Source: Ruminococcaceae bacterium BL-6 (GTDB lineage Bacteria > Bacillota > Clostridia > Oscillospirales > Acutalibacteraceae). From it: 64,000 nucleotides of DNA. The stretch is taken from the NCBI GenBank assembly GCA_902810075.1, contig LR778135.1, positions 1,116,001 to 1,180,000 on the forward strand, given 5' to 3'. The notes beneath the pieces are model-generated. The model was not told where the DNA came from. It worked only from the letters and a program-made list of their open reading frames with translations, and did not search any database. A program made the position numbers and the translations under genes. Below are positions 1 through 64,000 of this stretch, in pieces (the stretch's first letter is position 1; every line of letters begins with the position of its first letter).

Positions 1-187
1 GACCCCCTCGAGGGTGGAGCGCGCGATCCGCCACGCGATTGAAGTGGCGTGGGACCGCGGCGATATCGATATACTGAATTCCTATTTCGGCTACACCATC
101 CACAATACGCGCGGAAAGCCGACGAACAGCGAATTCATCGCGATGATCAGTGACAAGCTGCGTCTGGAAATGAAATCCGCGAGCTGA
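1..187 (+). CDS. spo0A: Stage 0 sporulation protein A, C-terminal fragment
   Basis: The frame starting at base 2 reads [20 protein letters not shown] and continues through a segment containing [19 protein letters not shown] to a TGA at 185-187. This is the DNA-binding end of Spo0A, the phosphorylated response regulator that commits low-GC Gram-positive cells to sporulation. It includes the helix-turn-helix recognition region and the conserved C-terminal helix. The receiver domain and start codon lie outside the window. The fragment is very close to the family consensus, so the call is firm. It marks the organism as an endospore-forming Firmicute lineage. Confidence 0.96.
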
Positions 188-270
188 TAAAAATGGCTTG
201 TACATTGGTTCTTTCCAGAAAAATGGAAATGAGTTCGGAGCGATGAATCCGATAAAAAAGCTTTATTTTT

Positions 271-315
271 GCCCTGTCTGACTGTAGAATCTGCGGTCAG
301 GCAGGGCATCTTTTT
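271..315 (+). terminator. Rho-independent terminator after spo0A
   Basis: Arms GCCCTGTCTGAC (271-282) and GTCAGGCAGGGC (296-307) form a 12-bp stem with one G-T wobble and a 13-nt loop, followed by ATCTTTTT. It lies 84 nt after the spo0A stop. Confidence 0.85.
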
Positions 316-480
316 GAAGCAGGATGCTTTCGTCATGAAAAATGATGTTGCAGAATGAAAAGAGGATTCCGCCATTACGAGAAGCTCCATGAATCCCCTT
401 TTGGAATGGGCGGAACAGGCACAGATTCAAGCCAAAATTCCACTTTTCAAGAACGACTGATCCAATACAGTAAAATCTTT

Positions 481-508
481 ATTATAATGAATATTTTTTC
501 ATTATAAT
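481..508. repeat. AT-rich perfect inverted repeat
   Basis: ATTATAATGAA (481-491) and its exact complement TTCATTATAAT (498-508) enclose a 6-nt loop and are followed by AAAATTTTTT. It could be an operator or a weak hairpin; no gene is visible nearby that would decide this. Confidence 0.45.
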
Positions 509-591
509 AAAATTTTTTGATTCTTATGAAAATTCAGCAGAAAGTGAGAAATTCGGATAAAAATCCAAAATGTATCGCCCCGTTCCGTTGG

Positions 592-619
592 AAAATCCCG
601 ATGGTGCGGGGGATTTTTT
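592..619 (+). terminator. Possible rho-independent terminator
   Basis: AAATCCC (593-599) can pair with GGGATTT (610-616), followed by a T run to 619. No gene clearly ends just upstream, so it may close a short untranslated transcript in the 188-1026 gap. Confidence 0.4.
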
Positions 620-650
620 ATGTTCGATTTCTTCATTTACACGTCTACGC

Positions 651-940
651 TTTCATGTTATAATAACCTCACGGCACAAACGGAAGCAAAGCTTCCGGTG
701 CCTGAGAGAACATTGAAGTATTTCATACTATAATAACCTCACGGCACAAACGGAAGCAAAGCTTCCGGTGCCTGAGAGAACATTGAAGTATTTCATACTA
801 TAATAACCTCACGAAACGGAAGCAAAGCTTCCGACGCCTGAGAGAACATTGAAGTATTTCAGAAGTATTACATACTATAATAGCCTCAGGGTGTAAGCGG
901 AGGCAGAGCCTCCGGCGCCTGAGAACATGGAAGCATGACA
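651..940. repeat. Four tandem ~70-bp hairpin repeats
   Basis: Units start at about 661, 731, 801 and 878; the first two are identical with a period of exactly 70 bp. Each contains a perfect stem CGGAAGC-AAA-GCTTCCG inside a longer dyad (CTCA...GGCAC / GTGCC...TGAG). Unit 4 changes the inner stem to CGGAGGC / GCCTCCG, so both arms change together and pairing is kept. Unit 3 has lost the GGCAC/GTGCC part. TATAAT-like sequences precede each unit, but no well-spaced -35 is seen. This is a REP-like or structured-RNA repeat cluster; no coding sequence is evident. Confidence 0.75.
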
Positions 941-1026
941 AGTTTTGCATATTTGAAATTTTTTTCACTTTAAAACGCCTTTCCAGCTTAACATCATGTT
1001 ATCATAAAATGAGGGAAGTGAGGGGG

Positions 1027-1818
1027 ATGCTGGGGGAAATTTTGGGCGATATTGCCGGTTCCCGTTTTGAATTCAGCAAGCCGCAGAATTTCAACAGCAA
1101 AACGGTCCGGCTTTTTGAAGACGATTGTTTCTATACGGACGATACGGTGATGTCGGTCGCGACGAAGTACGCCGTGCTCCAAAAGATCCCCTATGCAAAG
1201 GCATACCTTCTTTTTGGAAAGGCATATCCGACCGCGGGGTACGGGCCCATGTTTCAGCAGTGGCTGCGCGGGCCGTCCCACGCGCCGTATCAGAGCTTCG
1301 GGAACGGCGCGGCCATGCGGGTCGGATTTATCGGGGAATATTTTCAAACGCTGGAAAAGGTGAAGGAAGAGGCCGGAAAAAGCGCGATGTGCACCCATGA
1401 TCATCCGGATGGCGTCGCGGGCGCGCAGGCAGTCGCGTCGTGTATTTTTCTCGCGAGACAGGGCTGCTCCAAAAAGGAGATCCGGAACCGCATCGAAAAA
1501 GATTACCCTTACAATCTTCAGCGGAGCCTTCGGATGAGAAGGCCGTTTGCAAAATATGACATTACCTGTGCCGGCTCCGTGCCGCTTGCCATCCGCTGCT
1601 TTTTGGAAAGCGACTGCTGGGAAAGCTGCATCCGCAACGTGATGAGCATTACCTGCGACACGGATACGGTCGGCTGTATCGCGGGCGGGATCGCCCACGC
1701 CTATTATCGGGAAACGGGGTTCCGCGAAATGGAGCTTCTGAAAAAATATCTGATCAAACCGTCGGCAGGCCGGAAAACGGATTCGTTTCTGTTCGACTGG
1801 GCCGTCGCAGAGGGATAA
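1027..1818 (+). CDS. ADP-ribosylglycohydrolase family protein
   Basis: The 263-residue product begins MLGEILGDIAGSRFE, the usual N-terminus of the ADP-ribosylglycohydrolase (ARH/DraG) family. The metal-binding signatures are visible: YTDDT near residue 40, a THDHPDGVAGA segment in the middle, and CDTDTVGCIAGG near residue 215, matching the DxDT...G motif that holds the two Mg ions. Such enzymes remove ADP-ribose from proteins or cleave related ADP-ribosyl compounds; the substrate here is unknown. The ATG at 1027 is chosen over an in-frame ATG at 1009 because it matches the family start and follows a purine-rich AGGG stretch. It lies 24 nt upstream of a small unknown gene and is probably co-transcribed with it. 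Confidence 0.88.
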   Translation: MLGEILGDIAGSRFEFSKPQNFNSKTVRLFEDDCFYTDDTVMSVATKYAVLQKIPYAKAYLLFGKAYPTAGYGPMFQQWLRGPSHAPYQSFGNGAAMRVGFIGEYFQTLEKVKEEAGKSAMCTHDHPDGVAGAQAVASCIFLARQGCSKKEIRNRIEKDYPYNLQRSLRMRRPFAKYDITCAGSVPLAIRCFLESDCWESCIRNVMSITCDTDTVGCIAGGIAHAYYRETGFREMELLKKYLIKPSAGRKTDSFLFDWAVAEG

Positions 1819-1842
1819 CAGGGAAAACAAAGGGGGGCTGTG

Positions 1843-2310
1843 ATGACCGTTTACACTTACCAGTCCGTCAGGGTGCTGAAAATCCTGAAATCCGGGCAGG
1901 TCTACCGCGCTTATCCAAGCAGAAAATTTGCCAGGGAATATGCCGGGCTGATCGATATTCTCGGGCTGCACTGCCAGTGTCCCATCTTCGGAAACCTGAA
2001 ATTCCACCGGAAAAACCGGGGCGGGAATACTTCCGACCATGTCAGGCTGATCCTGAAAGTTCCGGCGGAGCTGATCCGCCTGACGGAATATTCCGAATGG
2101 GCGGATTTTATGTATATGATGCAGTTCACGACCCCGGATCATTACGGAAGCCTGATGCAGAGCGGAACGGAAGGAATTTCCCAGAAGAAGCTGGACCGGA
2201 CGATCGCCTCTTTGAAAAAGCAGCGGAAACCGTGGGCGTACCGGGTCCCCCAGGTGATTCTGGAAGAGATCCGCCCCGAGTGGCTGGTGGATTACAAAAT
2301 CAGAATCTGA
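1843..2310 (+). CDS. Uncharacterised protein, weakly DUF3841-like
   Basis: A 155-residue soluble protein starting MTVYTYQSVRVLKILKSGQ. The N-terminal pattern (TYQS..VL.IL.SG) and the middle HVRLILKVPAELIRLTEYSEW recall the DUF3841 family, but I make that assignment from memory and only weakly. No membrane segment or signal peptide is visible. It follows the ADP-ribosylglycohydrolase by 24 nt with its own RBS (AGGGGGG, 1831-1837), so the two are probably one operon. The ATG at 1843 has better RBS spacing than the overlapping GTG at 1840. Function unknown. Confidence 0.7.
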   Translation: MTVYTYQSVRVLKILKSGQVYRAYPSRKFAREYAGLIDILGLHCQCPIFGNLKFHRKNRGGNTSDHVRLILKVPAELIRLTEYSEWADFMYMMQFTTPDHYGSLMQSGTEGISQKKLDRTIASLKKQRKPWAYRVPQVILEEIRPEWLVDYKIRI

Positions 2311-2369
2311 GCGGAACATCCCGTTTTCGGATCGTCACGGAGGCAGACAGATCAGGACAATGAGGTCAA

Positions 2370-2410
2370 GGACACCTCCCTAAGGATTTCTATCCCGGGG
2401 AGGTTCCTTT
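2370..2410 (+). terminator. Possible terminator
   Basis: ACCTCCC (2374-2380) pairs with GGGGAGGT (2397-2404), extended by GGA/TCC with a bulged C. Only TTT follows, so termination would be weak. Confidence 0.4.
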
Positions 2411-2446
2411 CGTGGACGTTTGATTTGGTGGGAAGGGAGAATTTTT

Positions 2447-2620
2447 ATGACACAGGATGAGATCAAGAAAATGGACAAAAAGATCCGTATGGTTCAGGAT
2501 CCGTTCGGAATGGGATTTCAGTCTTTCTACAAGATCATTTCGGAATTCGCGCAGATGAAGGGAAAACCCAAGGAAGAAATTCTGCGCCAGTATATCGTAT
2601 GGAAGGCGAGGACCGTTTGA
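2447..2620 (+). CDS. Small conserved-type hypothetical protein
   Basis: 57 residues, MTQDEIKKMDKKIRMVQDPF followed by a hydrophobic-aromatic helix region (GMGFQSFYKIISEF) and a basic end. The ATG at 2447 follows GAAGGGAGA at good spacing; upstream in-frame TTG codons lack an RBS. It is highly charged, probably helical, with no membrane span. It stands alone with a strong terminator 37 nt downstream, which supports it as a real monocistronic gene. Function unknown. Confidence 0.65.
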   Translation: MTQDEIKKMDKKIRMVQDPFGMGFQSFYKIISEFAQMKGKPKEEILRQYIVWKARTV

Positions 2621-2656
2621 AGCGGCCCCTCATGCCTGCCTCCGCGAGGTTTGGGC

Positions 2657-2699
2657 TTTATGGGAAAACCGGCGGATTTTCCCATAAAAGGTTATTTTT
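2657..2699 (+). terminator. Rho-independent terminator
   Basis: Perfect 12-bp arms TTTATGGGAAAA (2657-2668) and TTTTCCCATAAA (2677-2688) with an 8-nt loop, then TTATTTTT. Confidence 0.85.
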
Positions 2700-2849
2700 G
2701 AATTAAAAGGAAGTTAAAAAGAAGGGGGAATGCTAAAAATTTTGAAAAACCATCCTATATCATGAATAGAAGGTTCGTCATTTTCAGGCTGAAGCGGAAG
2801 AGACCCGAAATTTTTCGCTTCCCCGGCAAAGGATTTGGGGCGTTTTATT

Positions 2850-4067
2850 TTGAATTTTAATGTCAATGAAATGTTGATCTCGCTTTCGTTTACGCTGGAT
2901 TTTGTCGAGCAGGAACTCATCAGCGACGTTTCCAACCACGGCCGCCGCGTCGCATATATCGCCGCGCGGATCGGGCGGAAGCTGAATCTGAACGACCGGG
3001 ACCTGTTCGATCTGATCTCTTACGCGCTGCTGCACGACAACGGCATCACCGGCGCGCGGATGTTCGGGCCGCGCAGCCTGCTGGAAATCGAGCAGATCCG
3101 TCAGCACTGCATCCAGGGGGAGAAAAACGTCCGGTTTTTCCCGTTTTTCCATCCGGTGCCGAATGTGATCCTCTATCATAACGAATACTGCGACGGAAGC
3201 GGATTTTTCGGCAGAAAGGGAAACGAAATCCCGCTTTACTCGCGCGTCATCGCGCTTTCGGATTTTACGGCGATCCAGTACGTTTCCGGGAAAAGCCCGG
3301 AAGAAATCCTCGATACGGTCAAAAGGGAATCCCGAAAATTCGACCCTGGCCTCACGGACCTCTTTTTCGAGCTCGGCGCAAACGTGGAATTCTGGCTCAG
3401 TATGAATTCCATGTTCGTCGGCGAGGCGCTCAGCCTGCTGATCCCGCAGGTCAAGCGGGAGTTCAGCTATTGCGATATCCGGAGGATCTCCCAGATCTTC
3501 AGCTGTATCATCGACGAGAAATCGCCGTTCACGGGGGCGCATTCCCGCGGAATCAGCGAAAAGACGGGGATTCTGTGCCGGCATTACGGCTATGACGAGC
3601 AGACCTACTGGAAAATGAGGATCGCCGCGGATCTGCACGACCTCGGGAAGATCATGGTCCCCAACAGCATTCTGGACAAACCCGGCAGCCTGACACCCGC
3701 GGAGGTTTCCGTGGTTCAGTCCCATCCGTTTTACACCCGGAAGGCGCTGGAGGTGATTTCCGGCTTTGAGGATATCACGGACTGGGCCGCGAACCACCAT
3801 GAAAAGCTGAACGGAACGGGATATCCGTACGGCTTTACGCGGGAGCAGCTCGATTTCAATTCCAGAATGCTCGCGTGCATCGACATTTACCAGGCGCTGA
3901 CGGAAGACAGGCCCTACCGCGGCGGAATGTCCCACAAACAGGCGGTGGGCATCATGAGGGATATGGCGCGCATGGATTTGATCGAGCCGTCAATCGTCGA
4001 GGACATCAGTCAGATCTTTCGCGATGAGGGCGGGGAACAATCCCCCGAATTGAAATGCGCGACGTGA
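2850..4067 (+). CDS. Tandem HD / HD-GYP domain protein, putative cyclic-di-GMP phosphodiesterase
   Basis: A 405-residue protein with two HD-type domains. The N-terminal one keeps HGRRVAYIA and LLHDNG (HD near residues 62-63) but has a degenerate GYP region (CDGSGFFG). The C-terminal one is canonical: AHSRGISEKTG, DLHDLGKIMVPNSILDKPG and NHHEKLNGTGYP, the HD plus GYP signature of cyclic-di-GMP hydrolases. It should therefore degrade cyclic-di-GMP, with the first half probably sensory or structural. No transmembrane helices are visible. Start is uncertain: a TTG at 2850 (9 nt after GGGG) gives MNFNVNEM; a TTG at 2835 is also in frame. A strong hairpin follows the stop. Confidence 0.87.
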   Translation: MNFNVNEMLISLSFTLDFVEQELISDVSNHGRRVAYIAARIGRKLNLNDRDLFDLISYALLHDNGITGARMFGPRSLLEIEQIRQHCIQGEKNVRFFPFFHPVPNVILYHNEYCDGSGFFGRKGNEIPLYSRVIALSDFTAIQYVSGKSPEEILDTVKRESRKFDPGLTDLFFELGANVEFWLSMNSMFVGEALSLLIPQVKREFSYCDIRRISQIFSCIIDEKSPFTGAHSRGISEKTGILCRHYGYDEQTYWKMRIAADLHDLGKIMVPNSILDKPGSLTPAEVSVVQSHPFYTRKALEVISGFEDITDWAANHHEKLNGTGYPYGFTREQLDFNSRMLACIDIYQALTEDRPYRGGMSHKQAVGIMRDMARMDLIEPSIVEDISQIFRDEGGEQSPELKCAT

Positions 4068-4076
4068 AAACACGGG

Positions 4077-4126
4077 AAAAGCCGGCCCGGACAGAATGGA
4101 AGGTTCTCCTGTCCGGGCCGGCTTTT
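4077..4126. terminator. Bidirectional terminator between convergent genes
   Basis: AAAAGCCGGCCCGGACAG (4077-4094) and CTGTCCGGGCCGGCTTTT (4109-4126) form a perfect 18-bp stem with T runs on both strands. It separates the HD-GYP gene from the convergent DegV gene. Confidence 0.92.
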
Positions 4127-4134
4127 GCGCGGCT

Positions 4135-4974
4135 TTATTTGCGCTGATACAGAATTCCGAGCGTGTCCGGCCCGCAGTGGCACGAAACCGTGCATCCGGC
4201 GTGGGTCTCGATGATCTCCCGGAAGCTGGAATAGCGGGCGAGCGCCGCCCTCACCGCCGCGACAGCCTCCTTGGAACAGAGGGGATGCGTGATGAACACC
4301 CGCCTGTCGTCGATGGCTTCGCTCTGGGTCAGCCTGTCCTTCACGTATTGCTCCAGACAATGGATGAAGGTTCCGCGGTACTTTTTTCCCACCTGCATTT
4401 TCCCGCCGGTCACTTCGATGCAGGGCTTGATCTGAAGGAGCTTCGCGCCCTGGGCTGCCAGGCCGGAGCAGCGCCCGCCCTTGTGCAGATAGTCCAGGCG
4501 GTCGATCACGAAGCTGGCGTCTATTTTGGGGACGATCTCTTTGAGCCGGGTGCAGATTTCCTGCGGCTCCATGCCGGCTTCGGCCATTTCCGCCGCATCG
4601 CACACCAGGTGGCCGCTGCCGGTGGAAAGGTTCAGCGAGTCGATCACGTGCACGTTTGGAAATTCCGCCGCCGCAAGGCAGGCGTTCTGATAGCAGGAGG
4701 AAAAGAACGAGCTGATGCAGATGTGGATCACCGCGTCGTATTTTTTGGACATCTCTTCAAAAAGGGCCTTGTATTCGGCTATGTTTACCGCGGCGGTGCG
4801 GCACATTTTTCCTTCCTGCTCCACATACCGGAAGATGTCCGGCGGGGTGATGTCGACGCCGTCCCGAAAGGTTTGGCTTCCGGCCAGAATATGAAGCGGC
4901 GCCAGCGTGATGTTCCATCTTTTCAGCAGTTCGGGGGAGAGGTCGCAGGTGCTGTCTGCGGTTATCTTAATCAT
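4135..4974 (-). CDS. DegV family fatty-acid-binding protein
   Basis: A 279-residue protein beginning MIKITADSTCDLSPELLKRW, the DegV opening (TADSTCDL), followed by FRDGVDIT, a segment with ISSFFSSCYQNACLAA, and RLDYLHKGGRCSG. DegV/FakB proteins bind a fatty acid in a two-domain pocket and in Gram-positives present it to the FakA kinase for phospholipid synthesis. No fakA-like gene is in the window, so the partner is not shown. An excellent RBS (AAAAGGAGGGA) lies 7 nt before the ATG. It is monocistronic, with a shared terminator downstream. Confidence 0.93.
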   Translation of the reverse strand: MIKITADSTCDLSPELLKRWNITLAPLHILAGSQTFRDGVDITPPDIFRYVEQEGKMCRTAAVNIAEYKALFEEMSKKYDAVIHICISSFFSSCYQNACLAAAEFPNVHVIDSLNLSTGSGHLVCDAAEMAEAGMEPQEICTRLKEIVPKIDASFVIDRLDYLHKGGRCSGLAAQGAKLLQIKPCIEVTGGKMQVGKKYRGTFIHCLEQYVKDRLTQSEAIDDRRVFITHPLCSKEAVAAVRAALARYSSFREIIETHAGCTVSCHCGPDTLGILYQRK

Positions 4975-5101
4975 ATTCCGTCCCTCCTTTTCTGAATGTT
5001 CCGTTTCACCGTCCCGCGGCCGGAACGGGCTGTTTTGCGGATACGGAAATTATATCCTTTTTTTTCTGGAAAATCCAGAGAAGCGTTTCTCTTTTTTTTA
5101 G

Positions 5102-5145
5102 AAAAAATTCTGCCGAAAGGATGTTCCCCTTTCGGCAGAATTTTG
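5102..5145 (-). terminator. Terminator of the radical SAM gene
   Basis: Perfect long stem: AAATTCTGCCGAAAGG (5105-5120) against CCTTTCGGCAGAATTT (5128-5143), T-rich on the minus-strand exit. It lies 10 nt after the stop of the minus-strand gene. Confidence 0.85.
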
Positions 5146-5153
5146 TGGGCGTT

Positions 5154-6536
5154 TTATACAGCGGTCTTCTGTTCTTCCGAAGCTTTCGCATCGGCGCTGT
5201 CTTCCGGATGCGATTCCTCCCACAGGCGTTTTGCCGTGACCGACCAGTTCTTCGCCGCATCGACGCATTTTCCGGTCAGTTCGCGGACATCCTCCGGGCT
5301 GACCATGTCGGTCGATTTCGCCCCGGATTTTTCCACCATCTGGGTCAGGCGTCCCGGGTTGTCCAGCAGGGGGCAGGGGCGCAGCTGATTGTGGTTGAAC
5401 GGCTGGTTCTTGCGGTACTGCATGAACAGGGGGGAGCGAAGGGCTTCCAGCAGTGTCTTTTCATGGATGTTGGAATCCGCGTAATGGATGAACGCGCACG
5501 GCTCGATGTCCCCGGCCGCATTGATATGAAGGTATCTTCTGCCGCCGGCGATGCAGCCGTCCACATATTCGCCGTCGTTCCAGAAGTCCATCGTGAACAA
5601 GGGCTTGGTATTGCGGAATTCGCGGATCTGATGGTACATGAATTCGCGCTGGTCCGCCGTGGCCATCAGCTCGGGCGAAGCGTCGTTCCCGACCGGCATA
5701 TAGGTGAAGAACCACGCGAATTTCGCGCCCTTGCCGATCAGGTCGTCGAAGAACTTTTCGCTGCCGATGGTCTGCGTGTTGTTCCTGGTGTAGCAGCAGG
5801 AAGCGCCGAACGGCAGCTTTCTGCGCTTCAGAATCTCCATCGCGCGGACGACGGCCTGATAGGTGCCCTTCCCGCGCCTTGAGTCGGTGTCCTCTTCGAA
5901 TCCCTCCACGCTGATGGCGGGAATGAAGTTCTTGACGCGGAGCATCTCGTCGGCGAACGCGTCGTCGATCAGCGTCGCGTTGGTAAACGCCAAAAACATG
6001 CAGTCGCTGTGCTTTTCGCAGAGCCTGATAATGTCATCCTTGCGCACGAGCGGCTCGCCGCCGGAATAGATGTAAAAATAGATGCCGAGCTCTTTGCCCT
6101 GCAGGATAATTTTGTCCAGAGTTTTCAAATCCATGGAAAGACGGTTGCCGTAGTCGGCCGCCCAGCATCCGATGCAGTGCAGGTTGCAGGCGGAGGTGGG
6201 GTCCATCAGGATGGCCCACGGGATGTTGCAGTCGTAAACCTCTTTCAGCTCATCCTGCCGCTTGCAGCCGAGCACGGTCGCGTTGATCAGGAAGTTTTCA
6301 AACACCTTTTTGCGCACGCCGGAATCGACGTCGTCCCAAAGGCTGAGAAGAAGACGGTACCAGTTGTTGTTTTTATCTTCAATGACTTTACGGAACGTAT
6401 TCCGCTGGCTTTTAAAAATGTCATCCCGGTCAAGCAGGTCAACCCAGTTCAGAATTTTCGGTATGTTTTTTTCAGGGTTGGCGTCCAGATAGGAATAGGC
6501 GAGTTTCATCGCCGCAGAACCCACTTTTTCGATCAT
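5154..6536 (-). CDS. Radical SAM protein with SPASM-like C-terminus
   Basis: A 461-residue protein. An N-terminal helical region of about 100 residues precedes the radical SAM core, whose CNLHCIGC motif (Cys near 117, 121, 124) binds the 4Fe-4S cluster that cleaves S-adenosylmethionine. YSGGEP gives the SAM-binding strand. Further cysteines (CIAGG, EPCAFIHY, RPCPLLDN) resemble a SPASM/twitch region holding an extra cluster. Such enzymes modify peptides or small molecules; no precursor peptide is seen nearby, so the substrate is unknown. The start at 6536 is chosen because GGAGG lies 8 nt upstream. It is divergent from a gene encoding a shortened, cysteine-less relative of itself. Confidence 0.93.
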   Translation of the reverse strand: MIEKVGSAAMKLAYSYLDANPEKNIPKILNWVDLLDRDDIFKSQRNTFRKVIEDKNNNWYRLLLSLWDDVDSGVRKKVFENFLINATVLGCKRQDELKEVYDCNIPWAILMDPTSACNLHCIGCWAADYGNRLSMDLKTLDKIILQGKELGIYFYIYSGGEPLVRKDDIIRLCEKHSDCMFLAFTNATLIDDAFADEMLRVKNFIPAISVEGFEEDTDSRRGKGTYQAVVRAMEILKRRKLPFGASCCYTRNNTQTIGSEKFFDDLIGKGAKFAWFFTYMPVGNDASPELMATADQREFMYHQIREFRNTKPLFTMDFWNDGEYVDGCIAGGRRYLHINAAGDIEPCAFIHYADSNIHEKTLLEALRSPLFMQYRKNQPFNHNQLRPCPLLDNPGRLTQMVEKSGAKSTDMVSPEDVRELTGKCVDAAKNWSVTAKRLWEESHPEDSADAKASEEQKTAV

Positions 6537-6612
6537 GGTTAATACCTCCAGACATTTTATGGTACCTTTAGTGTAATATGAGATGGCGATTTCGTAATTA
6601 GACAAAAAATTA

Positions 6613-6635
6613 AAGTGTCAAGAATCTTGACACTT
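6613..6635. promoter_or_regulatory. Palindromic operator in the divergent radical SAM intergenic region
   Basis: AAGTGTCAAGA and TCTTGACACTT flank a single A, an 11-1-11 perfect dyad. It carries a TTGACA -35-like hexamer on each strand (6627-6632 plus; 6621-6616 minus). No good -10 is seen at 17 bp on either side, so the promoter part is inference. Confidence 0.55.
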
Positions 6636-6732
6636 AACAAAAATTGTCAATAGTGGTCGGCCTTTTTTGCGGTTACAATGAAAGACATAATAATAGAGTA
6701 TGGATCACTATGACGCAAGGAGTTGATTTCAA

Positions 6733-7770
6733 TTGGAGCTTCAGCACCGATTGATCCGGCAGGCAATCAATATTGCGGTCAGCAAGGCTTTGGATGATAT
6801 GCGCGGGAATACAAGGCGCAGCCTTAGAAATTTAATCGAACTCGGCCTGCTCTTTTCCAGAAGCGAAAACCAAAGGTGCTTTTTCGGGCTGGTTCAACAG
6901 GCCGTGTCCGAGGGGAACAACCGTTATTACAGGCTGGCTTCCAGGGTGATTCAGGATGTCGACCCCGATACGCTGAAAACCGTGGGGATCAACCTGGGGT
7001 ACAGCAGCCTGGTGCACGGGGCGCACCAGCTGCAGAAAAAACAGATTGCGGAAAACTGCGCCCTGCCGTGGATGGTGGTATTCGACGCGCGCAGGTGCGA
7101 ATGCGTCAGCTTTGAGCTTTTGGGTCGCCTGATTTCCGAGGGGCGCAAAATCGGGATCTGCACTTATGTTTTCCGCGCCGGGAAACAGGAGGAGATGCTG
7201 CCCTTCTGCAGCATGGCGGCCGGGTTTGAAGAATGCATGTTCTTTCTGGAAGCCCCCTTCGATTTCCTGCAAAACCCCGAAACGGCGGAGTGCCTGGGCG
7301 GCTTTCCCAATCTTGCCGTCGCGGTCGACATGACCTGCGGGGATTTCGGGCGGGAGGACGCGCAAAACGCGTTTTCCCTGCTGAGAAAGAACCGGTGCCT
7401 GTACGGTTACTGGATGGATTACGGGGAGGATGAGCGGGCCGAGGCGATTTCCCGCCGCCTGGTTTCCGAAGCGATCGGGCTCGGGAATGTGTTCGGCGTC
7501 TATGTGCCTAAAATCGGGGTGTCCGCTGCCGCCAGAAACGAGGTCTTTTCCGAAATCTGTTCCAAACGGAAAGAAAAGGGACAGCCGTTGATCCTGCTCG
7601 ACTGGGTCGGGGACATGAGGTTCATCGGCGAAAAGATCCGCTCCGGCATGGGCTATTTTGTGCTGGATTCCCTCACGGCGCCGAAGGACGGGGAGATGGC
7701 GCCCGGCCTGCTCGAGCTTCTGAAACGGAAGGCGCGCGGCGGCATCCGCCTGTCCCCCGCTGCAAGATGA
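6733..7770 (+). CDS. Cysteine-less degenerate paralogue of the neighbouring radical SAM protein
   Basis: 345 residues. By eye it aligns with the divergent radical SAM protein across the N-terminal half: AINIAVSKAL, NNRYYRL, ENCALPWMVVFD and EGRKIGICTYVFRAG match AMKLAYSYL, NNNWYRL, YDCNIPWAILMD and QGKELGIYFYIYSGG. The stretch that holds CxxxCxxC and the following loop is missing (it reads DARRCECVSFELL), and SGGEP is RAGKQ. It therefore cannot bind the usual cluster and is probably a non-catalytic partner or regulator rather than an enzyme. The TTG start at 6733 has AAGGAG 10 nt upstream. The frame is open and well spaced, so decay to a pseudogene is unlikely. Confidence 0.75.
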   Translation: MELQHRLIRQAINIAVSKALDDMRGNTRRSLRNLIELGLLFSRSENQRCFFGLVQQAVSEGNNRYYRLASRVIQDVDPDTLKTVGINLGYSSLVHGAHQLQKKQIAENCALPWMVVFDARRCECVSFELLGRLISEGRKIGICTYVFRAGKQEEMLPFCSMAAGFEECMFFLEAPFDFLQNPETAECLGGFPNLAVAVDMTCGDFGREDAQNAFSLLRKNRCLYGYWMDYGEDERAEAISRRLVSEAIGLGNVFGVYVPKIGVSAAARNEVFSEICSKRKEKGQPLILLDWVGDMRFIGEKIRSGMGYFVLDSLTAPKDGEMAPGLLELLKRKARGGIRLSPAAR

Positions 7771-7847
7771 CGGCGTGCCCGGATGAAAAAAGATGCTGTA
7801 AAATGATTTGCGATGGCAATGACACAAAGCAATTGCCTGAAACGTAA

Positions 7848-7896
7848 GAAACACGCCTCGAAGCGGCTTCGAAAGCCAAATCAAGGCGTGTTTTTG
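7848..7896. terminator. Terminator between convergent genes
   Basis: AAACACGCCTCGA pairs with TCAAGGCGTGTTT around an inner GGCTTTCGAAGCC-type stem, with a T run on both sides. It lies between the radical SAM paralogue (+) and the TetR gene (-). Confidence 0.8.
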
Positions 7897-7937
7897 TACA
7901 TTGTTTTTGAAGGAGGCCGTTTTGCAGCAGCCCCTTT

Positions 7938-8543
7938 TTATGATCGCTCTTTTTCCGGCGCTTCGCCTTTCCGGCTCTTTTCGTTCTGCTTTTCGTTGTC
8001 CTCCAGCTCGCGTAGGATGCTTCCATCGAAGATTTTCCGGATCTCCGCAATGAATTCCGCGGGGTCTTCCTGCATCCCGGAATTCGCCCAGCGCCGGATC
8101 AGCCCCACAAAGGCGGTGGCGGTGAATTCCGCGAAAAAATCCCACTTTTTTTCCAGGCATTCCGTATTCTTGATCTTCTCGATGACCGAAACCAGAAGGT
8201 CCCGTATGTAATGGAACAGATATTCCTGAAAGGAGTTCTGCCCGACGGTATTCAGCGCATTGATGTAGAACGTTTTGTTTTTCTGCATGTAAAGGCACAG
8301 GTCCCGGATCCCGTTCGTCCAGTTTTCCACGGAGCCGTACCGCGTCACAAAGCGGGCGGTTTCCGTGTAGTAGATCCAGTTCATCAGGTCGTATTTATCC
8401 TGAAAATGGTAATAAAACGCCTGCCTTGTCACCCCGCAGTTCTCCACGATGTTCCTGACGGAGATTTTACTGAAATCCCTTTTGCTCATCAGTTCCTTCA
8501 GGGAAGAGGCGAGAGCGAGTTTTGTGATATTCGATTCCGACAT
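7938..8543 (-). CDS. TetR/AcrR family transcriptional regulator (DhaS-like)
   Basis: 201 residues. The N-terminal helix-turn-helix (FSKISVRNIVENCGVTRQAF followed by YYHFQDKYDL) is a standard TetR DNA-binding domain. The C-terminal part (FLFHYIRDLL-type helices, FVGLIRRWANSGMQEDP) resembles the TetR_C domain found in DhaS-type regulators of Firmicutes. The highly charged tail after residue 180 (NEKQNEKSRKGEAPEKERS) is probably disordered. No dihydroxyacetone kinase genes lie near, so the regulated genes are unknown. A minus-strand promoter is visible upstream at 8650-8678. Confidence 0.88.
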   Translation of the reverse strand: MSESNITKLALASSLKELMSKRDFSKISVRNIVENCGVTRQAFYYHFQDKYDLMNWIYYTETARFVTRYGSVENWTNGIRDLCLYMQKNKTFYINALNTVGQNSFQEYLFHYIRDLLVSVIEKIKNTECLEKKWDFFAEFTATAFVGLIRRWANSGMQEDPAEFIAEIRKIFDGSILRELEDNEKQNEKSRKGEAPEKERS

Positions 8544-8649
8544 TGCAAAATCTTCTTTCCAAACGGTGATGAGGGAGCTGCCCGCGGGACAAAGCGCCGG
8601 GAGGGAAGAAGCAGGGGACGGAACGGGAAACGCAGCATGCTTCTCCCAT

Positions 8650-8678
8650 ATTATAACAGATTTGGGTTTTGCCGTAAA
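8650..8678 (-). promoter_or_regulatory. Promoter of the TetR gene
   Basis: On the minus strand TTTACG (8678-8673), a 17-nt spacer, then TATAAT (8655-8650). The -10 is perfect, the -35 weak. It sits in the 305-nt gap between the divergent TetR and ferritin genes, which otherwise holds no gene. Confidence 0.55.
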
Positions 8679-8800
8679 GTGGGGCGGGGCGATTCCGTCC
8701 GTTATGCATGAAAAGGAAAATGAAGGAAAGCGGATAAAAATTTTTGATATTTTTTACTATATTAATAAGAATGATTCCTGATATTTGGGAATCCTGACGC

Positions 8801-8828
8801 TTGCAAAAAAAGACAAATATGTTACAAT
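8801..8828 (+). promoter_or_regulatory. Promoter of the ferritin gene
   Basis: TTGCAA (8801-8806), a 16-nt spacer and TACAAT (8823-8828), followed closely by the AAAGGAGG ribosome binding site of the ferritin gene. No clear PerR or Fur box was recognised. Confidence 0.7.
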
Positions 8829-8849
8829 ATAGCAAAAGGAGGTTTCAAT

Positions 8850-9365
8850 ATGCTGAACGAAAAAATTGTAAAGCTTTTGAATAATCAGATCAACCAGGAA
8901 TTCTATTCCGCCTATCTGTATCTCGATTTCTCCAACTACTATAAGGATGAGGGGCTCGACGGCTTTTCCAGCTGGTTCAATATCCAGGCGCAGGAAGAGC
9001 GCGACCATGCGATGCTGATGCTCCAGTATCTTCAGAACAACGACGAGAAGATCACGCTGGAAGCGGTCGCAAAGCCGGCGGCCGGCCCGTTTTCCGACCA
9101 CGCCGCGCCGCTGCACGCGTCGCTGGAGCACGAGCAGTATGTCACCGGGCTGATCCACTACATTTACGAGGAAGCGTATGCCGTCAAGGATTTCAGGACC
9201 ATGCAGTTCCTCGACTGGTTTGTCAAGGAACAGGGCGAGGAAGAAAACAACGCGGAGACGCAGATCAAGAAGATGAAGCTGTTCGGCTCCGACGCCAAGG
9301 GGCTTTATCAGCTGGATCAGGAAATGGGCGCGCGGGTTTACGCGGCACCGACGCTTGTGCTGTAA
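8850..9365 (+). CDS. ftnA: Bacterial non-haem ferritin
   Basis: 171 residues, the usual length for a bacterial ferritin. The ferroxidase-centre residues are recognisable in NQINQEFYSAYLYL and AQEERDHAMLMLQYL, with further glutamates in EHEQYVTGLIHYIYEEA and FVKEQGEEENNAE. The protein should form a 24-subunit cage in the cytoplasm that oxidises Fe(II) and stores iron, which also limits oxidative damage in anaerobes. AAAGGAGG lies 8 nt before the ATG. It is monocistronic, with a close promoter and a strong terminator. Bacterioferritin is unlikely because no haem-binding Met context is evident. Confidence 0.95.
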   Translation: MLNEKIVKLLNNQINQEFYSAYLYLDFSNYYKDEGLDGFSSWFNIQAQEERDHAMLMLQYLQNNDEKITLEAVAKPAAGPFSDHAAPLHASLEHEQYVTGLIHYIYEEAYAVKDFRTMQFLDWFVKEQGEEENNAETQIKKMKLFGSDAKGLYQLDQEMGARVYAAPTLVL

Positions 9366-9377
9366 TCAGGCGGTTCG

Positions 9378-9419
9378 AAAAAAAGCAGGGGATGTTCTTT
9401 CGCCATCCCCTGCTTTTTT
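9378..9419. terminator. Terminator after ferritin, shared with a convergent small gene
   Basis: AGCAGGGGATG (9384-9394) pairs with CATCCCCTGCT (9404-9414); an A run lies before and a T run after, so it works on both strands. Its last bases overlap the stop codon of the minus-strand gene at 9418. Confidence 0.88.
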
Positions 9420-9591
9420 ACTGGAATCCCGTGCTGTTCAGATAATCGACAAACCGGTGCAGCTCTTCCGCCGTTCGGATGTGTTCGTTCTTTTCGTGCA
9501 GATCCATCTGCATGCCGACCGGAAGGGAGAGAAAATATCTTCTCGTGCTGCTGCTGCGCCGGATCAGATCGTGAAGATCGTCCGCTTTCAT
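9418..9591 (-). CDS. Small hypothetical protein, 57 residues
   Basis: The minus strand from 9591 reads MKADDLHDLIRRSSSTRRYF, then LSLPVGMQMDLHEKNEHIRT and AEELHRFVDYLNSTGFQ before TAA. GGGGTGA sits 5-6 nt before the ATG. The composition (SLPVxMQxxLHExNxxIRTxxELH) looks like a conserved small Clostridia protein, but I cannot name a family. It is predicted soluble and helical. It converges on the ferritin gene and shares its terminator; the stop codon TAA overlaps the hairpin's T run. Confidence 0.6.
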   Translation of the reverse strand: MKADDLHDLIRRSSSTRRYFLSLPVGMQMDLHEKNEHIRTAEELHRFVDYLNSTGFQ

Positions 9592-9740
9592 AAAATCACC
9601 CCGGATTTATGGTTCCCTTTCCCGCCGGAAAGCGGGAAAGAAAATTCTGGAAAAGAAAACGGGGAAAGCGGGCGGCGGGAGGAACAGATCCGGGTTTCGC
9701 AATGAAGATGAATTGCTGTGATATGGAGGGGAAGTGGAGT

Positions 9741-10529
9741 ATGAATTCTGTTTTATGGGCGGTTTACGGAACCGGGTTTACCTTCTTCATGACGGCGCTC
9801 GGCGCGGCAATGGTCTTTTTCTTCCGGGGCGCCGTGCGCAAAGGGGTCCAGCATGTTTTTCTGGGATTCGCGGCGGGCGTGATGATCGCGGCATCCGTCT
9901 GGTCGCTGCTGATCCCGGCCATCGACCAGGCGGAAGAGCAGGGGATGGCCGGCTGGGTCCCGGCGGCGGGCGGCTTCGTCCTGGGCGGCCTTTTCCTGCT
10001 TGCGCTGGACAGCCTGCTGCCGCACCTCCATCTGGGCGAAACGAAGCCCGAGGGCGTTTCCTCCTCGTTCAAAAGGACGACGCTGCTCGTGTTCGCCGTG
10101 ACCCTGCATAATATTCCGGAAGGGATGGCGGTCGGCCTGGCGTTTGCGCTGGCAGCGCAGAGCACGGGGGACGCGTCGTTTTCGGCGGCGGTGGCGCTCG
10201 CCCTCGGGATCGGCATCCAGAATTTTCCGGAGGGCGCGGCCATCTCCCTGCCCCTGCGGGAAGAGGGGCTCGGAACCGGGAAGGCGTTCGTCGGCGGGGT
10301 CCTTTCCGGCATTGTGGAGCCGATTTTCGGGATTCTGACCGTGCTGGTCGCGGGCAGCGTCACGCCGCTGATGCCGTGGCTGCTCGCGTTCGCGGCGGGC
10401 GCCATGATCTATGTCGTCGTCGAGGAGCTGATTCCGGAAGCGAACCAGGGCGAGCATTCCAATATGGGGACCCTGGGCGTCATGTTCGGGTTCCTTGTCA
10501 TGATGATCCTCGACGTCGCCCTCGGATAG
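9741..10529 (+). CDS. ZIP family metal transporter
   Basis: 262 residues with about eight hydrophobic helices. The signature helices IV and V carry TLHNIPEGMAVG and GIQNFPEGAAIS, the His/Asn/Glu residues that form the metal path in ZIP permeases (ZupT branch). A short His-containing loop (PHLHLGETK) lies between helices III and IV. The protein should import Zn(II) or other divalent metals across the cytoplasmic membrane. The ATG at 9741 follows GGAGGGG with 9-nt spacing; the reading frame stays open further upstream but without family-like sequence. It is monocistronic, with no metal-regulator gene beside it. Confidence 0.9.
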   Translation: MNSVLWAVYGTGFTFFMTALGAAMVFFFRGAVRKGVQHVFLGFAAGVMIAASVWSLLIPAIDQAEEQGMAGWVPAAGGFVLGGLFLLALDSLLPHLHLGETKPEGVSSSFKRTTLLVFAVTLHNIPEGMAVGLAFALAAQSTGDASFSAAVALALGIGIQNFPEGAAISLPLREEGLGTGKAFVGGVLSGIVEPIFGILTVLVAGSVTPLMPWLLAFAAGAMIYVVVEELIPEANQGEHSNMGTLGVMFGFLVMMILDVALG

Positions 10530-10565
10530 GGAGCGGGAAATGCCTGAGCGCGGGCGCTTTTCCCC

Positions 10566-10593
10566 TTGACAACCTGTCCAAATCTGGTATAGT
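10566..10593 (+). promoter_or_regulatory. Promoter upstream of eno
   Basis: TTGACA (10566-10571), a 16-nt spacer and TATAGT (10588-10593). It implies a leader of roughly 140 nt before eno. Confidence 0.7.
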
Positions 10594-10620
10594 GGGGGGA
10601 GAAAAATTTTTATTATTTTT

Positions 10621-10636
10621 GTTAGCAAATGCTAAC
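10621..10636. promoter_or_regulatory. Perfect palindrome in the eno leader
   Basis: GTTAGC-AAAT-GCTAAC, about 25 nt downstream of the presumed transcription start. It may be a repressor site or a small hairpin; the protein is unknown. Confidence 0.4.
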
Positions 10637-10720
10637 GCTATGTGGGGACTGAAAAAGCGCGGGGCCGGGGGCTGAATTTGCCGCGCGAAGGCTCTCCGCA
10701 GCTGAAAAAATCTGGTGTAA

Positions 10721-12025
<1,305 letters not shown>

Positions 12026-12064
12026 CGGCGGGCTCCTTCGTGCCGATACGGCAAAGATCCAATC

Positions 12065-12098
12065 AAAAAGCGGCGTGGTCGGAAAGCGCCGCTTTTTG
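12065..12098 (+). terminator. Terminator after eno
   Basis: AAAAAGCGGCG (12065-12075) pairs perfectly with CGCCGCTTTTT (12087-12097). Confidence 0.9.
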
Positions 12099-12673
12099 TT
12101 CGGCCCGGGAAAAAGCGGAAGGCCGGAGCAGAACAATTTGAATGTATATTTATGCAATAGAAAACGATTTCCGGGATTTTTCGCCTGAAAATCTCCCGCA
12201 CAAAAGCGGGCCGGCGGACGGCGCCGGGAGGAACCGTCTGTCCGCCGGTATTTTCGGCGGGCCGGGCCTTTCGCGGAAGAAGGGCGGGCCTCGGGCAGCT
12301 CCCGCGCTTTTGCGGCGTCTGCCCCGGGAACCGGCTGCGGCGGGTGTGTTTTTCCTTTGGGGAAATTCCGGGGACCGGCCCCTTTTCCGGCCGCCTATTT
12401 GCAGCGGATGAATCCGGCTCCTGCATCTTTCCTGAAAAAGCGGATAAAACAGGGCTTTTTGGCAGCAAAAAGGAATTCTTTTTCCGCATATTCCCCGGCT
12501 TTGAAAGGGGCCCGGATCAAGCGCTGCAAAACGGCGGATGAAAAAATTCATTTATCCCCTTTGGCGCCTAAGAAGGGGATGGCCGCGCTGCCTGCTGGAA
12601 AAGTAGGAAAATCGCCGGATTTCCGCCAAAATTTGTGCATTACCCTAAATTGGCGCGCAATGTGTGAAAATGA
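12099..12673. other. Non-coding gap between eno and the glnA promoter
   Basis: About 575 bp with no convincing gene. It is rich in short GC dyads, the clearest being CCGGCGGAC (12211-12219) with GTCCGCCGG (12240-12248). Open frames here are low-complexity Pro/Arg/Gly-rich and lack RBSs. An untranslated RNA is possible but not shown. Confidence 0.5.
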
Positions 12674-12702
12674 TTGACAAGGACCGTATAAATAGTTACA
12701 AT
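12674..12702 (+). promoter_or_regulatory. Promoter of glnA
   Basis: TTGACA (12674-12679), exactly 17 nt, then TACAAT (12697-12702): a near-consensus vegetative promoter. It leaves a leader of about 85 nt before the glnA start. Confidence 0.9.
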
Positions 12703-12729
12703 AATCATGATATTATTCATTATTCTATG

Positions 12730-12776
12730 ACAGCAAGGAGGTTCTGACAAAGAGCGGCCCTGCTGTTTTTATTTTT
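12730..12776 (+). terminator. Leader attenuator between the glnA promoter and glnA
   Basis: ACAGCAAGG (12730-12738) pairs with CCCTGCTGT (12758-12766; one A-C mismatch), followed by TTTTTATTTTT. This intrinsic terminator sits after the promoter and before the glnA RBS, so it can only act by premature termination. The AAGGAG in the 5' part could be displayed as a hexaloop with A at position 1 and G at position 4, the pattern bound by ANTAR proteins; a second such hairpin was not clearly found. Confidence 0.7.
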
Positions 12777-12792
12777 AAGGAGGTAGAGTGAT

Positions 12793-14124
12793 TTGGGCAG
12801 GCATACCAAAGCTGATATTATCCGGATGATTGAAGAAAATAATGTCAGATTTATTCGGCTTCAGTTTACGGATATTTTCGGAACCCTGAAAAACGTGGTG
12901 ATTACCGGCAGCCAGGTCGAAAAGGCGCTGGACAACAAATGCATGTTCGACGGGTCCTCCATTGAAGGCTTTGTCCGGATTGAAGAATCCGATATGTATT
13001 TGCACCCGGACCTCGATTCGTTTCTGATTTTCCCGTGGAGCAGCCAGCAGGGCAAAACGGCCCGGCTGATCTGCGACGTCTATAAGCCTGATGGCGTCCC
13101 GTTTGAGGGCGATCCGCGCTTTATTCTGAAAAAGGTTCTGGAAAAGGCCGCCCGAATGGGCTACGCCTTCAACGTCGGGGCGGAATGCGAGTTTTTCCTG
13201 TTCAATACCGATGAATTCGGGCACCCCACAACGGTGACGCACGATACCGCAGGATATTTCGATCTCGGCCCCGCCGATCTGGGTGAAAGCGCAAGGCGCG
13301 ACATCTGCCTTGTGCTGGAAGATATGGGGCTCGAGATCGAAACCTCGCACCACGAGCTTGCGACGGCGCAGCACGAGATCGATTTCAAGTACGGCGAGGC
13401 GCTCGCCGCGGCCGACAATCTGATGACCTTCAAAATGATCGTGCGGACGGTCGCGAATTCCCACGGGCTTTGCGCCAGCTTTATGCCGAAGCCGATTTCC
13501 GACCAGGCGGGCTCGGGCCTGCACACGAACATGTCGCTGTTCCGGGACGGCCGGAACGCCTTTTACGACCCGTCGGCCAAAACGGGCCTGAGCACGGTCG
13601 TGTACCATTTCATCGCGGGGATCATCCGCCACATCAAGGGCACCTGCGCTATTACGAACCCGCTTGTCAATTCCTATAAACGGCTCGTCACGGGCTACGA
13701 GGCCCCCTGCTATATCGCGTGGACCCCGGGCAACCGCAGCGCCCTGGTGCGTGTCCCGGCAAGCCGCGGGGAGGGGACGCGCGTGGAACTGCGCAATCCC
13801 GACCCCACAGCGAACCCGTATCTGGAGTTTGCCGTGCTGCTTGCCGCGGGCCTTCAGGGGATCGAAGAGGGATTGGAAGCCCCGCCCGCCGTTCTGGCGA
13901 ATATTTACGACATGTCGCCGCAGGAGCGGGAGAAAAACGGAATCGGCAGCCTGCCGACCAATCTGTTCGAGGCGGTGCAGGCCATGAAGGAAGACCCGTT
14001 CATCGCCGAGGTCCTCGGCGAGCACGCCTACCGCAAATATCTGGAAGCCAAGGAAAAGGAATGGCAGCGGTTCAACAGTACGGTGACCCAGTGGGAGGTA
14101 CAGGAGTACCTGAACAAATTCTGA
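12793..14124 (+). CDS. glnA: Glutamine synthetase, type I (GSI-alpha)
   Basis: 443 residues. It makes glutamine from glutamate, ammonia and ATP and forms a dodecamer. Visible motifs are FDGSSIEGF (near residue 55), AECEFFLF, the ATP/metal region GLHTNMSLF and ITNPLVNSYKRL, then NRSALVRVP. The NLYDLP adenylylation site of GSI-beta enzymes is replaced by NIYDMSPQER, in keeping with the shorter GSI-alpha form controlled by feedback and transcription. The TTG start at 12793 has AAGGAGG 8 nt upstream. Expression is probably governed by the leader attenuator and the ANTAR protein encoded 39 nt downstream. Confidence 0.96.
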   Translation: MGRHTKADIIRMIEENNVRFIRLQFTDIFGTLKNVVITGSQVEKALDNKCMFDGSSIEGFVRIEESDMYLHPDLDSFLIFPWSSQQGKTARLICDVYKPDGVPFEGDPRFILKKVLEKAARMGYAFNVGAECEFFLFNTDEFGHPTTVTHDTAGYFDLGPADLGESARRDICLVLEDMGLEIETSHHELATAQHEIDFKYGEALAAADNLMTFKMIVRTVANSHGLCASFMPKPISDQAGSGLHTNMSLFRDGRNAFYDPSAKTGLSTVVYHFIAGIIRHIKGTCAITNPLVNSYKRLVTGYEAPCYIAWTPGNRSALVRVPASRGEGTRVELRNPDPTANPYLEFAVLLAAGLQGIEEGLEAPPAVLANIYDMSPQEREKNGIGSLPTNLFEAVQAMKEDPFIAEVLGEHAYRKYLEAKEKEWQRFNSTVTQWEVQEYLNKF

Positions 14125-14163
14125 ACGCATGATCCGAGTATGCCGGCGGGGGTGTGACCATGA

Positions 14164-14706
14164 ATGGCCAGTGTGATTATCGCAAATTCAAATAAAGATT
14201 CCGCCAGAAGGATCGGGGCGGTTTTGAAATCCAGCGGGCTGCTGCTCAGCGGGATCTGCACCACGGGGGCCCAGGTCATGGAAATGACGAATTACCACTA
14301 CCGCGGCGGCGTGGTGGTGTGCAGCCTGGACCTGCCGGATCTTCCGGCGGCGGACCTGCCCGGCATGGCCCGCAACTATGATTTCCTGTTTATCGCAAAG
14401 CCGTTTCAGGCGGGCATGGTGCCCGCGCTGGAATCCGCGTGCCTGATGACGCCGCTGCGAAAGCCGGAGCTTTCCGCTTCGGTGTACATGTTTCTCAATC
14501 TTTCCGACCCCGTCAGCCCGGCCGTCAAAAAAAAAATAGCGTCCGGCGCGCTGGATGCAAAGGAGATCGTCGGCCGGGCGAAGGCCCTGCTGATGGAGCG
14601 GAATTATTTCACGGAGCCGCAGGCGCACCGGTTTCTGCAGAAAAAGAGCATGGACACTGGCAAAAAGCTGGCGGAGACGGCTATGGTTGTATTGGAACTG
14701 TTCTAG
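14164..14706 (+). CDS. ANTAR-domain RNA-binding antiterminator with pseudo-receiver
   Basis: 180 residues. Residues 1-110 form a receiver-like fold (MASVIIANSN..., possible phospho-acceptor Asp56 in SLDLPD, Lys78 in AKPF), but the usual acidic pair near residue 10 is missing (NSNKD), so phosphorylation is doubtful. The C-terminus (AKALLMERNYFTEPQAHRFL then QKKSMDTGKKLAETAM) is an ANTAR domain, which binds paired hexaloop RNA hairpins to prevent termination. Its position behind glnA, as described for the nitR/glnR genes of solventogenic clostridia, suggests control of the glnA leader attenuator. The TAG stop at 14704-14706 is shared with the first bases of an inserted repeat element. Confidence 0.88.
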   Translation: MASVIIANSNKDSARRIGAVLKSSGLLLSGICTTGAQVMEMTNYHYRGGVVVCSLDLPDLPAADLPGMARNYDFLFIAKPFQAGMVPALESACLMTPLRKPELSASVYMFLNLSDPVSPAVKKKIASGALDAKEIVGRAKALLMERNYFTEPQAHRFLQKKSMDTGKKLAETAMVVLELF

Positions 14707-14858
14707 GCCTTGTTTGAGAGATAAAAAACGACGGATTTTCGAGATAAAATTGTGCCGAACAGGGAAAAAAGATTTTTCCGGATTCCGAGCATTTTTGACG
14801 CCGGGCGGCGCAATTTTAGCCGAAACAGACTGGTTCCTTGATTTTCCAAACGAGGCCT
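14705..14858 (+). mobile_element. MITE-like repeat, copy A
   Basis: About 154 bp bounded by AGGCCTTGTTTG (left) and CAAACGAGGCCT (right), near-perfect terminal inverted repeats. The interior (ATAAAAAACGACGGATTTTC, GAGATAAAATTGTG, CGCAATTTTAGCCGAAACAG) is repeated in reverse orientation at 33175-33362. There is no coding capacity. The left end supplies the AG of the ANTAR gene's TAG stop. ACTGTTC occurs close to both ends, but not directly abutting on the right, so a target duplication is uncertain. Confidence 0.8.
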
Positions 14859-14896
14859 GGGGACTGTTCCGGATTTGAAAGAAGGGGAGAGAGAAA

Positions 14897-15727
14897 ATGA
14901 AGTTCACCAAAATGCAGGGGATCGGGAACGACTATCTTTACTTCAACTGCTTTGAGGGAAAGGTGGAAGACCCCGCGGCGCTTTCCGTCCGGCTGAGCGA
15001 CCGGCATTTCGGCGTCGGCTCGGACGGGATCATCCTGATCGGCCCGAGCGACCGGGCGGACTGCTCCATGGACATCTACAACGCGGACGGTTCCCGTGCC
15101 ATGATGTGCGGGAACGGGATCCGATGCGTCGGGAAATATGTTTACGAGCGGGGCATCGCGAAAAAAGACGTCCTTACGGTGGAAACGCAGAGCGGTGTCA
15201 AGACGCTGTACCTCACCGTGAAGGATGGCACCGTGACCAGCGTGAAGGTCAATATGGGAAAGCCGATCCTGAAGGCTTCCGCCATACCGGCGCTGTTCTC
15301 TTCCGATCGGGTCGTCGACCAGCCGCTTCAGGCCGCCGGGCGGGAATACCGCGTCACCTGCGTGTCGATGGGGAACCCGCACTGCGTCGTGTTCGTGGAT
15401 GACGTCGATGCCGTCAGCCTGGAAGAAATCGGACCATCGTTCGAATTCCACCACATGTTCCCGCAGCGCGTCAACACCGAGTTCGTCCAGATCGTCGGGG
15501 ACGGCGAGGTGAAGATGCGCGTCTGGGAGCGCGGCTCGGGCGAAACGTGGGCCTGCGGCACCGGTGCGTGCGCCGCGGCGGTGGCCTGCGCGCTCAACGG
15601 GAAAACCGGGCGCCGGGTGCTCGTCCATCTGAAGGGCGGGGACCTGAATATCGAATGGGACGAAAAGACGGACGAAGTCTCCATGCAGGGTCCCGCTGAA
15701 TTTGTCTTTGACGGAGAAATCCGATGA
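14897..15727 (+). CDS. dapF: Diaminopimelate epimerase
   Basis: 276 residues. It converts LL- to meso-diaminopimelate for lysine and peptidoglycan synthesis without a cofactor, using two cysteines. Both are in canonical settings: MMCGNGIRC (near residue 75) and WACGTGACAAA (near residue 220). The N-terminus MKFTKMQGIGNDYLYF is typical. GGGGAGAGAG precedes the ATG. It is followed 35 nt later by dapL, which makes its substrate, so the two act consecutively in the aminotransferase variant of the pathway. Confidence 0.96.
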   Translation: MKFTKMQGIGNDYLYFNCFEGKVEDPAALSVRLSDRHFGVGSDGIILIGPSDRADCSMDIYNADGSRAMMCGNGIRCVGKYVYERGIAKKDVLTVETQSGVKTLYLTVKDGTVTSVKVNMGKPILKASAIPALFSSDRVVDQPLQAAGREYRVTCVSMGNPHCVVFVDDVDAVSLEEIGPSFEFHHMFPQRVNTEFVQIVGDGEVKMRVWERGSGETWACGTGACAAAVACALNGKTGRRVLVHLKGGDLNIEWDEKTDEVSMQGPAEFVFDGEIR

Positions 15728-15762
15728 ATTGAATTTATTTTAAGGAAGGAAAGGTGTTTTTC

Positions 15763-16980
15763 TTGCTGAAAGTCAACCGTAATTTTGTAAAGCTTCCTCC
15801 CAGCTATTTATTTGTGGATATCGCGGCCCGCGTCAATGAATTTACGAAACAGCATCCGGAAAAGCCGATTATCCGCCTCGGAATCGGCGACGTCACCCTT
15901 CCGCTCCCGGAAGCGGTCGTCCAGGCCATGACGGAGGCGTCGAAGGAAATGGGAAAGATGGAGACGTTCCGCGGCTACGGCCCGGAATGCGGCTATGAGT
16001 TCCTGAGAAAGGCAATTTCGGAAAACGACTACGGAAAGCGAGGCGTCGATATCGGCGTCGACGAGATCTTCGTCAGCGACGGCGCGAAGTCCGACACGGG
16101 CAATATCGGCGACATTTTCTCTTCGGACAACGTGGTCGCGGTGTGCGACCCGGTCTACCCGGTTTATGTGGACACCAACGTCATGGCGGGCCGCGCCGGG
16201 GAGTATGAGGAAGGCAAGGGCTGGAACAGGATCGTTTACATGCCGTGCCGCAAAGAGAACCATTTTCTGCCGGAGCTGCCGGAAAAGGAAGCCGACATCA
16301 TTTACCTCTGCTTCCCGAACAACCCCTCCGGCGCCGGAATCACGGCGGATGAGCTGAAAAAATGGGTCGATTATGCGAACGGGCACAAGTCCGTGATCCT
16401 GTACGACGCGGCCTACGAAGCGTATATCACGGAGGACCTGCCGCACAGCATCTACGAGATCGAGGGCGCGAAAACCTGCGCGATCGAGTTCCGCAGCTTT
16501 TCCAAGACGGCCGGCTTCACCGGAACCCGCTGCGCGTTCACCGTCGTGCCGAAGGAGCTGGTGTTCGGCGGCATTTCCCTCAACAAGCTCTGGAGCCGCC
16601 GGCAGTCCACGAAGATGAACGGCGTCTCCTATGTGGTGCAGCGCGCCGCCGAGGCCGTTTATTCCAAAGAGGGCATGGCCCAGGTGAAAAAGAACATCGC
16701 CTATTATCAGAATAACGCGAGGATCATCCGCGAAGGGCTTTCCGCGGCGGGCTTCGAGGTTTACGGCGGGGTCAACTCCCCGTACATCTGGCTGAAAACG
16801 CCGGGCGGCCTCACCTCGTGGGAGTTTTTCGACCTGCTCCTTCAAAAGACGGGGGTCGTCGGAACGCCCGGCTCCGGATTCGGCATCAGCGGCGAGGGTT
16901 ACTTCCGGCTGACTTCCTTCAACACCAGGGAGAACACGGAAAAGGCCGTCAAGAGGATCATTGGGTCCTTTCAGGCATAA
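15763..16980 (+). CDS. dapL: LL-diaminopimelate aminotransferase
   Basis: 405 residues, PLP-dependent. It makes LL-diaminopimelate directly from tetrahydrodipicolinate and glutamate, bypassing the succinyl or acetyl intermediates. Motifs: [40 protein letters not shown] and [13 protein letters not shown], whose Lys binds PLP. The TTG at 15763 gives [17 protein letters not shown], matching the family start; a GTG at 15754 is the alternative. Together with dapF this is the dapL pathway common in Clostridia. Confidence 0.94.
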
Positions 16981-17000
16981 CATAAGATCCGTGATCCGCG

Positions 17001-17056
17001 CCGGTTATCCTTCGCGCAGTGTAACCGGGCGCATGCAAACGTGACGAAGCGCGAAG
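17001..17056 (+). promoter_or_regulatory. Structured leader upstream of carA
   Basis: CCGGTTA (17001-17007) pairs with TAACCGG (17022-17028). CTTCGCG in its loop (17010-17016) is the exact complement of CGCGAAG (17050-17056), immediately before the carA RBS. The two helices are either a pseudoknot or alternatives. A regulatory role is inference. Confidence 0.45.
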
Positions 17057-17072
17057 AAATGGTGGTTTTACA

Positions 17073-18146
17073 GTGAGAGCATTATTGGGATTGGAAAACG
17101 GAATGACCTTTGAGGGCCGCGGCTTCGGGGATATGCACGACGTCCTGTGCGAGGTGGTCTTCAACAGCGCCATGTGCGGATATACGGAACTGCTGACCGA
17201 TCCTTCCTATGCGGGGCAGGGCGTCGTCATGACGTATCCCCTGATCGGCAATTACGGCGTCTGCTACGAGGACATGGAGTCCGAGAAGCCGTGGCTTCAG
17301 GCGTTTATCGTCCATTCGGTTTCGGATGTGGCGAGCAATTTCCGCTGCGATATCGATCTGGACGGGTTTTTGAAAAATAATCATATCCCGGGCATCGAGG
17401 GGATCGATACCCGGGCGCTGACCCGGTGCCTGCGGGAAAGCGGCACCATGCGGGGCATGATCTGCTACGGCGACGCCGACCCGGAAGAGATGCGGCGGCG
17501 CATCTCGGGATTTTCCCTGAAAACCCCGGTGCCGCTCGTGAGCTGCACCAAGTGCAGGGATTACGGCGACGGGGAGGTAAAGGTGGCGCTTCTGGATTAC
17601 GGCACCAAGCAGAACATCATCCGGTCCCTGGTGCGCCGCGGGTGCACGGTTCGGCGGTTCCCGCACAATGCCCCGTTCGGGCAGATCAAAGCGTGGAACC
17701 CCGACGGCATCATGCTTTCGAACGGGCCGGGCGACCCGAAGGACTGCGTGGAAGAGGTCGCCGTCCTGAAGGATGTCTGCAAAAGCGGAATCCCGACCTT
17801 CGCCATCTGCATGGGCCATCAGCTGATGGCCCTGGCGCAGGGGGCGGACACCTTCAAGCTGAAATACGGGCACAGGGGCATCAACCACCCCGTGAAGGAG
17901 CTTGCGAGCAACCGCGTGTACATCACGTCGCAGAATCACGGCTATGTGGTGGACGCGGCTTCGGTCGACCCGGCGGTCGCCGAGATCAGCTTCATCAGCA
18001 TGAACGACCGCAGCGTGGAGGGCCTGAATTATAAGAGCGGGAAGGCCTTTTCCGTCCAGTTCCACCCGGAAGCCTGCGCCGGACCGCAGGACACGGGCTT
18101 CCTGTTCGACAAATTCATGGATCTGATGGGAGGGAGCCGGATATGA
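17073..18146 (+). CDS. carA: Carbamoyl-phosphate synthase, small (glutaminase) subunit
   Basis: 357 residues. It hydrolyses glutamine and passes ammonia to CarB for carbamoyl phosphate, used in arginine and pyrimidine synthesis. The N-terminal CPSase domain contains FNSAMCGYTELLTDPSY. The class I amidotransferase domain has the nucleophile Cys in FAICMGHQLMALA and the His/Glu pair in VQFHPEACAGPQD; DYGTKQNIIRSL marks its start. The GTG start at 17073 has a weak GGTGG upstream, which may keep translation low. It overlaps carB by 4 nt (ATGA), so the two are translationally coupled. Confidence 0.96.
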   Translation: MRALLGLENGMTFEGRGFGDMHDVLCEVVFNSAMCGYTELLTDPSYAGQGVVMTYPLIGNYGVCYEDMESEKPWLQAFIVHSVSDVASNFRCDIDLDGFLKNNHIPGIEGIDTRALTRCLRESGTMRGMICYGDADPEEMRRRISGFSLKTPVPLVSCTKCRDYGDGEVKVALLDYGTKQNIIRSLVRRGCTVRRFPHNAPFGQIKAWNPDGIMLSNGPGDPKDCVEEVAVLKDVCKSGIPTFAICMGHQLMALAQGADTFKLKYGHRGINHPVKELASNRVYITSQNHGYVVDAASVDPAVAEISFISMNDRSVEGLNYKSGKAFSVQFHPEACAGPQDTGFLFDKFMDLMGGSRI

Positions 18147-21100
18147 GCAAACGCGAAGACATCAAAAGGGTCGTCATCATCGGCTCCGGTCCGATCGTGA
18201 TCGGACAGGCCGCCGAGTTCGACTACGCCGGCACCCAGGCCTGCCGCGCGCTGAAGGAAGAGGGGGTCGAGGTGATCCTCATCAACTCGAACCCCGCCAC
18301 CATCATGACGGATGGCGAGATCGCCGACAAGGTCTATATCGAGCCGCTGACGACGGATACCGTGAAAAAGGTGATCCTGAAGGAATCCCCGGACAGCATC
18401 CTGCCGACGCTCGGCGGGCAGAACGCCCTGAACCTTGCGGTAGAGCTGGAGGAATCCGGCTTTCTGAAGGAGCACGGCGTCGAGATGATCGGCACAAAGG
18501 CCGACACCATCCGCATGGCCGAGGACAGGGAGTTGTTCAAAGAGGCTATGGCCCGCATCCATCAGCCCTGCGCGGAAAGCGAGACGGCCCGGACCGTGGA
18601 GCACTGCCTGCAGATCGCGGAGCGGATCGGCTACCCCGTGGTGGTGCGCCCCGCCTATACGCTGGGCGGCAGCGGCGGCGGCATCGCGTACAGTGAGGAG
18701 CAGCTTCGGGCGATTTCGTCGATGGGGCTGCACCGCAGCCGCGTGGGGCAGGTGCTGATCGAGCGCTGCATCTCCGGCTGGAAGGAAATCGAATACGAGG
18801 TGATGCGCGACCGGAACGGCAACTGCATCACCGTCTGCAATATGGAAAACTTCGACCCGGTCGGCGTCCACACGGGCGATTCCATCGTCGTGGCGCCCTG
18901 TCAGACCCTGGCGGACAAAGAGATCCAGATGCTGCGCTCCGCAGCGCTCTCCATCATCACGGAGCTGAAGGTGGAGGGCGGCTGCAACGTGCAGTTCGCG
19001 CTGAACCCGGACAGCTTCGAGTACTGCGTGATCGAGGTGAACCCCCGCGTCAGCCGTTCCTCTGCGCTTGCCTCGAAGGCGACCGGCTACCCGATCGCGA
19101 AGGTCGCCTCCAAAATCGCGCTCGGCTATACGCTGGACGAGATCGAAAACGCCATTACCAGGAAAACATACGCCTGCTTTGAGCCGACCCTCGATTACTG
19201 CGTGGTGAAGATCCCGAAATGGCCGTTCGACAAGTTCGTCCACGCGCGCCGCAGCCTGGGCACCCAGATGAAGGCGACCGGCGAGGTCATGGGCATCGCC
19301 CGCACCTTCGAGGCGGCGCTGATGAAGGCGATCCGCTGCCTGGAACAGAACATGTACGACCTGACGGACAAAGAGCTGGACGGCCTTTCCGACTACGACG
19401 TTTCGGAGCGCGTCCACGCGGTGGACGACCGCCGCATGTTCGCGGTGGCCGAGGCGCTGCGCCGCGGCTTCGCGGTGGAAAAGCTGCACAGCATCACCAA
19501 GATCGACCGCTGGTTCCTGGGCAAGCTCAGCTCCATCATCGCGGTGGAGAAGCGCCTTGCCAAAGAGCCGATGACGAAGGAGCTGCTTTACCGGGCGAAG
19601 GAATTCGGCTTCCTCGACGAGACCGTCTCGAAGTTTTCCGGGATCGGCGCCGAAAAAATCCGCGCGCTGGAAGACCAGTGGGACATTCGCCCCGTGTATA
19701 AAATGGTCGATACCTGCGCCGCCGAGTTCGACGCGGAGACCCCTTATTACTATTCCACCTACGGCACACAGAACGAGTCCGTCCCGCTTTCCAACCGGAA
19801 GAAGATCCTCGTCATCGGCTCCGGCCCGATCCGCATCGGGCAGGGGATCGAGTTCGACTTCTGCTCCGTCCACTGCGTGTGGGCGCTGAAAAAGCTGGGG
19901 TACGAGACGATCATCGTGAACAACAACCCGGAAACGGTGAGCACCGATTTCGATATCGCGGACAAACTTTATTTCGAGCCGCTCACCCCGGAGGATGTGC
20001 GCCATATCGTCGAGCTGGAGAAGCCCGACGGCGCGGTCGTGCAGTTCGGCGGCCAGACGGCGATCAAGCTGGCCGGGGCGATCGAAAAGATGGGCGTGCC
20101 GCTGCTCGGCACCTCGTTCGACAGCATCGACGAGGCGGAGGACCGCGAGCGCTTCGACGCGATCCTTTCTCAGTACCATATCCCGCGCGCGGCCGGCCGG
20201 ATGGTGTACACCTGTGAGGAGGCGATCGCCGCGGCCCACGAGCTGGGCTACCCGGTCCTGGTGCGCCCGTCGTACGTCCTCGGCGGGCAGGGCATGGACA
20301 TCGCGTACCGCGACGAAGACATCCGCGAGCAGATCGGCATCATCAACACGGTCGCGCAGGAACACCCGATCCTGGTCGACAAGTACCTGATGGGCACCGA
20401 GGTCGAGGTCGACGCCGTCTGTGACGGAACCGACACCATGATCCCCGGCATCATGCAGCACGTCGAGCGGGCTGGCATCCACTCGGGCGACAGCATTTCG
20501 GTCTATCCGGCGCAGAGCCTGACCCCGGAGGTCGAGGACACCATCGTCGACTACACCAGAAAGCTCGCGATGGCGCTGAAGGTGAAGGGCCTTCTGAATA
20601 TCCAGTTCATCGTCAAGGACAACACGGTCTATATCATCGAGGCGAACCCGCGTTCTTCCCGCACGGTGCCTTATATCAGCAAAATCACGGACATCCCGAT
20701 CGTCCGCCTCGCGGTGGGGACGTTCTTCGGGAAGACCCTGCCCTCGCTGGGCTACCGGTACGGCCTTCAGCCGAAAAAGCGTCTGATCGCCGTGAAAATG
20801 CCCGTCTTTTCATTTGAGAAGCTTTACGGCGCCGACGTGAACCTGGGGCCGGAGATGAAATCCACAGGAGAGGTGCTCGGCATCGCCAGAACCTTTGAAG
20901 AGGCGATGATCAAGGCGTTCCAGGGCGCGGGCATGCACCTGATCACGAACGGGAACGCGATCGTCACGGTCAAGGACCAGGACAAGGAAGAGGTTCTGCC
21001 GATCGCCCGCGGCCTGCACGAGCTGGGCTGGACGATCTACTCCACCGAGGGCACGTCCGCCTACCTCCAGAGCCACGGGGTCGAAAACGTCTGCCTGAAC

Positions 21101-21361
21101 AAGGTGGGCGGGGAGAAGCCGGATATCCTGGACTGCATCCTTTCCGGGAAGATCGACCTCGTCATCAACACCCCTTCCAAAGACCGGAAGCACCGGCGCG
21201 ACGGCTTTTTGATCCGCCGCAACACGGTGGAGGCCGGAATCCCGTGCCTGACCTCGCTCGACACCGCCAACGCGTTCCTGCGCTGCGTGCAGCATGTGGA
21301 GGACACCAACCTTTCCGTCGTGGACATCACGAAGGTCTCCAGCTTTCTGGTATTCCTGTAA
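18143..21361 (+). CDS. carB: Carbamoyl-phosphate synthase, large subunit
   Basis: 1072 residues, the normal length. Two homologous ATP-grasp halves are clear: each begins with a Rossmann-like GSGPIVIGQAAEFDYAG (near residue 14) or GSGPIRIGQGIEFDF (near residue 560), and contains a PVVVRPAYTLGGSGGG or PVLVRPSYVLGGQGMD loop. The C-terminal 130 residues (RGLHELGWTIYSTEGTSAYL, then SKDRKHRRDGFLIRR) form the MGS-like allosteric domain that senses nucleotides or ornithine. It acts in the cytoplasm with CarA. It starts at the carA stop through an ATGA overlap. A GC-rich hairpin (GCGCCGCG...CGCGGCG) follows the stop. Confidence 0.97.
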   Translation: MSKREDIKRVVIIGSGPIVIGQAAEFDYAGTQACRALKEEGVEVILINSNPATIMTDGEIADKVYIEPLTTDTVKKVILKESPDSILPTLGGQNALNLAVELEESGFLKEHGVEMIGTKADTIRMAEDRELFKEAMARIHQPCAESETARTVEHCLQIAERIGYPVVVRPAYTLGGSGGGIAYSEEQLRAISSMGLHRSRVGQVLIERCISGWKEIEYEVMRDRNGNCITVCNMENFDPVGVHTGDSIVVAPCQTLADKEIQMLRSAALSIITELKVEGGCNVQFALNPDSFEYCVIEVNPRVSRSSALASKATGYPIAKVASKIALGYTLDEIENAITRKTYACFEPTLDYCVVKIPKWPFDKFVHARRSLGTQMKATGEVMGIARTFEAALMKAIRCLEQNMYDLTDKELDGLSDYDVSERVHAVDDRRMFAVAEALRRGFAVEKLHSITKIDRWFLGKLSSIIAVEKRLAKEPMTKELLYRAKEFGFLDETVSKFSGIGAEKIRALEDQWDIRPVYKMVDTCAAEFDAETPYYYSTYGTQNESVPLSNRKKILVIGSGPIRIGQGIEFDFCSVHCVWALKKLGYETIIVNNNPETVSTDFDIADKLYFEPLTPEDVRHIVELEKPDGAVVQFGGQTAIKLAGAIEKMGVPLLGTSFDSIDEAEDRERFDAILSQYHIPRAAGRMVYTCEEAIAAAHELGYPVLVRPSYVLGGQGMDIAYRDEDIREQIGIINTVAQEHPILVDKYLMGTEVEVDAVCDGTDTMIPGIMQHVERAGIHSGDSISVYPAQSLTPEVEDTIVDYTRKLAMALKVKGLLNIQFIVKDNTVYIIEANPRSSRTVPYISKITDIPIVRLAVGTFFGKTLPSLGYRYGLQPKKRLIAVKMPVFSFEKLYGADVNLGPEMKSTGEVLGIARTFEEAMIKAFQGAGMHLITNGNAIVTVKDQDKEEVLPIARGLHELGWTIYSTEGTSAYLQSHGVENVCLNKVGGEKPDILDCILSGKIDLVINTPSKDRKHRRDGFLIRRNTVEAGIPCLTSLDTANAFLRCVQHVEDTNLSVVDITKVSSFLVFL

Positions 21362-21444
21362 GCCCGCGCCGCGCTCCGGCGCGGCGTTCCGTCATCCATA
21401 AAAGGTCATTATGATTGAGATTCAAAATCAGGGGGAAAAGAAAA

Positions 21445-22149
21445 ATGCAAAAAGGAAAACTGCTCTATGAAGGAAAAGCGAAGAAGGTTTACGCGACCGA
21501 CGACGACGCGTACTGCATCGTCGACTACAAAGACGACGCGACCGCGTTCAACGGGTTGAAAAAGGGAACGATCGCCGGCAAGGGCGTCATCAACAACAAG
21601 ATGTCCAATTACCTTTTCCAGATGCTGGAAAAGAAGGGGATCAGGACCCACTTCGTGAAAGAGCTGAGCGACCGCGAGACCCTCGTCAGGAAGGTGCAGA
21701 TCGTCCCGCTCGAAGTGATCGTGCGCAACAAGGCCGCCGGCAGCCTGGCGAAACGGCTCGGCCTGGAGGAAGGGACCCCGATGAGGATCCCGGTTCTGGA
21801 ATTCTGCTATAAGAGCGACGAGCTCGGCGACCCGATGGTGAACGAGACCCATATTCTCGCCGCCGGCTTCGCGACGAAGGAAGAAATCGACAAGATCAGC
21901 AAGATGGCGCTGAAGATCAACGAGATCCTCATCGAGTTTTTCCGCTCCGTCAATATCGAGCTGATCGATTTCAAGCTGGAATTCGGGCGCTGCGAAGGCG
22001 ATATCATTCTCGCCGACGAAATCTCGCCCGACACCTGCCGCTTCTGGGATATCCACACCCACGAAAAGCTGGATAAAGACCGCTTCCGCCGCGACATGGG
22101 CGGGGTGGAAGAGGCCTATGAAGAGGTCATGAAGCGCATCGGCTTATAA
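21445..22149 (+). CDS. purC: Phosphoribosylaminoimidazole-succinocarboxamide synthase
   Basis: 234 residues. PurC joins CAIR and aspartate in de novo purine synthesis. The start [16 protein letters not shown] is the family opening; [37 protein letters not shown] and [12 protein letters not shown] follow in order. The ATG at 21445 is preceded by CAGGGGGAAAAG; an in-frame codon at 21415 would add ten residues without an RBS. It is 31 nt upstream of purF and probably co-transcribed with purF and purB. Confidence 0.96.
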
Positions 22150-22179
22150 AAACGCGACTTTTTTAGGGATGGTGAGTGT

Positions 22180-23649
22180 TTGAACTGTTCAGTGGCACAG
22201 GATAGGGAAGACTCCCTCAAGCCGCACGAGGAATGCGGCGTGTTCGGCATTTATTACAGCAGGGACGGGAAGGAGGAAATCCCCCCGGCCTACGCCTGTT
22301 ACAACGGCCTTCTGGCCCTTCAGCACCGCGGGCAGGAAAGCTGCGGCATCGCCGTGAACGACCGCGGCGTGATCTCCTATTCCAAGGACATGGGCCTGGT
22401 GACGGAGGCGTTCAACGATTCCATCCTGACCGGCCTGACCGGCCAGATCGGGATCGGCCACGTGCGGTATTCCACGTCGGGCAGCAGCGTGCGCGAAAAC
22501 GCCCAGCCGCTCGTGATGCGCTACATCAAGGGCACGCTGGCCATCGCGCACAACGGCACCCTGACCAACGCCTATGAGCTGAGAAAAGAACTGGAACATA
22601 ACGGTTGCATCTTTCAGACGACGGTCGATTCCGAAGTGATCGCCTATATGATCGCGCGGGAGCGGATCAACGCCCCGTCCATCGAGGAAGCGGTCCACCG
22701 CGCCATGAAGAAAATACAGGGCTCGTATTCTCTGATCGTCATGAGCCCGCAGAAGCTGATCGCCGTCCGGGATCCGAACGGCTTTCGGCCTTTGTGCATG
22801 GGCCGGGTCGGGGACGGGTACGTGTTCGCTTCCGAAAGCTGCGCGCTGGATGCGTGCGGCGCCCAGTTCGTGCGCGACGTGGAGCCGGGCGAGCTGCTCG
22901 CGGCCGGCCCCCACGGCCTCAAATCCATCAAGGACCCGACGGACGTGCGCAAATCCCTGTGCATTTTCGAGTACATCTATTTTGCCAGAACCGACAGCGT
23001 CCTGGATGGAATCAGCGTCTACCAGGCGCGCAAAGAGGCGGGCCGCCTGATTGCCCGGCAGAATCCGGTCGACGCCGACCTGGTGATCGGCGTGCCGGAA
23101 TCCGGCATCGACGCGGCGATCGGCTACAGCGAGGAATCCGGGATCCCGTATCAGAAGGGCATCGTCAAGAATTCCTATATCGGCAGGACGTTCATCAAGC
23201 CCACCCAGTCCGAGCGGGAGCGCAGCGTGCGCATCAAGCTGAACGCGCTCGGAAGCGAGGTGAAGGGGAAGCGCATCGTCATGCTCGACGATTCCATCGT
23301 GCGCGGCACGACCAGCGCACGCATCGTTTCCATGCTGAAAGAGGCCGGCGCGAAAGAGGTGCACCTGCGCATCAGCTCCCCGCCGTTTCTGTGGCCCTGC
23401 TATTACGGCACCGACATCCCGAACAAGGATGAGCTGATCGCGTGCAGGCATACCGTGAAGGAGATCGCCGAGATGAGCTATGCGGATTCGCTCGACTTCC
23501 TCTCGCTCGAAAACCTTCCGCGCATGCTGGGGGCGAAGTGCGGCGGCTACTGCGACGCCTGCTTCTCGGGGCGGTATCCCGCCCCGGTGCCGGATTCCAT
23601 GATTTTCAACAAGACGGATGATTCCTGTATGCCGATCAAAAGACTTTGA
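22180..23649 (+). CDS. purF: Amidophosphoribosyltransferase
   Basis: 489 residues. It catalyses the first committed step of purine synthesis, making phosphoribosylamine from PRPP and glutamine. A short propeptide precedes ECGVFGIYY, whose Cys becomes the N-terminal nucleophile after processing. GHVRYSTSGSS and AHNGTLTNAYEL mark the glutaminase domain. VMLDDSIVRGTTSARI is the PRPP-binding loop. Cysteines near the end (GAKCGGYCDACF) suggest the Bacillus-type 4Fe-4S cluster. The TTG at 22180 is used; a GTG at 22192 is also possible. Confidence 0.95.
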   Translation: MNCSVAQDREDSLKPHEECGVFGIYYSRDGKEEIPPAYACYNGLLALQHRGQESCGIAVNDRGVISYSKDMGLVTEAFNDSILTGLTGQIGIGHVRYSTSGSSVRENAQPLVMRYIKGTLAIAHNGTLTNAYELRKELEHNGCIFQTTVDSEVIAYMIARERINAPSIEEAVHRAMKKIQGSYSLIVMSPQKLIAVRDPNGFRPLCMGRVGDGYVFASESCALDACGAQFVRDVEPGELLAAGPHGLKSIKDPTDVRKSLCIFEYIYFARTDSVLDGISVYQARKEAGRLIARQNPVDADLVIGVPESGIDAAIGYSEESGIPYQKGIVKNSYIGRTFIKPTQSERERSVRIKLNALGSEVKGKRIVMLDDSIVRGTTSARIVSMLKEAGAKEVHLRISSPPFLWPCYYGTDIPNKDELIACRHTVKEIAEMSYADSLDFLSLENLPRMLGAKCGGYCDACFSGRYPAPVPDSMIFNKTDDSCMPIKRL

Positions 23650-23668
23650 ACCCATGGAGGCTTTGAAA

Positions 23669-25099
23669 TTGAAGAACGCTTATGAGTCCCCGCTGTCGTC
23701 GCGCTACGCGGACCAAGAGATGCAGTTCCTGTTTTCTCCCGACAAGAAGTTCCGGACATGGCGGCGCCTGTGGATCGCTTTGGCGCAGGCCGAAAAGGAG
23801 CTTGGGCTTCCGATCACCCAGGAGCAGATCGACGAGATGGAGCGGCACGCCGACGACATCAATTACGAGGTGGCCGAGGCCCGGGAACGGGAGGTGCGGC
23901 ACGACGTGATGGCCCACGTTTACGCGTTCGGCCAACAGTGCCCCAAGGCGCGCCCCATCATCCACCTGGGCGCCACCTCCTGTTATGTCGGCGACAACAC
24001 CGACATCATTGTGATGACCGAGGCGCTCCGGCTCGTGCGCGCCAAGCTGGTCGGGGTGATCCGGGTGCTCGCCGGCTTCGCCATGCGCTACCGGGGCCTT
24101 CCGACGCTGGCATTCACGCATTTTCAGCCGGCGCAGCCCACCACGGTGGGGAAGCGCGCCACGCTCTGGATTCAGGATCTCATCATGGATCTGGAGGATG
24201 TGGAGGACCAGCTCAGGAAGATGAAGCTCCTCGGCTCGAAAGGGACGACCGGGACGCAGGCCAGCTTTCTCGAGCTGTTCGACGGGGACTACGAAAAGGT
24301 CCGCGCGCTCGACCGGAAAATCGCGGAGAAAATGGGGTATCAGGCCTGCTTCGCCGTTTCTGGGCAAACCTATTCCCGCAAGCTGGACAGCCGGGTTCTG
24401 GCGGTGCTGAGCGGGATCGCCCAGAGCGCGGCGAAATTTTCGAACGACATCCGCCTGCTCCAGCACCTGAAAGAGGTGGAGGAGCCGTTTGAAAAGCATC
24501 AGATCGGCTCCTCCGCGATGGCCTACAAGCGGAACCCGATGCGCAGCGAGCGGATCGCGTCGCTCGCCCGCTACGTCATCGTCGACAGCCTGAACCCCGC
24601 GATCACGGCAGCCACCCAATGGTTCGAGCGCACGCTGGACGATTCCGCCAACAAGCGCCTCAGTATTCCCGAGGCGTTCCTCGCCGTGGACGGGATCCTG
24701 AACCTGTACGCCAACGTCGCGGACGGCCTTGTCGTGTACCCCCGCGTGATCGCGCAGCATCTCAAGCGCGAGCTGCCGTTCATGGCGACGGAAAACATCA
24801 TGATGGACGCCGTGAAGCGCGGCGCGGACCGCCAGCAGCTCCACGAGCACATCCGCGTCCATTCCATGGAGGCTTCCCGCGTCGTGAAAGAGCAGGGCGG
24901 CGAGAACGACCTGCTGGACCGCATCGCCGCGGACCCGCTCTTCGGCGTGACCCGGCAGGAGCTTTCCGACGCCGTCAGCCCGGAAAAGTTCACCGGATGC
25001 GCGCCCCGGCAGACCGAGGATTTCATTTCGGGGGTGGTAAAGCCGCTGCTTGCGGAATATCATTCCATAGCGGTGGAAAAAACGGAAATAAATCTTTAA
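23669..25099 (+). CDS. purB: Adenylosuccinate lyase
   Basis: 476 residues, fumarase/aspartase superfamily. It releases fumarate from SAICAR and from adenylosuccinate, so it serves twice in purine synthesis. Motifs: KARPIIHLGATSCYVGDNTD, AFTHFQPAQPTTVGKRA (catalytic His) and the signature loop GSSAMAYKRNPMRSERI. The TTG at 23669 gives MKNAYESPLSSRYAD and is 8 nt after GGAGG; it lies 19 nt downstream of purF, so the two genes do not overlap. It is the last gene of the purC-purF-purB run. Confidence 0.95.
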   Translation: MKNAYESPLSSRYADQEMQFLFSPDKKFRTWRRLWIALAQAEKELGLPITQEQIDEMERHADDINYEVAEAREREVRHDVMAHVYAFGQQCPKARPIIHLGATSCYVGDNTDIIVMTEALRLVRAKLVGVIRVLAGFAMRYRGLPTLAFTHFQPAQPTTVGKRATLWIQDLIMDLEDVEDQLRKMKLLGSKGTTGTQASFLELFDGDYEKVRALDRKIAEKMGYQACFAVSGQTYSRKLDSRVLAVLSGIAQSAAKFSNDIRLLQHLKEVEEPFEKHQIGSSAMAYKRNPMRSERIASLARYVIVDSLNPAITAATQWFERTLDDSANKRLSIPEAFLAVDGILNLYANVADGLVVYPRVIAQHLKRELPFMATENIMMDAVKRGADRQQLHEHIRVHSMEASRVVKEQGGENDLLDRIAADPLFGVTRQELSDAVSPEKFTGCAPRQTEDFISGVVKPLLAEYHSIAVEKTEINL

Positions 25100-25235
25100 A
25101 TTTTTCAAAAAGAGTAGGATTTTTTTCCGTTTTATGTTATGATAATTCAGTTGATTCATTATCCAAATCATGGCCGCGGGCAGCGTGCAATTTGACGGCT
25201 GAGGCGGCCGCGGCGGAGAGAGTGAGCGATTTTTA

Positions 25236-26513
25236 ATGGTAAAAGCGATTGTAGGCGCCAACTGGGGCGATGAGGGAAAAGGGAAAATCACGGACGTTCT
25301 GGCGGCGCAGTCCGACGTTGTCGTCCGCTTTCAGGGCGGCAGGAACGCCGGCCATACGATTGTCAATCAATACGGCAAGTTCGCGCTGCATCAGCTTCCG
25401 TCCGGCGTGTTTAACGGCCGTGTCACCAATATCATCGGCAACGGCGTCGCGCTGAATGTGGAAAGCTTTGTCGAGGAGCTGAAGTCCCTGCGGGACCGCG
25501 GCGTTCCGGAGCCGAAGATTCTGGTTTCGGACCGCGTTCAGGTCGTGATGCCCTACCAGATCGAGATGGATTCCATGGAGGAGGCGCGGCTTTCCTCAAA
25601 ATCCTTCGGCTCCACAAAATCCGGCATCGCGCCGTTTTATTCGGATAAATTTGCGAAGATCGGGTTTCAGGTCTGCGAGCTGTACGACGACGAAGCGAGC
25701 CTGAAAGAAAAGATCGGGCATGTTCTCGACCTGAAGAACGTGATGTACGAGCACCTGTACCATCGGCCCGCGCTGAAGGTGGATGACATCTATCAAAAGC
25801 TGATGGAATACCGCGAGCTGATCGCGCCGTATGTCGCGGACACCTTCGACTTCCTGCACCATGCGGTGAAGGATGGAAAGACGATCCTGCTGGAAGGCCA
25901 GCTCGGCGCTTTGAAAGACCCTGATTTCGGCATCTATCCGATGGTGACCTCATCCTCCACGCTGGCGGGGTACGGAACCGTCGGCGCGGGGGTTCCGCCG
26001 TACGAGATCAAAGAGATCATCGCGGTGGTGAAGGCGTATTCCAGCGCCGTCGGCGCGGGCGAATTCGTCAGCGAGATCTTCGGCGCGGAAGCCGACGAGA
26101 TGCGCAGGCGCGGCGGCGACGGCGGAGAATTCGGCGCCCTCACCGGGCGGCCCCGCAGAATGGGCTGGCTCGACCTGGTCGCCTCCCGCTACGGCTGCCG
26201 GGTGCAGGGCGCGACGAGCGTCGCCTTCACGGTCGTCGACGCTCTGGGGTACCTCAAGGAGATCCCGGTCTGCGTCGCGTACGAGCTGGACGGAAAGAGG
26301 ATCGATTCCTTCCCGCCCACCGCAAAGCTGAAGCGCTGCAAGCCCATCCTGAAAACGATGCCCGGCTGGCAGTGCGATATCCGCGGGATCACCCGGTACG
26401 AGGACCTGCCGGAGAACGCGCGCCGCTATATCGAGTTTGCGGAGGAGCAGATCGGCGTGCCGGTCAGGATCATCTCAAACGGGCCGAAGCGTGAAGATAT
26501 CATTTACCGGTAA
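25236..26513 (+). CDS. purA: Adenylosuccinate synthetase
   Basis: 425 residues. It couples IMP and aspartate with GTP hydrolysis to make adenylosuccinate, the branch to AMP. The N-terminal P-loop NWGDEGKGKITDVLA with catalytic Asp, the segment RFQGGRNAGHTIVNQYGKF, FEGQLG-type LLEGQLGALKDPDFG and TGRPRRMGWLDLV are all present. A 136-nt gap from purB contains a TATGAT-like box and a GC-rich dyad, so purA may have its own promoter. No purine riboswitch was recognised in this gap. Confidence 0.95.
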   Translation: MVKAIVGANWGDEGKGKITDVLAAQSDVVVRFQGGRNAGHTIVNQYGKFALHQLPSGVFNGRVTNIIGNGVALNVESFVEELKSLRDRGVPEPKILVSDRVQVVMPYQIEMDSMEEARLSSKSFGSTKSGIAPFYSDKFAKIGFQVCELYDDEASLKEKIGHVLDLKNVMYEHLYHRPALKVDDIYQKLMEYRELIAPYVADTFDFLHHAVKDGKTILLEGQLGALKDPDFGIYPMVTSSSTLAGYGTVGAGVPPYEIKEIIAVVKAYSSAVGAGEFVSEIFGAEADEMRRRGGDGGEFGALTGRPRRMGWLDLVASRYGCRVQGATSVAFTVVDALGYLKEIPVCVAYELDGKRIDSFPPTAKLKRCKPILKTMPGWQCDIRGITRYEDLPENARRYIEFAEEQIGVPVRIISNGPKREDIIYR

Positions 26514-26543
26514 TAAAAAAATAAAAAAGAAATACCGTGGCAA

Positions 26544-26593
26544 AAGCGTCAACATTTCCCAAAGGCTGTGTGTTGGCGCTTATTCCTGTTTTT
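26544..26593 (+). terminator. Possible terminator after purA
   Basis: AAGCGTCAAC (26544-26553) pairs with GTTGGCGCTT (26572-26581, one G-T), followed by ATTCCTGTTTTT. The gap before glmS lacks the conserved core of the glmS ribozyme. Confidence 0.5.
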
Positions 26594-26632
26594 GATCGGA
26601 TACAGCCGTCGGGAGAAAGGTGGTAAATTGTA

Positions 26633-28459
26633 ATGTGTGGGATAGTTGGTTATATCGGCGACGAGCAGGCTGCGCCGATTTTGCTGGATGGGCTGAAAAA
26701 GCTGGAATACCGCGGATATGATTCCGCGGGCGTCGCGGTCTATAACGGCCGTTCTCTGGAGGTCGTCAAGGCGAAGGGCAGGCTGAAGGTGCTCAGCGGC
26801 CTGCTGGATGGCGGGAAAAAGCCCGCCGGCACGGTCGGGATCGGCCATACGCGCTGGGCCACCCACGGAAAGCCATCCGACGTCAATTCCCATCCGCAGG
26901 TCAGCGATTCCGGAAAATTCGCGGTCGTCCACAACGGGATCATCGAGAATTATCTGGAGATCAAAGAGACTTTGCTGAAAAAAGGGGTCTCCTTCGTTTC
27001 CGAAACGGATACCGAGGTGATCGCCCAGATGCTGGAATATTACTACCGCGGCGACGTTCTCGACGCCGTCATCCGCGTGCTGCGCAAGGTGGAGGGGTCT
27101 TACGCCCTCGGCATCATCTGTGCCGACGATCCCGAACGGATCTACGCGGTGCGCAAGGACAGCCCGCTGATCGTCGGCCTCGGGAACGGCGAAAACTTCA
27201 TCGCTTCAGATATTCCGGCGATTCTGAGCAAAACGCGCAATATTTACCGCCTGAAGGACAACGAGATCGTCGAGCTGAGCCGGCAGGGCGTGCGGGTGTT
27301 CAACCTCGATAAGGAACTGGTTCCGAAGGAGCCCGTCCATATCGACTGGGACGTTTCCGCCGCGGAAAAATGCGGGTACGAGCACTTCATGTTCAAGGAG
27401 ATCATGGAGCAGCCCAAGGCGCTGCGCGACACGATCTCCCCCCGCATCAGGAACGGCAGGATCGTGCTCGACAAGATCACGCTGACCGAGCAGCAGCTCC
27501 GGCAGTACCGCCGCATCGTCATCGTCGCGTGCGGCTCGGCCTACCATGTGGGCATGATCGGGAAATATGTTCTCGAAAAGCTTACCCGCATCCCCGTGGA
27601 GGTGGATGTCGCTTCCGAATTCCGTTACCGCCAGCCGATCGTCGACGACAAGGTGCTGGTGCTGATCATCAGCCAGTCCGGCGAGACGGCGGACACCCTC
27701 GCGGCTCTGCGGGAAGCCAAGCGGCTCGGCGCGCGCGTGATTTCCATCGTCAACGTGGTGGGCAGCTCCATCGCGAACGATTCGGACGACGTGATCTACA
27801 CGTGGGCCGGGCCGGAGATCGCGGTCGCGACGACCAAGGCGTACAGCACGCAGCTTGCGGTGATTGATCTGCTCGCCATCTATATGGCGGACCTGCTCGG
27901 CACCATCTCCCCGCAGGAATACGACGATTACCTCAAAGAGCTGCAGGCGCTGCCCGGGAAAGCGGAGGAAACGCTGAAGAACAAAGAGGGGATTCAGTAT
28001 TTCGCCTCCAAATATTTCAACGCGAAGGATATTTTCTTCATCGGGAGGAATCTGGACTACGCGATTTCGCTCGAAGGCTCGCTGAAGCTGAAGGAGATTT
28101 CCTATATCCATTCCGAAGCCTATGCCGCCGGGGAGCTGAAGCACGGAACCATCTCGCTGATCGAGGACGGCACGCTGGTGGTGGCGGTCGCGACGCACCG
28201 GGAGCTGTTCGACAAGATGCGCAACAACATCACCGAGGTAAAGGCGCGCGGCGCCGTTGTGCTGTGCCTGACGACGCAGGACAATCAGGAATTCAAAAAC
28301 GATACGGATTTTACTTTCTTCATTCCTTCGGCCTGCGATATCATGCTGCCTTCGCTCGCGGTGATCCCGCTGCAGCTTTTCGCCTATTACGTCGCCGCCA
28401 TGAAGGGCTGCGATATCGACAAACCCCGGAATCTTGCAAAATCCGTGACGGTGGAATAA
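26633..28459 (+). CDS. glmS: Glutamine-fructose-6-phosphate aminotransferase (isomerising)
   Basis: 608 residues. It makes glucosamine-6-phosphate for cell-wall precursors. The class II glutaminase begins [17 protein letters not shown] with Cys2 as nucleophile after Met removal; [24 protein letters not shown] and [12 protein letters not shown] follow. Two SIS domains ([39 protein letters not shown]) bind the sugar phosphate. The C-terminus [12 protein letters not shown] is canonical. GAGAAAGGTGG precedes the ATG. It sits 16 nt before guaA, so the pair is probably co-transcribed. Confidence 0.97.
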
Positions 28460-28475
28460 GGGGACTTTTACGATC

Positions 28476-30011
28476 ATGAAGAACGAGGCTGTTTTAATTC
28501 TTGATTTCGGCGGGCAGTACAGCCAGCTGATCGCGCGCCGGGTGCGCGACTGCCATGTGTACTGCGAGATCCGTCCCTACCATACCCCGCTGGAAACGAT
28601 CCGCGGCGCGGGCTACAGGGGAATCATTTTTTCGGGCGGGCCGAACAGCGTCTATGAGAAAGGCGCGCCCGGATGCCCCGCCGGGATCCTTGCGCTCGGC
28701 ATCCCAATCCTCGGCATCTGTTACGGCGCTCAGCTGATCGCTCTCGGCCTGGGAGGGAAGGTCAAAAGCTCCCCGGTGCGGGAATACGGGAAAACGAAGG
28801 TGCGGTTCGACCTTTCCTCTGAGCTGTTTCAGGGCACGAAGGAAGAAAGTATCTGCTGGATGAGCCACACGGATTACGTTTCGGAGGCGCCGGAGGGCTT
28901 TTCCGTCACCGCCACAAGCGGGGCGTGCCCCGTCGCCGCCATGGAAAACCCGGAAAAAGGGCTTTACGGCCTTCAGTTTCATCCGGAAGTGGCGCATACG
29001 GAATTCGGCATGGAGTATCTGAAAAACTTTCTGTACCGCGTCTGCCGCTGCAAAGGGGACTGGGTCATGTCCTCGTTTGCGGCGGATGCCGTCGCGCGCC
29101 TGAAGGAAGAGATCGGGGATAAAAAGGTGATCTGCGCGCTTTCCGGCGGCGTGGATTCCTCCGTCGCCGCCGTGCTGGTGCACCGGGCGGTCGGGAAGAA
29201 CCTGACCTGTATTTTCGTCGACCACGGCCTGCTCCGCAAGGACGAGGGCGACGAGGTGGAGCGCGTGTTCCGCCGGCAGTTCGACGTGAACCTGATCCGC
29301 GTCGACGCGAAGGACCGCTTCCTGTCCCGCCTGGCCGGCGTCGTTGAGCCGGAGAAGAAGCGCAAGATCATCGGCGAGGAGTTTATCCGCGTCTTTGAGG
29401 AGGAAGCGAAGAAGATCGGCCGTGTGGATTATTTGTGCCAGGGCACGATCTATCCCGACGTGGTGGAGAGCGGGACCGGGGACGCCGCCGTGATCAAGAG
29501 CCACCACAACGTGGGCGGCCTGCCGAAGGACATCGGCTTTACGGGGATCGTGGAGCCGCTGCGCAGCCTGTTCAAGGATGAGGTCCGCCGCGTCGGCCTG
29601 GAGCTCGGGATTCCGGAGTTCCTTGTCTGGCGCCAGCCTTTCCCGGGCCCGGGCCTGGCCATCCGGATCATGGGGGAGGTCACGCCCGGAAAGCTCGGGA
29701 TCCTGCGGGATGCGGACGCGATTTTCCGCGAGGAGATCGCGCGCGCCGGGCTGGACCGCAAAATCAACCAGTATTTCGCGGTGCTGACCGGCATCAAAAG
29801 CGTCGGCGTGATGGGCGACGGGCGCACATATGACAATACGATCGCCCTGCGCGGCGTGACCACCGCGGATTTCATGACCGCGGACTGGGCGCGGATTCCC
29901 TACGACGTGCTGTCGAGGATCTCCAGCCGCATCATCAACGAGGTCCAAAACGTCAACCGCGTCGTCTACGACATCACCTCCAAACCCCCGGCCACGATTG
30001 AGTGGGAATAA
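28476..30011 (+). CDS. guaA: GMP synthase (glutamine-hydrolysing)
   Basis: 511 residues, full length. It aminates XMP to GMP. The class I glutaminase domain (residues 1-190) has GICYGAQL with the Cys nucleophile and [12 protein letters not shown] with His/Glu. The ATP pyrophosphatase domain has the PP-loop [14 protein letters not shown]. The C-terminal dimerisation domain ends [23 protein letters not shown] is present. A strong terminator begins 5 nt after the stop, closing the biosynthetic block. Confidence 0.97.
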
Positions 30012-30015
30012 AATG

Positions 30016-30062
30016 AAAGAGCGTAAAACCCCAGTGTATCAAGGGTTTTACGCTCTTTTTCT
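30016..30062 (+). terminator. Terminator after guaA
   Basis: AAAGAGCGTAAAACCC (30016-30031) pairs perfectly with GGGTTTTACGCTCTTT (30043-30058), then TTTTCT. Confidence 0.92.
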
Positions 30063-30228
30063 GTCTTATGGGAACCGTTTTGCAGCCAATCCAGAGTTAC
30101 TTACATTCAGAAATGATACAATTGATTTGAAATAAGTTTACGATTTTGCCTTCGTTATGAAATTGTTTAATGGATCGGCTCTGTTGTGACGTTTGCAAAC
30201 CTTTCCGCCGCGTCTTTTTTATGATTTT

Positions 30229-30732
30229 TTAAATACTATCTATTTGCTGAAGCAAGTCTATTAACATAATCCCCGCAAACGTTTTTAAAACAACGGGGAA
30301 GTAGGCCCCTCTGGATGTCTTTGGATATGGATTTTGATAGTAGTCACTTGCAAATTCCCGCTTGTCAATCTGCTCCTTTATTTTTGTGGAAATTTCATCA
30401 TCCTTCTTCATTTTGCTTTTCAGGTATTCCAGAATTTTTTCTTTTTCCTCCCTGGAGATCGTGGTATCTTCTTCAAATCCTTTTCGGAATTTAAAAGAAT
30501 CAAAGCCGCCTTTAAAATTCACGATCTTCACGCTGTCGTTAAAAGCGTTGTCGAGCTGATTCATCGTAAACATGTGATCCTTTTTCTCCTTGAATCCATT
30601 TGCTTCATCGACTACTTTCTTAATATGTCTGGTTAAATCGGCAGTGGGGGTTGTTCTCAAGTCAATCATCGTTTTTTTGTATTCAGCATATAGCTCCCTG
30701 TCAACATTGAACGACACCTTCATTTTTTCCAT
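30229..30732 (-). CDS. Uncharacterised protein with ribbon-helix-helix-like N-terminus
   Basis: 167 residues, noticeably AT-rich compared with the housekeeping block. The start MEKMKVSFNVDRELYAEYKK continues through a TTPTADLTRHIKKVVDEA stretch and looks like a beta-strand plus two helices of an RHH DNA-binding domain. The middle is charged and helical; the end (YFPVVLKTFAGIMLIDLLQQ) is hydrophobic. GGAGGG precedes the ATG. It is divergent from the cas operon with the cas promoter between them, so control of cas expression is possible but not shown. I do not recognise a named family. Confidence 0.6.
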   Translation of the reverse strand: MEKMKVSFNVDRELYAEYKKTMIDLRTTPTADLTRHIKKVVDEANGFKEKKDHMFTMNQLDNAFNDSVKIVNFKGGFDSFKFRKGFEEDTTISREEKEKILEYLKSKMKKDDEISTKIKEQIDKREFASDYYQNPYPKTSRGAYFPVVLKTFAGIMLIDLLQQIDSI

Positions 30733-30845
30733 AACGAAATCCCTCCATCGTTTATTGTAAATTTAATCTTTATATAAATATATACTCTTATACTCCATTT
30801 GTCAATATTACCGCATAGGCTAAATGATATAAAAAATATAAATAA

Positions 30846-30874
30846 TTGTCATATACTCAGCATTGTGCTATAAT
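30846..30874 (+). promoter_or_regulatory. Promoter of the cas operon
   Basis: TTGTCA (30846-30851), exactly 17 nt, TATAAT (30869-30874), with TG at the extended -10 position. It lies 83 nt before the cas3 start. Confidence 0.85.
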
Positions 30875-30956
30875 TTTTTTGTAATAATTTCTAAGATCTG
30901 GAGAGTCTGGAAGTAATCTTGAAGCTTTTATGTCATTTTGAATCCGGGTGAAATAA

Positions 30957-33176
30957 TTGGAAAGATATTATGCCCATTCCCCCAACGGCGACGGCGAATG
31001 GGAGACGGTAGAACATCACTTAAAGCGAGTGGGCGAATTGTGTGCTGACTTTGCTCAGGAACTGCAGTGCGGCGGCTTTGGCCGGACAGCCGGTCTGCTG
31101 CACGATGCGGGAAAGTACAGCCGGTTGTTTCAAGAGGTGCTGCACCACCAACAGATACATGTAGATCACGCAGTAGCGGGCGGCGTTTTGGCTTCTGCTT
31201 TTGGGGGAAGATCAGCGCATACCCTGGGGGTGATGATCAGGGCGCATCACAGCTTTTTACAGGAAAATATAAAGCCTGTGCTGGTACAGGCTCTAAAAGG
31301 AACGGAACGAAACGTCCCGCCGGACAATGATACTCTTTCCGTCTGCGGAAAAGATGAATTCACTAAGTTGATTGAGATCATTCGGCAGGAAACCGGATTA
31401 GATCTCTATCACGATTCTCTTCAAAGTCTGCCTGGTTTAGAAAACAGCGCTGATCAGCAGCTTGCACAGATGATGCAGACCAGGATGCTGTATTCCTGTT
31501 TGGTGGATGCGGACTACTCGGCGACGGAAGAATATTATGATGCAAGCTATCTGCAGAAATCGTCGGGTCAGCCATTGCAGCCCGAAGTTTTGCTGGAACG
31601 CCTTCAAAAGCATCGTGATGAGATACGCGCGCATTCAATGTCGGACAAAACGCTGAATGTCATGAGGGATCATCTGTATGATAACTGCATAGAAGCCGCA
31701 GATCGGAATCCCGGCCTTTTTACTTTGACGGCGCCTACAGGTATGGGAAAAACGCTCGATCTGCTCGCATTTGCATTGGCACATGCAGAAAAATGGGGAC
31801 AAAAGCGCATTTTTGTCGTACTGCCATATTTGTCCATTATCGGGCAGAATGCAAAAGAATACCGGGACATTGTTCCCGGAATGCTGGAAAGTCACAGCCA
31901 GGTGAAGGCAACGGATGAAACTCGTCAGCTTTCCGAGCGGTGGGCCGCCCCAATGATCGTTACTACGACAGTCGGGTTCCTTGAAGGGCTTTTTGCGTGC
32001 AGAGCGCCGGATTGCCGCCGCCTGCATCAGATCGCAGACAGTGTGATCGTTTTGGATGAAGCGCAAAGTCTGCCGCCGAAGCTGCTCGATGCGACTCTGC
32101 ATACGCTGCAGGAATTGTGTGATCGCTATCGATGTACGGTAGTACTGTCCACCGCGACACAGCCCGCTTTTCAGTACCGTCGAAATATGCAGTGGCAACC
32201 ACGGGAAATCGTTAAAAATCCACAGGCACTTTTCACGTCTGCGCGCCGGGTAGAAATGGAATGGCGGGTAGAAAAGGCGGTGCCGCTTGAACAGATCGCA
32301 GACGAAATGGCGGAGCAGCCGAGCGTTTGCGCAATCCTGAATCTGCGCCGTCACGCACGCAGACTGTATACCTTGCTGAAACGGCGCTGCAGTGAAAATG
32401 AGCTGTTTTTTCTTTCCAGCGATTTATGCCCGGCACACCGCGAAAAAATGCTGGAAGAAGTACGCGTCCGCCTGAAGCAGGGGCTTCCCTGCAGACTTGT
32501 CGCGACCCAGTGCATCGAGGCTGGGGTGGATATCGATTTTGTCAATCTGTACCGTGCGCTGGCTCCTCTTGAGTCTGTGATTCAGGCGGCAGGCCGCTGC
32601 AACAGAAACGGCGGCTCCGGAAGCCTTGGCAGGGTAACCGTTTTTGTACCGGATGAGAAGGGGAATCTTTACCCGGATGCATGGTATGAAAGCGCGGCGA
32701 ACAAACTGCGTGTCATGCTCGAAAATCATGATGTAGACATTTGCAGTCTGGTGGATATCGAGGAATATTACCGGCGTCTGTATTCCGATGCACCGGAAGA
32801 TTCGAAAGAACTGCGCGATGCCGTCAAGCAGCTTGACTACAAGGGAGCCGCCAAGGCTTATAAAATCATCCCGGCAGGTGGATTCACTGTAATTGTTTCT
32901 TACAATGAAAGCAAACCACTCTTTGATGGGGTTAAGAAAGAAGCGCTTGCCTATGGACTTACGCCTGCCATCCTTGCAAAGGCACGCCCTATTTCCGTCA
33001 GTACTTTCGATAAAAACAATGTGAAGAAATATTGTGAGCCGCTGCCTCGGTTTGACTATCGTGGCCGTCGGCTTGAGGAAAGCAGCGATTGCTTTTTGCT
33101 CGATCAGCCCAAATGCTACGACGATAAAACCGGGCTGTATTTCTCGGACGACGATTCTTTTCAAGCCTGTTATTAG
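30957..33176 (+). CDS. cas3: CRISPR-associated helicase/nuclease Cas3 (type I-C)
   Basis: 739 residues. The HD nuclease comes first: EHHLKRVGELC, LLHDAGKYSRLF and a HHSF motif near residue 100. The SF2 helicase follows: Walker A in TAPTGMGKTLDLL, DEAQ box in VIVLDEAQSLPPK, the motif III segment LSTATQPAF and QAAGRCNRNG near residue 545. It is recruited by Cascade to cut and degrade target DNA. The TTG start at 30957 has CGGGTGA upstream and matches the family start (YYAHSP). Its TAG stop (33174-33176) lies inside the end of an inserted repeat element that separates it from cas5c by 233 nt. Confidence 0.96.
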   Translation: MERYYAHSPNGDGEWETVEHHLKRVGELCADFAQELQCGGFGRTAGLLHDAGKYSRLFQEVLHHQQIHVDHAVAGGVLASAFGGRSAHTLGVMIRAHHSFLQENIKPVLVQALKGTERNVPPDNDTLSVCGKDEFTKLIEIIRQETGLDLYHDSLQSLPGLENSADQQLAQMMQTRMLYSCLVDADYSATEEYYDASYLQKSSGQPLQPEVLLERLQKHRDEIRAHSMSDKTLNVMRDHLYDNCIEAADRNPGLFTLTAPTGMGKTLDLLAFALAHAEKWGQKRIFVVLPYLSIIGQNAKEYRDIVPGMLESHSQVKATDETRQLSERWAAPMIVTTTVGFLEGLFACRAPDCRRLHQIADSVIVLDEAQSLPPKLLDATLHTLQELCDRYRCTVVLSTATQPAFQYRRNMQWQPREIVKNPQALFTSARRVEMEWRVEKAVPLEQIADEMAEQPSVCAILNLRRHARRLYTLLKRRCSENELFFLSSDLCPAHREKMLEEVRVRLKQGLPCRLVATQCIEAGVDIDFVNLYRALAPLESVIQAAGRCNRNGGSGSLGRVTVFVPDEKGNLYPDAWYESAANKLRVMLENHDVDICSLVDIEEYYRRLYSDAPEDSKELRDAVKQLDYKGAAKAYKIIPAGGFTVIVSYNESKPLFDGVKKEALAYGLTPAILAKARPISVSTFDKNNVKKYCEPLPRFDYRGRRLEESSDCFLLDQPKCYDDKTGLYFSDDDSFQACY

Positions 33177-33362
33177 GCCTCGTTTGAAGATCAAGGAACT
33201 AGGCCTTGTTTGTAAAATCCAAAGTCTTGTCTGTTTCGGCTAAAATTGCGCCTGCCTGCGTCAAAAATACTCGGAATCCGGAAAGGATTCCTGCGCTTTT
33301 TTCCTTACCATCCACAATTTTATCTCGAAAATCCGTCGTTTTTTATTTTCCAAACAAGGCCT
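33175..33362 (-). mobile_element. MITE-like repeat, copy B, between cas3 and cas5c
   Basis: The inner element at 33201-33362 has ends AGGCCTTGTTTG and CAAACAAGGCCT. Read on the minus strand its interior matches copy A (AATAAAAAACGACGGATTTT, GAGATAAAATTGTG, CGCAATTTTAGCCGAAACAG). A further end fragment (33175-33200, AGGCCTCGTTTGAAGATCAA) abuts it, as if one copy had been extended or had inserted into another. The first base pair set provides the AG of the cas3 TAG stop. Confidence 0.8.
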
Positions 33363-33409
33363 AGTTATCATCTATGAAAAGGTAAGCTGAATTTTAAAGG
33401 AGGAATATC

Positions 33410-34090
33410 ATGGATGACTCAAAGAATCAGGTGATTGAGGTCTGGGGCGATTTTGCTTGCTACTCGAGGCCGGAAAGCAAAGTGGAACGCCTTACATACC
33501 CGGTGCCGCCGCCCTCTGCTGTGCGCGGAGTACTCAGCGCCATTTATTCGAAGCCCCCGGAATTTTACTGGCAGGTCAGAAAAATTGAAGTGCTGAATCC
33601 TATCAATTATGTAAATTTCCGACGCAACGAAGTAAAGTGCAAAATGGGCGCAAAGCCGTTTCTTGTGGAGGACGAGCGCACACAGCGCCAAACGGTAGCG
33701 CTGAAAGACGTTCATTACCGCATCACCGCTCAAATGGTCCCGCGTCCAAGCTTCACCGGCGGCCGGCAGCGGATAATGGTTCAGTTCGAACGGCGCGTGA
33801 AACGCGGCCAGTGCTTTTTTCAGCCTTCCCTCGGGCTGCGGGAATTTCCGGCTTACTTCAGCTGGGGCAGCAGCGGAAAACCGCCGGTAAAATCTTTAAA
33901 CCTCGATTTGGGTTATATGCTTTACGACGTGTTTGACCTGCATGATTTTGAAGTGAGAAAGAAATGTAAACCGAGCGTTTCCCTGTTTCATGCGCAGGTG
34001 AACGGCGGGGTAATGGAAATTCCACCCTATGACGATGCGTGGGTGCTGAAGCCGGAAGGGGGAAGCCAGATTGCTGACGGAGCTCTATGA
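33410..34090 (+). CDS. cas5c: Cas5c (Cas5d) crRNA-processing Cascade subunit
   Basis: 226 residues. In type I-C systems Cas5 replaces Cas6: it cuts the pre-crRNA at the repeat stem and stays on the 5' handle. The opening IEVWGDFACYSRPESKVERL followed by TYPVPPPSAVRGVLSAIY is typical of Cas5. LREFPAYFSWG and the glycine-rich SWGSSGKPP near residue 150 fit the family. Active-site residues cannot be assigned by eye. AAAGGAGG lies just before the ATG. It overlaps cas8c by 20 nt. Confidence 0.94.
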   Translation: MDDSKNQVIEVWGDFACYSRPESKVERLTYPVPPPSAVRGVLSAIYSKPPEFYWQVRKIEVLNPINYVNFRRNEVKCKMGAKPFLVEDERTQRQTVALKDVHYRITAQMVPRPSFTGGRQRIMVQFERRVKRGQCFFQPSLGLREFPAYFSWGSSGKPPVKSLNLDLGYMLYDVFDLHDFEVRKKCKPSVSLFHAQVNGGVMEIPPYDDAWVLKPEGGSQIADGAL

Positions 34091-35861
34091 ATATGCACAG
34101 AAACAGGGATTGACGGCCAGGGCCGGTTTTAAACCCAAGAGAATCAAGGGGTACCTCTCCTTTTCCGCTAATGGGAAATTCCTTGGGATCGATCCGCCGC
34201 TGGAAGAAACGACTTTGGCTCCCGATATCGGTGCGGCGGCGAACGGCACCACAAAGTGCAATATCCTTGTGGAAAAGGCGAACCTGGTTCTGCAGATGGA
34301 CGACAAGCCCAATATAAAAGTAAAACATGAGTTTTTCAAGCAGGGGCTGCGCAGCGGGGCCGAAGCGGAGCCGCTTTTCGCCGTATGTCTTCAGGCATTG
34401 GAAAATCCCGCAGCAGTGGAAGAAATGATTGCCGCACTGTCTGAAAAGAAGATTAAGGCCGGCGATCCGATCGGTTTGGAAGTCGATGGTCAGAAACTGG
34501 AAAAAAGCACAAAATATTTCGACTGGTGGGAAACATATCGCCGTGGAATCGGAGACAAGGAAAAAGCAGCCGCTCAGCGCTGCCTGATTACCGGGCGGAT
34601 GACAGCGCCTATGCGCACCGTACCGAAAGTCGGCGGGCTTATGGCGGTAGGCGGCCATACTGCAGGAGACGCACTGCTCTGTTTTGACAAAGACGCTTTT
34701 GCGTCGTATGGATTCGACCATTCTGAAAACGCTGTCGTCTCTGAAAGCGCAATGACAGGTGTAAACGCGGCTTTACGTAACCTGATTGACGGCGCTCCAA
34801 TTTTAGCCGGGGCAAAAATGCTGCATTGGTACAAGGAGCCGGTCAGGGAAGAGGAAGACATTTTAGCGTCGTTTTTCGGCAGGCGCAGGATTGAAGAAAG
34901 TGACGACGATGACAGCTACGCTCAGAGAATGGACAAAGCCCTTGCCGCTGCAAACCAACTGATCACAAGCGCAAAAGAAGGAAGGATGCCGGCAAAACTG
35001 CAGAACCGGTATTATATCATGCCGCTTTCCGGCGCGAACGGCCGCATGATGGTACGCGGCTGGGACGAAGGCAGTTATGAAGATCTGTATGAAAATATCA
35101 AGGCCTGGTATGATGATCTGCGTATTATCATGTATGGCGGGAAAGGCTTTTGCAAGCCGGCCAAACTTTCCAAGCTGGAATACAGACTGCTGAAACCCAT
35201 GAACGGGCAGAGAAATATCAACGACCGTATGTCGGAGGAACTGGCGGGAATCCAGACAAGACTGCTGTACAGCGTATTGCATGGCCGCCTGACACCGGAT
35301 GAAGTGGGGAAAAAGGCACTCCAGTATATCCGTTCTAATATGCTGGCTGCCGGCAGTGGCGACCAGAAGCAGGAACGCCACCCGGATCTGTTTGCCTGTG
35401 AATTGCTGAAAGTGTGGATCATAAGAATTCAGCGCAAAGAAGGAGGAGAAATCCATATGAAAGAATTTTTGAACCTTGACTACCCAAGCGCTGCTTACCA
35501 GTGCGGCAGGCTGATGGCCGTGTATGCCGAAATCCAGAAAAAGGCTTTGGGCAACGTCAATGCCGGTGTGATCGAACGCTATTACGCCGGGGCAAGTACG
35601 GCGCCCGCGATGGTGTTGGGCAGGCTTTCGAACCTTTCGCAGTATCATCTCGGCAAGATAAACGATCCGGGAATCCGAATTTATTATCAGCGCTTTCTCG
35701 ATGAAATCTGCAGCAAACTGACGCTGCCTCTGCCCACGGCGCTGACGCTGCAGCAGCAGGGCGAATTCGCGGTAGGGTATCATCAGCAGCATGCGGATAT
35801 GTATAAAAGCAGAACGGATTTGCAGGCAGATCCCGATGAAAACAACAATACGGAGGAATAA
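34071..35861 (+). CDS. cas8c: Cas8c (Csd1) large Cascade subunit
   Basis: 596 residues, the normal size for Csd1. It recognises the PAM and stabilises the R-loop. The start [14 protein letters not shown] is characteristic (Csd1 proteins begin with LYEY), followed by [14 protein letters not shown] and [20 protein letters not shown]. It overlaps the cas5c end and is followed by cas7c after 17 nt. The last 134 codons also form a separately translated Cas11c. Confidence 0.94.
35457..35861 (+). CDS. cas11c: Cas11c small subunit, internal translation product of cas8c
   Basis: An in-frame ATG at 35457 inside cas8c is preceded by AAAGAAGGAGGAGAAATCCAT, a near-perfect RBS in the middle of a coding sequence. 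Initiation there gives a 134-residue, mainly helical protein ([20 protein letters not shown]..., ending [10 protein letters not shown]). Internal translation of Cas11 from the 3' end of cas8 is established for type I-C and related systems; two Cas11 copies line the Cascade belly. The strong RBS here is direct sequence support. Confidence 0.85.
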
Positions 35862-35878
35862 GAAAGGGAGTCTTCAGA

Positions 35879-36883
35879 ATGGCTATCAAAAATCGTTATG
35901 AATTCCTGTTCTATGTGGAGTGCGTCGGCGGAAACCCGAACGGCGACCCGGATATGGGCAATGCCCCGCGTATGGATCCGCAGGATATGCACGGCTACAT
36001 TACCGATGTCGCCATCAAGCGCCGTATCCGCAACTATGTCCAGAACGCTTATGAGGGTCAACAGGGGATGAATATCTTTGTCCAAAACGCGACGAATTTG
36101 AACCGGCATATTGCGGAGGCGCGCGAGGAAGCGGGACTTGATTTCGGCGCAAAAACGAAAGCCGACATCTACAAAGCAAGGCGGCAGGCTTGTGCAAAGT
36201 TCTTCGATGTGCGCACCTTTGGCGCCGTGATGTCTACCGGGCCGAATGCGGGGCAGGTGCGCGGGCCGGTTCAGCTTACGTTTGCCCGTTCGCTTGATCC
36301 GATCCTGCCGCTGGATATTTCCATTACCCGCATGGCGACTGCCGAGGAGGTAAAAGGTGCAAAATCTTCCGCAGATTATCTCGCTGCGGAGAATCAAACG
36401 CCGGAAGACAAGCTGCGCACCATGGGACGCAAACAGTTTATCCCATACGGCCTGTACGAAGAGCGCGGCTTCATCAGTGCAAATCTTGCGCGTGAAACGG
36501 GATTTTCAGACGATGATCTGCATACCCTGTTTGAATCCATACTGAATATGTATGAGCATGACCGCTCTGCCAGCAAGGGCCAGATGTCGGTTATCAGCCC
36601 GCTTGTGATTTTCCGCCATGTCGGCACTGATACGGACGAAGAACAGCGTGCCCGTCAGGCGGCGCTGGGTTGTGCGCCTGCGCATGAACTTTTTGACTTG
36701 GTCAGCGTGAAGCGTAAAAAGGAAGTGGAAGTACCGCGCAGCTGGAGGGATTATCATTCTGCAGTTGCAATTGAAAAATGTCCGTTCGGCGTCGATATTG
36801 GCTTTTTGTGCTCGCCTGACGCGGAGATCAGCTGGAATGCCGTTCCCGAGCAGGCATGCTTTTTTACTGATGGAGACAGATGA
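35879..36883 (+). CDS. cas7c: Cas7c (Csd2) Cascade backbone subunit
   Basis: 334 residues, a little longer than many Csd2 proteins. It polymerises along the crRNA spacer. The opening [20 protein letters not shown] and [20 protein letters not shown] are diagnostic, with KRRIRNYV and [21 protein letters not shown] after. AAAGGGAG precedes the ATG. Its last 14 nt overlap the cas4 start. Confidence 0.95.
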
Positions 36884-37532
36884 TCTGCTGCCGCTTTCCT
36901 ACCTTTCACAGTATGGCTACTGCCCTCGCCGGGCTGGGCTTCTTCTGCTTGACCAGGTTTGGGCGGAAAACGCCGATACTGCAAAAGGCAGGGCGGAACA
37001 TGAGCGGGTACATACACAGCGGATCGAGAAGCGCGGGGATCTTGTGAAACTTTATGAATATCCCGTGTTCTCCCAGCGGCTCGGTTTAAGCGGCTTCTGC
37101 GATTGTATCGAAGCGCGCAAGTCAAAAGACGGTGTGCTTCTTTCTCCGGGCCTGGAAGGGAAATGGAACCTATATCCGATTGAATATAAGCATGGGGTCG
37201 TCCGTAATGAGAGGGAATATGAACTTCAGCTGTGCGCGCAGGCAATGTGTCTGGAAGAACAGTATCATGCCTCGATTCCGGAGGGCAGCCTCTTTTATTT
37301 GGATGCACACCGCAGGCTGGAAGTACCGATTGACCGTGCTTTGCGCAGGGAAACAGAGAATACGGCTGCAGAATTAATCAGGATGCTTCAAAACAGGAAA
37401 GTCCCCGAACCGGGCCTTTCTGCAAAGTGCAAAAAATGTTCCATTCAGGAAATCTGTATACCTAAGGCTCCCCGTTCGGCGTCATCGTATTGCCGCAGCC
37501 TTGAAAAAGAGCTTGCAGGGGAGGAATCATAG
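36870..37532 (+). CDS. cas4: Cas4 adaptation exonuclease
   Basis: 220 residues. Cas4 trims prespacers and selects PAM-bearing ends during spacer acquisition. The four cluster cysteines are visible: YCPRRAGLL (Cys18) and [10 protein letters not shown] near the C-terminus. RecB-like motifs include GFCDCIE and YPIEYKHG. The ATG at 36870 overlaps the cas7c end; upstream in-frame codons lie inside cas7c and give no family-like sequence. The TAG stop overlaps the GTG start of cas1 by one base. Confidence 0.94.
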
Positions 37533-38560
37533 TGAGAAAGCTCGGCATGACACTTTTCATCCTGACACAGGATTCCTATCTGCATTGCCAGAATGAGGCA
37601 ATCGAAATTCTCATTGGCGGCGAAGAGAAAGGGCGTATTCCGGTTCATAATGTAGATTCCATTATATGCTTTGGAAATACGACTGTTTCGACACCATTTT
37701 TGGCTTTCTGTGCAAAAAACGGAGTGACATTGAGCTTCCTTTCAGAAAGGGGACAGTTTTACGGCAGGCTTCAGGGGCCGCAGAATGGCAATATTCTGCT
37801 TCGCCAGCAGCAGTTTTCTTATCTTTATGATACATTCTTTGCTTCGAACCTCGTGCGAAATATCTTATACGGTAAAATAGGAAACAGCAAACTCCTTTTG
37901 CAGCATTATGCAAGAGAACAGACAGAAGCAGATGCCAAGCAGCATTTGCAGGCAGCGGCTGAAAAATTATCAGAGGCGGCTAAAAATCTGCATGACTGCA
38001 TGACAGTGGACGAGATGCGTGGCAGGGAAGGTGCAGCGGCGGCAATCTATTTTTCAGTATTTGATGATTTGCTGAAAACGGACGATCCTCTCATGCACTT
38101 TGGGAGCCGCAGCCGAAGGCCGCCAGCCAATCGAAGCAATGCACTTTTATCATTTCTCTATACGCTGCTGAAAAATGATGTTCAGTCGGCACTGGAAAGT
38201 ATCGGCCTTGATCCTGCGGCCGGATATCTTCATACCCTGCGCCCCGGCCGTCCGGCCCTGGCACTGGATATGATGGAAGAATTGCGCTCTCCACTGTGTG
38301 ACCGCCTGGCTTTGACACTGATCAACCGCAAACAGATACAAAGCTCTGACTTTGAGACGGATACTCCCGCTTTTTACCTGACAGACAAAGCTCGCCGCAC
38401 GGTGCTGAACGCATGGGGCAGCAGAAAAAATCAAATGATCATGCATCCTTTTTTAAAAGAAAAAATGGAGATAGGGTTGATCCCTTTTGCGCAGGCTCAG
38501 TTGCTGGCACGTGTAATCCGCGGAGATTTAGATGAATATCCGCCGTTTGTCTGGAGGTAG
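37532..38560 (+). CDS. cas1: Cas1 integrase
   Basis: 342 residues. With Cas2 it integrates prespacers at the leader end of the array. Catalytic metal-binding residues are recognisable: Glu in MRGREGAAAAIYF (near residue 165), His in YLHTLRPGRPALALDMMEEL (near 233) and Asp in the same segment (near 245). The N-terminal beta-domain has IPVHNVDSIICFGN. It starts with GTG at the last base of the cas4 stop, showing tight coupling. Confidence 0.97.
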   Translation: MRKLGMTLFILTQDSYLHCQNEAIEILIGGEEKGRIPVHNVDSIICFGNTTVSTPFLAFCAKNGVTLSFLSERGQFYGRLQGPQNGNILLRQQQFSYLYDTFFASNLVRNILYGKIGNSKLLLQHYAREQTEADAKQHLQAAAEKLSEAAKNLHDCMTVDEMRGREGAAAAIYFSVFDDLLKTDDPLMHFGSRSRRPPANRSNALLSFLYTLLKNDVQSALESIGLDPAAGYLHTLRPGRPALALDMMEELRSPLCDRLALTLINRKQIQSSDFETDTPAFYLTDKARRTVLNAWGSRKNQMIMHPFLKEKMEIGLIPFAQAQLLARVIRGDLDEYPPFVWR

Positions 38561-38565
38561 CGAAG

Positions 38566-38856
38566 ATGCTTCTTGTAGTTTCATATGATGTGAATACAGT
38601 AGCGCCTGAGGGTTCAAAACGCTTGAGAAAAGTTGCACGTTTATGCGAGAAGTACGGAGTCCGTGTACAGAATTCGGTCTTTGAGCTCGATATTGATCCG
38701 GCGCAGGAAACGATCTTGCGTTGCGGCTTGGAAAGAATAATTGACCCCGAAAAAGATTCTGTACGTTTCTATCGATTAGGGAAAAGCTGGAAAAATAAAG
38801 TTGATTCGATTGGCAGAAAGCAACTCATAACATTTGGTGACGATCTTATTCTATAA
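38566..38856 (+). CDS. cas2: Cas2
   Basis: 96 residues, ferredoxin-like fold. It bridges two Cas1 dimers in the integration complex. LLVVSYDVNTVAPEGSKRLR and the region with VQNSVFELDIDP match the family; the Asp in SYDV is the conserved acidic residue. It begins 5 nt after cas1 ends and is the last gene before the leader. Confidence 0.96.
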   Translation: MLLVVSYDVNTVAPEGSKRLRKVARLCEKYGVRVQNSVFELDIDPAQETILRCGLERIIDPEKDSVRFYRLGKSWKNKVDSIGRKQLITFGDDLIL

Positions 38857-39040
38857 TTTTTCGCGATCCTCAATCATACAGGAATTCATGCGAGATTCGC
38901 GCAGCTTTTAAATGCTGATTTTTATAATGGATCAGGTTTAATGGTTGAAATCAGCAAGATATCAACATGAATTTGATGGTACATCATCAGCCCTTGGCAG
39001 AAAGGCACATTTAGATTGCTGATTTTTGTGCAAATCTGCT
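38857..39040 (+). promoter_or_regulatory. CRISPR leader
   Basis: An AT-rich 184-bp non-coding stretch between cas2 and the first repeat, in the position expected for the leader that directs new spacer insertion and drives array transcription. It holds several AATCAGCA/TGCTGATT-type repeats (GCTGATTTTTATAA, AATCAGCAAG, GCTGATTTTTGTGC), possible protein-binding sites. No consensus promoter stands out. Confidence 0.8.
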
Positions 39041-42000
39041 GTTGCCCTCTACGCGAGGGCAGGAATTGAAACCTTGTAAGCACGGAGCCAACCCCGCCCC
39101 ACGACGGTTGCCCTCTACGCGAGGGCAGGAATTGAAACTTCCGAAACAACGCTTGTGCTATCCGGGGCCTGATGTTGCCCTCTACGCGAGGGCAGGAATT
39201 GAAACCGGTCGCGCAGCCACAACGCCAATTTGTACACGGTTGCCCTCTACGCGAGGGCAGGAATTGAAACAGATACTGGAAATTCGCCGTATCGACCGCG
39301 TCGGCGGTTGCCCTCTACGCGAGGGCAGGAATTGAAACTTTAAGCGTGTTGTAGATTGCCAACCCTTCCGAAGGTTGCCCTCTACGCGAGGGCAGGAATT
39401 GAAACAAGACCGCGCTCCGAGAGTTAGAGCGGTATCGGGTTGCCCTCTACGCGAGGGCAGGAATTGAAACATCCTCGCCGAGTGGATCGCGAAACAAGCG
39501 CAGAGTTGCCCTCTACGCGAGGGCAGGAATTGAAACTTGCCTGAAAAACTGATTGTCGGCGTGATTACGGTTGCCCTCTACGCGAGGGCAGGAATTGAAA
39601 CATTTTTTCTCGGATGCTTTCTTTTTCTTTTATGGTTGCCCTCTACGCGAGGGCAGGAATTGAAACAGCGGTGAGGGCCTTGCAGAGGACATCGACGAAG
39701 TTGCCCTCTACGCGAGGGCAGGAATTGAAACAAGCCTGTGGATAATGTTTTCCGGTCGGAGCAGCGGTTGCCCTCTACGCGAGGGCAGGAATTGAAACAC
39801 CGCCGACCGATGCAAAAAATCCACTGTTTTCAGGTTGCCCTCTACGCGAGGGCAGGAATTGAAACAGTACATGGGGCAATTTACCTACTGCTTTTTTTAG
39901 TTGCCCTCTACGCGAGGGCAGGAATTGAAACCCCGGCCGCCAAACCCATAGTGAAAGGGATTGCTGTGTTGCCCTCTACGCGAGGGCAGGAATTGAAACT
40001 TCATCCAGCGCCCTGCCATTCCCGTACAGCTTGATGTTGCCCTCTACGCGAGGGCAGGAATTGAAACAAGCCTGTGGATAATGTTTTCCGGTCGGAGCAG
40101 CGCGTTGCCCTCTACGCGAGGGCAGGAATTGAAACCACTCATGACGGAAAATTCTTTATCGGAAGGCGCTGTTGCCCTCTACGCGAGGGCAGGAATTGAA
40201 ACGAGATCAAGATCAAAATCCATACCGCTGATACAAGTTGCCCTCTACGCGAGGGCAGGAATTGAAACAGCCATCCGGAGCTGTGGGAAAAGGCAAATCC
40301 TGTTGCCCTCTACGCGAGGGCAGGAATTGAAACAAGTCTGTGGACGATGTTGTCCGGCCGGAGCAGCGGTTGCCCTCTACGCGAGGGCAGGAATTGAAAC
40401 TGATCAACCTCGACAATAACCCGATTTTGACCGGGTTGCCCTCTACGCGAGGGCAGGAATTGAAACTAGTCAGCCCCTTTTGCCGCAAAAGGATTTTCGG
40501 TTGCCCTCTACGCGAGGGCAGGAATTGAAACATAGATGCTGGTATAATTAATCATTGGTCCAGAGGTTGCCCTCTACGCGAGGGCAGGAATTGAAACATG
40601 CAAGTCTGTGGACGATGTTGTCCGGCCGGAGCAGCGGTTGCCCTCTACGCGAGGGCAGGAATTGAAACATGCAGATAACGAAAACTTTCCTCCGGCAGTG
40701 ATTCAAGTTGCCCTCTACGCGAGGGCAGGAATTGAAACTGTGATCGCGTTTGAAACTGGAATTATCGTCATGTTGCCCTCTACGCGAGGGCAGGAATTGA
40801 AACCCCGACACCGACGAAATTCGATGCGACGTGCGGGGGTTGCCCTCTACGCGAGGGCAGGAATTGAAACAACTTTGCGGGTGACCTCAAACGGCGCGAT
40901 GATGTTGCCCTCTACGCGAGGGCAGGAATTGAAACGACGTCGGCAGGGGTCGGTGCCGTGGGGCTGTTGTTGCCCTCTACGCGAGGGCAGGAATTGAAAC
41001 TTCCGCCTATTATTCCTTGAATCATTCCAGTGAGTTGCCCTCTACGCGAGGGCAGGAATTGAAACATGCCGAGGGGCTTTCCGCTGCCGTCGCCGTCCAC
41101 GTTGCCCTCTACGCGAGGGCAGGAATTGAAACCGGAATTCATATCGGTGAAATCCCGGAACTCGCTGTTGCCCTCTACGCGAGGGCAGGAATTGAAACAT
41201 TACCACCGGCGACGGCAACAAGCGGGTACGACTGTTGCCCTCTACGCGAGGGCAGGAATTGAAACAGAACAGCCAACGAGACGCTCGGGCAGCAGGTGAC
41301 GTTGCCCTCTACGCGAGGGCAGGAATTGAAACAACGAGGGCGGCGGTGCGCTCACTGCGGCCCAGCTGTTGCCCTCTACGCGAGGGCAGGAATTGAAACA
41401 ACACCATCGCGAACGCCGTCAGCAAGTGTGAAGTTGCCCTCTACGCGAGGGCAGGAATTGAAACGTATCGTTCTGCTGGATCAGTTCCTGCGCATCCTGT
41501 TGCCCTCTACGCGAGGGCAGGAATTGAAACAAATCACCTTTTTCATTGCGGCCTGTGTATCTCTGTTGCCCTCTACGCGAGGGCAGGAATTGAAACGAAA
41601 AAGTATTATTCGATGGAAACCAGTGGCCGCAGTTGCCCTCTACGCGAGGGCAGGAATTGAAACACGGCGAAACCGCAGACCCATGAGCCTACTGCACAGT
41701 TGCCCTCTACGCGAGGGCAGGAATTGAAACACAATCGGCTGGAGTGGAGCGCTTGAAAAAATGCGGTTGCCCTCTACGCGAGGGCAGGAATTGAAACAGG
41801 GACAAGAAGATCACGGCTGATGAATTTTCCGGTTGCCCTCTACGCGAGGGCAGGAATTGAAACACGGCGGCACTGTACCAGAGCTATTCCAAACTGGTTG
41901 CCCTCTACGCGAGGGCAGGAATTGAAACTTCGACGATCTGACCGCGAATCACCCGCTTCTGGGTTGCCCTCTACGCGAGGGCAGGAATTGAAACACGGAG

Positions 42001-44635
42001 GATCGGCTGATCGTTACGCTGGCGCAGGTTGCCCTCTACGCGAGGGCAGGAATTGAAACTACGGCTAATTCTGGGCTTGTGATCGTGTGGGCGGGGGTTG
42101 CCCTCTACGCGAGGGCAGGAATTGAAACTTTTATTTTGATAAAGCTCAAATCCCCGTGCTCCGTTGCCCTCTACGCGAGGGCAGGAATTGAAACCCGGAT
42201 ATTTCCGTCCGGCCCAGGGCGAGGCTTATGTTGCCCTCTACGCGAGGGCAGGAATTGAAACTTTGCGATCTAACTGTAGTCCGGGCTTATACCGTTGCCC
42301 TCTACGCGAGGGCAGGAATTGAAACAACCTCAAATCCGTAAGAATTCCGATCAAGCTCAAGTTGCCCTCTACGCGAGGGCAGGAATTGAAACAAAAGGCA
42401 CCCCGGCGAGTAGCCCGATTGCGCCGGTTGCCCTCTACGCGAGGGCAGGAATTGAAACGGCTCCCATCGCGGAGCCGACTCTTTTTTGCTAAGTTGCCCT
42501 CTACGCGAGGGCAGGAATTGAAACATTCATCTTTGGCAGACAAATGAAGGATTTCGGGTTGCCCTCTACGCGAGGGCAGGAATTGAAACACGACAGTCGG
42601 ATCGGATGTCATCAGCAAATCCGGTTGCCCTCTACGCGAGGGCAGGAATTGAAACATCAGGTGACATCAAAATTGCAGGAAATCCGATTAGTTGCCCTCT
42701 ACGCGAGGGCAGGAATTGAAACAATGAGTTTTTTGAGCAGTACAAGGTTGTTGTTGAGTTGCCCTCTACGCGAGGGCAGGAATTGAAACACGGATGGGGC
42801 AAAGGCGAACATATCCACTAGAGTTGCCCTCTACGCGAGGGCAGGAATTGAAACATGTATTTTCTCTCCTTTCACAGATCCCCAGCCGCGTTGCCCTCTA
42901 CGCGAGGGCAGGAATTGAAACTTCGACGATCTGACCGCGAATCACCCGCTTCTGGGTTGCCCTCTACGCGAGGGCAGGAATTGAAACACGGATGTGCCCG
43001 AGCCAACGCTGATCGCGGCGGTTGCCCTCTACGCGAGGGCAGGAATTGAAACACAGTGATCTTCGTGTCACCGGATTCTGTGCCCTCAGGTTGCCCTCTA
43101 CGCGAGGGCAGGAATTGAAACACCTCCTGCCCTTCCGGGCTGTCTCGATTGATAGTTGCCCTCTACGCGAGGGCAGGAATTGAAACAATTCTCGGTGCCG
43201 CATCGTAAAAGACGGTATCGTTGCCCTCTACGCGAGGGCAGGAATTGAAACACTATCGGAGCCGGGGCGTGGTGCTTGTGGGACGGTTGCCCTCTACGCG
43301 AGGGCAGGAATTGAAACAGATTTACAGCACTTCCGCTCAACAAACGAGGCGTTGCCCTCTACGCGAGGGCAGGAATTGAAACGTCATGCCATGCGGTGAA
43401 AATAACGTTGGTGCTGACGTTGCCCTCTACGCGAGGGCAGGAATTGAAACATCGGGGAGATCAAGGACGTGTACGGGCAGAATGTTGCCCTCTACGCGAG
43501 GGCAGGAATTGAAACCCCCACATATTGCCACTTCTGAATTTGTTCTGCAGTTGCCCTCTACGCGAGGGCAGGAATTGAAACTCCACACGGCCCAAAAGAT
43601 AGGCCGGAACTGGGTGTTGCCCTCTACGCGAGGGCAGGAATTGAAACAGAACGCGCAGAGAATCGCGCTGATCGCGCGGAGGTTGCCCTCTACGCGAGGG
43701 CAGGAATTGAAACAGATACTGGAAATTCGCCGTGTCCACAGCATCGGCGGTTGCCCTCTACGCGAGGGCAGGAATTGAAACAACACAATCGTGGACGGAT
43801 TCGCCTGCTCCGCCGTTGCCCTCTACGCGAGGGCAGGAATTGAAACACCTGCAAGCTGCTTGACGGCCGCGTCAATACGGTTGCCCTCTACGCGAGGGCA
43901 GGAATTGAAACTGGAAAGAGCGGACGCTTCTTTGATTCTATTCGTGGTTGCCCTCTACGCGAGGGCAGGAATTGAAACAGAGATGGCGCGCTTGCCCTTG
44001 CCGAGCCTGCAGTTGCCCTCTACGCGAGGGCAGGAATTGAAACGAAACGATGGGGCCTGACGATGGACGCGCAGATGTTGCCCTCTACGCGAGGGCAGGA
44101 ATTGAAACTTCAGGCTGTTCACGCCGCGTCCGACCTTGACTTGTTGCCCTCTACGCGAGGGCAGGAATTGAAACATCAAATGCGACCTCGGGAACGCCGC
44201 GACATTCTGTTGCCCTCTACGCGAGGGCAGGAATTGAAACTCATCGACGAACGCAATCGGCAGTAGGGCGTTCATGTTGCCCTCTACGCGAGGGCAGGAA
44301 TTGAAACCATCTTCCCCCTCGCTTGAAAATCTGGAAAAATGTTGCCCTCTACGCGAGGGCAGGAATTGAAACTGGCGTCTCCCTGCCGATCCTTTCTGGA
44401 GATTACAGTTGCCCTCTACGCGAGGGCAGGAATTGAAACCGGTCGTAGTCATCCGCTTTCCAGCCTTTCCGCGGTTGCCCTCTACGCGAGGGCAGGAATT
44501 GAAACCCGTATGGACGGATACGCCGTTGCCCGCCAAAAGTTGCCCTCTACGCGAGGGCAGGAATTGAAACACGAACTATCTGGAGAACGGGCATAAGATT
44601 CGGGTTGCCCTCTACGCGAGGGCAGGAATTGAAAC
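39041..44635 (+). CRISPR. Type I-C CRISPR array, 85 repeats and 84 spacers
   Basis: The 32-bp repeat begins GTTGCCCTCT, contains the dyad GCCCTC-TACGC-GAGGGC, and ends GGAATTGAAAC. I counted 85 copies from 39041 to 44604; all look identical, including the last. Spacers are 32-39 nt. The ATTGAAAC end and the cas2-side leader set transcription on the + strand, with newest spacers at the left. Identical or related spacers recur (spacers 4/71, 11/16/20/24, 44/59, numbered from the leader). The many open frames across the array are repeat artefacts. Confidence 0.99.
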
Positions 44636-44748
44636 AAGATGTTTATTAATATCTTTCCTTTATAATAATTTTTTCAAATTTCATAAAAAATTCCAAATAT
44701 AATTCCAAGTATCAAATATATTATTTCTATAAGAATGTTATAAAAGTA

Positions 44749-44804
44749 TTGAAATCTCGATCGGAAAATGGTAATATAATATTGCAAAATGCATTCGATT
44801 GCAA
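44749..44804 (+). promoter_or_regulatory. Promoter and LacI-type operator upstream of the lacI-like gene
   Basis: TTGAAA (44749-44754), 17 nt, TAATAT (44772-44777), then ATGCATTCGATTGCAA (44789-44804). The last sequence matches 14 of 16 bases of the perfect palindrome at the following transport operon, suggesting autoregulation. Confidence 0.65.
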
Positions 44805-44840
44805 CGCCGTCTATTATTTTTTGGGAAAGAGTTCATTACG

Positions 44841-45848
44841 ATGGTTACAATTTATGATTTGGCAAAAATATTAAATCTGAACCCCAGTACGGTGTCCCGT
44901 GCGTTCAAGCACCCCGAGATGCTGAAAGAGCAGACGCGAAAAGAGATTTTGAAAACGGCCGAGCAAATCGGCTATCACCCCAATATGGTGGCCAGCCAGC
45001 TGCGCACCAGCGATTCGAATGTGATCGGCGTCGTCATGGTCGACCGGGAAGGGCTGTGGAACTGGTATTCCGATACCTTCATCCGGGGCGCTCAAACGGA
45101 GGCGGCAAAACACGGGTACAAGGTGATGGCCATGGATTCCAACTTCAGCGATTATAAAAGCAACGCGGAATTGTTTTCCATGATGCGTTTTGCCGGCATT
45201 GTGGTGGCGAGTACGGAGATTCTGAATCTGGACTGTCATTTTTCGAGCGTCATTCCAATGGCGTTTGTCAACCAGGGCTGCTGCAGCGGTTTTAATGTTC
45301 TTCCCGACGACTATCATGATATGCGCATGGAGTTGGAATATCTCAGAGAACAGGGGCACCGGAAGATCGCCTACCTCAACGGCCCCGAGGATTCGCCGCA
45401 TTGCGGGGAGCGCTTCCGGGCCTATTGCGATGTGATGAAAGAGAGCGGCTTCGGAATCAGGGCGGAATGGGTCGGCAGCAATAAAGACTGGGGTTCTGAG
45501 GCGGCCTACCGGGAGACGGTGCGGATCCTTGGTTGCAAAGACCGTCCGACTGTGATTACCGCCGCCGCCGATTCGATGTGCCCCGGCATCTATGATGCGA
45601 TCCACAATCTCGGCCTGCAGATTCCCCTCGATATTTCGGTCGCGGGCTACGACAACAGGGAACTCGGAGAGCTGATTTACCCGCATCTCACCACGGTTTC
45701 CTTCCCTTTGCATGAAATGGGCAGCGAGGCGATTTTACGGCTGATCGAGCTGCTGGATCCCGAGGCGGACCGGGCGAAGCTGGAAAACCCCGTCCATGTT
45801 CGGGGAAAGCTGATTGTGCGGGATTCCGTGCGGGCCCTGTCGTCGTAA
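44841..45848 (+). CDS. LacI family transcriptional regulator
   Basis: 335 residues. The N-terminal LacI HTH reads VTIYDLAKILNLNPSTVSRA with the hinge GYHPNMVASQLR. The rest is a periplasmic-binding-protein-like sugar-sensing domain (VIGVVMVDREG, VAGYDNRELGELIYPHLTTV). The ATG at 44841 gives the normal family start; RBS is weak (GAAAGAG). It stands directly before a sugar ABC transport and glycosidase operon with a matching operator, so it is very probably its sugar-responsive repressor. The sequence between the CRISPR array and this gene is AT-rich and empty. Confidence 0.92.
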   Translation: MVTIYDLAKILNLNPSTVSRAFKHPEMLKEQTRKEILKTAEQIGYHPNMVASQLRTSDSNVIGVVMVDREGLWNWYSDTFIRGAQTEAAKHGYKVMAMDSNFSDYKSNAELFSMMRFAGIVVASTEILNLDCHFSSVIPMAFVNQGCCSGFNVLPDDYHDMRMELEYLREQGHRKIAYLNGPEDSPHCGERFRAYCDVMKESGFGIRAEWVGSNKDWGSEAAYRETVRILGCKDRPTVITAAADSMCPGIYDAIHNLGLQIPLDISVAGYDNRELGELIYPHLTTVSFPLHEMGSEAILRLIELLDPEADRAKLENPVHVRGKLIVRDSVRALSS

Positions 45849-45912
45849 TCGGTTTTTAAAAATATTTGGTTGGGCATATTGTTTGGGCAAGAAGGAGCAG
45901 AGATGTCTTCCC

Positions 45913-45938
45913 AATTTATGCAATCGATTGCATAAATT
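45913..45938. promoter_or_regulatory. LacI-type operator of the transport operon
   Basis: A perfect 26-bp palindrome centred on ATGCAATCGATTGCAT with AT-rich flanks. The central CG and half-sites are typical of LacI family operators. It precedes the binding-protein gene by 100 nt. Confidence 0.82.
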
Positions 45939-45978
45939 TTATAAATTTCTCTTTTGGTGCAACCCTGAAAACACAGGA

Positions 45979-46012
45979 AATCATTCTGCGGAGCGTCCTC
46001 CGCAGAATGATT
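45979..46012 (+). other. Strong leader hairpin before the binding-protein gene
   Basis: AATCATTCTGCGGAG (45979-45993) pairs perfectly over 15 bp with its complement (45998-46012); loop CGTC. No T run follows, and the RBS begins about 12 nt later, so it is more likely an mRNA-stabilising or translation-controlling structure than a terminator. Confidence 0.65.
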
Positions 46013-46038
46013 CAGATAATGAAAAGGGAGGATTTTGT

Positions 46039-47331
46039 ATGAAAAAGAAAAAAGTTTTCCAGGCGGTCAGTCTGGCCCTCTGCCTCGCCATAGGCTTGAC
46101 GGCGTGCGGGGGAGGAGGAGAAACGTCTTCGGCCCCGGGGGGAAAGGCGGATCCTTCAAAGCCGTTCGCCGGAAAGACCTTGCGTGTGGCCGTGGAAGAC
46201 GGGGGGGAGTATGCGCTTTTCTATCAGGACCTGAAGAGCGAATTCGAAGAAAAGACCGGCGCGACGGTTGTTTTCGAGTCGATGGAAGGCGTCGTGACCG
46301 AGCTGATCAACAAGAGCTCCTACTTTGACGTCCTGACGATGGATGGCCCCAAGATTCCCGAATACGTGTCGAACGGATACCTTCTGCCGCTGGATGATCG
46401 TGTCAAAGACTACGATTTGGACGATTTTTACCCATCCGCGCTCAATACCTGCAAATGGGACGGCAAGCTTTATACGATCCCATATCTGGTCCACGGCCCC
46501 GTGGTTTACTACCGCACCGACCTGTTTGAAAAAGCCGGAATCGATCATGGCCCCGCCACGCTGGAGGAATACCTGGAGGATGCCAAGAAGACCAACGACC
46601 CGAAAAACGGGATTTACGGCACCATCATCGAAGGGAAACAGAGCGCCACCGAAGCGGTCTCGCACCTGTGGGACAAGATCTTACAGCAGGGCGGCGGGGT
46701 CCTGGACAAAGACGGAAAGGTGATCTTCGGTTCGGAAAAGACCGTTGATGCCTTCAAGTACATGATGAGCTTCTACGACGCCGGCTGCGTCCCGCCGGGC
46801 AGTTCCAGCTATGACAACGGCGACTGCCAGAACATGTTCCTTGCCGGTCAGCTGGCGATCGGCGTCAACTGGCCCTACATGTGGTCCATGTGCAAAGACC
46901 CCAAATATTCGAAAGTGATCGGGAAAGTCGCGGTCGCTCCTCAGCCGGTCACCAGCGCCTGCTGGAGCTGGAGCTTCGGCGTGTGCGCCTTTTCCAAAAA
47001 CGCGGATTTGGCGGCGGAATGGTGCAAATGGGCCGGAAACAGCGACAACATCACGAAGCTGGCCACTACCTTTATCAATCCTGCCGTGCGCAAATCATCC
47101 TCGAAAAAGGCCGTGGAATCCCTCAGCGACGCGGCGGATAAGGCGACGCTCGAAGCAATGAACAAGAGCCTGGATCAGGCTGTCGCGCCCGTTTTGAACA
47201 CGAAGATTACGCCGATGCGCGACCGGATGGCGCTCACGCTGAACCGCATCTGCACCCGCACGACAACGGACATCCCCGGGGAGGTGGCCGCGTGCGCGGA
47301 AGACCTGAAAAAAATCTGCGGTCAGCAGTGA
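46039..47331 (+). CDS. Sugar ABC transporter substrate-binding lipoprotein
   Basis: 430 residues. A lipoprotein signal is clear: MKKKKVFQAVSLALCLAIGL then TAC, with Cys23 as the lipid-anchored residue, followed by a flexible GGGGETSSAPGG linker. The mature part belongs to the cluster of extracellular sugar-binding proteins (family 1): FEEKTGATVVFESMEG, PYLVHGPVVYYRTDLFEKAG and NGIYGTIIEGKQS. It should capture an oligosaccharide, plausibly arabinose-containing given the GH127 gene, and deliver it to the permeases. GGGAGG lies 7 nt before the ATG. Confidence 0.92.
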   Translation: MKKKKVFQAVSLALCLAIGLTACGGGGETSSAPGGKADPSKPFAGKTLRVAVEDGGEYALFYQDLKSEFEEKTGATVVFESMEGVVTELINKSSYFDVLTMDGPKIPEYVSNGYLLPLDDRVKDYDLDDFYPSALNTCKWDGKLYTIPYLVHGPVVYYRTDLFEKAGIDHGPATLEEYLEDAKKTNDPKNGIYGTIIEGKQSATEAVSHLWDKILQQGGGVLDKDGKVIFGSEKTVDAFKYMMSFYDAGCVPPGSSSYDNGDCQNMFLAGQLAIGVNWPYMWSMCKDPKYSKVIGKVAVAPQPVTSACWSWSFGVCAFSKNADLAAEWCKWAGNSDNITKLATTFINPAVRKSSSKKAVESLSDAADKATLEAMNKSLDQAVAPVLNTKITPMRDRMALTLNRICTRTTTDIPGEVAACAEDLKKICGQQ

Positions 47332-47370
47332 TATCCGAAAGACAAATGAAAAGGTAACGATTGTATGAGA

Positions 47371-47414
47371 GCGGGCGCAGGCCTAACGGCAGAGTCTGCC
47401 GGGTCTGCGCCCGC
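47371..47414 (+). other. Intercistronic hairpin
   Basis: GCGGGCGCAG (47371-47380) pairs with CTGCGCCCGC (47405-47414), with an inner GGCA/TGCC pairing. There is no T run. Placed between the binding protein and permease genes, it probably stabilises the upstream mRNA so that binding protein exceeds permease. Confidence 0.65.
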
Positions 47415-47440
47415 AATATTCAGGAGGCAGTGAAAGAGCG

Positions 47441-48349
47441 ATGAAGAGATCACTTCGCACTTCCTATCATCGTAGGTTGAAATTGACAAGTTTCCTGCTC
47501 TGTTTGCCGGCGCTCCCGTTCATTGCGTTCGCATTGTATTCCATTCTGTACGCGATTTTGATGAGCCTGAATTCCAACGATGCGATCCTGAGGGGCGAGG
47601 GGTTCCATTTTGTTGGGCTGGAAAATTACAGAGCGACCCTCGGCGACTCGCAGTTTATGGGGGTAATGGGCAACACCTTTCTTTTCGCGGCATGCTCGAT
47701 CGTCATCGAGCTGATTCTCGGCCTTGTGATTTCGGCCGCGCTGTTTAAGAATCTCAAGGGCGTTTCGATTTTTAAAGTCTGCATCGTGCTCCCGATGATG
47801 ATGGCTCCTATCGCTTCGGGCGCCATCTGGCGCTGGATGTTTACGGACCGGTACGGCGTCATCAACCGGCTGCTCGAAATCATCGGGATCAAAGGGCCGT
47901 ACTGGCTGGGCGCGGGCATCCCGGCCAAGGCGGCGGTCGTCGCGGTGTCGGTCTGGGGCGCGCTGCCGTTCTCCATCCTGATTCTGCTGGCGGCCATGAG
48001 CAACGTGAGCAAGGACGTGCTGGAATCGGCCTGTATCGACGGCGCCAACAGCGCCCAGGCCTATTGGTATATCATTTTCCCGTCCCTGAAATCCTCGCTT
48101 TTCGTGATTCTGCTGATCCGAATCCCGGATGCTTTGAAGCTGTACGACATCATCTACATTTTGACGGGCGGCGGGCCGGCCAACGCGACGCAGACCATCA
48201 ATTACTATATCTACCAGCTGGGCTGGAAATCCATGAGGTTCGGCGACGCCTCGGCATATTCCGTGCTTTTGCTCTCCTTTATCGTCGCCTTTACCCTCAT
48301 CATGAACAAGGCCTTTTACCGGAAGAAAAAATATGCGGAGGGGGATTGA
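47441..48349 (+). CDS. Sugar ABC transporter permease (MalF/UgpA type)
   Basis: 302 residues with about six membrane helices. The ATPase-contact EAA loop is ESACIDGANSAQAYWYIIFP. The N-terminal cytoplasmic stretch (MKRSLRTSYHRRLK) is basic, fitting the positive-inside rule. It should form the inner-membrane channel with the second permease. CAGGAGGCAG precedes the ATG. It lies 2 nt upstream of the next permease gene. Confidence 0.92.
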   Translation: MKRSLRTSYHRRLKLTSFLLCLPALPFIAFALYSILYAILMSLNSNDAILRGEGFHFVGLENYRATLGDSQFMGVMGNTFLFAACSIVIELILGLVISAALFKNLKGVSIFKVCIVLPMMMAPIASGAIWRWMFTDRYGVINRLLEIIGIKGPYWLGAGIPAKAAVVAVSVWGALPFSILILLAAMSNVSKDVLESACIDGANSAQAYWYIIFPSLKSSLFVILLIRIPDALKLYDIIYILTGGGPANATQTINYYIYQLGWKSMRFGDASAYSVLLLSFIVAFTLIMNKAFYRKKKYAEGD

Positions 48350-48351
48350 GC

Positions 48352-49182
48352 ATGCGCACCAAACCGCTGGCAAAAACGTTTACCTATCTTATTTTGATCC
48401 TCGTGACCATTTTTCTGATCTTCCCGTTCCTCTGGCTGTTCCTCACCTCCATCAAATCCGAGGTTCAGCTGTTCTCCGTTCCGATCAAGTTCCTGCCGCA
48501 TCCGTTCACTATGGAGAATTATATCAAAATTTTTCAGAATAAAAGCGTCTTCCGCTATCTGCTCAACAGCGTTTTCATCTCGGTCGTCACGACCGCGGTC
48601 TCGCTGATCGTCTCCATTCCGGCGGCTTACAGCATCGCGAAGTACCGGTTCAAATTCGGGAACGTCCTTCTCCTGCTGATCCTCTTTATCCGTATGGTGC
48701 CGGGGATCACCCAGCTGCTGCCGTATTATTATATCATCTCCAAATTCGGGTTTTCAAACACCTACGCGGGGCTGATCCTGACTTACATCCCGGGGAACTG
48801 CATTTTCCTGATCATGATGCTGCAGAATTTCTTTCAGGCTTTTCCGAAGGATATTGAGGAAGCGGGGGAGATCGACGGGCTTTCGCCCGTGGGCATCATC
48901 ATCCGGATTTTAATCCCCATCTCCCTGCCCGCCATCAGCTCGGTGACCATCATCAATTTTATGGGGACGTGGAATGAATTCATGTACGCTTCCATCATCC
49001 TGCGCAACCCGCAGCTGGCGACGTTCCCGATCATCATCGCGCAGAAGGTCAACGCCTTCAGCACTTACTGGGGGGAGCTCACATCCTATACGGTGGTTTA
49101 CGTGCTGCCGGTCATCCTGTTTACCCTGTTCGCCCAAAAGGGCCTGGTCCAGGGCTTGACCGCCGGAGCGGTAAAGGAATAA
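48352..49182 (+). CDS. Sugar ABC transporter permease (MalG/UgpE type)
   Basis: 276 residues, about six membrane helices, with the EAA-type loop IEEAGEIDGLSPVGIIIRILIP and the C-terminal GLTAGAVKE seen in MalG-like proteins. The ATG at 48352 follows GGAGGGGGATTGAG. The reading frame extends further upstream inside the previous gene but is not needed. No ATP-binding subunit is encoded here; partner ATPase is likely a shared MsmX-type protein elsewhere. Confidence 0.92.
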   Translation: MRTKPLAKTFTYLILILVTIFLIFPFLWLFLTSIKSEVQLFSVPIKFLPHPFTMENYIKIFQNKSVFRYLLNSVFISVVTTAVSLIVSIPAAYSIAKYRFKFGNVLLLLILFIRMVPGITQLLPYYYIISKFGFSNTYAGLILTYIPGNCIFLIMMLQNFFQAFPKDIEEAGEIDGLSPVGIIIRILIPISLPAISSVTIINFMGTWNEFMYASIILRNPQLATFPIIIAQKVNAFSTYWGELTSYTVVYVLPVILFTLFAQKGLVQGLTAGAVKE

Positions 49183-49214
49183 CATACGTTAAGAAGAAAG
49201 ATAGGGGGACATGA

Positions 49215-51779
49215 ATGAATCAGATTTCTTTGCGGAATCAAAATTTTCTGGCCGGCTTTGACCCGGAGAAGGGAACCCTTCGAACGCTTCGCATGGCCGG
49301 AGACGAACTGGGCACCGAGTTTATCGGCAGCGAGGCCAATATTTCCTATCCGTCCATTCTCAAGGGCGGCCAGTGGCTGGGCGACTGGAAGATCGTCCTT
49401 TGGGACAGGGATGCGGATTCCTGGAAGGAGGAGCTGACTTCCCGTTCCGGGGACATCCGCCGGGTGCGCGGGGATGGGAACGCGGTGACGGTCTCGTACC
49501 GGGGCCGGTCGTCCGCTCCGGGCGGCATCTCCGATTTCGAGATGGAGCAGCGCTTCGAAGTGGACGGCGAAGTCATGAGATGGACGGCGAAGCTGACGAA
49601 CCCCAAAGACGTCCCCGTCGAATTCGGGGAAGTCTCGCTCCCGTTCCTTACCAATACGGATTTCAGCGGCATCTTCACGGATGAAAAATACAGGGATGAG
49701 GAGAACTGGCGCGGCGTCAAGCAGCGGCTCTGGCACGAGCAGCGCGTCCAGCAGCATCTGTGCGTCACGGGAAACAGCTCCTACGCCTATCTGCAGCGGC
49801 CGAAGGGGGATTACCCCGGCCTGCTGTTTCAAGTGGCGGACGATACGGCGCTGGAAGTGGCCTATCAGATGGACCCGAACATCGGCGACCAGTTTTCCAT
49901 CGTCTTCGAGGGGCCTTACTATCTGTCCCTGTATTCCTGGGCCGCCGTTTCGCGTGAGGGCTGGAACGCGGCCGGGGAAAGCAACCGTTACTGGTTCAAC
50001 GGCAACACCTCTCTGGTGCTCGGCCCGGGCATGAGCAAAGAATTCCACTTCGTCTTCAGCCGGATCGACCGCGAAGCCGACATCGCGCGGCGGCTGTACC
50101 AGTACGGGCAGGCGGTGGTGGACGTTCAGCCGGGCATGGTGGCGCCCTGCGGCGAGGAAGTGAACCTTCGGGTCCGCGCGAAGGACGCGGTGCATCTGGT
50201 CCCCGCCGCGAACAACCTGAAAATCGATCCCGTCAGGCGGGAGGGCGACGACAGCTATTACCGGCTGAGCTTTTCGCAGTCCGGGCAAAAGGAAATCCAG
50301 ATCCATCACGGCGGCAAACGCACGAATCTCTTTTTCTACGCCGTCGAAAACCCGGGCGCCCTGCTCCGCAGGCATGCGGATTTTGTCGCCACGCGGCAGT
50401 ATTATGGAAACAAAGAGGATCCGTTCGGCAGGTATCACGGCTTCCTCCCGTATGACGACAGGCTCGACACGCTGTTTGTCCACGGCTCGGAAAGCTGGCA
50501 GATCGGCTGCATGGATGAATACTGCATGCCGCCCGCCATGTTCCTGGCCGAGAAAAACACCTATATCCCGAACGAAAAAGAGGTCGATGTGCTGGAAGGC
50601 TTCGTCGACGACTGCCTGTTCCGCCGCCTGCAGGACCCCGGGACCTTCCTCATCCGCCGCGGCCTGTATTATGAGACCATCAACGACTCCGACCGGGATT
50701 CCTCCAAATGGTCCCGCGAGAGGGCCGAATCCACCGAGCGCTCGTTCAACTATCCGCTGGTGTTCAGCTTTTATTACTCGATGTATAAAATTGGTAAAAA
50801 ATACGGAATCACAAAACGCCACACCGCGCTGGAATATCTCGACCGGGCCTTCCGCACCGCGATGGTCGGCTACGAGGTGGGCAGGAACAAATTCAACGGC
50901 GCGCCGGCGGGCGCGACCGTCGTTCCTCTGCTCGACGCCCTGAAGGAGGAGCGGCCGGAGCAGTTCCGGCAGCTTTACGGCAAGGTGCGACGGATCGCGG
51001 AGGAGAACGCCGCAAGCTCCTACCCGTACGGCTCGGAGCTCTATGTGGATCAGACGTGCCACAATCAGTACCACGCGATGATGGAGTATTTCGGGTTCCG
51101 GGACAAAATCGAGGAAATTTACCGCGTCACATACGCCCTGCGCGGCGGGCTGCAGCCCGTGTGGTTCCAATACGGGAACGAAAAGCGCGGAAACGTGTGC
51201 TGCTGGTACGGAACGCCGCAGAACACCAGGGTTCTGTACAAGGGCTTTGAGGAAACCGGGGACCAGAGGATGGCAAAGCTCGGCTACTCGGGCCTGTTCA
51301 GCTTCCTGACCTGCCTGCGCGCCAGCGGAGCCGCGCACGGCTGGTTCCTGTGGTGGCCGGACAGGACCGGAAACGACCTGCGCTCGCTGGATACGGACCT
51401 TGGCATGTACAATTATCTGTACGCGGCGAAGTCCTATCTGGTGGAAGACGGCGTGTTCGGCCTGGCCGGCTACGGCTGCCGCGTGGATTCGGCGGACGGC
51501 AGGGTCACGATGACACCCTACGACGGCATCGGCGCAAGGCTGTACGCGGCCCCTTACGGGATCGACATCGAAGCCGCCGCCGGCCGGGTCGAATCCGTTT
51601 CTTTCGAGCCGGAAAACGGGCAGTGCGTCATCCGCCTGTCTGCCGCGGGGAGCGGCGGGTATCGGGGCGAGCTCACCGTAAAGGGCCCGGAATCCTGGGA
51701 TGTCGTTGTCAACGGGAAAGATTTTGGAACGATCGGGCAGATTCTTCATCTCAAAAACATAGAAATGCAAGAGATATGA
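49215..51779 (+). CDS. DUF5695-type protein, putative glycoside-active enzyme
   Basis: 854 residues, cytoplasmic (no signal peptide). The N-terminal third is beta-rich (MNQISLRNQNFLAGFDPEKG, GTEFIG, FEMEQRFEVDGEVMRWTAKL), the rest helical with Trp/His/Glu-rich motifs (HGSESWQIGCMDEYCMPPAM, YVDQTCHNQYHAMMEYFG, HGWFLWWPDRTGNDLRSLD) like an (alpha/alpha)6 barrel. This architecture resembles the DUF5695 family; I assign it from memory. Its place between the permeases and a GH127 enzyme suggests action on the same imported sugar. Catalytic residues cannot be named. Confidence 0.65.
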   Translation: MNQISLRNQNFLAGFDPEKGTLRTLRMAGDELGTEFIGSEANISYPSILKGGQWLGDWKIVLWDRDADSWKEELTSRSGDIRRVRGDGNAVTVSYRGRSSAPGGISDFEMEQRFEVDGEVMRWTAKLTNPKDVPVEFGEVSLPFLTNTDFSGIFTDEKYRDEENWRGVKQRLWHEQRVQQHLCVTGNSSYAYLQRPKGDYPGLLFQVADDTALEVAYQMDPNIGDQFSIVFEGPYYLSLYSWAAVSREGWNAAGESNRYWFNGNTSLVLGPGMSKEFHFVFSRIDREADIARRLYQYGQAVVDVQPGMVAPCGEEVNLRVRAKDAVHLVPAANNLKIDPVRREGDDSYYRLSFSQSGQKEIQIHHGGKRTNLFFYAVENPGALLRRHADFVATRQYYGNKEDPFGRYHGFLPYDDRLDTLFVHGSESWQIGCMDEYCMPPAMFLAEKNTYIPNEKEVDVLEGFVDDCLFRRLQDPGTFLIRRGLYYETINDSDRDSSKWSRERAESTERSFNYPLVFSFYYSMYKIGKKYGITKRHTALEYLDRAFRTAMVGYEVGRNKFNGAPAGATVVPLLDALKEERPEQFRQLYGKVRRIAEENAASSYPYGSELYVDQTCHNQYHAMMEYFGFRDKIEEIYRVTYALRGGLQPVWFQYGNEKRGNVCCWYGTPQNTRVLYKGFEETGDQRMAKLGYSGLFSFLTCLRASGAAHGWFLWWPDRTGNDLRSLDTDLGMYNYLYAAKSYLVEDGVFGLAGYGCRVDSADGRVTMTPYDGIGARLYAAPYGIDIEAAAGRVESVSFEPENGQCVIRLSAAGSGGYRGELTVKGPESWDVVVNGKDFGTIGQILHLKNIEMQEI

Positions 51780-51813
51780 AAACGATAAAATAAGGTTAGG
51801 AGAATCACGAAGC

Positions 51814-53769
51814 ATGGAAGAAAAGTTATTGACGGAAGCGGTTCCCATCAGCGACTACAGGATCGACGATTCTTTCTGGAAGCAGAAGATCGACATAATC
51901 CACGACACGGCCATCCCCTATCAGTGGAGCGTCCTCAACGACCGCGTAAAGGATGCCGCCCCGAGCCACTGCATCGAAAATTTCCGGATCGCCGCGGGCC
52001 TCAGCAAGGGCGAGTTCCAGGGGCGCGTGTTTCAGGACAGCGACGCCTACAAATGGCTGGAAACGGTCGGCTACATTCTGAAACGGTATCAGGACCCGGA
52101 GCTGATGAAAACGGCCGACGGGCTGATCGACCTGATCGTCAGCGCCCAGCAGCCCGACGGCTACCTGGATACTTATTACATCATCAACGGCCTTGACAAA
52201 AGGTTCACCAACGTGGCGAACAACCACGAGCTGTACTGCGCCGGGCACATGATCGAGGCGGCCGTCGCCTATTATCAGGGGACCGGGAAGCGCAGGCTTC
52301 TGGATGCGGCGATCCGCCTGGCCGGCTGCATCGACGGCCGTTTCGGCGCGGAGCCGGGGAAGCTGCACGCCTATCCCGGGCATGAGATCCTGGAAATGGC
52401 ACTGGTGCGCCTGTATCACGCCACCGGAGAAGAGCGGTTCCTGAATCTTGCCGAGTATTTTATCAACGAGCGGGGCCGGAGCCCCTTGTATTTTGAGGAG
52501 GAGCAGCGGAAATACGGCTATCCGTTCTTTTGGAAGGACAGCTATTTCCAGTATCAGTATTATCAGGCCGGGAAGCCGGTCCGCGAGCAGCTTGCGGCGG
52601 AAGGGCACGCCGTGCGCGCGGTCTACCTGTATTCCGGCATGGCCGCCGTCGCCAGGGAAAAGCGGGATGCGGGCCTGCATCAGGCCTGTGTGCGGCTGAT
52701 GGACGACATTGTCGACCGCCAGATGTACATCACGGGGGCGATCGGCCAGTCGGAGTACGGGGAATCGTTCACCTTCGACTACGACCTGCCGAACGATACG
52801 ATCTACGGAGAGACCTGCGCGGCCATCGGCCTGGTGTTTTTCGCCCGCAGGATGCTGGAGATCGCCCCCAGCCGCAAATACGCGGACGTCATCGAGCGGG
52901 TGATCTACAACGGATCGATCAGCGGCATGTCGGCGGAGGGGACCCGCTTTTTCTATGTCAATCCCCTGGAGGTCAACCCCGAGGCCTGCGTTAAGGATGA
53001 GGGCAAGCGGCATGTGAAGCCCGAACGGCAGAAATGGTTCAGCTGCGCCTGCTGCCCGCCCAATCTGGCCCGGCTGATCGCCTCCATCTCCTCCTATGCC
53101 AGCACCCGCAACGACAGGCAGCTGTTTCTCCACCAGTATTTCGGCGGAACGCTCCGTACCGGCTTCGGGAACTCGTCCCTGCGGATCAAAAGCGGGTTCC
53201 CATGGGATGGAAAAGTCGCCGTCACCGTATCCGGAGAGACGAAATCCTATGAGCTTGTTCTCCGCATCCCGGGCTGGTGCACGGGGTACACGCTCAAAAT
53301 CAACGGGGAAGAGGCGGATGTCCCGGAAAAGGAAGGCTACCTCTCCATTTCCAGAAGCTGGGCGGAAGGGGATCGGATCGACCTTGATTTCGAGATGCCC
53401 GTGCTTGTGAATTACGCCCACCCGAGCGTCCGGGAGGACGTCGGAAAGATCGCCGTGTCCAGGGGCCCGGTGGTATATTGCCTGGAGGAAGCCGACAACG
53501 GGAAAAACCTGCACCGTGTTTTCCTGAATCCCGGGGCGGAATTCGCGGCCCGGCAGGACGATCTGCTGGGCGGCTGCGTCACGCTGGAATCGGACGTTTC
53601 CGTGCTGAAGGACGACGGCTGGGGCGGGAACCTGTACCGGGCGGATGCAAGGCCCGAATTTGAAGCGAAAAGGGTCAAATGGATTCCCTATTACCTCTGG
53701 GCGAACCGTGGCGTCGGGGAGATGCTGGTCTGGGTGCACGACGGTTCTTTTTTGAAAGGAAATCTTTAG
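51814..53769 (+). CDS. GH127 family beta-L-arabinofuranosidase
   Basis: 651 residues, no signal peptide. The zinc-cysteine active site of GH127 is recognisable: YGETCAAIGLVFFARRML supplies the Glu and a Cys, and FSCACCPPNLARLIAS supplies the nucleophile Cys and a neighbouring ligand. The N-terminal (alpha/alpha)6 barrel (PDGYLDTYYIINGLDKRFT, NNHELYCAGHMIEAAVAYYQ) and C-terminal beta-sandwiches match HypBA1. It should release L-arabinofuranose from beta-linked arabinooligosaccharides after import. The TAG stop coincides with the end of a repeat element. Confidence 0.93.
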   Translation: MEEKLLTEAVPISDYRIDDSFWKQKIDIIHDTAIPYQWSVLNDRVKDAAPSHCIENFRIAAGLSKGEFQGRVFQDSDAYKWLETVGYILKRYQDPELMKTADGLIDLIVSAQQPDGYLDTYYIINGLDKRFTNVANNHELYCAGHMIEAAVAYYQGTGKRRLLDAAIRLAGCIDGRFGAEPGKLHAYPGHEILEMALVRLYHATGEERFLNLAEYFINERGRSPLYFEEEQRKYGYPFFWKDSYFQYQYYQAGKPVREQLAAEGHAVRAVYLYSGMAAVAREKRDAGLHQACVRLMDDIVDRQMYITGAIGQSEYGESFTFDYDLPNDTIYGETCAAIGLVFFARRMLEIAPSRKYADVIERVIYNGSISGMSAEGTRFFYVNPLEVNPEACVKDEGKRHVKPERQKWFSCACCPPNLARLIASISSYASTRNDRQLFLHQYFGGTLRTGFGNSSLRIKSGFPWDGKVAVTVSGETKSYELVLRIPGWCTGYTLKINGEEADVPEKEGYLSISRSWAEGDRIDLDFEMPVLVNYAHPSVREDVGKIAVSRGPVVYCLEEADNGKNLHRVFLNPGAEFAARQDDLLGGCVTLESDVSVLKDDGWGGNLYRADARPEFEAKRVKWIPYYLWANRGVGEMLVWVHDGSFLKGNL

Positions 53770-53828
53770 CCTTGTTCGAGAAATAAAAAATGCGAAACAG
53801 ACAAGTTTCTTGATTGTTCAAACGAAGC
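53768..53828 (+). mobile_element. MITE-like repeat, copy C (internally deleted)
   Basis: About 61 bp: AGCCTTGTTCGAGAAATAAA at the left and GTTCAAACGAAGCC at the right, with GAAACAGACAAG inside. Relative to copies A and B the segment between ATAAAAAA and GAAACAGAC is missing. It starts at the AG of the GH127 gene's TAG stop. Confidence 0.7.
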
Positions 53829-53894
53829 CCGCCCCGTTTGAACCGTTGGGAACCTGTTGAGCGCTTCGATCCGGTGAAAAAACAATACAACAAG

Positions 53895-53940
53895 GATGCG
53901 CCTTGCCGGCTTTGAAAAGCCGTTTCAAGGCGCATCTTTC
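53895..53940. terminator. Terminator of the sugar locus
   Basis: GATGCGCCTTG pairs with CAAGGCGCATC around an inner CGGCTTT-GAAA-AGCCG stem, then TTTCTG. Similar in form to the hairpin at 7848-7896. Confidence 0.75.
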
Positions 53941-53982
53941 TGTTTTCAGGAGCCGTCCTGTGCCATTAGAGGCAGAAGCTGT

Positions 53983-54021
53983 TTTTGTTCCTCCCCCGCC
54001 TTCGGCGGGGGAGGAACAAAA
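53983..54021. terminator. Very stable bidirectional hairpin
   Basis: A perfect 18-bp inverted repeat (left arm TTTTGTTCCTCCCCCGCC, 53983-54000) with a TTC loop, T-rich ends on both strands. It lies 72 nt downstream of the minus-strand JAMM gene and can end transcription from both sides. Confidence 0.75.
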
Positions 54022-54093
54022 TAGAATTGCTGTAAATTGTCCAAAGCTTGGCGGGAGCTCCGCCAATCCGCCGTTCCGATATCTCTCATGGGA

Positions 54094-54507
54094 TCAGGGG
54101 ATGATCTCCAGCGTCTGCGGTGTCGCCTTGCCGCCCGCGATCCCGAACGACTTCAGCACCGGCGTTTCCCCCGCCAGGGAAAGGATCAGGTAGCTGGCCT
54201 TTGGGTCGTGGGCCAGCCGTATGTCCTCCCGGGATGGCCGTGCGGGGGTGGAGGGATGAGAATGAAAATTCCCGAGCGGCGAAAGCCCCAGGGCGCGCAT
54301 CTCCCTGACGGCCGCGAGCTACTCCCGGGGATCGACCGAAAAATGCTCCGGGCTTTGGTCGGGGTTCGACAGAAGATACACCTTTTCCACGGTTTTTACG
54401 CCGCCCTGCGCGGTCCCCGCGATCAGGCCGCAGGATTCGTTCGGCAGCCCCGCCTTCGCGTGGCCGACGATCCTGCCGTAATCCGATTTTCTAAGCCTGA
54501 CCGTCAT
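54094..54507 (-). pseudogene. JAMM/MPN metalloprotease with in-frame amber codon
   Basis: The minus-strand frame from 54507 reads MTVRLRKSDYGRIVGHAKAG, then NESCGLIAG with the catalytic Glu24, runs to SVDPRE, meets TAG at 54321-54319 (codon 63), and continues in the same frame LAAVREMRALGLSPLGNFHS HPSTPARPSREDI, which is the JAMM zinc motif HxHP...PSxxD. A single CAG-to-TAG change explains it. Intact it would be a 137-residue desampylase-like protease that trims ubiquitin-like sulfur carriers. It overlaps the ThiF gene by 4 nt (ATGA). Read-through or a sequencing error are the alternatives. Confidence 0.85.
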
Positions 54508-55307
54508 TTCAAATCACACTCCGCCTGTTCGTAATCAAACGGCTTCAAAATGGTGGGATGCTCCCCGCAGACGGCGCAGTCCCGCGCCCGCGGCACCCTG
54601 ATTTTGCGGAGCTCCATTTTGAGCGCGTCATAGGTCAGCAGATATCCCGTCAGCAGTTCCCCCTTGCCGACGATGTATTTGACCGTTTCCAGGGCCTGCA
54701 GGGAGCCGATTACGCCCGCGACCGCCCCGATGACCCCGGCCTGCCTGCAGGTGGGCACCGCGTCCGGCGGGGGCGGCTCTTTGAAAACGCAGCGGTAGCA
54801 CGGGCCACGCCCCGGCATGTAAGTCATGAGCTGGCCCCGGAACCGGATGATCCCCGCGTGGGAAAAGGGCTTGCCCGCCAGCACGCAGGCATCGTTGATG
54901 AGAAATTTCGCGGGGAAATTGTCGGTGCCGTCGAGGATGAAATCGTAATCCGCGATCAGCTCCATCACATTGTCCGACGCCACGAAGGTGCGGTAGGTGT
55001 TGACCGTGATGCCGGGGTTGATGGCCAGCATGGCCTCTTTGGCCGACTGCACCTTTGCCTTCCCCACATCGGGCGTCGTGTGGATGATCTGCCGCTGCAG
55101 GTTGGAAAGATCCACCTCATCGGCGTCGGCGATGCCGATGGTGCCCACCCCGGCGGCGGCCAGATAGAGCGCGGCGGGAGCGCCCAGTCCCCCCGCCCCG
55201 ACGATCAGCACCCTGGCGTTCAGCAGCTTCTTCTGCCCCTTTACGCCCACTTCGGACAGGATGATGTTCCGGGAATAGCGTTCCAGCTGTTCATTGGTAA
55301 AAGCCAT
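54504..55307 (-). CDS. ThiF/MoeB/HesA family adenylyltransferase
   Basis: 267 residues. E1-like enzyme that adenylates the C-terminal glycine of a ThiS/MoaD-type carrier so that it can receive sulfur. Motifs: RYSRNIILSEVGVKGQKKLL, the nucleotide loop VLIVGAGGLGAPAALYLAAAG, DEVDLSNLQRQIIH, and ILDGTDNFPAKFLINDACV. Zinc-binding cysteine pairs are present (CYRC and CAVCG). It lies between the carrier and the JAMM gene with overlaps on both sides (17 and 4 nt), so all three are one translational unit. Confidence 0.93.
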   Translation of the reverse strand: MAFTNEQLERYSRNIILSEVGVKGQKKLLNARVLIVGAGGLGAPAALYLAAAGVGTIGIADADEVDLSNLQRQIIHTTPDVGKAKVQSAKEAMLAINPGITVNTYRTFVASDNVMELIADYDFILDGTDNFPAKFLINDACVLAGKPFSHAGIIRFRGQLMTYMPGRGPCYRCVFKEPPPPDAVPTCRQAGVIGAVAGVIGSLQALETVKYIVGKGELLTGYLLTYDALKMELRKIRVPRARDCAVCGEHPTILKPFDYEQAECDLK

Positions 55308-55515
55308 CGCACTGCCCCCCGCCCATAAAGTACAGGAATTCCACGCTGTCGCCGTCCTTTAAGGCGGTTTCGGCAAACGCGCTGCTGCGGATAAATTCAT
55401 CGTTGACCGATACGGTGACATATTCCGGCGTTTCCACCTGCTCCAGCTCGATCAGCTTCGCCACGGTCAGGCCGTCGGCGTATTCCTTCGGGATTCCGGC
55501 TACGGTAAGTTTCAT
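55291..55515 (-). CDS. ThiS/MoaD-like sulfur carrier with C-terminal extension
   Basis: 74 residues with a beta-grasp pattern (MKLTVAGIPKEYADGLTVAK, VTVSVNDEFIRSS, LKDGDSVEFLYFMGGG). Active carriers end in GG; here GGG (65-67) is followed by QCDGFYQ. Such tails are removed by JAMM proteases in the HcyS/HcyD and QbsE/QbsD systems, fitting the JAMM gene downstream. GGAGG lies 7 nt before the ATG. A thiamine role is possible but no other thi gene is near; cysteine/homocysteine or sulfide assimilation is as likely. Confidence 0.85.
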   Translation of the reverse strand: MKLTVAGIPKEYADGLTVAKLIELEQVETPEYVTVSVNDEFIRSSAFAETALKDGDSVEFLYFMGGGQCDGFYQ

Positions 55516-55613
55516 TTCGAGTCCTCCAAAATCTGATTGATTGTTTCACATGGCGCTTCTTTTCCCGCAAGCGCGGCCTTGCGCTGCCTTCGCTTTGATC
55601 TTTTTGACGCCGT

Positions 55614-55859
55614 TCAGCCGCCCGCCTTCCGCACGATCAGGTTATAGGTGCCGTCCCCGTTGTCCGTCAGCTTCAGCACCCGGTGCCCTTCCTCCTTCAC
55701 GCTTCGGGGAACGTTCTGCACCGGCTCTCCGTCGTTCATGCGGATGGAGAGGATCTGCCCATCCTCCAGCTCTTCCAGCGCCACCTTTGCCTTGACGAAG
55801 GTCACGGGGCAGACCACATCCGTGATGTCCACCGTTTCGTCAATCCTGTATTCCGCCAC
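55614..55859 (-). CDS. TusA/SirA family sulfur-transfer protein
   Basis: 81 residues. The TusA signature Cys17-Pro18 lies in DITDVVCPVTFVKAKVALEE, followed by DGQILSIRMNDGEPVQNVP. TusA-like proteins carry a persulfide on this Cys. The C-terminal ends in Gly-Gly (RKAGG). The GTG start at 55859 has GGAGG 8 nt upstream. It is the first gene of the TusA-ThiS-ThiF-JAMM cassette, 98 nt before the carrier gene, and could supply the sulfur for thiocarboxylate formation. Confidence 0.88.
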   Translation of the reverse strand: MAEYRIDETVDITDVVCPVTFVKAKVALEELEDGQILSIRMNDGEPVQNVPRSVKEEGHRVLKLTDNGDGTYNLIVRKAGG

Positions 55860-56060
55860 GATACGCCGCCTCCATTTCCGATTTGATCAACCGAATCCAA
55901 AAACGGCACAGGCTTCCCATGAAGATCTTTCTGCCAAATAAGCTGACGATCCGGGAAAGCGTCGCGAATCTGAACGAGAGGATGTTCCTGTAGAAAGCCC
56001 ATCTGCTTCCAAATCTCCGGGGCTGTCGTGGCGCAGAGGCATCTGGGATGGCTCACTTGT
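55860..56060. other. Gap between tusA-like and AEC transporter genes
   Basis: About 200 bp. A minus-strand open frame (55802-56071) spans it and runs into the TusA coding region in another frame; it has no RBS or recognisable domain, so no gene is called. Confidence 0.4.
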
Positions 56061-56981
56061 TCATCCCACAAAATAGCACCATAGCGGGATCGTTATCATG
56101 GACAGCAGCGTTGTCAGCACAACGCATTGTGTAGCGAACGGAGCGTCACTGTCATACCGCGCGGCAAAAATAGCGGCTGTCGCTCCGGCAGGCATGCCGG
56201 TCATAATGACGGATACCCCCGTTGCCGTATGATCCAGGCCGAGCAAAAAGCAAAAGGCAAACGCGATTGCGGGCAATACGGCAAGACGCAGAAAGCTGAA
56301 GCGAATTGTAGTTTTATTAAAAATCGAAAGCACATTCACATCCGCCAGTATCGTTCCAATGATGAACATTGTGATTGCTGAATTGCAGTTGCCGATGTAT
56401 TTGATGGATGAGGTAATAACGGAGGGAAGCTGAAGCTGCGTAATCATTAAAAATAATCCGATATAGACGCCGACCAGGCACGGATGCGTCATAACGTTGC
56501 GGATCACTTTTTTCTTGTCCGTTGTTCCTGAAATAAAATAGGAGGTTCCCGTTGACCACATTACGACTCTCATCGGGATTAAAAACATAGAGGCGTATAG
56601 AAGCCCCAAATTCCCATAGATGCCCTCTGCAACGGGATTGCCTAAAAATCCGCCGTTTGAAACAATCGTACAATATTGCAGCACCCTTTTCTGGTGGTCG
56701 GCATACCGATTGAACAGAAACTTATTTAAAATAACGCAAAGCAGCTGTAATACAATGCCGACGATTAAAACCAGTCCACATGATTTCAGGATAGAGCTGT
56801 TGAATTCGATCAGGCACGATTTTATAATGTTGCAGGGAATAATGATATTGATGCACAGATCCGAAAGACATCGTTTTCCGGCTTCGTCAATAATCCCTTT
56901 TTTCTTCAGAACAACGCCTGCCAGGATCATAATAAAAAGCGTGCCCTGCAGGCTGCTCAGCTCAAGGATGTTCATTGTCAA
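56061..56981 (-). CDS. AEC (auxin efflux carrier) family transporter
   Basis: 306 residues with about ten hydrophobic helices (SLQGTLFIMILAGVVLKKKG, LVLIVGIVLQLLCVILNKFL, LAVLPAIAFAFCFLLGLDHT) and the conserved NGGFLGNPVAEGIYG near residue 110 and MPAGATAAIFAARY near 272. AEC carriers in bacteria move organic acids such as malate or malonate. The TTG start at 56981 overlaps the TGA of the upstream 73-residue gene; an ATG two codons later (56975) is possible. It is divergent from a LysR regulator that probably controls it. Confidence 0.88.
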   Translation of the reverse strand: MTMNILELSSLQGTLFIMILAGVVLKKKGIIDEAGKRCLSDLCINIIIPCNIIKSCLIEFNSSILKSCGLVLIVGIVLQLLCVILNKFLFNRYADHQKRVLQYCTIVSNGGFLGNPVAEGIYGNLGLLYASMFLIPMRVVMWSTGTSYFISGTTDKKKVIRNVMTHPCLVGVYIGLFLMITQLQLPSVITSSIKYIGNCNSAITMFIIGTILADVNVLSIFNKTTIRFSFLRLAVLPAIAFAFCFLLGLDHTATGVSVIMTGMPAGATAAIFAARYDSDAPFATQCVVLTTLLSMITIPLWCYFVG

Positions 56982-57199
56982 TTGTCATTCCCTTTTTGCT
57001 TTTGATAAGACGAGGAAAATACGATACTGCGTATGGAATCAAGCAAATAAGCGAGGCGCACGTTTTCGGCCTGCAAACGTTTACAACGCAGGCTCAGCAC
57101 GTCCATTTGCCTGCGCAATTCAAGTTCTTCTTCCTGCGAAGGCTCTCGACGTATGCCGGATTCAGGGCTCGAGGCGTGGTTTGGCACAGCATGTTTCAT
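56978..57199 (-). CDS. Small coiled-coil protein, 73 residues
   Basis: MKHAVPNHASSPESGIRREP followed by QEEELELRRQMDVLSLRCKR and LQAENVRLAYLLDSIRSIVF, a heptad-like leucine pattern typical of a short coiled coil. No family recognised. GGAG lies 11 nt before the ATG. Its start overlaps the stop of a 52-residue gene (ATGA) and its own TGA overlaps the AEC transporter TTG start, so all three are translationally coupled. Confidence 0.6.
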   Translation of the reverse strand: MKHAVPNHASSPESGIRREPSQEEELELRRQMDVLSLRCKRLQAENVRLAYLLDSIRSIVFSSSYQKQKGNDN

Positions 57200-57354
57200 A
57201 CAATTTCAAACTCCGGTTTCGCTTTGATACGGCTCATGCCACCAGGCTTCAAAGCGGCAGCGGATACAATAATAGGCGGCGATGAAAAGCCTCCCGGATT
57301 ATATCGGTTCGCCGTATGGTCTGTACACCTTTTAAAACGGTAATAGGTCAACAT
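57196..57354 (-). CDS. Small hypothetical protein, 52 residues
   Basis: Minus strand from 57354: MLTYYRFKRCTDHTANRYNP, GGFSSPPIIVSAAALKPGG and MSRIKAKPEFEIV before TGA. GGGAGG lies 8 nt upstream of the ATG, the best RBS of this operon. The TGA overlaps the ATG of the next gene. It has no hydrophobic span and two PGG motifs; function unknown. It could also be a leader peptide coupling translation of the downstream genes. Confidence 0.55.
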   Translation of the reverse strand: MLTYYRFKRCTDHTANRYNPGGFSSPPIIVSAAALKPGGMSRIKAKPEFEIV

Positions 57355-57390
57355 GATTTGTGCCTCCCTTTCATCAAGTATAGCTCTTAT

Positions 57391-57427
57391 AATTATCGTT
57401 GTCTAACCGATAATTTTGATATATAAT
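57391..57427 (+). promoter_or_regulatory. LysR-type operator and lysR promoter
   Basis: AATTATCG (57391-57398) and CGATAATT (57408-57415) are perfect arms with a 9-nt centre, containing a T-N11-A LysR box. Overlapping it, TTGTCT (57399-57404), 17 nt, TATAAT (57422-57427) reads toward the LysR gene. A second dyad ACAGTAT-AA-ATACTGT follows at 57428-57443. Confidence 0.72.
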
Positions 57428-57470
57428 ACAGTATAAATACTGTGATTCATAGAAGGGAGTGTGTATCTGC

Positions 57471-58397
57471 ATGAACTTTCAAAGTATGAATTATTTTACG
57501 ATGGCTGCCCAAAAGCGCAGCTTTACAAAAGCCGCGGAAGCCCTTTATATCACTCAACAAACCCTGAGCGTCCATATTGCGGCGATTGAACGGGAGATCG
57601 GCTGCCAACTGTTCGTAAGACACGTTCCCCTCGAGTTGACTTATGCGGGAGAAATTTTTCTTCAATACGCTTTGGACTTTCAAAAAAAGTACCGGGCCAT
57701 GCAGCACGAATTCGGGGATATTTCCCATAATCGAAAGGGGAAACTGCGCATTGGCATTGCCCACACCCGCGGCCGCACGATTTTACCAGGGCTGATTGAA
57801 AAATTTCAAAAAGCGAATCCGCGGATTGAGATACAAGTAATTGAAAATCCGAACGATACGTTGCAGAAGAATTTGCTGGATGGTGATATTGATTTAGCGA
57901 TTGCAAATTTTCCGGATAAAGTGTCCGGGATTGCTTTGCGGGACTTCTATGAGGAAGAAGTCGTCCTGCTGATATCGGAAGAATTATTAACCGGTCTCTT
58001 TGGTGACGGGGCAGAGACGATTGTTCATAAAATTGCAAGCAATGGGGATGCTTCCCTGCTCCGCAAATGTCCGTTTGTCCTTAACAATCAGCAGGATATC
58101 GCTGGAAAAGTGGGGCGGGAATTGATAGCGGAAGCAGGCTTTCGACCTATTGTAAAAGCACAATCGGAGAATATCGAGACGCTGTTGGATTTGTGCGCGA
58201 GGGGTGTCGGCGCTTGTTTTTGCCCTGAAAATTTAATCCGCCCCGCACTTTCCGAAAAGCAAATATCGAAGCTGCGGATATTCAGGTTCAGAAAGAATGG
58301 AACCAGCTATATGATCCGCTTTGGATGGATGAAGCAAACCTATCAATGGAGAGTCATTTCCGAATTCATGGATCAGGCGGTCGGAAGCGCTGACTGA
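57471..58397 (+). CDS. LysR family transcriptional regulator
   Basis: 308 residues. The N-terminal winged HTH is typical: MNFQSMNYFTMAAQKRSFTK and AAEALYITQQTLSVHIAAIE. A LysR substrate-binding domain follows (KGKLRIGIAHTRGR, DLAIANFPDK, GVGACFCPENLI). The ATG at 57471 fits the family; an in-frame GTG at 57459 would add four residues. Divergent orientation and the operator between the genes point to control of the AEC transporter operon by an organic-acid effector. Confidence 0.92.
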   Translation: MNFQSMNYFTMAAQKRSFTKAAEALYITQQTLSVHIAAIEREIGCQLFVRHVPLELTYAGEIFLQYALDFQKKYRAMQHEFGDISHNRKGKLRIGIAHTRGRTILPGLIEKFQKANPRIEIQVIENPNDTLQKNLLDGDIDLAIANFPDKVSGIALRDFYEEEVVLLISEELLTGLFGDGAETIVHKIASNGDASLLRKCPFVLNNQQDIAGKVGRELIAEAGFRPIVKAQSENIETLLDLCARGVGACFCPENLIRPALSEKQISKLRIFRFRKNGTSYMIRFGWMKQTYQWRVISEFMDQAVGSAD

Positions 58398-58524
58398 CGG
58401 AAATTTTGGGATAAGAATAAAAAACCCCGGACAAATCGGTGGACTTGGACTATATCCCGGAAAACGGACAGTGAAAGAAAAGGCCCCCTGTTGTAGAATG
58501 GAACTACGACAGGAGGTCATTTTC

Positions 58525-58830
58525 ATGCCCAGGAAGTATACAAAAATAGAAGAATTGAGTGAAGAAGTATTCCGGCGAAAAGCGGCAGGAGAGACAAACC
58601 GGGAAATTGGCCAGAGTTATGGCCTGAGCAAAGAACAAATAAAAGGGCTGGTAAAACGTCAAAACCGGAAAGTGAGCCTGATTTCCAACGGTTACTTGCC
58701 CCGTCCGAAAGGGAGACCACGGCGGCAAAACCCGGTTGATGAAGAAACGTTGCGGAACAATGAGCTGATTGAACTGCGGATGAAAGTGGAACTGCTGCAA
58801 AATTTTCTGTCCGAAGCTGGAAGGAGGTGA
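58525..58830 (+). CDS. IS3-family transposase OrfA
   Basis: 101 residues. MPRKYTKIEELSEEVFRRKA followed by an HTH region (TNREIGQSYGLSKEQIKGLV) and a C-terminal heptad region (NNELIELRMKVELLQNFLSE) typical of the OrfA leucine zipper. AGGAGG lies 8 nt before the ATG at 58525. It provides DNA binding for the OrfAB transposase. Confidence 0.9.
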   Translation: MPRKYTKIEELSEEVFRRKAAGETNREIGQSYGLSKEQIKGLVKRQNRKVSLISNGYLPRPKGRPRRQNPVDEETLRNNELIELRMKVELLQNFLSEAGRR

Positions 58831-59678
58831 AGCTGAAGTATCGCGTCATTGAACGGTTCCGTGGTAAGTATAGCGTTGAAGCCATGTGCCGTTCCTTTGA
58901 AGTTTCGCGGAGCGGCTACTATGATTGGCGGAACCGGAAGACGAAGGAAGCCAGAGACCAATGGCTGACGGATTTAATCATGAATTGTCAGCAACATTGC
59001 AAACAGACCTACGGTTGTCGTCGGGTGCGCCGCTGGATTCTGCGACAGACCGGGAAAAAAGTCAATCTGAAAGCTATTCTGCGCATCATGCGAAAGTGTG
59101 ACCTTCTTTCGCGGATACGGCGGCGCCGGCCATATGTCCGTTACAAACAGGCAGTACATAAATATCCGAATTTGTTACAGAGGATTTTTGAGCAGCCGTT
59201 GCCCAATCATTTCTGGGTTACGGACATTACCTACATCCCTACTGCAAAAGGGATGCTGTATCTATGTGCAGTAATAGACTTGTGCGGCAAAATGGTTTTG
59301 GCCTATCGTATCGGCAATGACATGACCGCCTCACTGGTGACAGACACTATCCGGGACGCCTTACAACAAGAGAAGGTCGCCGATGGACTTGCACTCCACA
59401 GCGACCAGGGGTCTCAATACACGTCACAAGCATACTTTGACCTGAGCCAAGAATACCATTTTCAGCCGTCCATGTCCAGCCCCGGGTGCCCTTACGACAA
59501 CGCCGCTATGGAAAATTTCTTTGGTACACTCAAGACGGAATGCCTATATCGTATGAATTTTTCCTGCCGTACCGAAGTGGAACAGGCAGTGGCTGAATAT
59601 GTTCAGTTTTACAATTATGAGCGAATCAATCTGAAAGGCGGCCTCACTCCGTCCGAAATTCGGAGCAAGGCCGCCTAA
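58827..59678 (+). CDS. IS3-family transposase OrfB (DDE integrase)
   Basis: 283 residues. HTH_21 region (YGCRRVRRWILRQTGKKVN) then the rve catalytic core with D in WVTDITYIPT, D in LHSDQGSQYTSQAYF and E in NAAMENFFGTLKTE, the DDE triad. The GTG start at 58827 overlaps the orfA stop; a programmed frameshift fusion as in other IS3 elements is possible, but no clear slippery run is seen at the junction. Confidence 0.93.
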   Translation: MKLKYRVIERFRGKYSVEAMCRSFEVSRSGYYDWRNRKTKEARDQWLTDLIMNCQQHCKQTYGCRRVRRWILRQTGKKVNLKAILRIMRKCDLLSRIRRRRPYVRYKQAVHKYPNLLQRIFEQPLPNHFWVTDITYIPTAKGMLYLCAVIDLCGKMVLAYRIGNDMTASLVTDTIRDALQQEKVADGLALHSDQGSQYTSQAYFDLSQEYHFQPSMSSPGCPYDNAAMENFFGTLKTECLYRMNFSCRTEVEQAVAEYVQFYNYERINLKGGLTPSEIRSKAA

Positions 59679-59766
59679 ATCTTAGCTATTCTGCGACAGG
59701 GCTTTTATTTCTTTGTCTGTTCAATGGGGAACCGTCCACACGGGGAGAGGGATTTTTTTTTTGCAG

Positions 59767-60147
59767 TTACAGGATGTTGTCCAGCGTTGGAAGCTCGGTG
59801 TCGAACACATGGCGGATCTGCTCCTGTGCGCGGGCGCATTCGGCCTGCGCATCCTCGTTGCTTCCGCAGACGATCATCGTCGGCAGCACCGCCATGGTCT
59901 GGCTGATCTCTTCCAGGCGGTCGTGGGGGATATACATCGACATCCGCTTGTGGTATTTCTGCCAGTCCTTGTTTGCGCTTTTGCTCAGGGATTCGGCCTT
60001 CTGGGAATCCCCTTCGCGAATGGCGTCGCTTATTTTGAGGAGCGACGTCGAAATATCCGTTGTCATGCGGTCCGTCATCACGGTTCCGAAGATGCACATC
60101 CCGACCAGCATCACGATGATGACGATCGCCGCCCAAATCCGATTCAT
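59767..60147 (-). CDS. DUF4363 family protein
   Basis: 126 residues. One N-terminal membrane helix (WAAIVIIVMLVGMCIFGTVM) then a soluble helical domain (LLKISDAIREGDSQKAESLS, DWQKYHKRMSMYIPHDRLEE). This matches DUF4363, a membrane-anchored family often next to DUF421 genes in Firmicutes spore-formers. Its ATG overlaps the DUF421 stop (ATGA). Function unknown. Confidence 0.85.
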   Translation of the reverse strand: MNRIWAAIVIIVMLVGMCIFGTVMTDRMTTDISTSLLKISDAIREGDSQKAESLSKSANKDWQKYHKRMSMYIPHDRLEEISQTMAVLPTMIVCGSNEDAQAECARAQEQIRHVFDTELPTLDNIL

Positions 60148-60824
60148 GGCTGTTTCCCGTCCTTTTTAATGATCTGATAGTCGCCCGCCGTGTTGGCCGT
60201 CATGAGGAATACGTCCTGTGCCTTCAGGTTCTTTGCATGCAGGACGTTTTCGATCCATGCGACGGATTTTTTGCAGGCTCTGGCGGAGGTTTCCGAGATG
60301 ACGCCGTCGCTGATGACGACGGTTTCGATTCCCTTGTCCGGCACGGTGAGCTGCATCAGATCGGGCGTGACGCTGTCCTTTCCCGGCTTTTTGATGACGC
60401 TGAGCTTGCCGTTCGTTTCCACGATCGCGTAGGCGACATCCTGCAGCGAGAAGACGTCCTTCTGCCGCAGGTCCTCGAACAGGTCCTCCGTGGTCAGGCG
60501 CAGGCGGCGCAGCTCCTTCTGATCGATTTTTCCGTCGTCGATAACGATGATCGGCTTGCCGCAGACCACCTGGCGGAATTTTCCGCTTTTCAGCATGAAA
60601 ACCGAAACGATGATCTCCGCCGCCACGAGGATCCCGATCGGGATAAAGCCGCTTGCCAGCGGCTGCCCGGTGTCCTGCATCGGGATGGCCGCGATGTCGG
60701 AGATCAGAAGGGTCACGACCAGCTCCGAAGTCTGCAGCTCGCTGATCTGCCGCTTTCCCATCAGCCTTACTGCTATCACAATCACTATGTATAGCAGCAG
60801 GGTACGGATCAAAGAAATTATCAT
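60144..60824 (-). CDS. DUF421 (YetF-like) membrane protein
   Basis: 226 residues. Three N-terminal membrane helices (MIISLIRTLLLYIVIVIAVR, TSELVVTLLISDIAAIPMQD, FIPIGILVAAEIIVSVFML) followed by a cytoplasmic YetF domain (GKPIIVIDDGKIDQKELRRL, RLTTEDLFEDLRQKDVFSL). LMGKRQISELQTSELV is the family signature. The start at 60824 is chosen because the in-frame sequence upstream is low-complexity and unlike the family. YetF-type proteins are linked to sporulation and germination; the role here is unproven. Confidence 0.9.
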   Translation of the reverse strand: MIISLIRTLLLYIVIVIAVRLMGKRQISELQTSELVVTLLISDIAAIPMQDTGQPLASGFIPIGILVAAEIIVSVFMLKSGKFRQVVCGKPIIVIDDGKIDQKELRRLRLTTEDLFEDLRQKDVFSLQDVAYAIVETNGKLSVIKKPGKDSVTPDLMQLTVPDKGIETVVISDGVISETSARACKKSVAWIENVLHAKNLKAQDVFLMTANTAGDYQIIKKDGKQP

Positions 60825-60921
60825 TGCAATCACCCGGCAATATCTTTCTCCCGCACCCGCTTTTTTATACCGTTTTTCCCCGCGAAGTTCGATTTTTTCG
60901 CAAATGCCGCCTTTTCCAAAA

Positions 60922-60979
60922 CAAAAAAGCCGGATGTCCCGGCGTCGCCCAAAGAGCGGCGGAAACCGGGACGTCCGGC
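60922..60979 (-). terminator. Terminator after asnB
   Basis: On the minus strand GCCGGACGTCCCGG and CCGGGACATCCGGC form a 14-bp stem (60966-60979 / 60929-60942) followed by a T run. It lies 12 nt after the asnB stop. Confidence 0.88.
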
Positions 60980-60991
60980 GGAAAATAAAAT

Positions 60992-62845
60992 TCAAAGCTG
61001 AAGCTCGATCTCGTACCGTTTCAGCCAGAAATTGATCTGGAGCAGATAGGCCATCAGCTGCGGCCCGGCCATCAGCTGGCCGAACCACGGCTTTCCGTAA
61101 TCGGATGTTTCGCCGAGCAGCTCCACGAGCGCGCCGTCGTCGATCAGGGCGTGCAGCGGCTCCTGCGGGTCGGCGGCCACGCGGGCGAGCCTGTGCCGGA
61201 TCAGCTGCTCGTAGCCGGGGTTGTGCGTTTTCGGGTACGGGCTTTTCCGGCGCATCCGCACATCCTCCGGCAGCCACCCTTTGGCGGCGTCGCGCAGAAG
61301 CCCCTTGGCGACGCCGTCGTGGCATTTGTATTTCCACGGGACGTTGAACACATACTGCACCAGCCGGTGGTCGGCGAACGGGACGCGTACCTCCAGCCCG
61401 CTCGCCATGCTGCAGCGGTCCTTGCGGTCGAGCAGTGTTGCCATGAACCAGTTGATGTTCAAGAAGCTGATTTCCCTGCGGCGCCTTTCCTCTCCGCTTT
61501 CGCCCGCAAGGCGCGGCGTCGCTTCCACGGATTCGGTGTAGCGCTCCCGGACGTATTCATCCACGTTCAGCTCGTCTCTGATTTCGGGGCGGAGCAGGGA
61601 AGTGCGGATGGACAGGTCGGGCGACCAGGGAAAGCAGTCTCCCTCCAAAGCCTCTTTTTTGTGGAACCACGGGTATCCGCCGAAGATTTCATCCGAGCAT
61701 TCGCCCGAAATGCCGACGACATGGTTCTTTTTTACAAGGCTGCAGAAATGCAGCAGGGAAGAGTCGACATCCGCCATTCCCGGCAGGTCTTTCGCGACCA
61801 CCGCGTCGTAAAGGCGGTCGGCGAGGCTTTCGTTGTCGCATTCGAGAAAATGGTGGGCGGTGCCGCAGTATTCCGTCATGCGCCCGACCCACTCGCTGTC
61901 GGCATCCGGCTGGAATGCGGACGGCTTGAAATATTTTTCGTTTCCGACAAAATCGAAGGAATAGGTGTGAAGCGTTTCTCCCCGGCTGCGGTAGTGCTCC
62001 GCGGCGAGGGAGGTGATCACGCTGGAATCCAGCCCGCCCGAAAGGAACGTGCACAGCGGGACATCCGAGACGAGCTGGCGCTCCACCGTGTCCTGAAGCA
62101 GGCCGCGCACATGCGCGACGGTGTCTTCATAGCTCTCCTCGTGTTCATGGCTTTCCAGCTTGAAATAAGGATAGGTGCGCAGCCCGTCGCGGTCGAAAAC
62201 GGCGGAATAGCCGGGCCTGAGCTCCAGGATGTTTTTGAACACGCCGTTCCCGGCGGTCCTTGCGGGGCCAAGCCCGAAGACTTCGCACAAACCTTCGCGG
62301 CCGAGCGCCGGGTTGACGCCGGGATATTCAAACAGGGCCTTGATTTCGGACGCGAACACAAGGCGGCCGTTCACCGAGGTGTAGAACAGGGGCTTCACGC
62401 CGAACCGGTCCCGGCAGAGAAATGTACAGCCGCGCCGTTCGTCATCCACGGCAAAAGCGAAAATGCCGTTGAGCTTTTCCGAGCAGAACGGTCCGAACTG
62501 CATGTAGCAGTTCAAAAGAACTTCCGTATCGCTGTGAGACTCAAACCGGCAGCCCAAAAGCTCCAGCTCCCGGCGCAGCTCGTCGGCGTTGTATAATTCG
62601 CCGTTGTAGGTAATGGTGTAGCGGCAGCCATCCTGTACGCGGCTCATCGGCTGCTTTCCGCCTTCGATGTCGACGACGGCCAGGCGCGCGTGGGCGAACG
62701 CCGCATGGCCGGAAACATGGATTCCGGACTCATCCGGTCCGCGGTGCTTCAGCCGGTTTCCCATCCGCCGGACCAGGGCTCCCCACAGGGGAGCTTCGTC
62801 GCTCAGGCTGTCCTGGTAGTCGCAGAATCCCGCAATTCCACACAT
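60992..62845 (-). CDS. asnB: Asparagine synthase (glutamine-hydrolysing)
   Basis: 617 residues. Class II glutaminase at the N-terminus (MCGIAGFCDYQDSLSDEAPL, RLKHRGPDESGI, YNGELYNADELRREL) with Cys2 nucleophile, then the synthetase domain with PP-loop TFLSGGLDSSVITSLAAEH and GISGECSDEIFGGYPWFHK. It makes asparagine from aspartate, glutamine and ATP. The length and full glutaminase domain argue for a true biosynthetic AsnB rather than a lasso-peptide cyclase, and no precursor peptide is near. A TATAAT-like box lies upstream on the minus strand. Confidence 0.94.
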   Translation of the reverse strand: MCGIAGFCDYQDSLSDEAPLWGALVRRMGNRLKHRGPDESGIHVSGHAAFAHARLAVVDIEGGKQPMSRVQDGCRYTITYNGELYNADELRRELELLGCRFESHSDTEVLLNCYMQFGPFCSEKLNGIFAFAVDDERRGCTFLCRDRFGVKPLFYTSVNGRLVFASEIKALFEYPGVNPALGREGLCEVFGLGPARTAGNGVFKNILELRPGYSAVFDRDGLRTYPYFKLESHEHEESYEDTVAHVRGLLQDTVERQLVSDVPLCTFLSGGLDSSVITSLAAEHYRSRGETLHTYSFDFVGNEKYFKPSAFQPDADSEWVGRMTEYCGTAHHFLECDNESLADRLYDAVVAKDLPGMADVDSSLLHFCSLVKKNHVVGISGECSDEIFGGYPWFHKKEALEGDCFPWSPDLSIRTSLLRPEIRDELNVDEYVRERYTESVEATPRLAGESGEERRRREISFLNINWFMATLLDRKDRCSMASGLEVRVPFADHRLVQYVFNVPWKYKCHDGVAKGLLRDAAKGWLPEDVRMRRKSPYPKTHNPGYEQLIRHRLARVAADPQEPLHALIDDGALVELLGETSDYGKPWFGQLMAGPQLMAYLLQINFWLKRYEIELQL

Positions 62846-62924
62846 TCAGATCCCTCATTTCTCATAAGCATTGTTCGGTTGGTTCTCTGCTATTATATGA
62901 GAAAAGAAAATTATGGTTCGAATC

Positions 62925-62936
62925 AGGCCTTGTTTG
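62925..62936 (+). repeat. Lone end of the MITE-like repeat
   Basis: AGGCCTTGTTTG, identical to the left end of copies A and B, in the 248-bp gap upstream of asnB. No matching right end is found within 200 bp, so it is a remnant or chance match. Confidence 0.4.
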
Positions 62937-63031
62937 CCAAAGGGCAACGATTGGGCGGTTGTCCACTCTCCCGGGAAGGGAGGTGGTGTGCGTGGAGTCG
63001 TGCGCATCCTTTTATTGCATGCAAAGAGTGA

Positions 63032-63081
63032 GCGCGGCACCGGGGCCCCCGGAGAGGCTTCCGGGACGGACTTTGCCGCGC
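63032..63081. terminator. GC-rich hairpin after the DUF1836 gene
   Basis: GCGCGGCA (63032-63039) pairs with TGCCGCGC (63074-63081), with an inner CCGG-rich dyad. No T run follows on the minus strand, so termination is uncertain. Confidence 0.35.
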
Positions 63082-63093
63082 CCGAATTTTTGA

Positions 63094-63651
63094 TTATTTT
63101 TTTTCCTTTTCCTGCTCCGCTACCTTCTGGAGGGAAAGCTCGCTGATGATCCGCTCGGCGGCGGTGCGCCTGGCGGAGGCCTCGATGGAGAGGATGGTGG
63201 CGAGGCGGAGCAGTTCGCCGTCGCCCCGGGCGGCCGTTTCGGCCACGCGGGAGCAAACCTCTTTCACGGCGGAAAACTGCGCCGAGCGGAAATTTTCGTA
63301 AAGCTCCCGCTTTTCCCCTTCGCCGCGCGCGTCTTCCAGAAGCTTCGCGATATCCGGGATGGACAGCACCTGCTTGAGAATGCAGATGACGGTCAGCATG
63401 GCCAGATGATCCCTGCCGTATTTCTTTTTGTCGGGGCGCTCCAGCACGCCGGCCTTCACATAGTTGTTGATCATGCTGGAGGTCAGGAGAGCCGTGTTTT
63501 CGTCGCGCTCGAACAGATGAAGCTGGCCGTTCATATAGGTGATGACCTGATCCATATAAAGGTAGATCTCGGGCATCCGGTCCCATTCGGCGGTGCTGTG
63601 CGAATCCATTTCGCGCGTCCATTCAAGAATCCTGTCCGATGCTTCTCCCAT
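63094..63651 (-). CDS. DUF1836 domain-containing protein
   Basis: 185 residues. The core MPEIYLYMDQVITYMNGQLH, LLTSSMINNYVKAGVLERPD and KKKYGRDHLAMLTVICILKQ matches DUF1836, a family with a MerR-like helix-turn-helix found in Firmicutes. The charged end (QKVAEQEKEKK) is probably disordered. It starts 4 nt after the AraC-type gene stops, so the two form an operon. It may act in gene regulation; the target is unknown. Confidence 0.88.
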   Translation of the reverse strand: MGEASDRILEWTREMDSHSTAEWDRMPEIYLYMDQVITYMNGQLHLFERDENTALLTSSMINNYVKAGVLERPDKKKYGRDHLAMLTVICILKQVLSIPDIAKLLEDARGEGEKRELYENFRSAQFSAVKEVCSRVAETAARGDGELLRLATILSIEASARRTAAERIISELSLQKVAEQEKEKK

Positions 63652-63655
63652 GTTC

Positions 63656-64000
63656 TCACTTCCTGTTCTCGGGCTCCGCCGTTTCCGCGTACCGGCTGGG
63701 GGGAATCCCTTTTTGTTTTTTGAATACCCGCGAAAAATAAAGCTGGTCGGAAAAACCCGTGGAATAGGCGGCTTCCCCGACGGATAGATTTTCGTTTTTC
63801 AGAAGGGCCGCCGCCTTGTTGATGCGGTAGCGCGTCAGATATTCGTTCGGCGGCATCGAAATATGCTCCATGAACAGCCGGTACAGATGGCTCCGGCTGA
63901 TTCCGACGTTCGCGGCGATCTGCCCGATGTCAAGATCATCCCGCGAATAGTTGAAGTCGATGAACTGGATCGAACGCTGAACGTATTCGTAGCCGTTTTT
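63656..64000 (-). CDS. AraC family transcriptional regulator, C-terminal part
   Basis: The minus-strand frame runs in from the right edge: YVQRSIQFIDFNYSRDDLDI, GQIAANVGISRSHLYRLFME, NEYLTRYRINKAAALLKNEN and AAYSTGFSDQLYFSRVFKKQ, ending ENRK then TGA. These are the two helix-turn-helix motifs of the AraC/XylS DNA-binding domain. The sensory N-terminus lies outside the window. It is immediately upstream of the DUF1836 gene. Confidence 0.92.
   Translation of the reverse strand, partial: KNGYEYVQRSIQFIDFNYSRDDLDIGQIAANVGISRSHLYRLFMEHISMPPNEYLTRYRINKAAALLKNENLSVGEAAYSTGFSDQLYFSRVFKKQKGIPPSRYAETAEPENRK

Follow-up and report, generated by a model that had tools for sequence, protein, structure and literature searches.

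Two spacers of a type I-C CRISPR array probably record separate captures of one phage tail-gene site

Background

How does a CRISPR array come to hold, far apart in its order, two spacers of equal length whose few differences are all silent? The question is raised by spacers 4 and 71 of an array in Ruminococcaceae bacterium BL-6, analysed here in a window, i.e. the whole stretch of 64,000 nucleotides (contig LR778135.1, positions 1,116,001 to 1,180,000) to which all feature coordinates below refer. Pairs of older and newer spacers against the same site are already known: in Legionella pneumophila Toronto-2005, whose array is likewise of type I-C, Rao et al. 2016 (PMC5071653) describe such pairs against overlapping LME-1 sites, propose naturally primed acquisition and, in a plasmid experiment, report one identical protospacer captured twice independently.

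Results and discussion

The system of the window is a type I-C CRISPR-Cas system by its signature genes and gene order.

30957-38856, + strand: type I-C cas operon (Pfam and NCBIfam)
30957-33176, + strand: cas3 (Pfam; NCBIfam Cas3 core and HD models)
33410-34090, + strand: cas5c (Pfam, NCBIfam)
34071-35861, + strand: cas8c/csd1 (Pfam, NCBIfam)
35879-36883, + strand: cas7/csd2 (Pfam, NCBIfam)
36765-37532, + strand: cas4 (Pfam, NCBIfam)
37532-38560, + strand: cas1c (Pfam, NCBIfam)
38566-38856, + strand: cas2 (Pfam, NCBIfam)
38857-39040, + strand: presumed leader, from cas2 to the first repeat, by its position
39041-44635, + strand: CRISPR array (array A), 85 identical 32-nt repeats and 84 spacers

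Cas5c, Cas8c, Cas7, Cas4, Cas1c, Cas2 and the Cas3 core and HD models all score above the curated NCBIfam cut-offs, including the cas8c/csd1 signature (TIGR01863, 242.7 bits, cut-off 218.65), cas5c (TIGR01876, 111.8, cut-off 85) and cas7/csd2 (TIGR02589, 289, cut-off 182.25). The order cas3-5-8c-7-4-1-2 adjoins the array, and Cas1 is of the I-C type (TIGR03640, 442.1 bits, cut-off 385). With a leader presumed between cas2 and the first repeat, spacer 1 would be the newest; spacer ages, in this array and in the second one of the genome, presuppose a leader on the cas side.

39271-39306, + strand: spacer 4, recent variant, antisense to a Gp37-like tail gene (ADAVDTANFQY)
43714-43749, + strand: spacer 71, older variant, same site as spacer 4

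The preliminary description, made from the DNA letters, was exact in the numbering, the coordinates, the lengths (36 nt each), the differences (positions 21, 24, 27 and 30 only) and the identical peptide of the + frame, in which all four changes are indeed synonymous. The pair scores 52 in an all-against-all comparison of the spacers, versus maxima of 20-27 in 20 shuffled sets. What had been missed is that the minus-strand frame yields ADAVDTANFQY from both spacers and that the four changes are silent there too. The frame then proposed as the coding one is wrong: a related phage record, G476, holds a site homologous to spacers 4 and 71 (6 and 8 mismatches, GTC in front) within a Gp37-like tail gene (PF14594 Sipho_Gp37, 262 bits versus a cut-off of 26.2) that reads ADAVDTANFxY on the opposite strand, and the + frame is interrupted by a stop codon in G476. 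In one codon, all three bases of G476 are unlike those of both spacers. Among the 120 homologues listed (295 found), 16 have Q at the variable residue and one reads exactly ADAVDTANFQYL, namely P0112, a remote relative with 56% identity. A second gp37 copy within one phage was considered and rejected, G476 showing the site once within 9 mismatches. The site had been located via a sister locus and a degenerate pattern for LRP[ED]NI[IV]HRL, derived from spacers 11 and 20.

The claim of one homologous gene in diverged phages, hit at the same position by spacers far apart in array order, is supported, with the nearest record 6 and 8 bases off; the homologous sites lie in one tail gene, rather than in unrelated or non-coding sequence. 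Exact sources of the two spacers numbered 0 in viral_contigs, 0 in genome_contigs, 0 outside the array in the organism's own genome, and 0 in the other 197 of 198 genomes of one set and the other 397 of 398 of another. Neither spacer nor peptide, in the + frame or in both frames together, had a match in viral_contigs or genome_contigs, no phage record covered at least 80% of spacer 4, and none matched the whole array. Matches of spacer 4 to phage records (20 of 31 listed) had at most 64% coverage at E about 5 and were taken as noise; one match of the whole array to plasmids (3% of the query, 70% identity) was ignored. IMG sample 3300038317 contains a terminase 99% identical to that of the resident prophage. 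Seven loci were reached through the prophage terminase, the site being absent from the DNA examined of all of them, and among these L023 alone holds array targets (spacers 81 and 60); the prophage tail protein led to one locus, in which the site is absent, and genome_contigs held no relative of the terminase. The stretches at 130-165 kb gave no spacer match within 9 mismatches, and the region near 3.07 Mb, which has a Gp37 gene of its own, gave none within 9 mismatches for array A or 8 for array B, the second array. Other Gp37 loci (L043-L045) yielded only matches of 8-9 mismatches, and these matches were left out.

A second site of the same tail gene, overlooked in the preliminary description together with an exact duplicate (44 and 59), was captured four times in two variants.

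39732-39766, + strand: spacer 11, second reused site (LLRPENIIHRL), 1 mismatch to G476
40068-40103, + strand: spacer 16, equal to spacer 11 plus one 3' base
40334-40368, + strand: spacer 20, same site as 11, LLRPDNIVHRL variant, 6 mismatches to G476
40598-40636, + strand: spacer 24, ATGC followed by the spacer-20 sequence
40669-40706, + strand: spacer 25, whose first four bases, ATGC, recur in spacer 24
41929-41962, + strand: spacer 44, same sequence as spacer 59, 2 mismatches to its G476 target
42922-42955, + strand: spacer 59, identical to spacer 44

Spacers 11 and 16 have 35 bases in common, as have 20 and 24, and the two types are set apart by five differences; GTC stands in front of the G476 sites of 11, 16 and 20. 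The additional 3' base of spacer 16 speaks for separate acquisition. Where spacer 24 carries ATGC, G476 has GGTC, spacer 24 being shifted by four bases copied from spacer 25; this trace would back the array polarity, with the leader on the cas side.

As many as 46 of the 84 spacers map to two phage lineages, the G476-like one (G) and that of the resident prophage (R). A strict set comprises 41, spacer 24 included on its 35-nt core (9 mismatches over 39 nt); spacers 21, 50, 55, 71 and 80, with 8-9 mismatches, belong to the 46 and not to the strict set, 55 and 80 being without GTY. Spacers 65 and 81 match the resident prophage exactly:

43318-43350, + strand: spacer 65, GTC in front of its target
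44373-44407, + strand: spacer 81, GTT in front of its target

The lineages are ordered along the array: spacers 1-44 comprise 22 G and 2 R, spacers 45-84 comprise 5 G and 17 R (Fisher p 2.5e-6, for a cut picked after seeing the order), and a runs test gives p 1.8e-4 for the 46 spacers and 1.1e-3 for the strict 41. Spacer 71 falls in the older G476-like group and spacer 4 in the recent one. Mismatches between spacers and phage lie at third codon positions in 61 of 104 cases (p 1e-7), a test without spacers 14, 46 and 69 (no called gene), counting both 44 and 59 as well as 11, 16 and 20, and with automatic gene picks for which the plus-strand gene was afterwards substituted for spacers 31, 37 and 44. 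Along the phage, the 22 distinct G476 sites switch strand, from 9 plus and 1 minus on the left to 3 plus and 9 minus on the right (change-point p 0.007, post hoc).

The motif GTY precedes 27 of 37 distinct targets, with G at -3 in 34 of 37, and 13 of the 14 targets of spacers with at most one mismatch. The usual type I-C PAM, TTC, which is typical rather than defining, is not that of the window system; the second I-C system of the genome has TTY. Table 1 of Vink et al. 2021 (PMC8482600) gives six I-C entries (CTN, CCN, CTT, TTC, TTN, TTT), of which TTC, TTT and TTN fit the TTY of the second system; none of these six has G at -3, unlike the GTY of the window system, a motif listed as a type I-D PAM (PMC4246573). 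The Cas8c proteins of the two systems gave no significant BLASTP alignment with each other. It is likely that one genome harbours two type I-C systems which, by their different PAMs, read two separate site sets of the same two phage lineages and hold two parallel records of the waves. That GTY should stand beside TTY was less expected than the same-site pair. In Xanthomonas albilineans (PMC10810201), too, two type I systems hold many spacers against resident prophages; there they are I-C and I-F1, with anti-CRISPR proteins shown, whereas here both are I-C.

Array B, from which one 100-nt stretch between repeats was dropped, contains three diverged same-register pairs (8/59, 32/112 and 75/163, all at register 0), and its 7 G spacers are closer to the cas genes than its 51 R spacers (p 9e-5). 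A further pair, 37/137, is offset by 3 and was attributed to chance, since the two spacers map to different places.

The reading I prefer, at a probability of roughly 0.88, is that one Gp37-like tail-gene protospacer was captured twice, separately and anchored at the PAM, as spacers 4 and 71, from two variants of a G476-like siphovirus lineage met in an older and a recent wave, a run of spacers from the resident prophage's lineage having been taken in between. It draws on the homologous gene and its strand, the motif in front, the array order, the eras and the recurrence in the second array. That spacer 4 was instead copied from 71 inside the array by recombination and then acquired four point mutations is scarcely credible; copying within an array does occur in this genome, spacers 146-159 of array B recurring as 173-186, yet neither 4 nor 71 has a duplicated neighbour, the 85 repeats (2720 nt) are free of any mutation, and all four changes share a single codon-position class (chance probability 0.0084 for a named class) and are silent in the true gene. 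Moreover, the corresponding variants of 11/16 and of 20/24 each exist in natural phage proteins, LLRPENIIHRL in 16 and LLRPDNIVHRL in 5 of the 120 homologues listed (295 found).

Why the same site recurs is a separate matter, and here the preliminary description, which saw repeated sampling by a site-preferring process, overstated its case: with 24 non-identical G spacers distributed over 979, 1958 or 2450 candidate sites (the last being assumed, to allow for a phage genome of larger size), one or more coincidences would be expected with p 0.11-0.24, and with p 0.73-0.81 were a single lineage the source of all 81 non-identical spacers. That a much-sampled lineage had its PAM sites drawn on evenly, with no preference at all, is accordingly possible, if doubtful, for at least two diverged reused sites have p 0.005-0.03, both lie in one 1032 bp gene that accounts for 4 of the 22 distinct G sites (p 0.003 over the whole record, 0.04 over its right half), and the identical captures 11/16, 20/24 and 44/59 add weight unless they are array copies. 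One shared site is no proof of preference; two sites suggest it. Selection retaining spacers against conserved tail-gene sites, rather than preference at capture, seems unlikely: the 12-residue stretch is conserved, with 7-12 of its 12 residues as in G476 in all 120 homologues compared (120 listed of 295), but a second identical spacer should presumably add little protection, and yet 11, 16, 20 and 24 were all kept.

If the pair does stem from two captures, a phage fragment would each time have been cut beside a GTY motif, so that both captures begin at the same base; the PAM-side boundary is shared, at register 0, in 4/71 and in 11/20. Boundary setting by Cas4-Cas1-Cas2 is known from other type I-C systems, and the same proteins may set it here. 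The four differences would reflect phage evolution between the waves, and older imperfect spacers may have primed the later captures, as the 20 PAM-side bases of spacer 71 would match the newer variant. The likeness to Legionella (PMC5071653) is that a type I-C system acquired spacers at different times against identical or overlapping sites of a recurrent element. In Legionella the newer spacer matches perfectly and the older one is weakened in PAM or seed, whereas here the four changes are silent and lie outside the seed, and neither exact source was found in the sequences searched.

Conclusions

The pair 4/71 records that two versions of one phage lineage were met, with another phage between, and that the identical site was taken each time. 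Mapping 46 of the 84 spacers turns the array into an ordered record of phage turnover; the five diverged same-site cases of the two arrays offer a means to measure the site bias of capture. The GTY PAM, if borne out, would broaden the range of type I-C PAMs, and a cell with two I-C systems that differ in PAM constitutes a natural test of what determines PAM choice.

Repeated spacers of the window array

The type I-C system of the window comprises the following features:

30957-38856, type I-C cas operon
39041-44635, CRISPR array (array A), downstream of the cas operon; 85 identical 32-nt repeats and 84 spacers

Spacers 4 (39271-39306) and 71 (43714-43749) are, as first described, both 36 nt long and differ at positions 21, 24, 27 and 30; in an all-against-all spacer comparison the pair scores 52, against maxima of 20-27 across 20 shuffled sets. 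The same comparison returned the identical spacers 44 and 59 and a second same-site set, in which spacer 16 is spacer 11 plus one 3' base and otherwise identical, spacers 20 and 24 have 35 bases in common, and five positions separate the 11/16 type from the 20/24 type. In spacer 24 the spacer-20 sequence follows four bases that are also the first four of spacer 25 (window 40598-40706) and in whose place the related phage record G476 has other bases. This start is likely the mark of a repeat duplication that ran four bases too far, an event that would give spacer 24 if it joined the low-coordinate side of spacer 25; the four bases, which differ from those of G476 at that place, thus support the polarity of the array.

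Target gene and coding strand

The + frame of both spacers encodes the shared peptide RYWKFAVSTASA, in agreement with the preliminary description, and the minus-strand frame of both reads ADAVDTANFQY; since a peptide is conserved on either strand, the pair alone leaves the coding strand undecidable. A search pattern built from the minus-strand peptide of spacers 11/20 led to a single record of IMG/VR, IMGVR_UViG_2886878113_000005 (35,484 bases; locus L037, here G476), which carries targets for many array A spacers, among them:

G476:34870-34905, minus, target of spacers 4 (6 mismatches) and 71 (8 mismatches); tcgGTC in front
G476:34176, minus, target of spacers 11, 16 and 20 (1, 2 and 6 mismatches); gcgGTC in front
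G476:34040-35071, strand opposite to the spacers, Gp37-like gene holding both reused sites; 343 aa, PF14594 Sipho_Gp37, 262 bits

At the 4/71 site G476 reads ADAVDTANFAY in the gene frame. The + frame, earlier proposed as that of the viral gene, has to be abandoned as such, for the gene lies on the opposite strand and in the + frame G476 reads R*AKFAVSTASA, stop included. A database protein identical to the G476 Gp37 (P0001) bears the source name Caprobacter fermentans, which I take to be Caproicibacter fermentans (Acutalibacteraceae), and from this G476 is inferred to be a prophage of that species.

Among the 120 homologues listed and compared, of 295 found, the site segment shares 7-12 of its 12 residues with G476 in every case, the variable residue being A in 55, E in 27, Q in 16, R in 10, K in 10, S in 1 and V in 1. 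Within the same 120, ADAVDTANFQYL occurs exactly in a single, remote relative, LLRPENIIHRL in 16 and LLRPDNIVHRL in 5; because the spacer-coded peptides occur in homologues, the spacers hold natural variants of the Gp37-like gene. The exact source phages of spacers 4 and 71 were not found in the searches made. A further Gp37 gene of the host genome (G000:C1:3071151-3072146; PF14594, 278 bits) probably belongs to a third prophage, around which no array A spacer matches within 9 mismatches and no spacer of array B, the second type I-C array of the genome, within 8.

Targets and eras of capture in array A

At up to 7 mismatches 41 of the 84 spacers are matched (spacer 24 being entered on its core), 25 of them in G476 (G) and 16 in the host prophage at ~817-861 kb (R), a region called a prophage because 9 of the 10 scanned proteins had PHROG matches; matches with 8-9 mismatches raise the count to 46 (27 G, 19 R). 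In control sequences made from the prophage region by reversal and by two shuffles, and likewise in those made from G476, nothing matched within 9 mismatches. Mismatches favour third codon positions (61/104, p 1e-7). GTY stands in front of 27 of the 37 distinct targets, with G at -3 in 34; of the 14 spacers that have one mismatch or none, 13 have GTY in front of the target. At G000:C1:2398136 (L022:8136) a glycine-rich reading frame of 712 aa is matched by spacer 13 with 2 mismatches; the region around it, judged by its reading frames, looks like a second prophage. The metagenome contig L023 (IMGVR_UViG_3300038317_000032) encodes a terminase 99% identical to that of the resident prophage and holds an exact spacer-81 target.

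The two kinds of target are unevenly ordered, with 22 G and 2 R among spacers 1-44 and 5 G and 17 R among spacers 45-84 (Fisher p 2.5e-6, the cut having been picked after the order was known); a runs test gives p 1.8e-4 for the 46 spacers and 1.1e-3 for the strict 41. Spacer 4 sits in the recent G run, separated by a mostly R run from an older small G group (67, 70, 71 and 72, with 69 being R) to which spacer 71 belongs.

Site preference or chance

The pair had been presented as direct evidence of site-preferring acquisition. If the 24 non-identical G spacers sampled the GTY sites evenly (979, 1958 or 2450 sites), at least one coincidence has p 0.11-0.24, so 4/71 alone says nothing on preference; at least two coincidences have p 0.005-0.03. 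The gp37 gene holds 4 of the 22 distinct G sites, an excess with p 0.003 over the whole record and 0.04 over the right half of G476, where the matches lie. Taken together, the evidence moderately favours site preference. The target strand switches along G476 (p 0.007, noticed only after looking), which fits primed adaptation. Positions 24 and 30 of the pair presumably coincide with bases that type I effectors flip out.

The kind of observation made in 4/71 is already known, for Rao et al. 2016 (PMC5071653) describe older/newer spacer pairs of a type I-C array whose sites overlap, and propose natural priming. The motif differs from those given for type I-C in two papers: the I-C entries tabulated by Vink et al. 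2021 (PMC8482600) lack G at -3, and PMC4246573 assigns GTY to type I-D and GAA, or TTC on the opposite strand, to I-C, in contrast to the GTY of the window's I-C system. No paper combining a GTC PAM with type I-C was found in the literature searched, other collections being outside that scope.

The second type I-C system

The genome encodes a second type I-C system (G000:C1:3161239-3182774; L050, L051), made of a cas operon and array B:

3161239-3169486, cas3, 5c, 8c, 7, 4, 1c and 2; cas3 identified by core and HD models
3169664-3182774, array B, 195 repeats

The arrays have no spacer in common, and the two Cas8c proteins, both passing the Cas8c model, do not align significantly in BLASTP (E 0.20); identity between the two Cas1 proteins is 45%. 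With 193 array B spacers used, 51 match the resident prophage and 7 match G476 within 8 mismatches, and the other two prophage-like regions are without match at that limit. In the reversed controls G476 yielded one match, at 9 mismatches, and the prophage regions, covering all except that near 2.4 Mb, yielded none within 9. Matches to G476 lie closer to the cas genes (p 9e-5, or 1.7e-4 once the duplicated block is left out), and TTT or TTC (TTY) precedes 33 of 48 distinct targets. Besides many identical spacer pairs, array B has three pairs of diverged spacers, 8/59, 32/112 and 75/163, whose register agrees exactly, so that the observation made on 4/71 recurs in an array with a different PAM. 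A fourteen-spacer block is present twice (L051; 146-159 = 173-186), which looks like a block copy.

Self-targeting of the resident prophage

Exact targets with the consensus motif exist in the resident prophage for array A spacers 65 (43318-43350) and 81 (44373-44407), and for array B spacers 36, 38 and 77; the former two lie at:

G000:C1:849272, exact match of spacer 65
G000:C1:836007, exact match of spacer 81

With such self-targets in the host's own prophage, interference must be off, blocked or evaded, and an anti-CRISPR is one candidate guard against self-damage.
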